Positions 1-64,000 of a DNA stretch of 64,000 bases are shown in pieces. Source of the DNA: Owenia fusiformis (taxonomy: Eukaryota; Annelida; Polychaeta; Sabellida; Oweniidae); the NCBI GenBank assembly GCA_903813345.2, contig CAIIXF020000007.1:23361564-23425563 (forward strand). Direction: 5' to 3'. The notes beneath the pieces are model-generated. The model did no database searches. It was not told where the DNA came from and saw only the letters and a list, made by a program, of their open reading frames with translations. How positions within the stretch are numbered: the first letter of the stretch is position 1; each line of letters starts with the position of its first letter. Both the position numbers and the translations under genes were made by a program.

Positions 1-1623
1 GCCAATATTGGTAAAAATCTAGCCAAGGAGATTCCAAAATCCAAAAAATGCTTTAATGAATACCTAGCAAGAGCTCAAAAAGTTCAATCATCTATTTATC
101 TCAAAAAGACCTCAAAAACTGAGCTTGAATTAGAAATGTGTCTTCTGAAATCTTCCTCGCCTGGACCTGATGGGATTCAACCATCACTTATTAAGTCTGC
201 TAGACAGTTTTTAATTGATCCACTCTTGTATATATTTAACTTATCTTTTAAATCTGGTATTTTCCCAGACGCCCTGAAATTGGCCAAAGTAACACCTGTA
301 TTTAAAAAAGGTGTCACTACAAATCCTTCTAACTATAGACCAATTTCAGTTTTATCAGTATTTTCTAAATTGTTAGAAAAGCTCATGCACGCCAAACTCA
401 CTGGTTTTTTAGAACGTTTTGAAGTTATTTTTACTTATCAATTTGGATTTCAGAAATTCAATTCTACCTACATGGCCATTTTATATTTCATTGAACAAAT
501 TCAAAAAATCAACTGATTTGGGGAAAACGAGCATTGGCATAACATTAGATTTTTCCAAGGCCTTTGACACAATTAATCATGACATTTTGATACAAAAACT
601 TGAATATTATGGCATCAGAGGAATAGCTAAGTCCTGGTTTGAAAGTTATTTAAAAGACCGCAAACAATATGTCACCATTAACAATTATGAATCTAAACAA
701 TCATCTCTAAATTGTGGTGTTCCGCAGGGCTCGGTACTTGGACCACTATTATTTATTCTTTACATAAATGATCTGCCTTTTGTTGCCCCTAATCTAAAAT
801 TTATTATGTTTGCTGATGACACCAATCTTCTTGATAGTGATTATGATTTAAATGAACTTATGACTAGAACTAATGCAAACTTGAATTCAATAGATAACTG
901 GATAAAAGCAAACAAACTTTCACTTAATATTGGCAAAACCAATGCTATTCTATTTGGACCCAAAAAAATCAAACAAATCTGAATCTTAAAATACGCAATG
1001 AGAACATAAATTTCCGGGAAAAAATTGACTTTCTTGGAATTATTATTGATAAAAACCTGAAATTTAAAGAGCACATTAAATCTGTTGAAACAAAGATTTC
1101 TCGCGTCATTGGTTCTCTTTATCACATTAAACATCTACTTCAATTAGACAGTTTCAAAACAATTTACTACTCATTGATACACTCTCAATTAAATTATTGC
1201 AACATAATCTGGGGTAACACATTTAAATCATTTTATGATCGTCTACATAAACTGCAGAAACAATTCTTAAGGCTAGCTTTAAATAAGGATAGACTTTCTC
1301 ACTCCACTCCCCTATTTAAAGATCTTAAAATATTAAATATTTTTGATGTCAACAGATATTGTACTGGTCAGTTCATGTACAAAATCTTTAATAAACACCC
1401 CAGTCTTCCAAAAAATCTATTTCAAGACTTGTTTGATATCAACATTAATATTCATCATCATTACACAAGACAATTGCATTATTTTCATATCCCTAAATGC
1501 TCTAAACTTTCCCTTCGCTATCTAGGTCCTAATCTTTGGAATGCTCTACCACATGATATTAAAAAATGTTCCACTCTAAATATTTTCAAATCTTCATATA
1601 AAAAACTACTCATCTATCGATAA
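1..1623 (+). pseudogene. Reverse transcriptase of LINE, two frameshifts
   Basis: The sequence encodes an RNA-dependent DNA polymerase that would copy LINE RNA at a nicked target. The frame open from base 1 contains SSPGPDGIQPSLIKSA and NYRPISVLSVFSKLLEKL (reverse transcriptase blocks 1 and 2) and runs to a stop at about 516. The next frame (419-982) carries DFSKAFDTINHDIL, CGVPQGSVLGPLLFILYIND and the catalytic FADD box. After an A-rich run near 960-970 the coding returns to the first frame, with FLGIIIDKNLKFKEHI and the thumb/C-terminal region, ending at 1623. The two frame changes, near 500 and near 965, mean this copy cannot make an intact enzyme. The endonuclease domain lies outside the window. 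Confidence 0.88.
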
Positions 1624-1907
1624 TGTACAATACCAATCAGATCATACTGTATTGTGACTTTATACTGGTACCTGATTTTTTGTAACATTTTTATATTGTA
1701 CATCCTTAGATAAATTGTTAATACCATTTTTATATACCTACATGTAACATAATATAAGTGTTTTCTTTTATATGTAGTCTAGATGTCATTTTAATAATTT
1801 CTGTTAAACCGCAACATATACCCACTAGGGTGTCTAGCGGCTTGTTTTTATAGTGTATATTATATAAGAATTATGAAATAAATAGAATTGAATTGAAAAT
1901 TGAATTG
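1..1907 (+). mobile_element. Non-LTR retrotransposon (CR1/L2/jockey-like), 3' portion, decayed
   Basis: This is the 3' part of a LINE whose 5' part lies left of the window. Broken reverse transcriptase frames run to 1623. An AT-rich 3' UTR with AATAAA-like words follows, and the element ends around 1880-1907 in repeated TTGAATTGAA words. Such short-word 3' tails are typical of CR1/L2-type elements, which lack a long poly(A) tail. The exact clade is inference; a reverse transcriptase phylogeny would settle it. No target-site duplication can be checked because the 5' end is missing. Confidence 0.85.
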
Positions 1908-2955
1908 AATCTAGGCATATCTTATATCGTTTTATTGTCACAGTACAGTCCTCAGTTTTTAAGGTTTTAAAGGTTTGTAAGTTCATGCTATTTTGAAATG
2001 GTTCTTTCAACATGGTCTTGTTGTTCTGTTTGGCGAATTTGAAAATATATGAAAAGGATAATAAACATGATTTTAATATTAACATTAAATAACATTTAAA
2101 ACGCCATCCAATTCGGGGTTACCAAAATATTTTAGGGGACTGTATACATGTATGCCGAAATATGATATTTAGGGACTTATTATTGACGTCATGCCGATCG
2201 TATCATTATACATCTAATCTCTTTGGCATTGGATCCGAGAGGTTGTTGACCTAATACTAGTTAAGTAGTGCCTTTAGAGATGCCAAAGTTCTATATGTAC
2301 ACTCCATTCCAAATGGTTTGTAATGTCAACCCTTGCATCTTTATGAACCACGTGTTAACCCCTATGAATATTTGACCATATGCAATTTTTTAACGATATC
2401 ATCTATGTTGTAAATTCAGAACTAAATGTAATTGAGGCTAAAAGACAAATTGAAACCGCCCTTAACAGGTATATCGAATGAAGAATCTGTGTTTCTAAAC
2501 TTTTGAAAGGGGGTGTAAATATCATGTGTACAGTGTTACAAATGAGAAGGTGTGAAGTATCTGAGTTAATCTGTATATGACTATCTCAGAATTCCCATTT
2601 ATAAAACTCATCCATTCACCTTGATTACTTTGGCTAATGTTCAATCTCAAAAAACAATTATAATGAGCTACCCTGCCTTCCGGACGAAGCGCATTAATCC
2701 TTTTCAAGGAAGACCTTAACTTGAAATTAGAAAATATACGCGTGGTCAAGTATGTTTTCATTGAAAAACGCAAATCACACGAATAGCAAGATGATATTCA
2801 ACCAATTTGTGCGCTTATTCGTTTTTATCGTTACGAAATATAAAAAACTTTGTTTGAAAATGATGTTGTCAGAGGGAAATGGAATTAGCAGTGTTTCACA
2901 ACATATTCGGGGGAAAAACTATAGTGCATTTTTCCATCATAGGGTGTTCAAAAAA
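1908..2955. other. Intergenic, no gene seen
   Basis: AT-rich DNA between the LINE and a hairpin element. Only chance frames of 80-83 codons occur. They match no family I recognise, and some lack an ATG start. Confidence 0.6.
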
Positions 2956-3127
2956 CGCAACCGAAAGAAATCGTTATATCTTGGAAAATACTAAACGAAT
3001 TGACATTGTGTTCATTTTTTAATGCTATTAGTATCAAAATGTCAAAGGCATTATGTTTTTCAACCAACCTACTACCTATACATTTGGTTAAGTATTTCCC
3101 AAGATTTAACGATTTCTTTCGGTTGCG
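2956..3127. mobile_element. Hairpin MITE with ~40-bp inverted arms
   Basis: The left arm begins CGCAACCGAAAGAAATCG, and the right arm is its near-perfect reverse complement, ending CGATTTCTTTCGGTTGCG. The homology continues inward for about 40 bp (TTATATCTTGGAAAATACT against AGTATTTCCCAAGATTTAA). The loop is about 90 bp. No coding capacity is present. It is a small non-autonomous DNA element or foldback; the superfamily is not determinable. Confidence 0.7.
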
Positions 3128-3239
3128 ATTTTAATTCTTAATGATTTTACATGAAGTTATTTTGACAGGATAAACTTTAAAGCAATCCTTACATATAAAC
3201 TATATTTTTAAACTCATCAAAAATGATGGCTAAATTCTG

Positions 3240-3470
3240 CCTATCACCCCAGTCACATTTGTCGTGCGTAGGCCGTGCGTCGACCGCAGGTCAATTTAGG
3301 CCGCAGGGTAGCCGTAGAAATCATAACTCTGAGTTATAATATTTTTCATTTCTACGGTCCCCGTAGAAATCAACAGGATGTTGCCAGACTGCAGAAAGTT
3401 CCAACGGTGGCCACATGTCGGGTTTGCCGTTAACTTGCGTCTGCTGTAGGGTTTGATGGGTAGGCTAATG
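3240..3470. repeat. GC-rich repeat island with CCGTAGAAATC words
   Basis: A GC-rich block in AT-rich surroundings. It contains short words in both orientations, such as GCCGTAGAAATC, TTTCTACGG and CCCCGTAGAAATC, and a local hairpin around 3317-3368. It resembles the other short-word elements at 11.6, 13.8, 15.3 and 24.1 kb, but clear terminal inverted repeats were not found, so its boundaries are approximate. Confidence 0.4.
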
Positions 3471-3574
3471 TACCTTTGGAAACAGTTTTATGTCAGTTTT
3501 TGGTCATGTATTTGCTGTAAACACAACACAGTACGTATACTGTTTGATGTAAGGTCACTGATACCACAGCAACT

Positions 3575-4316
3575 TACACTCCCCTCCATAAGTTTGGCAA
3601 CCTTAGCTCCCCATTGAACTACTTGTTAAAGCCTCTTTACGTTTGAATTCTTATTTACTTAACCTGCGATAAAAATACTTATAATATTGATGGAAACGTA
3701 ACTTGACTTTATTTCCAATACCTCCAAATTTTCTCAATTTTTTCCCTCAATTACAATAGGTCAAACATTGATGATGAATTTGATGAATTTTTGAAAATCG
3801 ACATTCCAATGTTAACCAATGGAAATGGTAGGTTTGCCGCAAGTCAATTGACAGAATATCCATCCATCCGATTCCTTGCAAAAAGTACAGTTTAGGTAGG
3901 CAATTGAATTTGCTAACTTGATTTAACAAAAAAAATTATATGTTTCTTCAGGTTCAACAAAGTTATAGGTCTTTAAAGTCAAACTTCTCTCCCATTGAAA
4001 TAACACAGGAGGCGGAAAATGATTATCAAAAATGACTTTGAAGCTCTGTAACTTAAGACTACTCTTAAGTATTCATCAAGTAAACTAAACACTTAGTGTA
4101 CAATAAAGTTAGACAATCCAAATTTCTATCTAAAAAATTTTTTTTGCTGAATCTTTTACTGATAGATATCCTGATTTCTGATTTGCCGCGAACCCACCAT
4201 TTCCCATTGGTTTACATCACGATTTTCAAAAATTCATCAAATTTCGACCTATTGTAATTGAGGAAAAAATTGGGAAAATTTGGAGGTATTGGAAATAAAG
4301 TCAAGTTACGTTTGTT
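3575..4316. mobile_element. TACACTCCCCTCC-family element with internal inverted arms
   Basis: The block opens with TACACTCCCCTCCATAAG followed by TTTGGCAACC, a terminus seen repeatedly in this window. Inside, 3697-3841 (starting CGTAACTTGACTTTATTTCC) is the inverted copy of 4180-4310 (ending AAGTCAAGTTACG). The shared sequence includes TACCTCCAAATTTTCTC and CAATTACAATAGGTC. The arms are about 130-145 bp and can form a large hairpin. No transposase is seen, so this is a non-autonomous element, possibly two insertions in opposite orientation. Confidence 0.65.
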
Positions 4317-5135
4317 TTCTAAATTCAAAAGAAATTTAGAAATCCACCTGTCACCTTCTGTTTCAGTACTACTTTGAGATCTCGTAACTGATTAACATGA
4401 TTATAATAATCAAAAATGAATTCATTATCAAACGAGGTCTCCGTGAAAACCAAGTCGGAAAAATAGGCCGACATATTTGAGGTATACAGGTATATTGTTT
4501 GTCTCAAGTGTTATCGATTATAGTCTAGCAAAAGAAAGGCTATTGATGAAAACCTCGCGCCCGATGATCGGCAGTGTTGTAGAGTGAAAATCAGTAAAGA
4601 GGGTCACAATGACATTTTTAAGTTTCATATTCAGTGCAATATAATATTGATATATTGGACGGTATTGCCGACCATGTTGTTAAATCAACCCCGCGTTGAC
4701 CAAGCGTTCTGTGTTGAATACTATTTGTCGTTTAAGGGTCAATAATCTTGCACTAAGTCGGTTTTGCTCGCTTCAATATAGAGTTAATATACAACTACGT
4801 CTCTGTTGACTAAGGTCATATTGTGTTATCAAGTTATAGTATTTCATCAGCCGTTCTAGTAAAGAATTCAACACATGTTGAAGTTGGATGGACGGGTACA
4901 TGATATAGAAGGCTACATGTGGATGATTGCTTGATTATGACATCATATGCTTGTATCGTATCCAAACAACGAAACACAAACGACGGACAAAGTATTGCAT
5001 CATCGTTTAGTCAGACTGATTATTTCGATAATGATGAAATTGGTGGTGTATTTAAATAATGGGGAAGTACCGATCTGAGGCACAAGCTGTACTTCCAATA
5101 CACACAGTGTGAATATTGCCTTTGATAGAGATAAC
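4317..5135. other. Intergenic / upstream region of the ankyrin gene
   Basis: No gene is seen. The stretch ends just before the ankyrin gene. No clear TATA box was identified. An AG at 5106-5107 after a moderately pyrimidine-rich run could be a splice acceptor, so an upstream exon is possible. Confidence 0.5.
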
Positions 5136-7247
5136 ATGGAGAAGGAAATTAAAAGTGCAATTGTTATGAAGGACGAGGACAAATTGAAGTCTATCCTGAG
5201 CAATCTCGACACATGTCCATGTAAAACATTGCTATGGGCTATGCAAGAATACTTTATAGAGCTAAGCTTAGCAACTATTAAGACATTAATACACAAAGGT
5301 GCAGATATCAATGCTAGGGATAATCAAGGTAAAACTGTGCTAATGATAGCTATAGAGATAAAATATACCCCATGTGCTGAGCTCCTCATATACTATGGGG
5401 CAGACATACATGTCATTGATAACTCCGGGCAGACAGCCCTCAACCACATCACAGACTTCTCACCAGCGTATCAACACCTGTATTGTTTACTCACAATATT
5501 AGGGGCCAATGACAAACAGTACCAACATCTATCTGTCTTACTACATACAATCGCAACGGAGGGACAAATTAAACAAGCGTGTGAAAAAATTGACCTTATC
5601 AAAAGCTTGTCAAAACTCCGTTTGAAATATCGAGTGAGAACATTTTTATTTGAAAACTGTGCGAGGACGAGAGACGATTACAGAAAATATATTACAGAGC
5701 TCGTGGATGTTGGTCATTTGCCTCCCGGACTGAAATCATTCTTATTATTTGTGGATGACATAAGCGAGATGATGGCTATTGTGCGGGGGAGTGTTGAAGG
5801 TAATCCATTAATACACCTGATACTTCCCACTCTAGAGGCTGTTTACAATGTTTAAAATGAAAGGACGTGATCCTACTGTATTACCAATAATATATATTGT
5901 GAAAGCTACATCAATATCATTAGCAATCAAAACATTAACCCAGAAGCATTAAACACTTATACAGTACATGTTATTGTATACTTAAGTAACGTAATAGAAG
6001 ATTACATGAGTCTACTATACTTTGATTTCATGGAAACAAAATAATCGTTATTACGTTTTAACTGCATGATTTATGTGTAAAATAAATACTAAACTTAGTA
6101 GGCCTGCCACAAATTCTTTAATATCAGTTTGATATTTAAACCTTTTTTACAAACGCAATGCACAATAGAACCACAGTATGACTAAAGTATTTAAAATAAT
6201 GTGCAAGGGTTTCTGCTATTTGTATCAATTTTGAAAGGGATAATGATGTTATTAACATGATTTTATATTTTAGGCTGGTTCTTATATAGTAGGGATCCTT
6301 CTATATTCGACGACTTTGACAATTTCCAAGACAGTGAACCACTTGGTACTATAGGCGGGTTAGTTGCTCTTGTTGATCCTGATACAAACAATACCAGTCA
6401 AGATGAAATCTTTAGTCTGTCTGCGAATCATCAAATATTACCAGACTCATTCGGCCACCATAGAGAATATGTGACTTGGTCAGAGGTTGATTATCAACGA
6501 GAAAGTGTTTTAACAATTGGATCTGAAGTACCTTATCGAATACCACTTAAATTTGATGAGGATGACGACCTGGAGAATGATTCTCCTGATGATATGAACT
6601 TTGACGACATTGATTTAGATCGCAATGAACACCCAGAACAGATTCCCATAATGTCATTTGAATCCGAGGGTATAGATGAAACAGAAAGTGATACCGATGA
6701 TGAAGAGGAACCAACGTTTGATATAGCATGCATTAGAGTTGAGAACGAAACAATTAGGTCCCAATACAGAGTCTGTTCACTACATGAGTGTTGTAGTTCC
6801 TCTCCCAAAAAAGAACTTGTTGGTTCGACCGTTATGAAACTAGGATCGGGTCCAAACGCTACAAAAGGGAGGTTATTGGCCATTAACGCTTCAGGGGAAG
6901 TTAAAGTTGGTCGTAAAACTGTGTTCGTCAACAATGTTGCAGTCATTTGTGCTCTAGATGACATCGATCTTGATGCAGCATTTTCTAATAAAGGAGATGG
7001 CGGTACAATCGTCTGCATACAGGACACAATCATCAGAAGGGATAACATTGAAGCCCATTGTCCTCATTGCTTCATGATATTTGCTGGTTGGGATAAATAT
7101 AACCAGTACAATAAATGGGGACGCCCTGTGACTTTAGCATTCTCTTTATATGATTCCTTGAAAATATTAGAAAGCCAGGTTAAGGAGAACCATGATGTAA
7201 CTAGGAAACATTTTAGGTTATCTTGTTGTAGCTTTGCATTGCAATGA
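5136..7247 (+). CDS. Ankyrin-repeat protein fused to a serine-protease-like domain (catalytic Ser replaced)
   Basis: Two exons, join 5136-5799 and 6274-7247, predict 545 residues. Exon 1 ends GAAG|GTAAT with one base of a codon. The next exon follows TTTTATATTTTAG and starts with two bases, giving a Gly codon and an open frame throughout. Without splicing the frame stops at 5855. The ATG at 5136 (AACATGG) is the first good start; an upstream in-frame GTG is unlikely. Residues ~31-118 hold ankyrin repeats (TLIHKGADINARDNQGKTVL, LLIYYGADIHVIDNSGQTAL). A helical linker follows. From ~245 the protein resembles chymotrypsin-fold peptidases: LGTIGGLVALVD, FSLSANHQI (His274), an acidic insert ~315-367, FDIACIRV (Asp371), GSGPNATKGRLL and KGDGGTIVCI. 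GDSG is expected in the last motif; Gly464 sits at the Ser position, so a pseudoprotease is inferred. Probably cytosolic, since no signal peptide is seen. Function unknown. Confidence 0.75.
5800..6273 (+). other. Intron of the ankyrin/protease-like gene
   Basis: A 474-bp intron from GTAATCC to TTTTAG. The phase is 1 on both sides. Stops in all frames within it separate the two coding blocks. Nothing else was recognised in it. Confidence 0.7.
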
Positions 7248-7552
7248 TCTCGTGTGTTTAATGTTACAAGAAATTATTCAACAAATATTGTCGGCTTAGT
7301 GCTATTTCTACAATAAGATGTATCCGTATTTTAACTTTTTAGTGATATTTCTTACACGTTTCCTCCATTAGATTACATATATATATTATTATTTTATTTC
7401 ATATTCCCGATTTTCATACATCATCAATATTTATTTTTCAATATTGTTTTAGTATAGTGCTTGTCAATTGCCGATAGGGGCAATTCATGATCAGGCTAAG
7501 CTTTATTCCCGATTATGGTCGAATTATCATTGTAACGCAACATACATATGTA
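7248..7552 (+). other. 3' flank of the ankyrin/protease-like gene
   Basis: AT-rich sequence after the stop codon, presumably including the 3' UTR. No clear AATAAA signal was found close to the stop. Confidence 0.4.
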
Positions 7553-9152
7553 CACTGTTGCTCATAAATATGGAATATTATATTTGGCAGCTCAGAATTC
7601 AAATTTTGGAGTAAGAGAACATTTATTTGGGGTCGGTTCAGACATTTATTTTCTAGACAAATCATAACCACATATTTCATCTACAAGTCAACATTTTTTA
7701 GAGAAAAAATATTCACATTTAAGTTTAGAAAATTACTGTTATTTAAACAGGGGTACGCTAAGAACTTTTGCATTTTCAAAACACCCCGATCCAAATCGTC
7801 ATGTATAACAGATCAAACAAAATAAACATCTGGTCATGAAGATTGGAGTGTCCTCTATCCAATGGTAGCATTTATATGCGTTATGTCCTCTTTGTGCTGC
7901 AACAGGGACCAGCATTGAATGAAACATCTGACCTTTCTAAGTGAAATAAGGCCCCATTCCTCAATCTGGGCAGTGCGTAACGTGTCTAAATTTTGAGGTG
8001 GGGGTCTAAGTCACGAATATCATTACCAAGGTCATCCCACTTTTGCTCTGCATTAGCCTGATTGGATGACTTTTGTGCCCATGGTAGCTGGTCCACATTG
8101 CCTGCCCTGATGTAATCCAACACGATGTCACTAGCATATGCAACATCATGATCATTCTGCAGTCGAATGTTGCCCTAAAACACTCTGTTTACATGTGGTA
8201 CTTGGTGGATATCCAAAAGGTCAATTTACTCAGAAATTATGTTTGGGAATCACCAAGGGGGTGCAACTTCTGTAGTACTGCTCCAAACAACCTCTGTAAT
8301 ACTGCTCGAAACATAAATATGGACTGCCACATCAGTAAGTGTCCTTATTGTCTCTTTCCTTTGGTCTATGACAGAAACGAACACAATTATCAACTTTGTG
8401 GAGGACACATCTTATTTCTTCACATGCTATCATATGACAACAAAGATTAGGTCCAACATTTTGGTGCTTTCCTACCCATTGAAGGCACCTTTCTTTGTTA
8501 TGATGAGTCAGCTGTGATCTCGACCTTTAAAGGTATTATGGCCTTGCATCCGTTATAAAGAGATCATTGATTGTCTATATGGTTTTGAGGTGAGACAGCC
8601 ATTCATCTCGTAGACTACTGGTTGACTTAGAGCGATTTTGATGACATAAATGCAGCAGATGGTGGTCTCTCCTTACATTTTACTCTCTAGGGCTGCTATT
8701 GCTGTGACCTGGAGTCACATTCCAGTGCCTTTAATTGGTACCACTGCAGAATTTTAGAGACTGTTCCTGACACACCCCTAGGGTCCTGGCAATGGCAGTT
8801 TGTTTCATGCCAGAGAGTGCCATCCCTATGACCTGCCATGCTCTTTTTCGCCTATTCTATGTGGTATGCCTTCTAAAAACTCTTCCAACTCTAAATTAAT
8901 TTTTTATAAAATGTGCACAATGATTGCAACAAAGATTTGGACACCTCTTTCAAGTTACCAATATCATGGGGTCACCTGAGTGAATACAAGTTTAATCAAC
9001 CATAAATGTTTTAGCTTTTCATACCAATCAGTTTTATGAGGGATGAGGGAATGAGAACACATAACAAATTTTCATCAAAATGTTATCATTTTGTAGAAAT
9101 TCCATAGAACAGTTCGCATCTGTAAAATATTCCATTTTTATGAGCAACAGTG
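7553..9152 (-). mobile_element. Tc1-like DNA transposon, decayed
   Basis: A 1.6-kb element bounded by inverted ends. The left end reads TACACTGTTGCTCATAAATA (from 7551, including the TA) and the right end TTTTTATGAGCAACAGTGTA (to 9154). TA dinucleotides flank both ends, matching Tc1/mariner target duplication. The reverse strand carries transposase remnants (separate entry). The ends are better preserved than the coding part. Confidence 0.85.
7850..8870 (-). pseudogene. Tc1-like transposase remnant
   Basis: On the minus strand, about 8640-8860 translates in places to helix-turn-helix-like sequence such as VSGTVSKILQWYQLK. About 7990-8170 encodes the C-terminal catalytic part with DIVLDYIRAGNVDQLPWAQK and NAEQKWDDLGNDIRDLDPHL, in the place of the family's DFL..NV..LPWPA.SPDLNPIE..WD. 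Stops and frame changes interrupt it, and a SPDLNPIE box is not intact. It is therefore inactive. Plus-strand open frames here, such as 8148-8450, are shadows. Confidence 0.7.
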
Positions 9153-9154
9153 TA

Positions 9155-10682
9155 TATGTTTGCCTAACCTAATTACCTTTTCATCATTTGAAAAGTATTT
9201 TAAGCGAAATGGTCGATTGACAAAAAGTGTCATTATGTCACAATTCAGAGAAGAATAGATTTGTCTCCAAGATGATGGATAGATAAACGTATTCAGAGAA
9301 TCAGAGGGTTGGATTGTTTGACTGTTGGATCATTGTTTGAGACGTTGGCGGTTTGTTCTATGTTAGTTGTATTCCTTGGTTTTCCATATGTTTTACTGTA
9401 TTTTGCCAAATTCTGAGCCTCATTCTTAGGGTCTCATTCTGTCATCTCATCCTTCAGAGCAATGTAGATGCTAAAAAGAGGATTTATGACTAAAATGATG
9501 TAGATTCGCCTATTATCCATAATGATTTAATAAGACAATGTCAGGGAAAGGATCCGGAAGGATGCTATCTGTCAGTATCACATGGTTATAATGACCTTGA
9601 CCTTCAAGCTTGTTGGAGAAAACATTAACAACGAGGTCGGCCACGCACTGAAATAATAACACCGAGTGTTTTCCTTTCAATCAAACGTTGTTAATAAAAA
9701 ATCAGAGAGAATAATAAATTCCAGACAATCAGAACACATTTTTTTAAATAAAATGTATTTCCTAAAATAACAATAGAGTGCATGACTATTTTTAGGTTTG
9801 GTGAAATTGAATAATTTCAAGTTGGCAGTTGGGTGAAGTTGTATCTAATAAGGAATAGTTAGGCATGCGCTATGCAGCTCAAAATTTCAAATACTCAGTT
9901 TTGACCATTTAATCTTGCAAAACAGTTTCCTTGCAAAAATGATTTCTGTATTAATACTGAACAAAATCTTTTGCAGTGTGCTGAAGCACACAACACGATG
10001 GTATAATCCGCTCACGACTAGTATCCTAGACTTTGATTTGGGTAACCATCGACCGATTTTTAGACGTCGTACGGGCGCCGGTAGATTTTTATCGCGGGGA
10101 TAAAAGTTGCTGATTGTCTATCTGATCTTTTCTCAACCAAACTTATCGGAACCTACCCGGTCGTGTCCCGGCTCCGGGTGGCAGCGTTCGGCCATCTTGT
10201 CGTTTTGTTCAATTTTACATACTCAATTGTTAATTGAATCTTAATTAAAACTGATAACGTGATATAAAAGTTTTCAAACAATACACTGGAATTTGGTATG
10301 ATTTTCGAGGCTCTTGTAGATTGGCTGATGTCCGAATGGGTGGGGTACGGCAAACGCAAGGTTGCTGCACGATCGTGCATTGATATCCGACATCCTGCAG
10401 ATATCTGATCGATTTTTCTGTCAAATTGATTGTGGCCTCCATGTGGTGTCCGTACCTGATGTGACCATACTAATGGCAAAATCAAAAAATCAGAGAAAAG
10501 TAAACAGCGTTCGCAACATCGAGAGATCGTCCAGTTCCTACTACTGTAATCGGTCGGCGCCCGGCACACATGTGACCTAGGCATATCATTAAGTTTTCTT
10601 ATGCATATGTAGAACGCTGAGTAACCATTCCTCGTTCAATGCCTAGGATCTTTCAAATGATCGTTTCATGCATAGCCGTAGG
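9155..10682. other. Intergenic; GC-richer island at 10060-10580, no convincing gene
   Basis: Mostly AT-rich. Between about 10060 and 10580 the GC and CpG content rises, and overlapping open frames appear on both strands (62-143 codons). None shows a recognisable domain, codon-level conservation or splice context. An ATG near 10472 gives MAKSKNQRK, which superficially resembles the start of ribosomal protein eL29, but the similarity stops after six residues. The island could be a promoter or a decayed exon. Confidence 0.4.
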
Positions 10683-10719
10683 GACCGGGGGTTCGATGGG
10701 TTCGGACGAACCCCCGGTC
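10683..10719. repeat. Perfect 13-bp stem hairpin
   Basis: GACCGGGGGTTCG is followed by an 11-base spacer and its exact reverse complement CGAACCCCCGGTC. The spacer repeats GGGTTCG. It is GC-rich within AT-rich DNA and probably the tip or end of a transposable element. Confidence 0.75.
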
Positions 10720-10812
10720 GGGATTCCCCCCAAAAATATTTGTGGAAAATTCATTGCAATAACCAATAACATATATTCAATTTATATGACTAGTAGATAA
10801 AAATAGTAAATT

Positions 10813-12697
10813 TACACTTCTCTCCAAAAGATTGGCAACCTCAGGCACAGGGTGGGATTGTTTAATTTTGGGAAGACCCCGGAGCATTATGACATTATGC
10901 AAAGAAAAAAAATCAATAAAAAGCTGCTCCATCTACAGTGAAATAAACAAATTGTCTTAATACTGATGAAAACACATTTTCTTTCAAATCTGTGCCCCTC
11001 CGTTTTGTTTTATTTCAAACAAAAAAATTCTTGCTAAGTCCCCGGGTCTGACAAGTCCTCAAAAGCAAATATTAAATAATATAAACATTTTGAAATGAGT
11101 TATTATTAAAAGCATATGTATCATTTATAAACACAAGTATTTGATCGAATGGGTATTTATTATCCATCACTTTTTAAGGAAAAATAAATCGATTGCGAAA
11201 AAATCAGTTTTGCTTTTTCAGATGCACGTTCATCTCGGAGATCATTTTAAGATTAAAATGTTGCTGTTTCAGTGTATTAAGTATTTACTCTATTTTCAAG
11301 AATATCAAACTTTAGTGGATCGCGTTTATGACATTAATTATAATATGTTTCGCAAATAAATGGATTAAGGGAGGCAATTAGGTGAGTATGTCTGTGTTAC
11401 TAGATACAAGTGTAAAAGGTACACACATTACGTGCAGTGGAAAGTTCTGTCCAATAAAAAGGTCAGATGCAGTCATCTTTTGCTGAGGAAAGCAAAGGCG
11501 TAAGGAGGATTATATCAAATAAGTCTAGATTTATTATTTCAAATGAGTATTACATTCTCACAGTTATATGGAGTTTAAACTGCTTCTTTATTCGGTACAT
11601 TAAATATTCCATGAATACCAAATAAAAAAAACAATTTACCAAACCTTTACCAAATCTATCGAATGTTTTTTATTTTATCGAATGTAATAATCTATACAAT
11701 TTATATTCGCTAAATAGTTTCACTTGTTCTTTGTGTTGGCATTCACATTTGATATTTATACACAGTGTACATGTATTTGTGTGATGCAGCGTATCCTTAA
11801 CGCACGTATAATTCAATTAATTATTTGTACATTCGGTATTTAAATTATTTATATTCGATAAATACCGAATGCCACATTCGTTAAATTTCATTATTTTTCG
11901 ATACTCTACGAGACTTTCAGTCACGTGATATATTTGAACGATGTAGAATAGCTGCGCGGCCATTTTGCAAATCTCGAGGTCACGTGACAAAATATCGAAC
12001 AACAACGAAAGTTATCGAATATTACTTTATTGCATTAGGTAAATAGCAAATTAGCTTTCGGTAAAATGCATTAACTATGTCATAGAAAAAAAATCCATTC
12101 GGTAAATATAGGCAAACTTATTTTGGTAGGGTTCAAATAGAAATTCAATATTGTGCATATAATGTGTTACTCTTAAGAAATACCTTAACAATTTACGCAA
12201 AAAACATATCATTTAGCGAATGAAATATGTAATTTAATGCACATGGTATTAAATGATTGGCTAGTTTGAAAACTTAATTTGCTGTAACAAACATATAAAC
12301 GTTTTTACCGAATGGAAAATGATTTAGCGAATATTAATATTTCATATATCGAATATATTTGAATTTAATGAATAAAGAAGCAAAAATAATGCCATACAGT
12401 TAAGGGAAAAAGTTCATAATAAAAAATATCAAAAAATCACATGGTGTACCAATATGCATTGCTTCCTGATAATCACTTTTTATTTTCTAAAAAACTGATC
12501 CACTGATAATCACCAGCGGATTAAAAAATTCAACAAAAGAGGTAAAAAAATGGGAAAATTTGGAGGCATTGGAAGTGAAATCAAATTACATTTTAATCAA
12601 TATTATAAGTATTTTCCCCACAGGTTATGTAAATAAAAATTCAAATATAAAGAGGAGGCAGGGAGCTTAGGTTGCCAAACTTTTGGAGGGGAGTGTA
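10813..12697. mobile_element. TACACTCCCCTCC-family element with a nested foldback element
   Basis: The left end at 10813 reads TACACTTCTCTCC then AAAAGATTGGCAACC. The right end reads GGTTGCCAAACTTTTGG then AGGGGAGTGTA, ending at 12697, so the ends are inverted relative to each other. The interior near 12550 carries GGGAAAATTTGGAGGCATTG, shared with the 3.6-4.3 kb element. Pairing these two ends as one 1.9-kb element is inference. They could instead belong to two insertions, because 11581-12382 is a separate nested element. Confidence 0.5.
11581..12382. mobile_element. Foldback-like element built from CGAATATTTA/TACCGAAT words
   Basis: The termini are inverted: TGCTTCTTTATTCGGTAC at 11581 and AATGAATAAAGAAGC ending near 12381. 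Between them the short words TCGGTAAAT, TTTAGCGAAT, TATCGAAT and their complements recur many times in both orientations at irregular spacing. No open frame of interest is present. The design (inverted ends made of diverged short repeats) recalls foldback elements such as Drosophila FB and Galileo. That kinship is inference. Confidence 0.6.
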
Positions 12698-13774
12698 CTT
12701 GCCAGAAAGACAGAGGATTGGCCTACCACAAGTTTCAAATCGTGTGTCTAAAAAGATTTGGCAGCATTCTTGAATAAAATAATAAAACGTTAATTTCTCA
12801 AAAACAAATCAAAGTCTATAATGATTCACAAGTTCATCTAAAATGTTTTCATTTCTCAGAACATTCTTGATTCTCGTCATTAATGATAAAAACAGCGGAA
12901 CGGTGATAGAATGTTTCATTTCATAATATGTAATACAATACTATTTGTCATCTGTCACTTTTATCGTCAGTACCAATTGAGAGTATTCGTGCAGCCATTA
13001 CGACTTTTATTGTGCGCCATGATTAAATAAGTATTACATTCTTCAAAAATATTTGCTATGAATAAACTAGTTTTCAGTAAATAACTGTAAGTTCATGAGG
13101 TCTTACAAAATGAAATATAAATCAAATTCTTTTGATTTGGATTCTTTTCAAAAATCATCTAAAAGTGTGGGAAAATAGCATGTATCTGAATATCTTTGAA
13201 TGAACTCTAAAACATGAATTGGGAATGACGATTTATCAATGGTAGCTCGTCAAAAACATGTTCCTCAGAGATATGTTATAATTTTCCCTTAACAAAAGTT
13301 GGCTCAATGTATGCTAACCCTTGATTTGGATTCCATTGAACAATTAAACAAGTGCAGTAAAATTTAAATGTATGATTTTGCTACCAGATTTCAATATCTT
13401 TTCAGTAAAAGATTCACCTAAAACTATTTCAACGTAGAAAATCAAATTGTTGCCAAACTTTTGGAGGGGTGTACATTGTATGTATGACAAATACAAAAAA
13501 TGCTTTTTTGTGAGGTACACCGATGAAGGGGAAGATTTGTGGATACATAGAAAATCGAACCCCTGGTCACCATTTGCTGGCTACGCCACTGTCATGCACA
13601 ACAAGTTGTCATTCAAACTGATGCATGTTTCTCGTACGTGTCAGTAATATTCATTTACATCTCATGGTTGCTATGGTAATCAGTGAAGACGTTTTTGGTC
13701 CTTAACATGTATATTAAAAGAAATATAAATATCAATGATGATGTAACAAAGATGAAGCAGAAAACATAACCCCC
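12698..13774. other. Intergenic; isolated family terminus at ~13448-13474
   Basis: No gene is seen. GTTGCCAAACTTTTGGAGG then GGTGTACA at about 13448-13474 is another right-hand terminus of the TACACTCCCCTCC family. A 66-codon frame starting there is a by-product. Confidence 0.5.
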
Positions 13775-14553
13775 CTATCACACCAAACTCGTTCTTACCC
13801 GTTCTTGCCAGTCCTACGAAAACGTCGTAAAACGGGCTCAAACTGGCTGTGGTCGGGAAATATGTCTGAAATAATTAGCTTCTTCGTTCTTAAACAGTCT
13901 TCAATACGTCCATCTCGTTCGCAGTTCGTTCAGGTCGCACCACGTCGGTGTGCAACGCCGTAGAACGCGTCCCTTAGTCTAGAAGGTCATCATGACCTGA
14001 TAACAGAACGGTATGGTCGCAATCGAATTTTGAATCACATTTCCGTCTGAGAACGTTCATAAAGTTCGTAAATAGACCTTAGAACGTTGCAGCTACGTTC
14101 ATTCCGTTCGCACACAGTTTAGAACCAGTTTTGAAGAACGCAGTGGCAACTTGTTTGGTGTGATAGCTATATTTTTGCTAACTCGTTCATAAGCAGTGTT
14201 AAATACGTTCTTAATCAGTTTAAACCCGTTTGCAATGAGTTCTACCTCGTTCTCAACACGTCCTCAGACAGTTCCACTTGTTGTTAAAACGTCCCTAGTA
14301 GGATTGAAGTACGACGGTTCCGTTCGTAGTACGTCCAGCTCGTCGTTAGTACGTTGTCACTCGTTCTAATTGTAGAACGTGACTACCACGAAAACATTTT
14401 GAGCATTGTCTAAGTTCTAGAGGACCTACCCGTTCGAGTACGTTCGATGAAGTTTGTAAATAGATCCCAAACGGTTCTTAGTACGTCCAGTCCGTTCGTA
14501 CACAGTTGAAGCCCGTTTTCGAGAACGTAGTGAGAACTAGTTTGGTGTGATAG
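13775..14553. mobile_element. Foldback-like element built from CGTTC words
   Basis: It starts CTATCACACCAAACTCGTTC and ends AACTAGTTTGGTGTGATAG, so the ends are inverted. A further TTGGTGTGATAG at 14155-14166 suggests two units in tandem (13775-14166 and 14167-14553). The interior is saturated with CGTTC, AGTTC, CGTCC and complements such as GAACG, often about 10-12 bp apart. It has no coding potential. Confidence 0.7.
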
Positions 14554-14948
14554 TAGGGTAATGTATAATGAAAAATGATGAAGAATTGGAATCAAATATT
14601 ATTCGCGGTAATTTTTTAACAGTGCGATGCTAATATTCCAGCTGAGTATACTGTTAGAGAGGACGACAATTATCAAGGAAAAAAGCTACAGTCTTGTAAA
14701 GCTTGGAATTGATGACTTATCATGATGGGGGTTCAAATACGTCTTGGGGGAGTGTATAGGAAATGCATTTTTGGAAAAGAAGATCAAATTAGATTTTGAT
14801 TAGATATAATCTAATAATATGTGTAACATAACATTAGTAGCGATTGAAAGAAAGAAACATTAGACTGAATAATTCAGCCTTTTGAGACATATATTCTTTA
14901 TGCAAATAGTTTTGTTTCTTGTCTGTTTATCATGAATAGAATCGTAAC
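14554..14948. other. Intergenic, nothing recognised
   Basis: AT-rich, with no gene or repeat that I could support. Confidence 0.5.
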
Positions 14949-15112
14949 AAAGACCGAGATTTTATAATTTATGTCAAATATATGACCTCAAATTTTATTC
15001 TGGCCATTGTCAAATACCTCATCAATCGCTACACGATTTCGGTCTTTTAACAATGAACAGAATAAAATTTTCGGTCATATATTACGCCATAAATCATAAA
15101 ATCTCGGTCTTT
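14949..15112. mobile_element. Hairpin MITE, ~164 bp
   Basis: AAAGACCGAGATTTTATAAT at the left pairs with ATAAAATCTCGGTCTTT at the right. Inner words also pair (AAATATATGACC with GGTCATATATTA, and AAATTTTATTCTG with CAGAATAAAATTTT). Almost the whole length can fold into one stem with a central loop. Confidence 0.75.
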
Positions 15113-15331
15113 ATTCCTTAAACAGATGACATTTGTAAATCAAATTCTCTCTTTGTGAGTTTGTAGTAGCGACCCTAATATAAACGTATACTTCATATTA
15201 TATCATGGTCAACCTAGCGATTGTATGATTTGTCAAAAGAGGGTCGCGTGTCATGGAATATCTAAAGATATTCACTGGCCATGTTTATCAAATTAGACAA
15301 TCGTTGAATTACAATATATACATTGAGTTAA

Positions 15332-15860
15332 GCCCGGTATACACCAATGGGGCAAGTTGGGACCTCCATAGACTTAACATTGCGTGGGACCTTTTGGGAT
15401 TTTGCCCCATGAAGTCCATGGGACTCCATGTGACTCCGTGGGACTTTGCCCCATCTTGCCCCATTGAGTCCCACGAGGTCCCATGAGGTCCCATGAAGTC
15501 CCACGTGGGACTCGGTGGGACTCGATGGGGCAAGATGGGGCAAAATCCCACGAAGTCCCTTGGAGTCCCATCGAGAATGAACATGTACATTCTTTCCATG
15601 GGGCATCGTGGGATTTTCGATCATATGACGTGTTGTGTGAAGCCCGACATACACCAATGGGGCACGGTGGGATTTGATGGGACTCCACGGGGCTTGATGG
15701 GACTCCATGGGGCTTGATGGGACTCCATGGGGCACGATGGGGCAAAGTCATCAAGGTCCCATGGGACTTCGTGGGATTCGATGGGGCAAATTGGGATTCG
15801 ATGGGGCAAGATGGGACTCGATGGGGCAAGTGGGATTTTGCCCCATTGGTGTATGTCTTA
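15332..15860. mobile_element. Foldback-like minisatellite element built from GGGACTCGATGGGGCAAG words
   Basis: The ends are inverted: TACACCAATGGGGCAA near 15340 and TTGCCCCATTGGTGTA near 15838-15853. Inside, TGGGACT, ATGGGGCAAGATGGGGCAA and TTTGCCCCATCTTGCCCC recur. The left third is in one orientation; a palindromic switch occurs near 15500 (GTCCCACGTGGGAC) and the right part is mostly in the other. The start word recurs at about 15650. Open frames of 62-219 codons on both strands here result from the repeat lacking stops and are not genes. Confidence 0.75.
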
Positions 15861-15985
15861 GAGGTCGAGTGTCCGACAACGTGATACGGGTGTATTCTCA
15901 GATTGCATTTGGTGACAATAGGCATTTCATAGATTCCGTACATGGAGTTACTATTTCGAGATCCTACATGATAATAAAAAAATAG

Positions 15986-16052
15986 GTGACCGGACAACTC
16001 ATCCCCTAGACAGCTCATCCCTGGACGACTCATCCCCTAGACAACTCATCCA
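15986..16052 (+). repeat. Short tandem repeat of GACAACTCATCCCCTA
   Basis: Four imperfect copies of a word like ACAACTCATCCCCTAG (16-18 bp) are in direct order. No gene is associated. Confidence 0.7.
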
Positions 16053-17482
16053 AAAAGTGGGACTTTTTGGTCATTACTGGGCCTTTTAAGGCAAGTTTAT
16101 GGTGCCATTCAAAGATCCGTATTGACCGCGGCGGGTCCAAATAAATGAATAAAATAAATACACGATTAACACGAAGGGACCAGTTTTCATTTCCCCATTT
16201 GCAAGTGCACTGGATGAGGCTTAACGAGATTTCGAAGCAACGAATTCGAAGCAAAGTGTCTATATCAGATTATAATTGTTTTAAGCGCCCTGTTATTTTC
16301 CAGTCGGTCTAGCTCAGTATCTGTACACTTTCCTTGTTGAACTACATTTTGAATTGAACTTTTGTCCGAATTTTTGTCTTAAATTTTTTGCTGATCAAAA
16401 TGTTGAACTTTGCTGACGTACTCGTACATTATAACTTTTGAAAGGCGGTATCTGGGTGTTATGAAATGAACACCACGTTTTGAATACAAAAAAAATAATT
16501 TCACATACCATATATTGAAAGATAGCTATAATGGCCAAGATGTTTTTACGGGACCTTCAGATGTGTCATTATAGTAAAATGTTTTTTAATTGAGGGAAAA
16601 TCAGGAAAATTTTGAGGAAATGAAAATGAAGTCAATTAATCGGAGCATTGATAAAATAAGCCTGTTTTAATCTTCTAAGTAGTAGTGTATGTCCGTCTGG
16701 AATGTTTGCATGTTCATTTGAATTAAGTACTATTGGTTTCTTTATCATATGAGAAGAAGTTTCCTCCCCGAGTCCTTATTTTACGTACAGCTGTAAAAGG
16801 GTACGAGGTCCTATCAAATTATGGTCCTACTCTTCATTGATTTATATGGTGATCTCTTTCCCTTATTATCTTATACACAATCAGGGCCAGTGTTGGGCCG
16901 GTCGGAAAGGGGACCATAACCCCTAGGGGACCCTAATTTCTTCCACACCGATAGTTTATCTTATATAAAACGCGCGTTAGCCATTTTGCATGATTTTAGT
17001 CGCTTGCAGACATTCCGAGGGATTATATTCGACATTCACTTTTGACCACTTGCTGCAAAAAAGGTTCCTTTGACAATATGGCCATTTAGGAATGTCCGTT
17101 TAGTTCCTTCCTTCGCTTCCTCTAAAAATAATTTGATTCTATTCGTTAGTATTAGATCGGACAAAACTAACGAATTGTGATTAAGACATGAGCAACACAG
17201 GAAACAAATTCAATTAAATCCCATCAATTTGGATTGTATTGTCCGAGATTAGATCTTATTCAAATCGCATGCCTCAGAGTAACCTGACACCACAGGAACT
17301 GCTAAAATTAGACTTCGTAATATGTAACTTAGAAGAAATAATTATATTTACCGTTTTCCAGTCGCTCGTGGTTTTGTATTGCGTTTTTACATTGCTGACT
17401 GCAATTGTTCAAGAGAATGAACAGTAATTAGGATAACCACACTGTGTGCAGCAGTCACAATGGAAATTCCCTGGAATAGACC
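16053..17482. other. Intergenic, no supported gene
   Basis: No host gene is seen. GGTCTAGCTCAGTA at about 16308 resembles a tRNA box A, but no matching box B or cloverleaf follows. The rest is AT-rich sequence with chance frames. Confidence 0.5.
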
Positions 17483-17722
17483 ATTATAAATATATTGGTG
17501 TGGCTAGCTGTTCTGTCATTATGAATACATTAGTGTGGCTAGGTGTTGTGTCCTTATGAATATATTGGCGTGGCTACTATTGTGTCATTATAAATATGTT
17601 AGTGTGGCTAGCTGCTGTGTCATAATGAATATTTTAGTATGGTTAGCTGTTGTGTCATCATGAAACTATTGATGTGACTAGCTGGTGTCTCCTTATGAAT
17701 ATATTGGTGTGACTATGTATAA
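17483..17722 (+). repeat. 35-bp tandem repeat, ~6.5 copies
   Basis: The unit is approximately ATTATGAATATATTGGTG followed by TGGCTAGCTGTTGTGTC. Successive starts at 17483, 17518 and 17553 are exactly 35 bp apart; later copies carry small indels and substitutions. Non-coding. Confidence 0.85.
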
Positions 17723-17863
17723 GAAAAGTACGGCGAAGGAGGGATCGAACACAGAGACACACCTGCGCCAATAGCCAATAAGAAGTTTATCCAGGGATGA
17801 AAAATATATATAGATATATTCTAAGATAATTCACCCCCGGATGCGAGACATGTGGCAGTCATA

Positions 17864-18081
17864 TACACTCCCCTCCATAAGTTTGGCAACCTTAGCTCCC
17901 CCATTGAACTACGTGTTAAAGCCGCTTTACCTTTGAAATTTTATTTTCTTAACCTGCGATGAAAATATTGATGGAAACGTAATTTTTTCTCAATTACAAT
18001 AGGTCGAAAATTGATGATTTTGATGAATTTTTGAAAATCGATCGACATTCCCATGTTAACCAAAAAAACTTATGGAGGGAA
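17864..18081. mobile_element. TACACTCCCCTCC-family element, short copy
   Basis: It begins TACACTCCCCTCCATAAG and follows the 3575-3850 copy closely (CATTGAACTAC, AACCTGCGAT, CAATTACAATAGGTCG, TTTTGAAAATCGA) with an internal deletion. It ends near AAAAACTTATGGAGGGA, an inverted remnant of the terminus. It is non-autonomous. Confidence 0.7.
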
Positions 18082-21000
18082 AGAAGAATGAAGAATGAAG
18101 AAACGTGTCATAACTTAGAATGAATACTTCTCTTTAAATTGTGTGTGAGCTTCAACTAATTTGGTAGACTATCACTCTCTGCATCAGTGAATAAACGAGT
18201 CACTGTACATCTGATTTAGAAAATGGACTACATAGGTTTCAATTTGACTATGTTGATGATCAAGTTGCGCATTTTGAAATTGTCCAGGGAGGTTAACGCA
18301 GTCTCGCGCCTGTGGCTAAAAATTGTGTCTTTTTAAAATAGAATCGGGTCAGGTCCTCCAACAATTAGTCATATTATGGAAAATGACAAAAAGCACAATT
18401 TTAGCTCCAACTTGAAAAAGGTGGGCATCTCAATCCCCAACCCCGCCCCACTCCCAGATCTACATTGTAATGTAATGCTGCACCTTGTGAGAAACTTATA
18501 TAATCTGCTCAATATTTTGCAAACCAGAATGATGGAAAATTCAACCCTCTTAAATATGATGGATGACATGCATGAACGAACAATTCCAATAACATTGATA
18601 TTATGTACGATCCCACATGTTTAATCCACATCGTCATCGTCTGCTGTAAACGTATTATCTATTTCAAGTCTATCTACAAGCATTGTGAGCCCCCCCCCAC
18701 ACACACACACCCAACTACAACTGTGTTGCGTTGGTGATGTAGACAAGGGGAATGTCCACAGTTTTGAAGCAACATCCATTTATTTTCTTAAACATTGGGA
18801 TCCTCCTGGAAACATATGTTTGTGTGAAGAACTGTTTAGTCTTTAATAATCATGACAAATCACCGATTACATTATTCCATGATCATAACCTACAATTATG
18901 ACATTTGGCCTTTTGGACTGAACTATCGTAGGCCCTACAGTCGTAAATTTCAAGAGTATGAAATATAAAATTGATATTGAGGTTAATGTTGTCATCTGCT
19001 TATCTGACTCCATATAACGATCGAGGAACGGTTTATTGGAAAATATCTGAAATAATCTATTTTTACGTAAAGTGAAAGATAGATTGACATTTGGGTATAG
19101 AGTTTCAGAAAAATTGCTAATCGAGCATGATTCGTTATTACCCTGGATCTTGGCTTCGCATTTATAAGTATTATTGGATATGCCTCATTCCGTTTAAATT
19201 ACAATGTGCAATGTTTTTTCATCAACTAATATGTTTTAAGTGCACTGAAGTGGGTGTGTACTGTCACATCGTATGGTATATTTATAATATACATTTACAT
19301 TAATGACAATGATATACGCTTCCTTTTTTATGTTGAAGTATATTTACATATAATCGCGATCGACATCAAATACCATCAAGTTCCAACCTATTTTTGAGGG
19401 GGTGTACAGTTGTATTCGAAAGTTTGTGAGAAAGGGAAGAGGAAAGGGAAAGGGGTATGTATCCTTCAGGATAATCTAGAATCAAAATCCATCGTGAAAA
19501 TACGTTAAGGGGACTAAAAATGACAAAAATGAGAAATTTACAAAATGCGTTACAATTTTGCAATTTTCAATTTCATGTTATACCCTCTTCCTAGATGGCG
19601 TTAGATCAGAGAAACCCTTCGATTTCTAATGTTATTCTTCTTTTTAATGCCTAAAAATTTGGACATGAATATTTCAGGATCTTAAAATTTTGATAAATTC
19701 TCTGTAAGATGGGAAAACATTGGCATGATTTTTGAAATGATTGCCCCAAAACTTTCTATATTCCTTTAACTTTTGGTAAGTTCAGTGTACTAGATGTTGT
19801 ATTAATAGGCTGCAGTCGATCTGTAATTTGATATGAGAAATGTTTTGTACACATACTTTAATTTTGAAGATGTAGGGATATTTTTACATTTTCGATCAAT
19901 GGACATGGCGATATGTTTCATTACTAATTTAGTCAATCCATATTCCCCAATCAATATTATTAGAGTATTAATAGATAACAAAAAAGATCAAATATCTCTT
20001 TCATCTGAACAGAAGGAAGTAGTCTAAAATTATCTCATTCTTGACATTTATAAGGCAAGTTACACTGTCAATTTATTGGAATTCTATTTATAATCTGAAT
20101 TCTCAGAGCCATATCACGTATGTGATGATAAGATGGGACAATAGATGGCATGTCGCACATAGAGTCTGGTTGTTTCCTACTGCCTTATATTATCAATGCG
20201 ATATATTTGTGCAGAAATATCCGCATTATATTGAATTTGCGACTTTTTAAATTAAAAGTTTACCATACTGACATATGTGTTGATTGCGTTCCCCTACACT
20301 GTTAAGCTTTCATTCGAATCTGATACATCAGGATCTTCACTTGAATCAAGAAGACAAACGGGAGACAAACAAGGCATTAACATGACAAAATGTCACCACC
20401 TAGTTGCCCACAATATTATGAGTTCAATCTTAAGTCAGATTTCTGAGAACTTGTAGATGATTTTATAAAAAATAAACTGGTCAATTTGAAGCAAGTTGAA
20501 AAAGTTGATTAACAATTTTCGAAACCGTATTTCTTGAAGTACTTTTACATGTAGATTTCAAATATGAAATCAATTTGACTGAATTTTAAATATTTAATGA
20601 TGTAAATCAAACCTATTTCTACTCGCATCTAGTCTCTTGTACATGTCATAATGTCCCAATGCAATGTTCTTAAATAACATTTCTAATTTTTGAATGAATA
20701 TTTTTATAATTCAACAACTCAACATGTATCGCGACCACATTTTCATTTAATTGATATTATATAATACTTGTGTTCTTGGGTCGCATGTATTGCATGACTT
20801 CGATCAGATTTGCTATATTTCGCCATCCAATGAATATATCACGACAATTTTCATTGCTGGTTTAATTAAATTTTCGCCAGAAAGATGGCGCTTTGGTGAA
20901 CTAGGATCGTGTAATGGCTCTGAATTCCCTTCGAAATGCGTTGACTAATAGTAATGTTATTTTAAAGAAATAGAAAGGATTCAATGTGGAATTCGAAACA

Positions 21001-24000
21001 TAACATGATCCATGAACCTAACAAAATATCAAAACAAACTTCCATTCTCTCCAAACAGCAGCACATATAGCCTTGCCCAAATCGGTATTTTTTCCTTATC
21101 TATTCTTAAATTAAATAAAATGACACCGACTTTTGCAAGACTACAGCACATATTAATACATGAGTTTTTATGGTGACTATGAATCTGATCATCGAATAGT
21201 ACCCTTACATTATTTTGTTATCTTCAATCTCTCAAATTTTGTAGTTCCAATCGATGTGCTGCCCATATCGACGCCTTATGCTTCGAATCCAAACTTAAAG
21301 ATATTGTCGTCAAGGTTATTTAATCTTTAGGCCGATTTGTCTCATTATAAACTACGATGGTAAAGCGTCGTGGCATTATAATAAATAATTGCCATTTAAT
21401 AAGACAAATGACTACGAATGTTATCAGGAATTAATCATAAATCTGAGCGGGAGGTACAACATCGACATTGCTCCAATGTCTATTAAACTGTCCATGAGAG
21501 AAATTGCTTTTGTCACAACTGATTTTTTGCAAGAGGTAAGAGAAGAAAAATAACATTTAGTGTTCGCATTAAGCAAAGCGTTTTCTCCTTTCCAAATATC
21601 AAAACAAGAATCAAAAACTGAGAAAATTAATTTTTTGTGGCTTGTACGAGTTAGCTTGGTATTGCCAGGACGTATTTAATCAGAGGTCGATGAACGATGT
21701 GTAGTTATTAACTCTTGATGCGTACCAGTCAACGTCCCTTTAAACTTTCAGGTAAGTAATTTTCATTTATTTATCATATACATCAACATATTTTAGATTA
21801 TCATTATATAAACTTGATTTAAACGTTTATAAAATGCGATAAATCATTTTGGTAAGTTGTATTAGTTGTTCATAAATCATAAGGTTACACATTTTTGGAA
21901 TTAAACATACAGTTAAAAATACTCCGAAGAATATCATGTATACACTATACATGTAAAATATCATTATGTCAATTTTCAAATTGTATGATTAGTCAAAACC
22001 AGGTCACATGTCATGAACGAACGGGCGATATCACGAACCATATCGTCACAACCAGACAACCGGCGGGGAGTAAGAGCGGGAATTTTCAAAATACATAGTT
22101 CGTTCAGTGTACATAGAGATTAAACTTATCGCACGCAAACATACGTCATTGATTCATGTGTATATGTACATGTACGAAGTCACATGTTAACAAAAATTCG
22201 TGATTTATAGGGTATGTCATATATACCTCTTCCTCTTAACTCTAGACTACTCATTTATCCAGATGTGATGATGATCTTTACAATGATTCCCTGGATCTAT
22301 GTAAGTTCATCGTTGTGAAGGTCACCCAACGTTACGTTTAGGGCAATACTCGATAAAGAAAACCCCAAGCTTAAAAAATTATGTTCAAATTACATTCGGG
22401 TATTTATCATCTGACATGGCCTTAAGCGGTGATTAAGGTTTTAATCAAATATCTTAAGTAAGAAATCTCTCAATTCCTTCCGATTGTGGCAATCAGATAA
22501 AAAGTAAAAGTGTAGCTTCATGTCGGTGTAAGGATTGATCATACGTTACATTTACAAACAGTACTATTTTCATATAATTCTTTAAACCAATCCACGTAAC
22601 AATGTTTATTCTCATTTTCTTAAAATGTATTCAGGTAATAATGTGTATTCTCAAAATTGATTCACGAACTGTATTACGCGTGTGTATATTGTCAATTTTT
22701 AAATACATTTCCCTTATGTTTTAACCATGCCTTTTTACTTTGTGACATTTCGTCCAGCATGTATTAGAAACTACATTTGTCAATGAATTTCGAAAAATAT
22801 ACTGAATTTAGTCCCATTTCGCATGTCTTTTTGTGTGACAATTTGAAGTTTTGCAAATTAACCCCTTAACTCCTGGAGACGACTATCTAAATTCTGCTGA
22901 TTCAGCAATTTTCGTTTTTTTCACGAAAAAATCGTAGTTTTGGGCTGAATGTCTATATAACTGCCAATTTAAAAGAGGATTTTGTGCAGTTCTTGCTCAA
23001 TTAAAAGATACATACCTCAAATGTGCCACACTATGCGAAAAATTAACATTTTGACACTTTTTGATTATACCCACCAAAAACCCATTTCAAAGAGACAGAT
23101 TCATTTCACTTACGTAAAAGATAATGCTAGTTGGTCTAGTCATCAGAATTTCGTGAAAAACGAAAATTTAATGGTTTTCTATTTTCCAAATAAACAAATA
23201 GTCATACTTACCAGAGTAAACGAATTATTTTTGCAATTGCTACAATTGTAACCAGCTTTTTTAATCTATTAGCATCACTAGGACTCAACCCCCCCCCCCC
23301 CAATTACCCCAAATTGTTCAGAATATCGACTTTTGCACGTTCACGGTTGACTGATTTCGCGTGTAGTGTTGCATTTACCATTTCACAGAATAGAAGTCTT
23401 TTTGATAACGCATATTGTACTGAACATTTCTCCAATATGTTATTTTTATGAGAAAATATTCACTTTCAGTCTTGAATGAAGTATGACAAAATATAATGAC
23501 CCCGGGGGTCGGAAGAACCCTATAAAATCGAAACGGCTGAAGGGATTGGACTGAAAGTTTGGAAAGCACTTCAGAAAACCCCTAACATTCAAATGAATAT
23601 CGAACAGCATGGATATTCAGTCAACCGTGACCCTATTAGAGTGTACTATCCTTACTCGGTTTGTTTATCTCGTGGTATGAGGAAAGTAGTTTTATTAGAA
23701 ACCTGTTTGGGGACTTCAATGGTATACTGCAGCACCATCTTTGGATAGAATACTCTCATTTGCAGGCATATAATGCCCAGAATAACTGGCGAACATGTGA
23801 TCAATAAACAGTGAAGGGTAAAATATTTGGGATTATATTTTGCGGATGGATGACCTTGGTAGTGGTGAATTGATCAATGTACATAAATACGATAACATTT
23901 TGGTACTCGTATTATGTAATTAAGAGAGCAGAACTTTTGATTTTCGTGGGATATTTTTTGTTGAACTTTTTTTGACATGGAGGTGAGATGCTTTGCTGTA

Positions 24001-24144
24001 TCTCTCTGAAATTCTTTGAAAATCGATGGGCTGCGATTTGAGAAATTCTAATTCGATTTTTGTCAATTCAACATGCATCTCAATGGTACAAAAAGGAAGG
24101 AGAGTTCTACCTGTGTTTGCTCGACTTTCTCACCGTTTCAATCA
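18082..24144. other. Gene-poor region with scattered repeats
   Basis: No supported gene in 6 kb. Low-complexity C and CA tracts lie at about 18690-18712, a poly-C run at about 23289, and a possible family terminus (CCAACCTATTTTTGAGGG then GGTGTACAG) near 19385. Part of a dispersed repeat (20375-20530) is listed separately. CACGGTTGACTGA near 23343 and TCAGTCAACCGTGA near 23618 are inverted and may bound a ~290-bp element. Open frames are all under 90 codons and unrecognised. Confidence 0.5.
20375..20530 (+). repeat. Dispersed repeat, copy 1 (partner at 52330-52610)
   Basis: It shares ACAAGGCATT, ACAAAATGTCA(C/T)CACC, TTCTGAGAACTTGTAG, TGATTTT and GAAGCAAGTTGAA with the region near 52340-52560 in the same order and orientation. 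The family is unknown and no coding part is seen. Confidence 0.65.
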
Positions 24145-24627
24145 ATGTATACACTGGCAGGCGAAATGCTTGAAACGGGGGGCAAAAAGGCCGAAATGCT
24201 TGAAATTTTTGAAATGGAAGAGAGATTGAAATGGAAGAGAATGTGAAAATAGCTTAGGCGAAATGATTGAAATGCTTGAAACGGCGAAAGCAGCGAAACC
24301 GTAATTTTATTTTTCGAGACGTATTGATTGAAATTATTGAAACAGTTGAAAAGTCCCGGCGAAATGCTTGAAACGAAAATCGTGCATGTTCGTTTTTCTT
24401 TTCAATCGTTTCGCCCATTTCTTCATGAATTGGTCGTATGATTGAAATGCTTGGAACGGCGAAACAGGCGCAAACAGCGAACCTTTAAATTAATTTCAAA
24501 GGCGAATCGATTGAAGCGATTGAAATGCTCAAAATGACGTAAGCATTGAAACGTAGGAAATTATGCAAGCATTGAAACCATTGGATTAATCGAAACGATT
24601 GAAACGCTAATTACAGTGTATACAGGG
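24145..24627. mobile_element. Foldback-like element built from GAAATGCTTGAAACG words
   Basis: The left end has TGTATACACTGGCAGG and the right end CAGTGTATACAGGG, an inverted pair. The interior repeats GAAATGCTTGAAAC, GATTGAAATG, GGCGAAA and CGAAACGATTGAAACG, with one inverted stretch (CAATCGTTTCGCCC) near 24400. Spacing is often ~10-15 bp. Non-coding. Confidence 0.65.
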
Positions 24628-27600
24628 CTATTCGACAGTCTTGCATCTAAATTTCTCTAGAATATGATTCGTTGCATGAGTTGCATGGTATTTCATAAAC
24701 TACATTTAACTTATCTAGCAGCTTGCGCTTGTCATTGGGGTGATCTGTCTTAATGTTTTAACTGGATCTCTTTTTTAATTGATTCAAGTAACAATGTATA
24801 TTTTCATATTGTTAAAATTGATCCAATCAATGTCTATTCTCATATTCTTAAAATTTATTTCTATATTATTTAATATTCTTAAAATTGATTCACGTACCAA
24901 TGTGCATTCTTGTTTGTCTTGCATATTTCGACGAGGAAGTGCCACGCCCACTTTTGTGAAATATTGAGCCCTCTTGCTTAGAAAAAACACACTAACATAT
25001 GTTTTTTTAGTTTGAATATCCATTGTGTTGCCCGTTAGAATCCAGGAAAACTATATTTAGAAAAGTTAGATACTATTAATTTTTTGTTGAATAATTTGGC
25101 ATCATATTTTCTGTTGTTTGGACTTATACTATATCACTAGACATTAGACAAGGCTTCCACAGAAGACTTCATTTGTTTATTTAGACGATATCACGATAGG
25201 ATTTATTTTGATTTATTCTGACAAATTCTATTTTTGGGATGTTGTATCTAGTCATTTATATTCATACATCCAAGATGATTGGAACTACTACAATTCTAAT
25301 CAATCATAACCGACTTTCTGGACAAATACTTGAAATATTAAGGGAACTCTTCTGATAAGGAAAATCTAATGCTTGCTCTTATCATATATATGACAGTATC
25401 ATTTTTCAGATCAACCACATTCCAAAACTGTGAAATGATTTCCATCGAATTATAAATGTTTGTTAGGTCTGTATCTTGTAGAACCAGTAGCCGTTGTTGA
25501 TTGGAACAAATAATTTAGGATACCACTCTGTCCCTTGGCAATACTGCAATGACTTTACATATTGTTATGCTCCTTTATCAGCCAGTTGCAACGTGTTTGA
25601 ACGAGCAAAGGTCCTGAATGGGTTACAGGAAATTAATTCGGAATAACGAGGATGATGACCATTTGTGATTAAAATATGGGCTCACTGTGCACCTTGTTAT
25701 TATCATAGTATTTAATGCACTAGTACGATGTGAATAGTTCATTTACCAATACCGTACCAATACTCAAAGCGGGTGTTTCCTAAAACTCGAGTGATAACCA
25801 AGGACTGTCTTCGCCAAAACATCAGACAATAATGTTTTTCGAGAAAGGAGCCAATGTATTTTAATGTATCATCATACACGTTTAAATACCACTTAAGATA
25901 CAAACTGACACGTACAGTTCTCATTCGGGGCATATGACCATTGTCATTTTTCAAATGCACATTTGCAATCAGCATGTTATATATCTCATTGGGATGCATG
26001 ATTGACATACGTTTTGCTTATTGTAAACGTAATAGATAATTAGTTCAGGGAGTGAGTTACTGCATAGTAAAAAAAATTAGAATAATTTTTTAAAATTTTA
26101 GAAATTGAGTTCCTGCATAGTAGAAATAATGCTACTTACATTTACAAAACCATTTCTCTGTTTTAAATTATAGCACCAATTAACTTCCTTCTAGGTCTCC
26201 ATCTTTAGTCTCCGAGAAAGTGTTAAGAAGAGAACTATTGGTAATCTGAAAACCAGATATAAAGAAATGCTTAACCCTTTCCTGATTAATTTGTAATGGT
26301 AATAAAAGTTGTATATTGAATGATAATAATATCTCACTTGACGAAACTAAATTCAACATTCAATAATCAATCTGCTTTTTAGGTAGAATGTTTTTCAATA
26401 TTTGACAAATGTATTTTAAGCGTATTTCTACAAGTTACACAACGTTCAAAAATGCACATGGTAGAAACATGTGACAATGTTGTTACTCTGGCATTTTAGT
26501 GTAATTATACACTCAAATTACACTCAATTTGTTTAAATGACATTTACTGTATATTGGCTAACCTATCTATATTATCAACTAAAAAGTCATCATTACACGA
26601 CGTTATAGTCTAGCTACAAGACCTTGTGTTGTGTTGATGAAGTGAATAAGGGGTGTCCACAGTCTTGAAGCGAGAGTATAAAATATATAAAGCATGCTAA
26701 AGCTCCTATACCTCAAGTATTAGAGCAATCATCTCATAAATATACTGTTCCTGTCACACCGTTTTTTCCTTAACGATATTAAAGAAAGTAATAGTTCTCC
26801 CTAATACCAATATTACATCTAGGATGTTATCTCGCTGTACCTCGACATCGTTCATAAGATCAAGTTTAATCAGTTAATTTGTGTAACCAGCACTTATCTG
26901 GAGGATTTTAATGCAGTTTCTAGTTAGTTCTTTGATTGATGTCTTTTCTCCATTTACCTATTAATTCCTGTAGTACGCCGTTTTCGCTAGAGACTGTATA
27001 ATACTATGAGGAAAAATGTTGTCAAAGCAGTTCGACTAATGGACAGCACAGGGGTAATGATAATATTTATGTTATTGCCAAAGCTATATTTTTCTGCTTG
27101 AATCACATAACAACGCTAATGATTGATCACGGCTTCTAAGATCACATGAACTTGAGAGATAGTTTGAAGGTAAGTATACTCCTTTGGGGTAACCTCTTCT
27201 ACTAACAATTACGTCTATCAAATCAAGGATTGTCTATCTCTCACTCAGATTCTTCATGGGTGTTGATTGTACAATCTTTTAAACATAGTCTGGGATTACA
27301 CTTGAACTACTTATATTATATCTTTTTGAAGGGGGCTTCTTTTTTTCCTTCCTGGCTTCACGAATCTCAATGAAAAATGCTCAACCCCAAAAGACTTGGG
27401 AAAAGGCCAGGTCAGGATGTTTCACTGTGACTCACGGATGAATCCCTCGATCCCCTTCCTTCAGTCATCCCTTGGTATTTGTTATAAATCTGTTTTTATT
27501 GGAACTCGGATCGGTAGATCCATAAGCTGGTTCATGTTACAAATAATGTGACTTATATTGCATACGTGAAAGAGAAGTCTGTCTCTATTCTCTACCTATG

Positions 27601-27730
27601 AGATAATAGAAAATCAACATTGACAAACTAGTTGAGATTTATGCAACGATTGGATGAAACAATTACACTTTTATAGTGTATTACGTTTAGTTCTATCGTA
27701 CATTATCTTCCCCCAATGGACAATTACAAA
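24628..27730. other. Intergenic, no supported gene
   Basis: AT-rich with only short frames. TGAATAAGGGGTGTCCAC near 26645 resembles TAGACAAGGGGAATGTCCAC near 18740, another diverged dispersed repeat. Nothing else could be supported. Confidence 0.5.
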
Positions 27731-28294
27731 GACGTGTCGCAAAAAGGTGGCGCATTTGTTTTTTAAGGGTATCGCGTGAATGTAACTTTGATTCCCCGGA
27801 TTATAAGATAATATTCTGATTAAAGTTATATATCATTTTAAAGCTGTTTCGATGACGATTTTAGATCAACTACACTCCGTTCACATTTTTTGCGCGTTCG
27901 TTTTTAAAAAAGAGTTTTTTACCAAAACATCTGGCAAATATCCCATGTTGACACGTTACATTTTGAATTATTTTTCGTCTTTAAACGCTCATAACTCAAA
28001 CAATATATGACTATTATACTTATTTTTCGTCTTGATAAAGGTAGATGGAAGTTTTATTTCAAAGGATGAATTTTAGTAAGCGTCCCATATTGTGACGTCA
28101 TAGAGTCTGAAAAATAGAATCTGTTGACAGCGACCTTTTTGCTCATTTTTGGTACCTTCGGCTTTTCAGGTGTACATTAAACAAAAAATACGAGATCAAT
28201 TTTTAATAAATCATACATGATTATTTTGCTCCTAAACTCTAGTTTATTAATAAATAGTTGATTTTGTTCACAAAAGTATGTGTTTTCTGTTGTA

Positions 28295-29324
28295 CCAGGT
28301 CGTTCAATAAGTTCACGGAAAAACGCTCTCATTTCAAGGATTTTTGATATTTTCTCATGAAATTTTCACACAATGTATCAAAAATACTTTCTGATTGATT
28401 CTGAAAATATCAGCATCTCTTATCTGATTGGTCAAAAATAAGGGTTACTATGGTAACTTGACTTTTGGGTAGGGGGGGCACTTTTTACGTCACATTATTC
28501 ATTAGAAAAACAACAGAATAGTAGGCAATTTATGAGTATATCACATGGATTTCTTCTCCGCTTTCTACTTGTACATGATATTACTTAATGTAATAATAGT
28601 AACAACTATCGTCCCATAAGGTTTTAGAAATATTCTCCCGCATGTTTAATGCACAGTAGGTTCCATTCAAGCCATTTACGAGACAATGCTCTGAAGTCAT
28701 CTCGAAAACTTGTTTGAAGGGCAATCTGGACTGCAGCCGAAATTAGTTTCATTGTTTCATAAAGTGAAAACAGCAAAATCAAAGTTGTCTCATCTGGAGA
28801 GTATGTAACTTGGGGCAGCTTTGCCATCTATTTTGCCAGTTATTTGTGATGGTTTCCTGCACAATATTAGCAGTGTGGTCGGCTGCATTATTCTGATGGA
28901 AAAATTTAGAGTTCGGCTGAATGGAAGTTTTAATCAACTTACCATACCATTACTTTGTTGATTTTCTGGTCCACTGGTACAGCATTAACTAACACAATAT
29001 CAGAAATGTTCGTGAAAACAATGAACATAAATTTTTCCTCAAAAAATTGTAATTTGAATAAGAACAAATAAAAATAAGGATCCTTCCTTTGCACATATTG
29101 ATAGATTTCTGTAATGGTAAAGTGTGTGACGTAAAACGTGCCCCGCCTACCCAAAAGTCAAGTTACCATAGTAACCCTTATTTTTGACCAATCTAATTAG
29201 AGATGCTGAGATTTTAAGAATCAATCAGAAAGTATTTTTTAAACATTGTGTGAAAATTTTATGGGAAAATATCAAGAATCTTTGAAATGAGAGCATTTTT
29301 CCGTGAACTTATTGAACGACCTGG
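28295..29324 (-). mobile_element. Mariner-like element with ~220-bp terminal inverted repeats
   Basis: The ends read CCAGGTCGTTCAATAAG and CTTATTGAACGACCTGG, each flanked by TA. The inverted homology continues for over 200 bp (TTACTATGGTAACTTGACTT against AAGTCAAGTTACCATAGTAA). The interior carries a minus-strand transposase remnant. Such long repeats are unusual next to the ~30 bp of classic mariners. Confidence 0.8.
28624..28827 (-). pseudogene. Mariner transposase C-terminal remnant
   Basis: The minus-strand frame contains VTYSPDETTLILLFSLYE, in the place of the family's YSPDLAPCDFWLFP, and ends with RALSRKWLEWNLLCIKHAGE, matching the mariner C-terminal pattern of R..kCi...G.YfE. The N-terminal DNA-binding part and the first two catalytic aspartates are absent. 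The catalytic YSPD Asp is visible but the downstream APCD is degraded. It cannot be active. Confidence 0.7.
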
Positions 29325-29670
29325 TATATGGAAAAGTGGAGGACGAAAGGTTTTCAAAATTCATTAAAATAGGGCTAATTTACGCAATTCGCCTATTTTC
29401 AAGCACAGCAACACGTATATTTATTTCACCTAAAATATCAATTGATTCGTGTTTTATGATGCTCCTAGCCCATTAACAATATATATATGATATCAGAGTT
29501 ATTCGTCTAAAATGTTTTGAGATATAGAGGTAAATGTGGAGGACGAAAGGATTTTCATGTGTGTACATTTTTCTCAAAAACGTCACATTCTATCATGTTA
29601 AAAGCGAGGATCCTCTGGATTACGCCACAAAATGTGTAACAATGCGTGCGCGAGCTTTTTGCGACACGTC

Positions 29671-32097
29671 AAAACATACATTACTCACAAGTGGACAAAA
29701 GCATTGCTGAAACGAAGGTTTAATTGAGAATCAGATCTTGTGCAAATGGCATTATAGGCGATAAATCCCAATAGAATGAATGACGATTACTTTAACGAGG
29801 ATAGTATCTTCACCGACTGAATTCACATTAAAGGAGTTGACATTGTTGCTGACACATATCATCAGCTCAGAATTATTCACAATCAGTATAAACTCATATT
29901 ATTCAATAAGTTTTAATGAAAATAGATCAGACCAGGTTTTGAACAACCCAGTCTTCTGAAGTTTGAATCAGTGTAGCAAGATGATCGTAAAACATGAATA
30001 TGGATAAGTAGTCGCATTTAAAAAGTATTTAAAATGAATGAACAATTCTTTCGATTGAATAGGTACACAATTGTCCATACTTTTCCATCCTAGGTAAAGA
30101 GAGGGTTATCTTGGACATTGGGTTAGGAGGATGTGCACAATAAACTCGTTTCGATCCCCCAACATCTCTGCTATATAAAGAGTAATGGGGAACTTTAATC
30201 ATTCGTTCGGAGACTGCAAATAATCCCTGTCCTATTTTTGATGCGCGTTAAATGCCACCATAACATCGTGCACGATCCCAATTTTATTACGTTCAATATG
30301 ACCAATGGAATGAAATCCTATGAATATATTAGCACAAGTGGGAAAAGAGAGAGACCAAAGATGTACATTTCTCTGGTTTCTTCGAGAATGATCTGCTGTT
30401 TTCCCTGATGCCAATTGCAAACTAAAGTCCATTTATGACGAAGTTGTAAATCCTTACATGATTATTGACAATTGATTGCATTGAAGTAACTTTTGTTTCA
30501 CTTATTTAGTTAAGGTGGTGCTCGATTGTGGCATTACAGTGTATGTTGAGGAATAGAAATCGAACCCAGCTTTCTGATGATATTCATAAATATGAATGTT
30601 ATGGACTATGGCAGTTGGTCTACGAAAGGATGTTGACCTTGTGACACACTTATATCGAGCTCGGATGTTTTCTGTTCCTCTTCATCAGTAGCTAAACGTT
30701 CCATCTCACATGCGCTTAGAAATAGAGTACCTAAAACTATTCTGATGTTAAAAGGTTTAGAAATAGTTTTCGTCTTTAACATGTATTGTTATAGATTCAG
30801 TAAGACTAAAAATCACGAATGATCCTTTGGTTTTTGGTTTGTGATAGTGGCTCCTGGATTGTAGTGGACGGGTAGTTTCTCTGTTCGTTCGATCAAAACT
30901 GTTGTATTGAGGGTAGTGTCCTTTTTGTATGGTTAAATACTTGTCTGGTTTTACATATTGTTGATCTTGTTTTCCCCTTTCGCACTTTTACAGACCAAGT
31001 GATATGTGAATTTCAACTCATATAAGATATTAACCTTAAAGATTCGATTTTTCAGTAGAAATCCTCAATATTTCAAAGTCATTTATGTTTTATTAAAAAG
31101 GCAATTCCAATCATACCGGATGTACAAATATAGATTATAATTGATTTACGATCTTATTATATGACCCTGTGGCTATTCTTCATTTACCATCGTGACAGCA
31201 CATTGTACCATTGTGATCTCATGCCAGAAAGTATAAAACTTATTTTCAGAACTTTGAAATACAAAAGGTTAAGAACGCGCAGATATTTTTTAAACAGCGG
31301 AACACTAACGTATATAGTGGTTGATTATGTAGTTCAACTCCACAGGGTTAACTATGATTAAGTAAATGCGATATGATACGACAATTTAAATTGGCTACAA
31401 ATTTTGAATAATGCATATGACCTTGATTTGATAATAAAAAAATCAGTTTATTTACGATGGATTACGAACAAAATTGTTTTGACAGAATTAACAGACCATG
31501 TACCAATTTGTTTTCATTTTAATGAAAGAGTGTAATGCAACCATAGAAGTCATTTATCTTAACTGTCAGATCGGGCTTAGAAAAATAGTGATCCATATGC
31601 AAGGCAAATTAATAAAAAGCAATATAAAGTAGAAAATTATAAAATGCAATGTTTGCTATCGAGTGTTCATTCCATTTGAAAGAGTAGTTTCATTTAAAAA
31701 ATAATGGCAGGCATGGAAGAGCCTCTTGAAACTGTCTCTCAGGCCTTGAACGCATTCTTGACAATTGTTTCATGTTATATCTAAAGCCCCAAAGCTCAAC
31801 CTTTCATGACACACCAAAACAGACAAATAGAACTACTCAAACTATGTACAATGTACAATCCGATTCCAAGACTAGATGCGAGTACAAGTAATATTGATTT
31901 ATGTCATTAAAAATTCAGTCAAAGTGATGTCATATTTGAAATCTTTGAATTTGAATATGCCATATCCGTCACCTCGTGATGAAACTGGTAACTACCTACT
32001 CGCATCTGAGTTATTTAGTAAAGTTTGAAATAGGTACTACACGTAGAACATCAAATTGGAAATCTGCAGAGCCCTTCTTTTTCCACTTAAAGAGTTT
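29671..32097. other. Intergenic, no supported gene
   Basis: AT-rich with chance frames below 70 codons. GGGTTCGATTTCTATTCC (minus strand, near 30545) resembles a tRNA-derived box B, possibly a decayed SINE, but no complete tRNA fold is present. Confidence 0.5.
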
Positions 32098-32099
32098 TA

Positions 32100-33177
32100 C
32101 AGGGCGTTCAGTAAGTAAAGCTAATTTTGCTCTCAAACTTTTATTTTTTGTCATTTATCTTTTAAATTTTCAGTGAAGAAGCATTTGACATTTTTCTAAC
32201 TACCCTGAAAAATTAAATAAGATATGATGAATAATAGCAAAACAATTGTTGTCATAGTAACGTGAATACGGGTTCTGCGGAGCAATTTCTTACTTTAATA
32301 AAAATGTTATAATGAAATGAAATTGATTAAGATTAATGCTGCATATGTCTTTATTTGCTATGGCTGAAAGTCACGACAAACATAACAACAACATACACAA
32401 ATATGATACCATGGCAACAGTAGTCTATGACATCACAGACAGATGATACAACAGATGGAATGATCCAGAATGATCCATCAGACACTGCTCCATGACATCA
32501 TCAAAATCATGGCTGCCAGGATTGCCAATGGAAGCAAAATGAACAATGAAATGAAACAACAATTGAGAAGTAGCATCAGATACAATGTGTTGCTAAGGAA
32601 ATCCAAGCAGGATACCATTAGGGATATCCAAAAAGCATATGGAGGTTCAAGGCCAGTTAGCGTATTCTCCTGACAAGGCACCGTGCGATTTTGGGGTATT
32701 TTCATGTTTGAAAAATGATCTGCGTGGTAAGATCCACACAAATATCCATGAGCTTCAGAATGCCGTTCAACGTTCGCTGACAAAGAACTTTCCAGATGGC
32801 TTCCACAGGATATATCAGAAGTGGATAGAACGACATCAGCTGTGTGTGAAAGCTAAGGGGAACTACTTTGAACATGAAATAGAATGCTAACTTGAAAGTA
32901 GAAATGTGGAGTAGCCACAGAACTATGGTTGAAATATAGACAGGACAGAAACTAACGTTAACAAAATCTACTATGCTGTGAACTTATAAAATTGCTCCGC
33001 AGAACCCGTATTCGCGTTACTATGACAACCACCATTTTGCTGTTATTCATTATATCTTGATCATTTTTTCAGGATAGTTAAAAAAGTGGCTGATGCTTCT
33101 CCACTGAAAATTTGAACGATGATAGACAATAAATAAAAGTTTGAGAGCAAAATTAGCTTTACTTACTGAACGCCCTG
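32100..33177 (+). mobile_element. Mariner-like element with ~190-bp inverted repeats and internal deletion
   Basis: The ends read CAGGGCGTTCAGTAAGTAAA and its inverse TTTACTTACTGAACGCCCTG, flanked by TA at 32098 and 33178. Inverted homology runs inward about 190 bp, including GTAACGTGAATACGGGTTC against GAACCCGTATTCGCGTTAC. The interior encodes the start and end of a mariner transposase with the middle missing. Confidence 0.85.
32470..32890 (+). pseudogene. Mariner transposase, internally deleted
   Basis: The first part (to ~32635) contains MKQQLRSSIRYNVLLRKSKQ and DTIRDIQKAYGG, like the N-terminal helix-turn-helix of mariner transposases. Directly after it, in another frame, come LAYSPDKAPCDFGVFSCLKN, DLRGKIH and KWIERHQLCVKAKGNYFE, the C-terminal catalytic block and tail. 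The central part, with the first two catalytic Asp residues, is missing. The protein would be inactive, and any mobilisation would need a transposase acting in trans. Confidence 0.8.
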
Positions 33178-35327
33178 TACTTCGTCAAAATCTATAAAAA
33201 TTGGGAGCTTTCGAACACTACAAGTCATTATGAATTTCAAATTTGACCCAAAATCATATTGAAGTAGGATCGCAGCCACCCGGTCCATTATCGGTAGCTA
33301 TGTATATTACGGGAGTTCAATATTTAATAGGTGACCCTGACAGATGACCATCTCCGCTAAATGTGACTTTGACTTTCTAAAACCTAAAACCTTAGAGATA
33401 AAAAATGATATATTGGCATTTGAATTTCCCGACAACCGTTTCTTACTTGTCCTTTTTCTAGAAACGTATTTTCAACCTTTTAACATAAGCGTCCAGTATA
33501 ACATTGTGTTGAATCATTTGACATTCTTGGCAAACACGTTTGAAGATAATCAAACGTCAGCTGTTCGTGTAAAGACATCATTTATGCAGCAAAAGAGAAA
33601 ATTCAGGCCTGCAACGGGCAATTTATTTCCTAGGTCTACATCAGAATTGACGATAACGTATTTGATAAACCAACATCCTTTCAAGTGCTCCATTTTCCTG
33701 AGCCCTTATTGAAAAAGCTTTCTAGCATAATCAAATATTGATATGTCGCAAGGTTAATATGGATTGCATTAACTTTATATCTTGATTTCATTTTCTATTT
33801 ATGATTTGATAATTTACTGATAACGTTTCTGAAATGTCGTCTACAGACGCACAGATAACGATTTACGCCTAATTTGTTTGTTCAATGGTTGTTTCAACGG
33901 TTGTGGAAACCTTGAATGAGAATGATTAAATACACGTACCTCCTCTCCCCTATAAAAGTTTGACAACCATCAGATGTCCCCCTTTTCACAACTTTGTATA
34001 GTCTCCTTATGTTCGGCGATTTTGACAAATTCATTAAGTAATTGTAATATCAATATTTGTATATTCAATATTTAACACGCTTTGCTATAAATTGGGAACT
34101 TCCAATGTAAAATATATCCATGGATTGTTTTAATGTTTTACACCAAACGAAACCTCAATCAATAAAATTGATATTTTTACATTTACTTAAATGCTCTTTA
34201 GATCATTTCTGGAAGATATTTTACCATCAATTTCAGTTATATGGCCGGTTATATGTAAGTGTTTTTAGTAGATGTAGCTGGTTTTTAATCCTGGATTTAT
34301 TAGTTGCAATGGCTAATTGGGTTTTTAGTATGTTTATTCTCAACAAATGTTGCCCCGTGCCCTTTCTTATCATCGACTTACATATTTTCATCTTTACTGA
34401 ACCCGCCACTCGGAGGATCGAATAGATGGCTTTAAATCCGATGAGAGGGATTTATCCATCTGGTTGGTTTATAACAGCCTTGATATGCGAATAAAGTAAA
34501 ATGAGAAAATCGTTAAAAATCCTGATGTGGATGAATGGAGAGAGATGGCAAAGATCCCCAATCGGGATTGCTCGTGCATCTAGGGCAATTTCATACAGAA
34601 GTCCGTTGTAAGAGGCATAATAAGTAACAGAATGATATAGGTCTAACAATTAGGCTAATGATATTCTTGAAGTACAAGCATTGGTATTCTAAACAAGAGT
34701 TCTAACATTCATACTATACTTTGAAAGAGCATTATATCAAAAGATATAGGATTATCTGATGTTTAACTCATAGATATATCCATTTTCTATGGGCGGTTTA
34801 TTATGCACACCAAACATATTGCAGACTAAGCCTCCATTAATAAAAAAAACTGCGGCAAACTGTCATTCTTGAATTTGTGATATTTTTTAAATCAGGCCGT
34901 GTTGGGTTTCACGTATATCAGTATAGTTTTTATTATACGTTATACCGGCTGACCCTGCAGATAAACGGATATTCAATATCCACATCAAAGGTTTGACTAT
35001 TAACTTTTTTGTGCTTCTATAACATGTACAGGTTATTACATTTGAAAACCTAATTTTTTGACTCCTGGTAAATCCTACATTAATAGCTAATCGGTAATGA
35101 TTTTTACTGCTCAGCTGGCTAAAACTTACCCTGCGTGCAAAGTCTAGTTAAACTACACTCTGCCAAGTAGAGACCATATTACAGTTTAGTAGCCCCGCCC
35201 CCATGACGGGTACTGATGACAGTTTGGGTAATAAATCACTTTTGACCCATGCGCTGAACTTTCTTCCACAAATCAGCCAGCTTGAAGAAACATACGCCAA
35301 ATGCGTTCTAATTAAATATGCGCATGT
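33178..35327. other. Intergenic; one orphan frame
   Basis: 33344-33712 (+) is an ATG-started frame of 122 codons with no motif, signal peptide or family resemblance that I recognise. A frame of this length is expected by chance a few times in 64 kb of AT-rich DNA. CCTCTCCCCTATAAAAG then TTTGACAACC near 33942 is another diverged TACACTCCCCTCC-family terminus. Nothing else is supported. Confidence 0.45.
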
Positions 35328-35430
35328 CATTGGTCAATTCCGGGCTCAACGATGACGTCAAAAGGAATGACCATATATAGAGCGTCGGTCAAATTTGGCC
35401 GACGAACACTGATTGGCGCGGTGAGTTCAC
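35328..35430 (+). promoter_or_regulatory. Candidate promoter: CCAAT, CRE and TATA boxes with a first-exon donor
   Basis: Within about 50 bp there are CATTGGTCAA (inverted CCAAT, 35328), GATGACGTCA (full CRE palindrome TGACGTCA at 35353-35360) and CCATATATAG (TATA at 35374-35380). A start site would be expected near 35400-35410. CGCG|GTGAGT at 35417-35426 could be the donor of a short non-coding first exon. The next gene on this strand is the receptor, whose first recognised exon is 10.5 kb downstream. Linking the two is inference. Confidence 0.4.
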
Positions 35431-36159
35431 AGGTTTATTTTAATTTGAAAGAGTGAAGACGAAGCTCTCTTTTAAGAAGTGAAGTCAAACGAATGCTAAG
35501 GGTAGCTAAAACTTAACATGTGTAAGAATACTCGGGTCAGCTTTCTAATACCAAAATGAGCGCTATTACAACAGGGGTAAACAGCCAAACGGGAGTCAAC
35601 CATTGAACCCAAATATGATTGAAGAAACATTGACAGACAACGTGGGTTCCGAAAGGATTGATACAGTCCTTGTGAACTGGCCTATACTGTTCTAATCAGT
35701 TGGTCAATCGGATTAAAGAAGGTTGTGATGTCTTAGATCGTGGATTTTAATTAATTTATAAATAAATCTCTTTAATAACATCGCGATACACGATATGTGA
35801 GAATCTGGTAAATACCAAGAAATGAGAGTTCAGAAGTACTATTCTTTCGAGACATTTACACATGGATGATATAACTCTCTTACTAGATTGACGTGTTATG
35901 AATTATGACACATTCACACCTTGCCTAGCTATGTGTGAATACGTCATAACACCTATTCAACATATAACACAGTGTTTCACATATAGAGCAGTGTGTGAAA
36001 TATCAATAACACATGCAAGGTCACTAGTTAAACAGTTGTCATGGTGATGAATGGACTTTTCACATTGGATTTGATGACTTGCCAACTTGGCCCTTGCAAA
36101 AAATGTCATTGAAAATGTGTCCTTTTAGTGATTTCGTTCCTTTTGGATGATTTTGTAAA
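35431..36159. other. Non-coding; terminus of the TTCACACATAGCTAGGC repeat family
   Basis: ATTCACACCTTGCCTAGCTA then TGTGTGAAT at 35912-35940 is a near palindrome. Its words recur at about 36347, 43660 and 44483, so it marks an end of a dispersed inverted-repeat family. No gene is seen. Confidence 0.5.
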
Positions 36160-36500
36160 AAAAAGTTGCAATGTGCGAAAAGAATTTAAGCTCAAGACTC
36201 GATGCATTGTACCTGCTTCATTCCACTCAGGTGTTGTTTCGTAAACGTTGCATTCCCGCTGCTCGGTCATGCAAAGGTTTGGAAACAACACGTTCATGGT
36301 ATGATTCAGCAAACAATGCACTGAGTCCAGGGCTTGAATCCTTAATTCACACATAGGTAGGCAAGGTGAACACGCTATTTCACGTTACTGCCTTCCGTTA
36401 TATAACCAATAACGAACTCAAGGTCACTAGTTAAACGGTTGTCATGATGATAACATTGACATTGATACTTTGCCAGCTTGACCCTTGCAAAAAGATTATC
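36160..36500. repeat. Dispersed repeat, TTCACACATAGCTAGGC family
   Basis: AATGTGCGAAAAGAATTTAA, CAATGCACTGAGTCCAGG, AATTCACACATAGGTAGGC, ACACGCTATTTCACGT and TTATATAACCAATAACG occur in this block. They recur at about 43660-43810 and 44480-44940, partly rearranged. The open frames here (61 and 82 codons) are carried by the repeat. Confidence 0.65.
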
Positions 36501-39500
36501 TTAATTTTTACCTATTTTTGGGGGGGGTTAAGTTTTTGCATACTTTTTTGTTTTGTTAAATCAACCAAAATTTCCTTTGTATAACTATAATATTGAGAGG
36601 TCTAAGAAAGTGTTGCATATGCTATTTTGTTCCAACAAGGTTCGGAAAGACATTTTATTTCATTCTCAAGAATTGGTAGAAAGGAACAAAAAACAATTTC
36701 ACTAAAAAAACAAAAATGTTAACAAAAACAGTTATATAAAATATATATAAATAATTTTTGCATTAAATTGGGTTTTTTCTTATCTGAAATAAAAAAATAT
36801 TAAATAAAAAAATTTGTTGCCGATCAGTCAACAATACATAAAGGACCGTGTTTTTAACAGAATGTTTTCAATAATTGGTTTATTAAGAGAAAAACATCGT
36901 TGAATTCAGTTCACCATATCAATACCTATCCTTTTGGATAGCAACACCTTCATGGTCATTCAACATTGCGCTGAGTCCAGGTCTTAAATCTTTAAAGAAA
37001 CTATTGGTATTCTCCTTATATTTAATTCGAATTCGATGCTTAGAGTCAATTGAATTTTTCTGAAATTTTGAATGGAATCCGTAATGAAAGAAGGAAGCTA
37101 TTTCAATATTTTTCATGACATTTTTTACACTTTGACATCCTACGTCGACATCCTACGTGACATCTGTGCTAAAACGTCGGTGCTATTATTATTTTAAAGA
37201 CCCTAATTCATACCTATCACTATTTTCTTACCTATTTGACGAAATGTACATATTTCCAAATCGTGGGAAAAATAACTTAAAAGGCGCATCGCTTGAACCT
37301 ACCATTTTGAAAAGTTGACATGCTTGAAAAAATATCAGTTTAAGATGCTATGATGCAGTACAGTATCAGGTATCAGTGTTTAGTGTCCGGTGTGATACGG
37401 ACACTTTCCTTTAGATTAGTAAATATTGCCAGCGTTCCATACGTACATTTTCATGCAGACCTAATCCGGCTTATTAGTCAAACGTTCAGAGAATCAAGAC
37501 GGCCTCTTCTAGGAAATAATTTTACCAAATACAAAATTACTGCGATTTTAAAACTCATCTCTGGAGAAATCAACAAGGGCAACGATGAACTGAACAATTA
37601 GTAAAAGATACGTCCAGTTCTCTCAAAGGTATCTAAGTCCAAAATACTTCGCTAAAGAGATGGTTTGTTTTCAATTGTAAGTCTGGTAAAATCAAATAAA
37701 GTCACAAAATTTTACAATCACCATTCTGGAATAGTAATTCACATGTATGTCATTATTTACAGTATATACTGGTTTGATTGGTGTTTCAAATTGATGGTTA
37801 AAGTATTTGATTGGATACTGTTCCTACTCAGCCAATTATGTGCGAAATCTCTCTATTATTTCGACTAATCACTTATTAACATTTGTTTCGATTACCTTTT
37901 TGCCTCACCCTGTATGTTTGAGAAAGAAATTGGAGGATTATTTTGCAAGGTAGTACTATTTTGATTTCATTTGCATTGTCATCATATCACCGATGATTTA
38001 CTTGAAGTTGATTAATCACTCGATGGCCTTGTTATATCCTGTCTTTCTAATAATCTAAATAGGACACATCCTTTAATACACCAATATGCTGTAATTCCCA
38101 CAGGTCCGTGATTCTCCTTGTGCAAACCTTTGTGAATCAGACTGTTCCTCTTGTAAAACATTCACATAAGGAGGTTGTGCGAATTTTTTTGATGAAAATT
38201 TATTAGAAACTTTAGGGCATCTCGCCTTTGAAATTGAAACATCGTAAAATCAAAATAAATTATTTTATACCTTACACTTTTCCATTTTAATAGTGTATTG
38301 AAATCTGAGGAAAATATTGTTTTACTCGATACCAACGTGGATAAAATATCAGCTTGAGATGAAAATCCTTATCTGAACAAAAAGAACAATTATGCACACG
38401 CATATTTGTCTTAACTTTATCCAGTCGTTCCATTGCCTTCTCTCAAAGACGGGTTTCGGCAGAAATATTTGCGCCCAGTATGATGAGAACCAATATTTAA
38501 TATGTCTGTTCGGGGTGTTTTACTTTGGGTTGTTATCTTCCCATTTTCTTTGTTCTTACTTTTATCATTGACTTTCTACAGCTCTAGAATGCTTACGCAT
38601 GTGATATATCGCTAAGAATCCAAAACGTTTATCGTTTGCAATTTGAGTTCGGTCATTGCGATTTGCGATACACTAAAATAAGAAATAAATCATGAAATGA
38701 ATCGTTATAAATGAAAAATTTAAAGTCTTTGACCTCTAAATATGACCTTGCCCCACATTGCCCTCAATATATCTTCTGGTGACACTCAAATTGTTAAATA
38801 CGCAAGTATTGACTTTTGACCATTTTTGTAGATACCCTTAGATTGCAATTGACATAGATTGACCTTTGAGCCTTCGCGTGACCTTGACCAAATAACTGTT
38901 ATCATCACACCATCCTTAACCACCACCACTGCTTTAACACTAACTAGAAATAAACAAACCAATGGTAAAACACACTTGCCGTTGCACTTTATGATAAATT
39001 AATTGTATCTGCAACACATAAGTAGATTGTCCATATCTTTTGATACTTTTAACTTGTTCGAATCTCGTACTTCGATGGCCAGAATAGTGTCTAGCATCTT
39101 TGGAGTTTTTCTTTGTCTCTTTTTGATGGAATCATGATTTGCGATGTCAAACCCACAAGTATGAAATGGCATTGTGTATTGTTCATCTGATCGCCATACT
39201 CGCTTACCAGTTTCTGATTTTCTGTAAGAGCAACAATAGCAAATTGAACGTATGAGACTGTGTCACGTTACCTCTATGACAGACTGACACAGCAGAGTCC
39301 CTGTGGCAATCATTAGGCCAAGAAGTAACTTTTATTTCAATCTGAGAGTTTATTAAAATGTGATTAATCCCCGATGATTGGAAATAAAAATATGTCCTTC
39401 TTCCCTGCGGGGTTAGATAGAATTCATAATGAACCTGTCGCACTCTTATGAATTAAGTACATGTATAACACTGTTTAACGATTGAATCTATATTAATTCT

Positions 39501-42500
39501 ATATATTGTGACTGTCATAAATGAAATAGAATAAATTGTACCGTTGACATTTTCCTGAATCTATGAGAAAAACTTAGACAAGGAATAATGATAATTAGCT
39601 GACAAGGCGGAAATATTATCACTCGAGTATTTCATTTTATGGCTCGCGAATGTTCTTCAACCTACTGATATCTTTTAAAGCTAACATCAAGTGCTTTGCA
39701 TATCATAGATTTGTTTTTTCATTGTGTTTATGAGCTTCTTAATTGCCCGTATGTTGGACATAAATACGTCAGACGCAGCTTGTGCTTGTGTACATTTATC
39801 ATAACCGCTACAAAGTGCAGCTCGCCAAGTTCTACCAAATGATTCTAATATATTTGAGTGGCATTTAGAGCGAGGCTGATTTCACAAGAGCGTTAGACTC
39901 CGTATCGTCAAGATATTTCAATTACGGTGTGCAACTGAAGATTATAGGATTATACATAATTGCAGAAGAGTTCTTCGTAGAATAAGTAAACTATTGTGCA
40001 ACTATTAAGTCCCATTGTGGAGATGGCACAGTAATAGAGGAGGGTTGAATGGGATATTAAAACATTTTAGTCACACAGGAAAAAAGGTATTTATATATTT
40101 ATTTCTATAAACTTTTTATGCATTTTATGTGTCATAGAACATTTTAGTTGTTAAAATCATGTGTTAACAATAGTCGTCAAACACAACTGGCTAAGTTACA
40201 TGAATGAAGATATGTCTGTTGATTGTTGCAACAAAGCCCGCCTCTGAGTGCAGAGGCCCACGACATACCAGAAACAATTTTAGAGTAACTTCTGCACCTC
40301 AAATCTTCAATTACGTGCATGTATGATCAAATATCTCATTTGCAATATTTCCAACTTTTTAAATTTCATTCTTTGCTATCGCTTTAATGCTCCTTTTTAC
40401 GTTGGGAATTCAATATTGTTGCATTAAAGATGTATTATAGTTTTTCTAGATCTAATAGCAAAATACATACATACTCGTAACCTCGACACGTGTTCAGAAC
40501 AACATTATGAATTCAAATATAGTTGTATACGTATGACAACTGTATAGCCTCGTACAAAAGAATGATTTTAAGATATATTTAGCATTTAGTCAAAACTGAT
40601 GATCATCCATGCCAAATAAAACATCCTTTTGTATATTATATGCTTTATAGGTACGTATGTGCTAATACATTTCAATGTTTGCTCATAATCTTTGATGTTA
40701 TACACACTTTTTCAAACAACATGTCACTGTCGTACTCAACGATACAGTATGTTGGTATAGTCCTATTATATATATACTCTTTATTAAATATGAACAGAGT
40801 GATATATTGTCAGGCATTATCTTGAGAACCGTAAAAATGTAAAGGTTCGAGATTATTTTTGTGTATCAAGTCAAACAACAACCTCTCAGGATGAATAATT
40901 ACACAAATATCTTAAAGGTTTTTGTATCTAAAAAATTACACCTGTTTAATATGTTTCATGATTTGCCTCTCTTAACTTCACTTAGGTCTATAAACAGGTA
41001 CATATTGATGCTACAAAAAGCGGATACTAAATGCCAATGCATTCTTTCTTATTTGTCTACTTAGGTGGGTTTATTCCGGGAATCGTCACAACTGCGTTTT
41101 AATTCCATTTTCTTAATAGAATTGTAAAATTGTTTCCTGGATCATGATAATTCCACTTTGATATAGTTTATTTCACTTTATGAATTGATGCAACAGATAT
41201 AAAGCTGTGTGTTATGATTAATTCATACAAATATTCTACGTTAACACGTTTGGTCTACAAAGCAAGCCATCGTGTTCAAGTGCTTCATACTTTAATACAT
41301 ACCAAGCGTCGTTAATTAAACTAAGTTGTTTCCTATTGTCCTTATACTGTGTTCTGATTTAATTGTACATAAACATGTAAGCTATACGGGCAAAGGCCAA
41401 AGAGAATGTATTAAAAACACAGATAGAAATGATCTCATCGAGTAAATCCAGTTGCAATTAAACAAATCGTCCAAACCACGTTCCAACGTGCAAAGAACCA
41501 TTGTCTGAAACCCCCCGACACCATTCATAATCATGCAATATGCAAATGTGAAACTTATTTTCAAAACTCTTTTTTATTTCAAATATTTTTAAAGAAATAA
41601 TCTACCTTAAGCTATAAGATTCATTGGATGGTTATTTTAACATTATGAACTACTATTTACTACTATACCATTTCATTTCCATTACCAGGTTAGGTTTAAG
41701 TATACACCATTGTGCAATGAATATAAATATCCAAGCACAAGTGCCATAGGAGGGGACCAAAACCAAAAACTGTAAAGTCACCTAGCAAGAAAATGAAATT
41801 CTAGATATAAACGTGTCATAAGAAAAATATACACGATGTATCCCAAAACCATGATCTAACGTAAAAAATGTCTAAAACCCCCTTCCACCCTCCAATCAAG
41901 AGCCAATGTTACAATCCAGGACCAAAATACCAAGGGAGCCAAGGGACATTTCATTCATACTGAAGTCATTACAATACATGTTGGAGAAATGATTGATGAC
42001 CAAAACTCATAACGTCAAAAAACAGTTGTAGATATTATACCTTGTACTCATACAAATATATCTGTCTCAAATGATGTTGGATGGACCAAATCCAGTCTTG
42101 AAGTACATTTGAAATTTAAAGGGTCTAACTTTTTAACTAATTCAAAAGGTATAACATAGCATCTCGGTTTGAACATCATCTTTAAAAATATCCTGTACAA
42201 TTTTATCTCCTGACACAATGTAAACCTATGTTTCGCAGTATCTGACACATTTTCTTTTTCTTTTGTTAAATTTGCAATTGTATCAGGTCGATGTGTTCTT
42301 ACCAGACACGACGTTCCAATAATTCTTTGTGCATGATAAGACAATGTTTACTGATGTGTCACATGATATTTGTTGCAGTTGTCGTTAAACTGAACCTTTA
42401 TTACTTCCTTCTAAGAACTTGGAGAACAGAAAGTTCGAAACGCCATGAGATCATGCTGAATATTTATATGAGTCATGCTTGATTGATTACAAAAAAATCA

Positions 42501-43649
42501 AGGCTATCATTTCAATATCAAAGAATAAATAAACTCGACTTTGTCGTGACTAGCCTCCTCAAATCACTGCCACGTTATTTTTTAGTATAGCAGCTGCAGT
42601 GGTTAACGTGGTGGTTCCTACATTTTTGTTTTTTTATTTTCATATTTCAAGAACTGAAATGATACAAACAACATGTCTGTATTAATGGCTCTTCTTGTAA
42701 TATTTCTGAATCCATAGATCCATAGACAATTTTAAAGAATTGAAATTATTAAAGAATATTATTCTTCAGCTTTACTTTGTTAATAACGTGCATAGCAATA
42801 AATGAGAAAAAAATTAACGTACTTAATTTGGTGGTGATTTGTGTTTTTTTTATTTTCAAAACGCATGAAGTTAACCTTTATAACTACAATATGCTTCGTC
42901 GGAACGAGTTCAGGTGTGATCATTCAACCATAAAATTAATAACTCTAAATGTATTAATAAGTAGGGAATAAATGACATATAAAACCTGGCTTCTAAAAAA
43001 CACTACTGTGCATTTAGACAGACCGGATACTGCATGTGTACATTCATTAAAACAAAAAAAATAGGTGTCTAAATGACGGATTTATGGCCTAATCCTTCCG
43101 AATAAATCTAAAGAGAGATAGATGTTCACGCAGAAATGACTATTACGAGCTCGTTTCAGGATGCTCCAACAGGAGATACATCTTATTGTATTCTAAGCAC
43201 CTCTGATATATAATGGGTGAACGTAATTTATAGCAAAGCAAGAGCGATTATTAAAACCTGTCAATGAGTCGTACTTTCTAGGCATCGTAACCTCTCTTGC
43301 AATGACAATAAACATATTCTTAAAACTTTAGAACAATTAGATATTGAACAAGTGAGCTTTAAAGTGATAATAAATGTAGACGTTTCTCTGAGAATGATAT
43401 CAGTACTGTATACGTCATCTTATCATAAATGAAAGTACTGATGATTGAATGTGGATTGCCTTTTCGTTTCTATTTCTCTTTTTTCAGGGATTTGTTTGAG
43501 AGCTCTTTGTATAGGATTTATCTGAGAAATTGTATACACAAGACAAGTAAAGAATAGTTGAGGTTTCATAATTGTTGTATATTTTCATATGACTAATGAG
43601 GTATATAGAGTTGTTTTTTATTCTTTCTCTGCATTTACTCGATTTGTGG
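36501..43649. other. Long gene-free stretch (possible 5' intron of the receptor gene)
   Basis: No exon could be supported over 7 kb. Only chance frames up to ~98 codons occur. TTTTTGCCTCACCCTGTA near 37900 recurs near 54215 and may be a transposon end. If the promoter at 35.35 kb belongs to the receptor gene, this region would be its first intron and should hold the signal-peptide exon, which I could not identify. A dispersed repeat at 41690-42046 is listed separately. Confidence 0.4.
41690..42046 (+). repeat. Dispersed repeat, copy 1 (partner at 60190-60510)
   Basis: In the same order as near 60200-60500 it contains GGACCAAAA, CACCTAGCAAGAAAAT, AACCATGATCTAACGT, a CCCC-rich run with CTCCAATCAAGAG, CAATCCAGGAC, GAAGTCATTACAA, AACAGTTGTAGATA and GTACTCAT. 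Similarity is roughly 70-75% over 300 bp by eye. Non-coding. Confidence 0.75.
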
Positions 43650-44950
43650 TTAAGCATTCACACATAGCTAGGTAGGATGTGTCCTATTCCAGCCAATCGG
43701 AAAACGCTATTTCACGTGACTGCATTCCGTTATATAACCAATAACGCATTTGTTGTATGGTTGTCAAGGTGAGGAGATTGAAATTGACCAACTTGACCCT
43801 TGCAAAAAGTTTCATTGAAAATCTGTTCATTTTGTATCTTTTAGGTGGTTTTGTAGAAAACATTCTACAAAACTCATGTTGCTTATAATGATGATATATT
43901 ATTAAAGGACAAACGTGTTGATTTAACAATGGGATTATCATGACCAAAACAGTACATTAATTGATAATCGTTTCTAATTGACGTGTTTTATCTCTTGTAA
44001 GCATTAAAATAAAAAGGTCGTATAAACATACTACGGAACACCCGTAGTCAAACCGACCCCCAAACGTGAAGGTCGTCTAAAGTACACAAGAGTGAAGATA
44101 TATTAACTGTCAGATCATTTTTAACCGCAGTTTCGGATTATTTATATCTGTTGTTTCCTTTTTACGTTTAATGTTACATCATAAGGAGGAGTTGTACCCC
44201 GAGATTGCAAAGTGACGACTTATTAACGATTGACGTTATTGCATGACAAAATAACTTGCACATTAACACCTTCTTGATTGTTTTTAAATATTTCATTCAA
44301 GAAATAGCATCCAATCTTATGAAAAATATAGTGGTGATAAAATCATTGAATCGTAGCTGTTTTGTTAAAGGACTCGATGACTCGAAGAATAATTTTAACA
44401 ACGCATGTCTTGTGTCCAGACTTAGAATGAGAGTCGCAGCTGATATTGCACATTAATTAGTATCGCCATATTATATTTTATTCACACATAGCTAGGCAAG
44501 AGGTGTCCAATTCCAGCCAATCAGAACACGCTATTTCACGTATCTGCATTCCATTTTATAACCAATAACACATTTGGTGTAGAGTTGTCAAGGTAAAAAC
44601 TTGAACCACAAATTGAAATTGATGCTTTGCCAAGTTTCATTGAAAATATGTTCTTTTAAGTGACATTTACATATTTTATTTATATTTATTTATATTTTTG
44701 TATTTTAATTTTTTTTGACATATACATATTTTATATTTTTATTTATTTATATACATATTTCATATTTTGCAATGTGCGAAAAGAATTTAAGGCCCAGACT
44801 CAGTACATTGTGTAACTTGGACAATTCCTTTCAGACGTTGGTTCCGCATCTGGTGCAAATTGGAAAGCAACGCATACAGGGAATGGTCATTCGACATTGC
44901 ACTGAGTCCGGCGCTTTTAAATCAATTAATAAATTGATAACTTAAACAAA
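43650..44950. repeat. Two further copies of the TTCACACATAGCTAGGC family
   Basis: Copy one (about 43658-43810) has TTCACACATAGCTAGGTAG, AACGCTATTTCACGTGACTG and TTATATAACCAATAACGC. Copy two (about 44480-44940) has TTCACACATAGCTAGGCAAG, ACACGCTATTTCACGTA, TGTGCGAAAAGAATTTAAGG and TTGCACTGAGTCCGG. AT-rich TTTATTTATAT runs inside copy two expand it. No gene is seen in the ~670 bp between them. Confidence 0.65.
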
Positions 44951-45943
44951 ACTAGACTAGTATCTCAATATTTTAGGTGGTAGACGTTTTGAGCAGCAAG
45001 AACAAAAATGGTACATTTTTGCTTCTGTATGATCATTTTAGCCACGCAAAACTCTCATATGTGCCATAACGATGGACAATTAAATAAATTCCAATGGATT
45101 TTTGTTACCCATATCAAGGCAGAGAGTGAATCAATGAATATTACTTAACAATATAAAGAATACAAGAGCAGCGCCAATCGGTCTCTATGATAATTGTATT
45201 ATTCCTGTTAGACGGAGGTCTTTTTGAAGTCTAATTTCCAGCACCTTAATTGCCAGGAAGCATGCACATCAAATGTCTGCTACCTTCGTGATTAATCACC
45301 ATCAATATTATTGTATTTATTATATGCTTTCAGTTTGGATTTTTTTGTCAGGCCATTTGCATGTATGTTTAACCATTTGTCAAGTTTCAGAATTTTAGGG
45401 ATGATAAATTCGACTAGTTATTTAGAAACAGTGCTTATCAATTCAACAGTCTTTCAGACATTCAGATCTCAACAACAATCTAGCTAATGGAAATCAACAT
45501 TGCGTGTCGCTGGTGTGATGGTTCATAAATATACCACTTGTTAATACTATATCATAAGAATATCATTTTGATTTATCAGAATCTCTCTTTATCTTAAGCT
45601 CTTTGCAAAGGGATAGTAGATTCTATTGATCCCACAATAAAAGAATGTGCTTGAGCTCGAATATCCCGACCCAAAAGCAACACCTGAACGTTTTCACGAC
45701 ATACCTCAGAAGTCCTACTCTATATCATTGGGGGATGGTGTCTCTCTTGCATGTAATCTCTGCCCTATATATTTCTCCGCATAACATGTCAACCTCGATA
45801 TGTAGATAACGTGATCTTTTCTAATCCACGCGTATACTACAAAATAGCATTGTAAATATGGATAAATAATGTTTTTTTGTATTATTCAACTGCAGCTGTC
45901 TTTTCATATCTGATTAGCAAAAGTATCCTTCATTTATTTCCAG
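44951..45943. other. Non-coding, upstream of receptor exon 1
   Basis: AT-rich. The last ~40 bases form a pyrimidine-rich acceptor for the exon at 45944. No tandem acceptor copies are seen here, unlike exons 2, 4 and 5. Confidence 0.5.
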
Positions 45944-46046
45944 CCGAAGTACATCATGATTACGATAGAGAAACAAATGGAACTGATCCACAATGCATCT
46001 CAACAGTGCATCACGAAAATTCTGAAAGATCCTGATCCCAAAGATG
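45944..46046 (+). CDS. PTH-receptor-like class B GPCR, ectodomain exon 1 (helix with first Cys)
   Basis: This is the first recognised exon of a secretin-family (class B1) peptide-hormone receptor, a plasma-membrane G-protein-coupled receptor. It has 34 codons plus one base, phase 0 at the acceptor (ATTTATTTCCAG) and phase 1 at the donor (GATG|GTAAGT). It encodes MITIEKQMELIHNASQQCIT, matching the N-terminal alpha helix of the family (EEQ..LL..A..QC); the Cys is the first of six conserved cysteines. NAS is a glycosylation sequon. The exon starts after the signal peptide, so at least one more 5' exon is needed. The ATG at 45956 is unlikely to be the start, since no signal peptide follows it. 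Confidence 0.85.
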
Positions 46047-49000
46047 GTAAGTTGAACGTTTTTGACAATGCAACTTGCTTAACCATTTTATACATGTATT
46101 AATATTTTTTTTGTACGTTGTAGTTAACACTCAGTAATCATCACAGAATTCAATGTACATTCAATGCCGATTACTGATTATCCTGCCCCTCATCCATGTA
46201 AAAAATAAAAGACAAAAGTTTTGAAAAAGAAGCATTATTATGTTTGAAATTTCCAAAGAAAAATAGGCTTTAATTCACTTCAATTTAAAAAGGAACATCA
46301 TGTTGCCGAACTTTGGAAGGGGCGTGTTATTCGTTATACCAATCACTAGTCAGAGAAGTCACCATTAACTTCGGTATTCAGTATAATTCAGTATTTCCAT
46401 AACTTGCTCAGCTTAATTCAATTCAGCATACATACTCAAGGTATTTCATAATTATTAAATAAATATTTATGAAATATAATACTAGCAATAACAGCAGAGT
46501 TTTATATCAATGTATTTACAAATAACAGTGCAAGGACTTCTACCCCAATCATTTATTGACGTGTACTTTAAGTAAATGTTTGTTTCATCATGGTTTAGTA
46601 TAATACTCCCCTCCAAACCTGTGACGACCCTGTCACCTCATTAGATAACAACCTGATGAATTTGTTTTTGCAATTGGTTGTCGTGATCAATTATGAATTT
46701 GTTCTTTGTTTTGGGGAGAGTAATGCAATTAAGTCATGCCATATAATCATCCTAGATGCAAGTAGCAATAAGACGTTACAATACCGAATCTGTTGTATTC
46801 TTAACATTTTTCAATTGTGGCATCTGATTTATCCATTTTGCAACGCATCGCCGAGTAATATAGTCTTTGTAATTTGGTAATGTGTTATGGAGTCAGTATA
46901 AACATTTTTCAGTACTTCTAAATTTGGATAAAAGGGCCAATGTGGCGCAATTTTTTGCCAATGACGGCAATGTATAGATCTCATATACAATGTGCCAAGA
47001 TTTCTCGAGCTACCTTATTAATATTGGCTCAATACATGAACCAATCATTTATTAATTTTATGTTTAAAACATATGACCAGGTGTTAAATATGTTTATGGT
47101 TTTTCAATTCTAAAATTGCAAAAATACATATGTTTTAAAATTACATAATCAATGTAAGCCTAAAGACGTAACATGATAAAGCAGAACATGCCTTGACCAG
47201 GGAGGTTTTGGGAAAACACAGCGCTAAACAGACATTTAATCAATTTGTTAGTACTTAGATGTGGTGATATATTAAGAGTGCGACGGTTTCAGTTGGGAAT
47301 ACTGATGTCTTTAACAATATAACATAATAGACAGACATATAGGGTGGGCTAAAGAAATGTTACTGATTTTAAAGTGTCATAACTCATTCATCATTTGCAT
47401 AATTGGTCTCAATTTGGTCTCATATTTGCCTTAGCTGTACACACTGCAACGCTGTTGCCATAATCTTGAAATAAACAATGCATCATTTGGGTAAAATATG
47501 TTATTTCGTTTTAGAAAATTCATTCGTTTCTTGATATGACGAAAGCCTTTGATGTAATTGGTAGGGGACCTCTTAGAAAGGATTTTCAGTGTAATACAAA
47601 GTGATAATTCAAATGGTGACAAATTTCCAGGGAAATTTTGAATTTCGAAAATGACACTCGTAGCAAGACTAGGAGTAGCTCAGACAATGGACATACTGGC
47701 CTCAAAGAAGGATGTTGCTTATCCCCTACTCTATTTTCCTTCGTAATAACGGGGCTTGTCGAAAACACTTTTAGGTATACCTTTTATCAATCAAAATGTC
47801 AAAAGAAGTGATATTGTTCTGGTTGACTTTTGAGTGAAAATGAAGAATGTTAGAATTTCGAAAAAACAAGCTTTGGTGATATACACATTTAGGTTTGTTT
47901 CTGCTATTTCTGCATGTTTAGTTATTGGTTATAATACTTTTATATTGAGCAATTTACACGTCTGCAAATTATTATGATCATTATCTACTTTTCACGTTGG
48001 ATTGTGATTTGGAATAACTGGGTTTTAATTTCTTAATGACTGTATTCTTATGACTGTTAGATGTTTTCTTTTTCTTGCTGTAACCATTTTTGTTGTTTTC
48101 TCGATGTAACTTGCGCTTACATATTGCAATATCTCTCCAGAAGGTACATACAGTATATATATATTTTGGACGAATATCCACTCTCTCATGTCATAGCAAC
48201 TATTACATACAGGTGGAGGTTAAATCACCCCTGCTCGGGGCGCCTTCCAAATAATAATCGGATTTAGTCGGAGCATGTGCAAAGTCCCATCGCGATTAAT
48301 ATTATTAAAAGACTGACTATTTTTGTACTCAGAGCTTTCTTAAAGCAAGACGTATAATAAAACTATTTGTTTGACTAAATTAATTGAAAAAATAGAATCT
48401 CAAGACAATTTTCGTGATCCTTTTCTTTAAATCTCCTAAACAACTCTGACCTTTTTGAGATAAAAATGTGTTAGAAATGTTTTTTCTAAAATATATGTAC
48501 TTAGTTCAATGTAAATTCAAAATATATCGATTCCATAATTATTTTGCTCTATCGGCAACTCCGTGTAACTTTTGTAATGATTGTTTATTGTTCGGTGATC
48601 GAGAAATTCAGTTTTCTTGCTTGCTTCATGCCTAACATCTTGTCATACCCTCAACAGAATATAGTTTAAACAGTCTACTACACTTCAATTAAGAACGGAA
48701 ATCAATATATCAAACGACCCAAAGGACCATTTCATCAAAACAAGAGACGTGCTTAACATAGGTATGTGTGAAATCCAATTCCTTTGTGGGTTTGTAAGGC
48801 AAGATTGTAAAGGTTTGTAAGAATGTAACTCTCTGATAAACGTTAATCCCTTTCCAATTTATAATATTTTTGTTTTATTGTTTCCTTAGGGTGCAACATT
48901 ATGATCTATTTGCCTGGCGAATGGTCGGACGGATGGACGGACGGGGGGGGGTGGGCGTCTCGAAAACACATTTCCAGGCAAGCCGATTGAGGGAAACGAT

Positions 49001-50433
49001 ATGTACAACTGTTTCAAATATATTGAAGTTTTAATTTTGTATTAAATGTCTATAGAAGGTATTAAACCATTGAATTATCTTATCAATGGTATAAAAATGT
49101 GTCACATCACTCGTATTTTGATGAACTTGAATAATTATCAAATACTATAATAGGATTCTAAATTTTCCCCGTGGAATTAATCTCGATAATATCATTACCA
49201 TCCAGGGGATATCTGTCAGGAATGATGCAGATCCTCTTGGACGTAACATTGCCTGAAACACTCATTGACATTGAGCTTGTAATATTACTTGGTAGCTTGT
49301 TTGTAACGTGTCTATGTATTCTAAGGGTTTCATGTGGTGACAGATTGCTAACTTTTTTGTGGACTGTGTTCGGTGCTGGTTGGTGCTCGTCGGTCGGTGT
49401 CTTTAACAAATGACAGGTGGTGACATTTTGCATGTAAATGCCTTATCAAATACTGCGTTTGGATAGACTTATTTCATTGCATATGCTATGAAGCAGCTTC
49501 CATCTATCCCTATTGAATCACCATCAAGGATGGTCTCAACGTCTGTTATCAATTACGCTTCATAAAACTCTTTGATCTAATTCAGTCCACGGTATACCAA
49601 AAGCAATCATCACAAATCTCATTACCCCCGTGCGATTGTTTAACAACAAAAAATCACTGAAAAATATACGGCGTAACTATCAAAAGAATAATATGACGCC
49701 ATATAAATCAAAGTTATCACAACGTGGATGTAAACCTTCCGTTTTGGTTAACCTTGGGAAAAAATTCGTCTGCGAAACCTTGTCTGTTGAATTATCACTT
49801 ACTCTTGATTGATACTAATTGCTTTATTCCTTGGACTACTAAAACCTTGTAAGCTGCCTAATTCTTAAGTTCTGTTTAAGAGGTCGTTGAAAAACGTTCT
49901 GGGTCATAATAATACTAACTTTGGATCGTTAAAGAAAACCTTTATCGCCACTCATACGTAGTGGTTTGTGGTATACTCCACATAAATGTCACTATTATCA
50001 GCTATAATTGGAGATATTCGAGTTATAAATATATTCAGGGAAATCTTTAGAATGGGGTTGTTAATTTGGAAAATGATTTTACCAGACTAACTGATAACGA
50101 GATCACGTTTAGTATTATATTTTTCGTCAATATCATGTTTATCATGACCTTTATATGGACCTATGTATTTACTGACATACGTTTCCTTTGGTTTGATATA
50201 CATCCGTATGTGCTCCTGTTGGACTGCTAATTAATATTCCCTTTCGTTTTGAACGATAACAGGCTAATGCGACAACGTTTTTCGTTCAGAGCTTTTTCAA
50301 CGAGCGAGATATTTTGACCTTTCCAATAAACCCTGCCACTTTTTGGTAAATCAAAGAAGCTATGATATATTGGTTAGATTGATGATGTCATTCGTTGTAG
50401 ATCCGTCGCACTTTGTCCAATCATAAATAAGAT

Positions 50434-53400
50434 AAAGGAGCACGTAAGATATGGCAAGCCATTTTCAAAGGGCTATATCTTTAATTCTAAGAATACTTTA
50501 ACCACAAAAACAAATGGTTCTGTTAGATCCATGTCTTGTCTTTAATAAATGACAGTAGGATGATAATCAAGTTGAATGGATTATCTCTTAAGCTGTTCCT
50601 AATCCAACCATCTTCGCCAATTTTCCCTAATTCGGACGCAATTTTCACCAAAAATGCAGCATTTTATTTCAGCTTTTATGGCAAAATTACAATTTATTGT
50701 AAGGAATGATCAACCTCTAAAAAGGAAAACTTGATTACTTTGGGATTAGGATAATCCAAAAACAATAACTTTTTTAGGCCGAATTTTTTACCTAAAAGTA
50801 GCAATTTTTTAATGAGATTAATGCACGAACACATTAGGCTATGTCACATGATTGATTTCCAAAAAGAAAAAAAATGATCTAAATGAGATAAGCATTATCG
50901 GATAATCCATTTGTCATTTTTACCTCATAGGCCATGACCTTAGTGTGAAGTGTATGAAAAGATGTCACTTAGAGCGACATTTAGATGTACCCTATTTTAT
51001 GCAATGATGTTTATAGATAGAGTTATATATGTTCCATAGATGGCATGATATATTCTACATGGGTGAGTGCTAGATACTCTGTGTATTCATTGTTGCATAA
51101 TTGCGTATTATAGAAATGAGCATGGATATGTCAACATGACTGGGTCGTGTAAAGTATGTACAGTAAAACATAAATATGTTTAACACCTAGTAAAACACAT
51201 AAGAGGAAATACTTGTTTATATATTTGAATTGTATAGTGTAAATGAACATTTGAAATATTACACATTTGCGATGTTTCAACAAACATGATTCAATACCAT
51301 CTTATTTGAATTAACTTTTCCCATGTGTATCTTTCTTTATCATCAACCATATTGGGGGTTTCGAAAGTGCCTTATGTAAAGGAGTTTGCTGTAAATGATC
51401 TTCCGAATAGTGTTATATGTAGTAGGTATTGATACAGGTACCACTGTATACAGAGTACATGCAAATAATAATTTTCTCCAATGGGTTGGCCAAACATTTG
51501 TTGCATTTTTTGTTCATTTCAAATTGTATTGGATTGTTTTTGCTGATTGAAATTTTTATGGAATAAATAGTTTAATGCGTTGGGTTTTACCCTTTGACAA
51601 TATGTATATGGCCTTGTGTAATTATGGCCTTGTGTAATTATGATATTGTCACTCGATCACTCTATATTCTCAGTCAATACTTCGGGCTTTGTATGAAAAA
51701 CCTTATACCTTGTACCCACGTGCCGGCGTACTTGGGGCGTGATACATTCTTTGAAGAGTTCAATTCTAACGTTTCAGATTATTCTGATCATATGAATTGT
51801 AGGTGCATTAATGCACTTGTAGAACTACGTGTATGTCTTATAGATCCAACATTTTTCTAGTCATAAATAAGGCCAGAATTGCAAAATTGTTTACCTTTGC
51901 TATTTCGATAAAAATTGCCTAATTAAAATGCTCGTTCACTATAGAACCAATCTACACTAAAACGTAAATTTACGATTCCTGAGACTACAATTATCTTTAA
52001 TCATGCTGTGATTAAATAAAATGATACCCTGACATATTTAAAACCTATTTAGAATGGATTTTTCTCTATTGAAAAGTCCTTTGAATGGCGCTATTTTGAC
52101 AATCAATGAAAAACAAAAAATTAACAATTCTGGCTTTATTTTATGACTCAGTATCTATCTATCTTTCACTAGACGAAGTTCACATCTATGGATACTATGA
52201 ATGTATTTATACCTCAGATAGCATTAAAATTTAATAATCTTTTAAAACTTTAAAAATTTAACCCTTCAAAAACTGCATCACCACCCACGTACATGGGTAT
52301 GAGGTACGAAGCCAATACTTCGTAAAGAAATCATGAAATAACAACATGTAGAACAAGGCATTGCCATTACAAAATGTCATCACCGTGTAGTTCAAGTCAA
52401 ATCTTGAAAAGAAAATGATTATATGAAGCAAGTTAAAAAATGCCTTTTTGAACTTTTTGAACTTGAGAGGTCAAATGTCAATTCAAAAGTCAGATTTGAC
52501 TTCTGAGAACTTGTAGGTGATTTTGAAAATTTGGTCAATTCGAAGCAAGTTGAATAATAGCTTTTAGACCCTCTTTACTTTGAGAAGGTCATTGAAGGTC
52601 AATTGTAAAGTCAGTTTAAGACCGTTTTCACCTTAAAGAATATGAATGTACAGTAGTAAGAAAGAGAAGTGCATTCTTGTTGTATTGTTTTTGAAGAATG
52701 GACACTGCAGCTATCTAAAACCAGTGTGACACAAAATATGATTGACAGTGTTTGGCTCAATATTTACACCTTGACTGTCACATGCAGTGCACCGAAGCTG
52801 TTCTTATTAAACCATTTTCAATCACTCAATAGTTGAATTGTAAACACAAAATAAATACAATTTTCAATGTACCTTGCCTGATACATGCAGTGCATTGAAG
52901 CTGAACTAATCAAACCAACCCACTTCTCTACACATTTACCACATAGTTAATACAAAAGAATTTTTCTAAACTTGGATCATGGGTCAATTACTCTTCATAA
53001 GAATCAGTGTGGGGTTTAAGTTAGATAAACTATTGGAGATGGGTCATATGAGAACTAATAGCCTCAGGCCAAGCCCCTCTGCTATTATTTCTCATAAAAC
53101 CCAGTACTCATAGTTTATCCGTAACTGAATGAACGATTAGAAGATTCAGTGACCTTCTATAAAATTACAAACTGAACATGTTGTTATACCTTAGATGACT
53201 ACCTGGTTGTTATTCACTAAAGGGGGTCTCATTATAGGTTGGCACATAAAAATGCCTTTGGGTTCAATGACTGCCACTTGGTTCGGGGTTGTTGCTTTTA
53301 GGGGCTGTAATTAGAAATAGAGGTTTTGGTTTTAATAAGGGATCCCAAACTTATCTTTAGGCCATAGGTCTATGTAAAAGTAGTAAAGAGTAAACTTATG

Positions 53401-54870
53401 CCTTCCTTCCTACTACTTTTCCCTAGGCCTATGCTGTAGGTCAATCGACGGAATTATGATTTCGCTTAGGGGTGCTGTGATTCCAGAAATCAATAAATGC
53501 TGCATCTAATATAACTCCATTCTTGAGTCGATTTGACCTAGGATGAAGAAACTACATAGGTGACCACGGGCTTTGAAACCCCATCACAAGTAGTAATAGC
53601 GAATTCAACTAACAACTGCCAGATCAACCTACTATTTTATGGCTGATTAAACATAAATAGTACCTGGCACTATTTCATTCATATTAAAATGAATTTACCA
53701 TCAAAAGTAGGTTAAATCATCGCCTTTTACCCAACATATGACATCATAAATACTATCAAAGTGCAGTCTAATACCGAGTGAGCCAAAAATGTAGCCCAAA
53801 CTAATTCCGCATCTGTTAAAATGTTATTTCGCATAATAAAACCTTGTTAAATGTATTTTACTAATTTTAATTGGCCCTGCCCCAATAGTTGGGATTTTAT
53901 GGCTATAAAACGAAACATGGTCAAAATGCCAGCCTCATCTCATGACTACGGGCTATCTCTGAGATAATGTCAACCCCTACAACAAGTAGGAGAACAATTT
54001 CTGTGACCATGAACTTACAACCTCAACCGACCAGTGCAGGTCTGCCTGAAGGGACGAGGCTGAAATTTGTAGAATGGCCATAGAATTGTGAACTTGAGGA
54101 ATGGACCCATGAAACATGGTAAAATGCAAGAAGATTTTACATGGTAAAATTAACTAAATATGATTTCAACTCATACTGGATGAATGAGTTTATAACATTT
54201 CTTTGGATGACATTTTTGCCTCACCCTGTAATTCATTTTATTTTCACACTTATTCATTTCAGCCTGCCCTAACAAAGAATCTAGGTTGAATAGCCAAAAC
54301 CAGGCACATGTAATTACAAAGAACTATTCAGTATATAAAAAGCTCTACGTGAATGACACAACTGTTTTATACACAAACAATACAAGGTTAAATACAGGAT
54401 TATAATCCATAACGCTGAGTAAGTCACTATCTGAGTGTTTGAAACATTATTTATGGCACTTAGCTGCCCTCTATTTTGTAATTGTATAATATTAGTATGA
54501 AGCACTTTAAAATATCAGAAAAAGATACGAAAAAATCACTAAAAAAATATCAAAAAGTAGGTTTACAATTAACTTTTCCCCTTTACAGTTTAAATCATGT
54601 CTTAAAGTTCAATACAACTTTGCACTAAAAATAATTAAAAAGGCCTGCACTTTTGGTGAAAATTGCATCTGAATTAGGGAAAATTGGTGAGGATGGGTGG
54701 ATTAGGAACAGCTTAAGAGATAATTCAATCAACTTGATTATCATCCTTATGTCATTTATTGAAGATAAGACATGGATCTAACAGAACCATTTGATTTTGT
54801 GGTTAACTTATTCTTCGAACTAAAGATATAGCTCTTTGAAAATGGCTTGCCATACCTTACATGCTCTTTT
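50434..54870. mobile_element. Inverted-arm pair 4.4 kb apart inside receptor intron 1
   Basis: About 50434-50672 and 54638-54870 are inverted copies (~235 bp, roughly 85% by eye). Examples are TATGGCAAGCCATTTTCAAA against TTTGAAAATGGCTTGCCATA, AAGCTGTTCCTAATCCA against TGGATTAGGAACAGCTT, and CCAATTTTCCCTAATTC against GAATTAGGGAAAATTGG. The 4 kb between them carry no recognisable transposase. This is either one large non-autonomous element or two separate insertions of a smaller repeat. Confidence 0.6.
52330..52610 (+). repeat. Dispersed repeat, copy 2 (partner at 20375-20530)
   Basis: It shares ACAAGGCATT, ACAAAATGTCATCACC, TTCTGAGAACTTGTAGG, TGATTTTGAAAA and GAAGCAAGTTGAA with the copy at 20.4 kb. 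Part of it (AGGTCAA..TCAAAAGTCAGA) is internally repeated at about 52470-52620. Confidence 0.65.
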
Positions 54871-55062
54871 GGGTCTGCCACATTAACTTTTTGCTAATCA
54901 TGAAAAGTCAAACCAACGACACCACCAATCTTGCCCTGTATCTCAATATGTGATTAGAGAGAATATAATCTTCAGACACTGGTCGAGATTACTTATATTT
55001 GAATTGGTTGTCAGAACCATTTTGATCTTCAATTTAATACCATTAAAAGCAGAACAAAATTG

Positions 55063-55214
55063 CCTTTCTGTCGGTGCATTACTTTATTGTAAAGAGTCCC
55101 TCGTTCTAGCAGCGTTTTGGTCCCCAGGTGTTAGAAGGCCTTCTTACAGCTGGGGACCAAAATGCCGCTGGAGGTAGGGACTCTGTTGAAGAGAATAATG
55201 TACCGTCAGAAAGG
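55063..55214. mobile_element. Hairpin MITE, ~150 bp
   Basis: CCTTTCTGTCGGTGCATTAC pairs with GTACCGTCAGAAAGG through an imperfect stem (AAGAGTCCCTC with GTAGGGACTC). The inner stem GCGTTTTGGTCCCCAG pairs with CTGGGGACCAAAATGC. It lies about 170 bp upstream of the exon 2 acceptor array. Confidence 0.75.
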
Positions 55215-55270
55215 GATTTGTGTTATGCTTTTGAAGAAAAAGGGATTTGTGTTATGCTTTTGAAGAAAAA
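55210..55270 (+). repeat. 31-bp tandem duplication
   Basis: Two direct copies of AAAGGGATTTGTGTTATGCT plus TTTGAAGAA are adjacent, just after the hairpin MITE. Confidence 0.8.
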
Positions 55271-55384
55271 CGGTGCAGTATGAGACTCGTAATCCTTGAT
55301 TTTCAAACATCCGGTAGGTCAAAAATTTGAATTAACGGTCGAAGTTAGGACCGCGTTACAAATATATATTTAAAAATATACTCG

Positions 55385-55889
55385 AATGTCTATATCCAGG
55401 AGTGTATTGTGGCATTGCGTGTGGTGACATAATGTACTGACCGTATTTCTATGTCTATTTCCAGGAGTGTATTGTGGCATTGCATTGGACGACATAATGT
55501 GCTGGCCGTATTTATATTTTAATGTCTATTTCCAGGAGTGTATTGTGGCACTGTGTGGGATGACATAATGTGCTGACCGTATTTATATTTGAATGTCTAT
55601 TTCCAGGAGTGTATTGTGGTACTGTGTGGGATGACATAATGTGCTGACCGTATTTATACTTGAATGTCTATTTCCAGGAGTAATTGTGGCATTGCGTGTG
55701 GCGACATAATGTGCTGACCGTATTTATACTTGAATGTCTATTTCCAGGAGTATATTGTGGCATTGCGTGGAATGACATAATGTGCTGACCGTATTTATAG
55801 TTGAATGTCTATTTCCAGGAGTGTATTGTGGCATTGCGTGGAATGAGATGATGTGCTGACCGTATTTATACTTGAATGTCTATTTCCAG
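55385..55889 (+). repeat. Tandem array of 3' splice sites plus exon 2 start (seven upstream copies)
   Basis: Units of 65-71 bp (mostly exactly 71) repeat TGTCTATTTCCAG|GAGTG, TATTGTGGCATTGCGTGG and GACATAATGTGCTG. The first exon-like base falls at 55400, 55465, 55536, 55607, 55678, 55748 and 55819, followed by the genuine exon at 55890. Each unit has a pyrimidine tract, CAG acceptor and ~42 nt homologous to the exon 2 start. In six of seven copies the unit's frame ends at a stop within this exon-like part: TGA in place of the Trp codon in copies 1, 3, 4, 6 and 7, and a TAA after a one-base deletion in copy 5. Copy 2 keeps TGG but meets a stop in copy 3. Every upstream acceptor therefore yields a truncated ectodomain. 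Confidence 0.9.
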
Positions 55890-56003
55890 GAGTGTATTGT
55901 GGCATTGCGTGGGACGACATAATGTGCTGGCCGTATACAAAGGCTGGGGTCATGGCTAAACAACGATGTCCAAAATACATCAATGGATTTGCTGATACAG
56001 ACG
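55890..56003 (+). CDS. PTH-receptor-like class B GPCR, ectodomain exon 2
   Basis: 114 nt, phase 1 in and phase 1 out; G from the previous exon plus GA gives Gly. It encodes VYCGIAWDDIMCWPYTKAG followed by QRCPKYINGF. CxxxWDxxxCWP is the hallmark of the class B hormone-binding domain and supplies cysteines 2 and 3; RCP supplies cysteine 4. The Asp of WDD is the family's structural core residue. The donor is GACG|GTAATG. The acceptor at 55888-55889 is the last of eight near-identical acceptors, and the only one leading into a complete open exon. A CTGAC at 55856-55860, in the preceding unit, lies 30 nt upstream and fits the branch-point consensus. Confidence 0.92.
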
Positions 56004-57459
56004 GTAATGAACTTGTGCTTGAGTAAAGCTGTATTAACCTGGATTCCGCATCGGTTTCAATCTAGTTAGGTGCTTTATTGAGCTCAATGATTTACACTGG
56101 TAAATGCGTATTTCATAGAATCTAACATGATTTGCCTTGTGATTTCCTCAACCAATTATTGCAAATTGCATTAGATAGATTATACTTCATTTGAAAATAT
56201 GATATACTGCGATTTCATTTCGCAATACCCTCGTATATATCTTGCTAATGTGTGTGCTACACGGGATTGCCATCACAGGCTGTCATATTGCCTCGTATCT
56301 GGTGTCCCGTAGAAATGGTGTAACGTGTACCATCACTTGATATTTCCATGACAATAAATATAGATTTCACATATATGTCTCGAAGATCAATTTATAGCTT
56401 GATATTCGTACGTTTATTGAATATTGTTTATTTACCCATTTAAACGTAAGCATTTGTCATCGTGCAATGCTAAAACCGTTAAAACAGAAATTGACGATAC
56501 TTAATCCAAATGACGCTTTTCAATTTGTGTCCGTCAAATCGTCGTCAATGTAAAATGATATGAACACAATACAACTCAAACACTGGATACAGATATAAAG
56601 AAGTTACGGACTATGGCTTATGATTTTCCATTTGGCACTCGTATATACATATTTAGACCTTTGAAATATAAACCATTTGACACTCGCATATACATATTTA
56701 GACCTTTGAATTATAAAATTCATCATTTTGAAAGCAACATCACAGTCCAATGTAGCACAGATATTTCCTGCTATCTTATCGTGTTCCATGGAATGAGCAA
56801 TTAAAATATTAATTAAATCAAAGTAAATATCCTCACATCATAAATTAGATAACATCTTGTAAACAACATTCTATTCTTATCCGTTTAATTTTTATGACTC
56901 CATTAGGGATTTCGGACTTATTATGGACGCATACATCAACTTAAAAGAGATGTTAAAGGTTCTACGATAATCGAATCCGTTAAGTAAAAAACACATTTCT
57001 CTGTCACCATAAACACCAATTACAGAACAGGATCCCTGATCAGATCATTGACGACATTCATTTTAATCATTTTCTTACTCGGTAAAGTAAATAACATTTA
57101 TATGTACTTTAAGGGGAAACTGTTTCAGTAAAGATGTGTTTGGTCCGTAATAACTGAATATATAAATAAACTGGGTTAATAATATGACATCAAGTAAGCC
57201 AGAATTGTGCGTGCAAATAACATGATTGAATAATCAAAAATCTGGGAGTATTAACCTTGATGACCTTGATTATTTGCATGCATATTCCTGGCGTACCAGA
57301 TATCATATAAATGCTAAAATCCTATTCTGAAACACATTTGGATGAAACATATTTTGCTGAACCCTTTCTTAATAACTGTTTCTCTTTAGGCTAAATAAAA
57401 TGACATATAAAAATAACGCATTTGGAACCTAACATTGTCAACTGTTATTTCTTTTGTAG
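56004..57459 (+). other. Receptor intron 2
   Basis: 1456 bp. It contains a 45-bp tandem duplication at 56631-56720. TAACTGTTTCTCTTTAG|GC at about 57373-57390 resembles the real acceptor AACTGTTATTTCTTTTGTAG about 70 bp downstream. That is too little to call another array. No gene is seen. Confidence 0.6.
56631..56720 (+). repeat. 45-bp tandem duplication
   Basis: Two copies of TTTGRCACTCGYATATACAT plus ATTTAGACCTTTGAA lie 45 bp apart. The duplication explains the short frames on both strands here. Confidence 0.8.
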
Positions 57460-57602
57460 CATATGCCACAAGACAGTGTACGGAAAATGGAACGTGGTTC
57501 ATTCACAGCGAACATAACAAGACATGGACAAACTTCAGTGAATGCTACGTGGGTCATAGGATTCCTACAGAAAGTACATTTCGAGTGTCAAAGATTATCA
57601 TT
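57460..57602 (+). CDS. PTH-receptor-like class B GPCR, ectodomain exon 3
   Basis: 143 nt, phase 1 in (G+CA gives Ala) and phase 0 out. It encodes AYATRQCTENGTWFIHSEHN then KTWTNFSECYV. This matches the family pattern A.R.C...G.W......N.TW.NYSEC, and supplies cysteines 5 and 6. Sequons NGT, NKT and NFS are present; the latter two are common in this family. The rest (GHRIPTESTFRVSKIII) is the stalk before TM1. The acceptor is TTTCTTTTGTAG and the donor ATT|GTAAGT. With exons 1 and 2 this completes the six-cysteine ligand-binding domain. Confidence 0.92.
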
Positions 57603-59147
57603 GTAAGTATTTGTAAATTCGAATATGCATTTTCAACAATTAAACAATAAGCGCTAGATCTGGAGGAAGTGTAAATATAAGTAGCATATAAGCTGCACAA
57701 ACACTATTTTGGTCAGTTCTAGACAATACGTGCTTTTTAGTAGTGAATGTGACATCCACAAACATTTCTCGGAATCAAAATAATGTCAAGATGTGTTAAA
57801 TGGCAATCATCATGATCTTACTTCTAAGACTGAATTAATCGACTTGTGCACGTTTCCCTCACATATCATTGTTCAATGTACGCAAAGAAATAATGAGTGA
57901 AGGTAGAAAACAGTTGAAAAGAAAGCAACTACGTGCATGTTACACCATGTGATTATATTGAAATTGTAAAATCATACTAAGCTACTGAACTAATCGTCAA
58001 CGTACTTAAAATTATAAAAGGATGGGCAAAAACATTTTTATTGATTTTTCGATGGCAAAAATAAATCCATGGGGATTTCTGGATAACGGTTAAGAGACAC
58101 TAGGGGACTGACTCTGTATCCAAGCCATCATTCACAGCAGCACCATGTGAGCCCAGTACCCAGGGTACTATTTTTTGCAAATGCATACTAGCCTCGACGT
58201 GTCCATCCATAATTAAATTACTGCGGTTCGACAACAATTTGCTACACATTCCTTAGAACAGACAATCACACACTTCATATAACATACAATCATTGATTGG
58301 ACCACGATGAACCACGATGATTCAATAGTTGTATCCAATTGATTTGACAGGCTCGATTTGACAAACATCTTAAGCTAGTTAACCCACCGAATAAGGTTTC
58401 GTAGGAATAATGAGAAGCCGTACCTCCGTTCGGGTGGTTGATGATAACTCAAATACCTGTCATCGAATTGACATAACAAGGAATGACATGAGCCAGAAAT
58501 ATTCTAAAATTGAAACACTTTTTTGTTGGCCTGCTCACTATAATCGGATTCTCTCTTTAATATAGGCTAAAGCTTTATGACTATAGAGATTCTCCTGAAT
58601 ACGATATTTTCAAATTGGCCATTCAGTTCAAAATTTGTATTATAGCTTAGGTCGTCTTTACTAATTTGGTCCATATTGCCGATGATTTGCAATCTCTCCA
58701 AAATTTCACCCAAAATCAAATTTAAAACTGACATTTTAATATTACTAAATTCATCTATATAAAAACTTTTCTTGTTTTTGAAAAAAATTGAGAATCGGGT
58801 GGTTTTTTAAACATATCATCTTAATTCAAAATGGCCAGAATTTTTGGGCTTAAAGCTCGCGTTTAATGCCTTACTTCCAACGTTTGACTTATTTTAGAAA
58901 ATTATTTAAAGGTTAACACTATGACTAAGGTCTATCAAACAACAAGAACGCATCGTTTGTTTTTATAGAATAATGGGTAATGACGCGCTATGGGAGTTCA
59001 TCCCGATGTGTTTTTCAATTGATGGTAAGTTTATTCGCTGAAGTGAGGAATTAATTCAACTGTAACTTCTTCAAAGTTCATTGTTAGCCGAGTGATATAT
59101 TAGTCTCTGGCTAATCTAAACACATAATCTGAATACATCATGCCTAA

Positions 59148-59502
59148 TTTTGGTTGCACTCTCTTCCATAAGCTTGGTAACTGGGTGTTTTCATTTGATT
59201 GCATAATAAAGCCTTTGTTTGAATCTTCTCATTCTGGTCTGGTCCTTAATTACAATAGGAAAATGATTCTGATGATTTTTTAAATCGCTAACATAAACTT
59301 GGTTCGATAGCTAGGCGATCCAAAATCTGGTTGCCAAACTTATGCCTTGGTCACATTTGCTCCGATTTTCACTACGGCGCCCGGCCGATTGAGTATTTTG
59401 TTCAAAATTGAATACAATATTGAGCAAAACACTCAATCGGCCGGGCGCCGGCCGATGAATCAGAGCAAATGTCACCCAGGCATTATAGAGGAGAGTGTAT
59501 GT
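59148..59502. mobile_element. TACACTCCCCTCC-family element interrupted by a hairpin MITE
   Basis: The left terminus TTGCACTCTCTTCCATAAG lies near 59155. The right terminus, GGTTGCCAAACTTATG near 59330, continues as AGAGGAGAGTGTATG near 59487. Between these two halves sits a hairpin: GCCTTGGTCACATTTGCTC pairs with GAGCAAATGTCACCCAGGC, and GGCGCCCGGCCGATTGAGT pairs with ACTCAATCGGCCGGGCGCC. TTAT flanks the insert on both sides and may be a target duplication. The hairpin (about 59343-59485) is GC-rich and inserted after the host element. Confidence 0.7.
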
Positions 59503-60189
59503 TTCAGGGGTATCATTTTTGCTAAAATGAGCCACTCGGAAATGTCAAAGTGGGAGTCATTTTGCCACTATTTCTCTCTTAAATGTTCGATGCAATGTCT
59601 GAACAAATTTTTCACAATTCGGAAATTCCATCAAATGCATTTTTGCATGCTAATTCAAGACTTCTACTCTGATTTGCATATAGAAACTGATGTTTTTATA
59701 TGTCATCCTGTCTTTAGCAGTCTATGAAGAAGGTTAATAGGATATCGTTAATCAGTGATTGTAATATAGCAGCAAACTCGATTTCCTTGTTGACATCCTT
59801 TAGCCTATTTATTTTGTCATGATTATCACAAATAAGACCCCCAGAGGGTACTTACCAAATACACAACTGGCAATTAAATAAATTATTAATTAGTGCAATT
59901 GATTCTTTGGAATTAAGCACAGTTTATCTCCGATAAGCCTAAAGTAAATGTTTTTAACATAAAATTCGAGGCACTTAATTATGATTTAAGAAGATTTAGG
60001 TCAATACCAAACTTTATGTAAACTTAGAATGAATTTATCAATTGAATGCTGTCATTGTTTATGTTTTTTATAAACAGATTACAACGTATTTTTTGTTAAA
60101 TTAACTTGGCTTGTTTGACCAATATTTCTCTTTTGATTTATTATTTTGCTGTTTTGCTCGAGCTATTTCGATGTGAATCACTCTCTACA

Positions 60190-60510
60190 TAAGAGTGCCA
60201 AAGGGAGAGGACCAAAATATGTAAAGAAACCTAGCGAGAAAATCGAACTCTGTAAACCGGTCATTAAAAGACAGACCATGTACATCCCAAACCATGATCT
60301 AACGTGAAAAGAAATTATGTCTAACCCCCCCCCCCCCCTCCCTTCTCCCTCTAATCGAGAGGCAATATCACAATCCTGGACAAGATCACCAATGACATTT
60401 CAATCAGACTAAAGTCATTACAACGAATGTTGAAGAGAAAAGTAAAAAATTGATAGCCAATACCCATGACATCAAAAACCGTTGTAGATACTAGTACTCA
60501 TAAAAGATTC
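60190..60510 (+). repeat. Dispersed repeat, copy 2 (partner at 41690-42046)
   Basis: It is collinear with the 41.7-kb copy, including AACCATGATCTAACGTGAAA, a C-rich run, CACAATCCTGGAC, AAAGTCATTACAACG and CCGTTGTAGATAC. Confidence 0.75.
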
Positions 60511-61849
60511 AGTATGATGTGGGATAGACAAAATTCAATTTCGAGGTCCACGGGTAATATGATGGTCATCATAGGAAAACTATAACTGGTTTCGATCCAT
60601 ATTTCTTAACCACTGATAAAATAAATTCGGGTTTCTCGCTATTTTGGGAGCTAACTTTTTGTCAAGAAAAATTGGTAGTCGTACAAACCCTATTATAGAC
60701 CAGTGAATCAATTGTTCTAGTTATTGTGACATAACATATCCTACTTGCATTACGTAGCTGTGTGTAGTATAGTAGTCGCTGTTTGAATCAATTCACGACA
60801 TCAATCATGGACATTATATTGAACGATACCCGATTCTTCAAAATAAAATAAATGGTACTTATTTTTGAAATAATTTTTTATACATATTTATTTTTTATTT
60901 CAGAGAAGAAAAAATAAGTTAAAGCAATTGCAAAAAAACAATTACAGCGATCAAATAATTTAATTTAGAATGAAACGTATATATCCGAACACCTCTCTCA
61001 TCCAAAGACCTCTTAATGTGAACACTTTGATCAAATTATCTACGTTCAAAAGTTGTCCCACCTTCGCACATATCAAGCCCTGAAATATGACACCTGGTTA
61101 ACCGATGGCAATGGCGTTCGGTTTAGATAGGTTTAACTGTAGCCCTATTAGGATTACAGATGTTATATTTATACATAGGCAATAACGCATGATAATTTTA
61201 GACAATTTATAAATTTTGTAGACAAGAAAGAAATGATTTTACCTTCACCCATTTTCTCTTTTGTTTGAATATTGACGGCGTTAAATGACTTAAACAAATT
61301 GAATTTATGAACGTGCCTTTTTCCATGGCAAGGATGACCAAATTCGATCATAGATCTATTTTCTTTAGAAACCAAGAACCAATTGACATTCTCTTGCCAG
61401 ATACAAGATGACATAAACTACCCTAGGAGATGTTTACAGGACTGTACTGTCACTTGCCACTATTCGGTGATCGTTGATTATTATCTAGTCTCGATTAATG
61501 TCAAACACCTTGACATCTCATGATTCAAAAGGAGTATGCAGACAAAGTGATTGATCAATTTGCCGATCAATGTAAAAATAATGAATGAGAACGGTAATTG
61601 AGTGTTAAAGTATTGTAGGAAATATGTCGACATCGTATACGTGCGGACTGCAATAACGGCAATGACGTCACTTTGTTATTGTCTTCGTGACAGATATTAT
61701 ATATAGAGAGATACATTGATCGATATATTTGAACTTAATTTATTATTTCTTAGTTCGTAGTTATTCACTTATATTTAAATTGGCTGATTCGTTTGATTAC
61801 TTTATGTTTTTTGAATCTTGTCATTATAAAGGTACTGTACCATTATAAA

Positions 61850-62305
61850 TTACAAGTATATTAATGTTATCCTATATACATTTGTCGTTGCAGGACCACA
61901 TAGACAAACTACAATTAATGTTATTCCTATATACATTGTTGCAGGACCACATAGACTAACTACAATTAATGTTTTTTCCTATATACGTTGTTACAGGACC
62001 ACATAGACAAACTACAATTGATTTTATTCCTTTATTTGTTGTTACAGGACCACATAGACAAACTACAATTGATTTTATTCCTTTATTTGTTGTTACAGGA
62101 CCACATAGACAAACTACAATTGATTTTATTCCTTTATTTGTTGGTACAGGACCACATAGACAAACTGCAATTAATGTTATTCCTATATACGTTGTTGCAG
62201 GACCACACAGACAAACTACAATTGATTTGCATTATGTAATTACTCTATCTATCGTTACAAGATCACATATAGATACTGAAAATGAGAATATATTTGTTGT
62301 TGTAG
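61850..62305 (+). repeat. Tandem array of 3' splice sites plus exon 4 start (eight upstream copies)
   Basis: The unit is 51 bp: GACCACATAGACAAACTACA, ATTGATTTTATTCC and TTTATTTGTTGTTACAG. Exon-like starts fall at 61894, 61945, 61997, 62048, 62099, 62150 and 62201 (spacing 51, 52, 51, 51, 51, 51). A degenerate copy at about 62261 is followed by the genuine exon at 62306. Each has a pyrimidine-rich tract and AG before GACCACA. Because 51 is divisible by three, copies 61997-62201 share one open frame (repeating DHIDKLQLILFLYLLLQ) ending at TAA 62237-62239. The two leftmost copies stop at TAG-ACTAA-type changes (GAC TAA), and the degenerate one at TGA. The frame at 61969-62505 is a shadow. Confidence 0.92.
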
Positions 62306-62400
62306 GACCACATAGACCGATTACAATTGATGTACAATACGGGTTATGGTCTCTCACTCGTGTCCCTTGTTATAGCTATCATAATCATGCTTTATTTCAA
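62306..62400 (+). CDS. PTH-receptor-like class B GPCR, exon 4 (TM1)
   Basis: 95 nt, phase 0 in and phase 2 out. It starts DHIDRLQLMYNTGYG and continues LSLVSLVIAIIIMLYF, matching the family's FDRL..IYTVGYSxSLxSLxxAxxIL.YF in TM1. The acceptor is TTGTTGTTGTAG (62304-62305) and the donor CAA|GTAAGT. The first eight codons are repeated in the upstream array with Lys for Arg in the DRL position. Only this copy continues into TM1. The true exon ends in two bases of a codon completed by exon 5 (AA+A, Lys). Confidence 0.92.
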
Positions 62401-63134
62401 GTAAGTAAATGTGTAATGTGGATGTTAACAAATGTTATCGTTGCAATGGTCCAATCTCAAACTACATCAAACGATAACTTCACATACGAGACAACATGTG
62501 TGTAACGAATCAATCTAAAGACTAGTAATATGGCAATAAATGTAGTAATAATCATAGATTGCAACATTTAAAAATATTCAGCCAGCCTAATGACATGTAT
62601 CTGTTTACATCAGCTAACGAGGATTGATGTATTAACAATCAAATTGATAACTGTCTCCATAAATGTCGTTTTATTGTTTAATTCATACTTATTTTAATAA
62701 AGTAGAAAATTAATAATGCATTTTTATGACGTTTACATAGCTGTACGATAATTTAATATGTCAACCAGTATTCTTTATATAACATTGGATCTAGGGTCCA
62801 ATGTCCTCTGCATAGCATGGTTAAGTAGACAAGTGTTTGTAACCCCCGGCACACTCGTTTTATTCACCACATTTCGTCACGCATTACAAACTCATAGGTC
62901 AGAACTTTTTCATTGTATTCTAAAACACTTCAGAATCTGTAAGAATAGCATGTAATGTCACATATTCCTTTCATTGGAGGAATCTCCTTACAGATAAATA
63001 GAATATCTCAACCGAATAATCTACCAGAAGAATGAAGTGCAAATTCCTTTCATTTTAAGAAACTCTACAGTCAGAAACACAGAACATACCAAAATGGAAC
63101 AAGAGAAATGAAATATATATGCCTGTCATTTCAG
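62401..63134 (+). other. Receptor intron 4, ending in a decayed acceptor array
   Basis: 734 bp. The 65-codon frame at 62758-62955 is not supported as an exon. From 62967 onward it carries diverged copies of the exon 5 acceptor region (separate entry). Confidence 0.6.
62967..63134 (+). repeat. Decayed tandem copies of the exon 5 acceptor region
   Basis: Two imperfect copies precede the real one. CCTTTCATTGGAGGAATCTC lies at 62967, CCTTTCATTTTAAGAAACTC at 63046, and the genuine CCTGTCATTTCAGAAAACTC at 63122; the period is 76-79 bp. Downstream words also align: AAACACAGAACATACC against AAACACAGTACATATC, and AGAATGAA against AGAAATGAA. The AG acceptor is degraded in both upstream copies (GGAGG, TTAAG). 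By eye the similarity is ~65-75%, so this array is less certain than the other two. Confidence 0.55.
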
Positions 63135-63303
63135 AAAACTCCATTGCCAGAGAAACACAGTACATATCAACTTGTTCCTATCATTTAGCCTAAGAGCTGC
63201 TGTGTCAATATTCAAAGACAATGCTATGGAAAACGGTGCCTTCTTTCCAAATGATTTTCATATCAACCCATATGGCAGACGTGTCTTCAACCCAAATATA
63301 TCA
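63135..63303 (+). CDS. PTH-receptor-like class B GPCR, exon 5 (TM2 and first extracellular loop)
   Basis: 169 nt, phase 2 in and phase 0 out. It encodes KLHCQRNTVHINLFLSFSLR then AAVSIFKDNAMENGAFF. The family has LHCTRNxIHxHxFLSFxLRA here; the His in VHINLF is the conserved TM2 His. RAAVSIFKD strongly resembles the RAVSIFVKD of parathyroid hormone receptors. It differs from what I recall of CRF, PDF and calcitonin-type receptors, and is the main reason for the subtype call. The remaining ~25 residues form extracellular loop 1, of moderate length like vertebrate PTH receptors. The acceptor is TGTCATTTCAG and the donor TCA|GTATGT. Confidence 0.92.
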
Positions 63304-63664
63304 GTATGTATAGCATAGTATCAATATATTACAATTCGTCACAATTGTCTATAAGGATGTTATTCAAGAAGATTAAAAGCTAAAATTTCATCTTGAATTG
63401 AATCGAAATAAATCAAAGTAAAAGTAGGATTGGCTTTTATAAAGTTGCATTTTAACTTAGATACACCTTTTTGGCAAACTATGGAAATGCATGTTGGGCC
63501 CCTCCCCAAGCATCCACAATGAATATTGTTTTGAAATTTCCGAATCAGTAAAAGATAAGCTATATGCCCATTCACGTGCTTTTGAAAATAAATTATTTGT
63601 ATATTCATAAACATGGCATAACGCAAGGATATTATCTTATGTGTAGTGATATATTTCATTTCAG
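63304..63664 (+). other. Receptor intron 5
   Basis: 361 bp, GTATGT to ATTTCATTTCAG. The minus-strand frame 63360-63707 spans it and is a shadow. No tandem acceptor copies are seen. Confidence 0.65.
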
Positions 63665-63821
63665 CACTGGGAATGTAAACTGCTGTTCTCCATCCTGCAT
63701 TATTCATTGGCAGCGAACTATATGTGGATCTTTGTCGAGGCTCTTTACCTCCACATGCTTATATTTGTCAGTGTCTTTTCTGACAGGCATGGTATCAAGT
63801 GGTACGTCGTCATCGGATGGT
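63665..63821 (+). CDS. PTH-receptor-like class B GPCR, exon 6 (TM3 to start of TM4)
   Basis: 157 nt, phase 0 in and phase 1 out (TGG T|GTAAGT). It encodes HWECKLLFSILHYSLAANYM then WIFVEALYLHMLIFVSVFSD and GIKWYVVIGW. The Cys of WECK is the TM3 residue that pairs with extracellular loop 2. W.FVEALYLH holds the class B TM3 Glu and Tyr of the conserved polar network. IKWYVVIGW begins TM4. The gene continues beyond the window: TM4-TM7 and the tail need more exons to the right. Confidence 0.93.
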
Positions 63822-64000
63822 GTAAGTTTTTAATCTTTAGCTATAGCACATTTTAGCATATTTTGAGAATACCGAAAGTGATGTTTCCTACGTCCGATGA
63901 TCCGACCATGATTAAGAATTTATTCAATATTGAAGCAAATGTCAGAGTTTTCCTCCGAGGGTATCTCTCAGACGCTTGTTTAAGTGTGGGATAAGTATTT
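63822..64000 (+). other. Start of receptor intron 6
   Basis: It begins GTAAGTTTTT. No further exon is present before the window ends. Confidence 0.7.

Follow-up and report, generated by a model that had tools for sequence, protein, structure and literature searches.

Exon 4 of a gene in the annelid Owenia fusiformis, which is, judged from its predicted exons, a class B (secretin-family), PTH-receptor-like GPCR gene, is preceded by a tandem array that repeats its own 3' splice site and exon start in seven clean copies and a degenerate eighth. We interpret this array as a minisatellite of the "mirage" type, in which tandem duplication across the intron-exon boundary would have been followed by spread, the upstream copies being decoys of near-neutral effect, and we give this reading a probability of roughly 0.8. 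To us it looks more like the ordinary growth of a repeat than like a special device.

The acceptor array and its receptor gene

Within the window (the whole stretch of DNA analysed, 64,000 nucleotides), Tandem Repeats Finder (TRF) detected the array with 7.1 copies, 90% matches and a score of 501, against a top score of 76 in 1000 dinucleotide shuffles of positions 61700-62450, which is far beyond a chance origin (Table 1). Each unit comprises the end of the intron, the acceptor and the first ~25 bases of exon 4. In the clean copies the AG acceptor is followed by GACCACA[TC]AGAC or its one-base variant, and the ~25 exon-like bases of each clean unit differ from the start of exon 4 at 3 to 5 of 25 positions. 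A sequence-only reading of the window had counted eight copies, seven of them clean and one degenerate, and both this count and the eight positions it named (the acceptors of decoy copies 1 to 7 and the start of exon 4) were confirmed. Its unit length of 51 bp agrees with the TRF period, but the spacings between successive acceptors from 61894 through 62306 also include other values (51, 52, 51, 51, 51, 51, 61 and 44). The position it gave as the donor of exon 3, 57602, is the last base of that exon, the GT being at 57603. Its account of the origin, a duplication of the acceptor together with the exon start, is supported by the span of the units.

We scanned the assembly (498,259,871 bases in 525 contigs) for the literal unit string quoted in that reading, TTGTTACAG/GACCACATAGAC joined at the splice junction. 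It is present in the array but exact in just three copies, which are its only occurrences in the 498 Mb. The intron part of the other clean copies ends in GTTGCAG or GGTACAG, and the acceptor of the true exon 4 is TTGTAG, not TTACAG. Exon 4 with its flanks occurs once in the assembly.

The units starting at 62048 and 62099 are identical, the only such pair among the seven clean units; more generally, and as far as so few units allow a judgement, the inner units are homogenised and the outer and last ones have diverged. In the seven clean units, 21/25 columns of the exon-derived part are invariant vs 11/26 columns of the intron-derived part (Fisher p 0.003), and without the two outermost units the comparison becomes 22/25 vs 18/26 (p 0.17), copies of one array not being independent. 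The greater uniformity of the exon-derived part could thus hint at constraint, a hint weakened once the outermost units are dropped.

These features are consistent with the following course of events. A short segment across the intron-3/exon-4 boundary would have been duplicated in tandem, possibly through microhomology between the ATTACAA at 61849-61855 (+ strand) in the upstream flank and the ATTACAA at 62320 inside exon 4. The array would then have been enlarged by slippage or unequal exchange, and the identity of the two inner units fits such a later spread inside the array. The authentic boundary would have been retained at the downstream end, so that the last acceptor still yields the normal exon, probably in most transcripts, and the upstream copies would be decoys without coding use. 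Because the true boundary is kept downstream, the duplication would be tolerated, and an acceptor could in this way be duplicated where a duplication within an exon could not.

Exon 4 encodes TM1 (Pfam 7tm_2, E 5.4e-5), and its top match among PDB structures is the PTH1 receptor (parathyroid hormone receptor; E 1.7e-4). The exons for TM4 to TM7 continue, by our reading of the translations, in an adjoining locus (L084). The intron after the TM6 exon holds a 42-bp array (L084:5224-5619), which begins ~55 bases past that exon, an apparent inverted counterpart (6103-6399) and another array (5661-6073) between those two. Elsewhere in the genome, many 7tm_2 matches cover the domain from end to end within a single long open frame (e.g. 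1212 and 1230 codons), and many of the 7tm_2 receptors of Owenia fusiformis look intronless across the domain. Other open frames were noted by eye in the window: a pair of overlapping open frames resembling the reverse transcriptase of non-LTR elements (413-1623) and a 258-codon open frame resembling ankyrin repeats (5079-5855).

Table 1. Positions in the window of the predicted receptor exons, the two boundary arrays and the decoy copies before exon 4.
Feature	Positions	Strand	Remarks
First array of the gene, 71-bp units across the exon-2 acceptor	55377..55936	+	TRF score 868, period 71
Exon 2, extracellular domain, begins VYCGIAWDDIMCWPY	55890..56003	+	
Exon 3, extracellular domain	57460..57602	+	Donor GT at 57603
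Tandem array, 51-bp units (intron end, acceptor, start of exon 4)	61860..62223	+	TRF score 501
Decoy copy 1, exon-derived part after TTGCAG	61894..61918	+	Acceptor score 10.3
Decoy copy 2, in-frame TAA after 4 codons	61945..61969	+	Acceptor score 8.7
Decoy copy 3	61997..62021	+	Acceptor score 8.0
Decoy copy 4, unit identical to copy 5	62048..62072	+	Acceptor score 11.3
Decoy copy 5, unit identical to copy 4	62099..62123	+	Acceptor score 11.3
Decoy copy 6, GGTACAG acceptor	62150..62174	+	Acceptor score 6.5
Decoy copy 7, then in-frame TAA 62237-62239	62201..62225	+	Acceptor score 9.4
Degenerate decoy copy 8, acceptor AAG then ATCACATATAGA	62262..62286	+	Acceptor score 1.1
Exon 4, TM1, DHIDRLQLMYNTGYGLSLVSLVIAIIIMLYF plus 2 bases	62306..62400	+	7tm_2; donor GTAAGT at 62401
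Exon 5, TM2	63135..63303	+	7tm_2 match C7:23424687-23424797, E 1e-5
Exon 6, TM3 to start of TM4	63665..63821	+	7tm_2 match C7:23425222-23425386, E 7.8e-12

The same gene carries a second array, whose 71-bp units span the acceptor of exon 2, with decoy acceptors at 55400, 55465, 55536, 55607, 55678, 55748 and 55819 upstream of the true one at 55890. The sequence-only reading had reported this array too, as unrelated in sequence to that of exon 4; the array is there, and the lack of relation between the units is judged by inspection alone. Since the two units differ, the arrays arose separately, as had been proposed. Eight acceptors of the gene were tested (the TM4 acceptor and exon 1 being left out) and two of them have arrays. 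Donor-side copies were found at 0/8 tested donors, five of which (E3, E4, E5, TM4 and TM6) had been placed one base off, a negligible shift in a 60-base window.

Predicted consequences of splicing to the decoys

Translation from the upstream acceptors of exon 4 runs into a stop after 4 to 80 codons in 8/8 cases, short of the true exon, and translation from those of exon 2 meets one after 9 to 33 codons in 7/7 cases (the exon being taken as phase 1). Since every decoy reaches a stop, the decoys cannot give receptor. Acceptors were scored with a splice-site matrix, a rough one built from 41 sampled acceptors that were themselves chosen by a pyrimidine-rich score (training median 10.7). On this scale the clean decoys of exon 4 score 6.5-11.3 and the true site 9.4, three of the seven outscoring it and one tying with it; at exon 2 the decoys range from 7.0 to 12.0, with 10.4 for the true site. 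By their sequence, most decoys would thus be usable acceptors whose use would be unproductive, and some mis-splicing to them is likely, because most score like real ones.

These same figures could be taken to mean that the array acts as a rheostat, in which the decoys compete with the true acceptor, the resulting early stops probably lead to nonsense-mediated decay, and copy number sets the amount of receptor. Lievers et al. 2001 reportedly link, in the title of their paper, the VNTR of the human CBS gene with the activity of the enzyme, a possible precedent. Against a rheostat, the "mirage" minisatellites of amphioxus are described, in the available parts of the reports, as not disturbing splicing (PMC3087553, PMC3902484), and boundary arrays are no commoner in our sample than arrays in introns (see below). 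We therefore hold a rheostat to be quite unlikely and prefer near-neutral decoys.

It is very unlikely that the array is an artefact of assembly. Tandem repeats are error-prone in assembly, and we have a single assembly in which exon 4 occurs once; but the units differ from one another, with one identical pair among seven, and similar arrays stand at several other loci, so that an assembly error would have affected no more than the number of copies. That the decoys serve as genuine alternative starts of the exon, lengthening the receptor by repeats of a 17-residue peptide, has next to no probability: five of them (61997 to 62201) share the frame of exon 4 and stay open for 12 to 80 codons, but all five meet a common TAA at 62237-62239 ahead of the exon, which refutes the idea for this assembly, and the outermost two clean decoys are out of frame and have early stops.

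Boundary copies elsewhere in the genome

We assembled a census of loci from searches with 7tm_2, myosin and Eryth_link_C (L003-L063), leaving out single-frame genes. Boundaries were given to 65 exon matches, of which 42 acceptors and 51 donors passed score limits of 2.5 and 2.0 respectively, and a hit was defined as a nearby copy of the boundary with at least 8 bases on each side. Local copies were found for 3/42 acceptors (L049, L055 and L061) and 1/51 donors (L060), and the shuffled loci gave 0/372. The total of 4/93 boundaries compares with 96/1088 intron-side control windows (Fisher p 0.17), a control that used the boundary positions before correction of L028:258 and L043:2343, whose windows are not independent where they share an array and may in some cases fall in neighbouring exons or intergenic DNA. 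Exon-side control windows gave 4/279, below the boundary rate, the difference not being significant (p 0.11). Boundaries are not enriched for such copies relative to introns; as arrays are no commoner at boundaries than in introns, nothing points to selection for arrays at boundaries. Arrays with a period of at least 15 and at least 2.5 copies cover 9626/209574 bases of L003-L063, overlapping loci not being merged.

The clearest parallel to the exon-4 array is at L049, where a myosin acceptor has a 61-bp array with three full blastn copies. L055 is a myosin acceptor with one degenerate boundary copy, L060 a donor with scattered boundary copies and L061 a weak hit (39 bp, 77%, E 8e-4). Three further arrays came from looking at arrays and were for this reason kept out of the strict rate. 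At L028:1351-1504, an acceptor array of 43-bp units (99%) directly precedes an exon in a different 7tm_2 gene; its units contain only a few bases of exon, too short an exon part for the strict rate (boundary at 1503). At L056:173-338, the end of an apparent myosin exon has a 41-bp donor array of four copies (98% matches), each with CAG/GTATGT, and L063 has a donor array of at least three copies; the exons of both are not among the domain matches. Multi-copy acceptor arrays thus amount to 1/42 in the sample (L049), or 2/42 counting L028.

This count bears on the view, put forward in the sequence-only reading, that an independent second array within one gene can hardly be put down to a single accident. 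The reading had itself named arrays standing at random before many exons as an observation contrary to it, and with 3/42 acceptors and 1/51 donors vs 96/1088 intron-side windows the sample goes partly against the claim, which we do not uphold. The probability of arrays at two or more of eight acceptors is 0.107, 0.052 or 0.014 at a rate of 3, 2 or 1 in 42, for a receptor gene whose arrays were themselves the reason for its selection. To find two is mildly unusual for one chosen gene and unremarkable genome-wide, and this recurrence is not a strong argument for a common cause.

A wider proposal would be that boundary minisatellites are common (~2-7% of sampled acceptors) and form a fast-changing pool of decoys, and that the two arrays of the receptor gene set a copy-number-dependent level of unproductive splicing that varies between individuals; we regard this as improbable.

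The searches also returned two clusters of matches. In ~8 kb at C9:37986009-37994334, twelve myosin-head matches fall on one stretch of the profile (~positions 18-84), a pattern that suggests a muscle-type myosin gene with a large cassette of alternative exons. On C6, three matches to Eryth_link_C, a family presumably named for the annelid erythrocruorin linker, lie within 15 kb (best E 5e-7).

Comparison with known systems

We searched the titles and abstracts of the open-access literature for boundary-spanning minisatellites in Owenia or other annelids and found no report. The exon-4 array is real and belongs to a known kind; for its lineage we found no report in that literature. If such minisatellites are as frequent as our sample suggests, they are no lancelet oddity, and a second lineage would provide numerous natural experiments on spliceosomal choice among near-identical acceptors, as well as raw material for intron gain by duplication.

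The comparisons that follow draw on the available parts of the papers cited. The closest system is that of the amphioxus mirages, described for Adh3, the globins BflGb6 and BflGb9, PGBD5 and troponin C, with length instability and somatic variation reported (PMC3087553, PMC3902484) and with a model of intron gain by duplication proposed from the globins (PMC3087553). As described there, mirages are minisatellite-like tandem copies across an intron-exon boundary that keep decoy AG/GT signals, are homogenised internally with divergent edges and occur in both acceptor and donor types. The exon-4 array likewise leaves the authentic boundary intact at its end, the exon starting at 62306 reading into TM1. 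The differences are the host, an annelid and not a cephalochordate, and the presence of two arrays, with 51- and 71-bp units, in one receptor gene.

In humans, the 31-bp VNTR of the cystathionine beta-synthase (CBS) gene, c.1444_1467+7(16_21) (PMC2630376), has a unit that, by its name, joins 24 exon and 7 intron bases and so repeats a splice signal; unlike the exon-4 array, it is on the donor side, and its polymorphism is shown in people. Internal tandem repeats at exon-intron boundaries have also been described for human genes in segmental duplications (PMC2812944). There too, minisatellite expansion occurs at boundaries and is able to change splicing, but that screen, as far as its available text goes, was limited to paralogs with variable repeats; it had support from transcripts and reported novel introns. 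Finally, a potato gene gained an intron via a duplication across an intron-exon boundary (PMC4974935), which, like the units described here, copies the branch site, tract and acceptor; in potato, one duplication made a new intron, whereas the exon-4 array is known as a repeat only.
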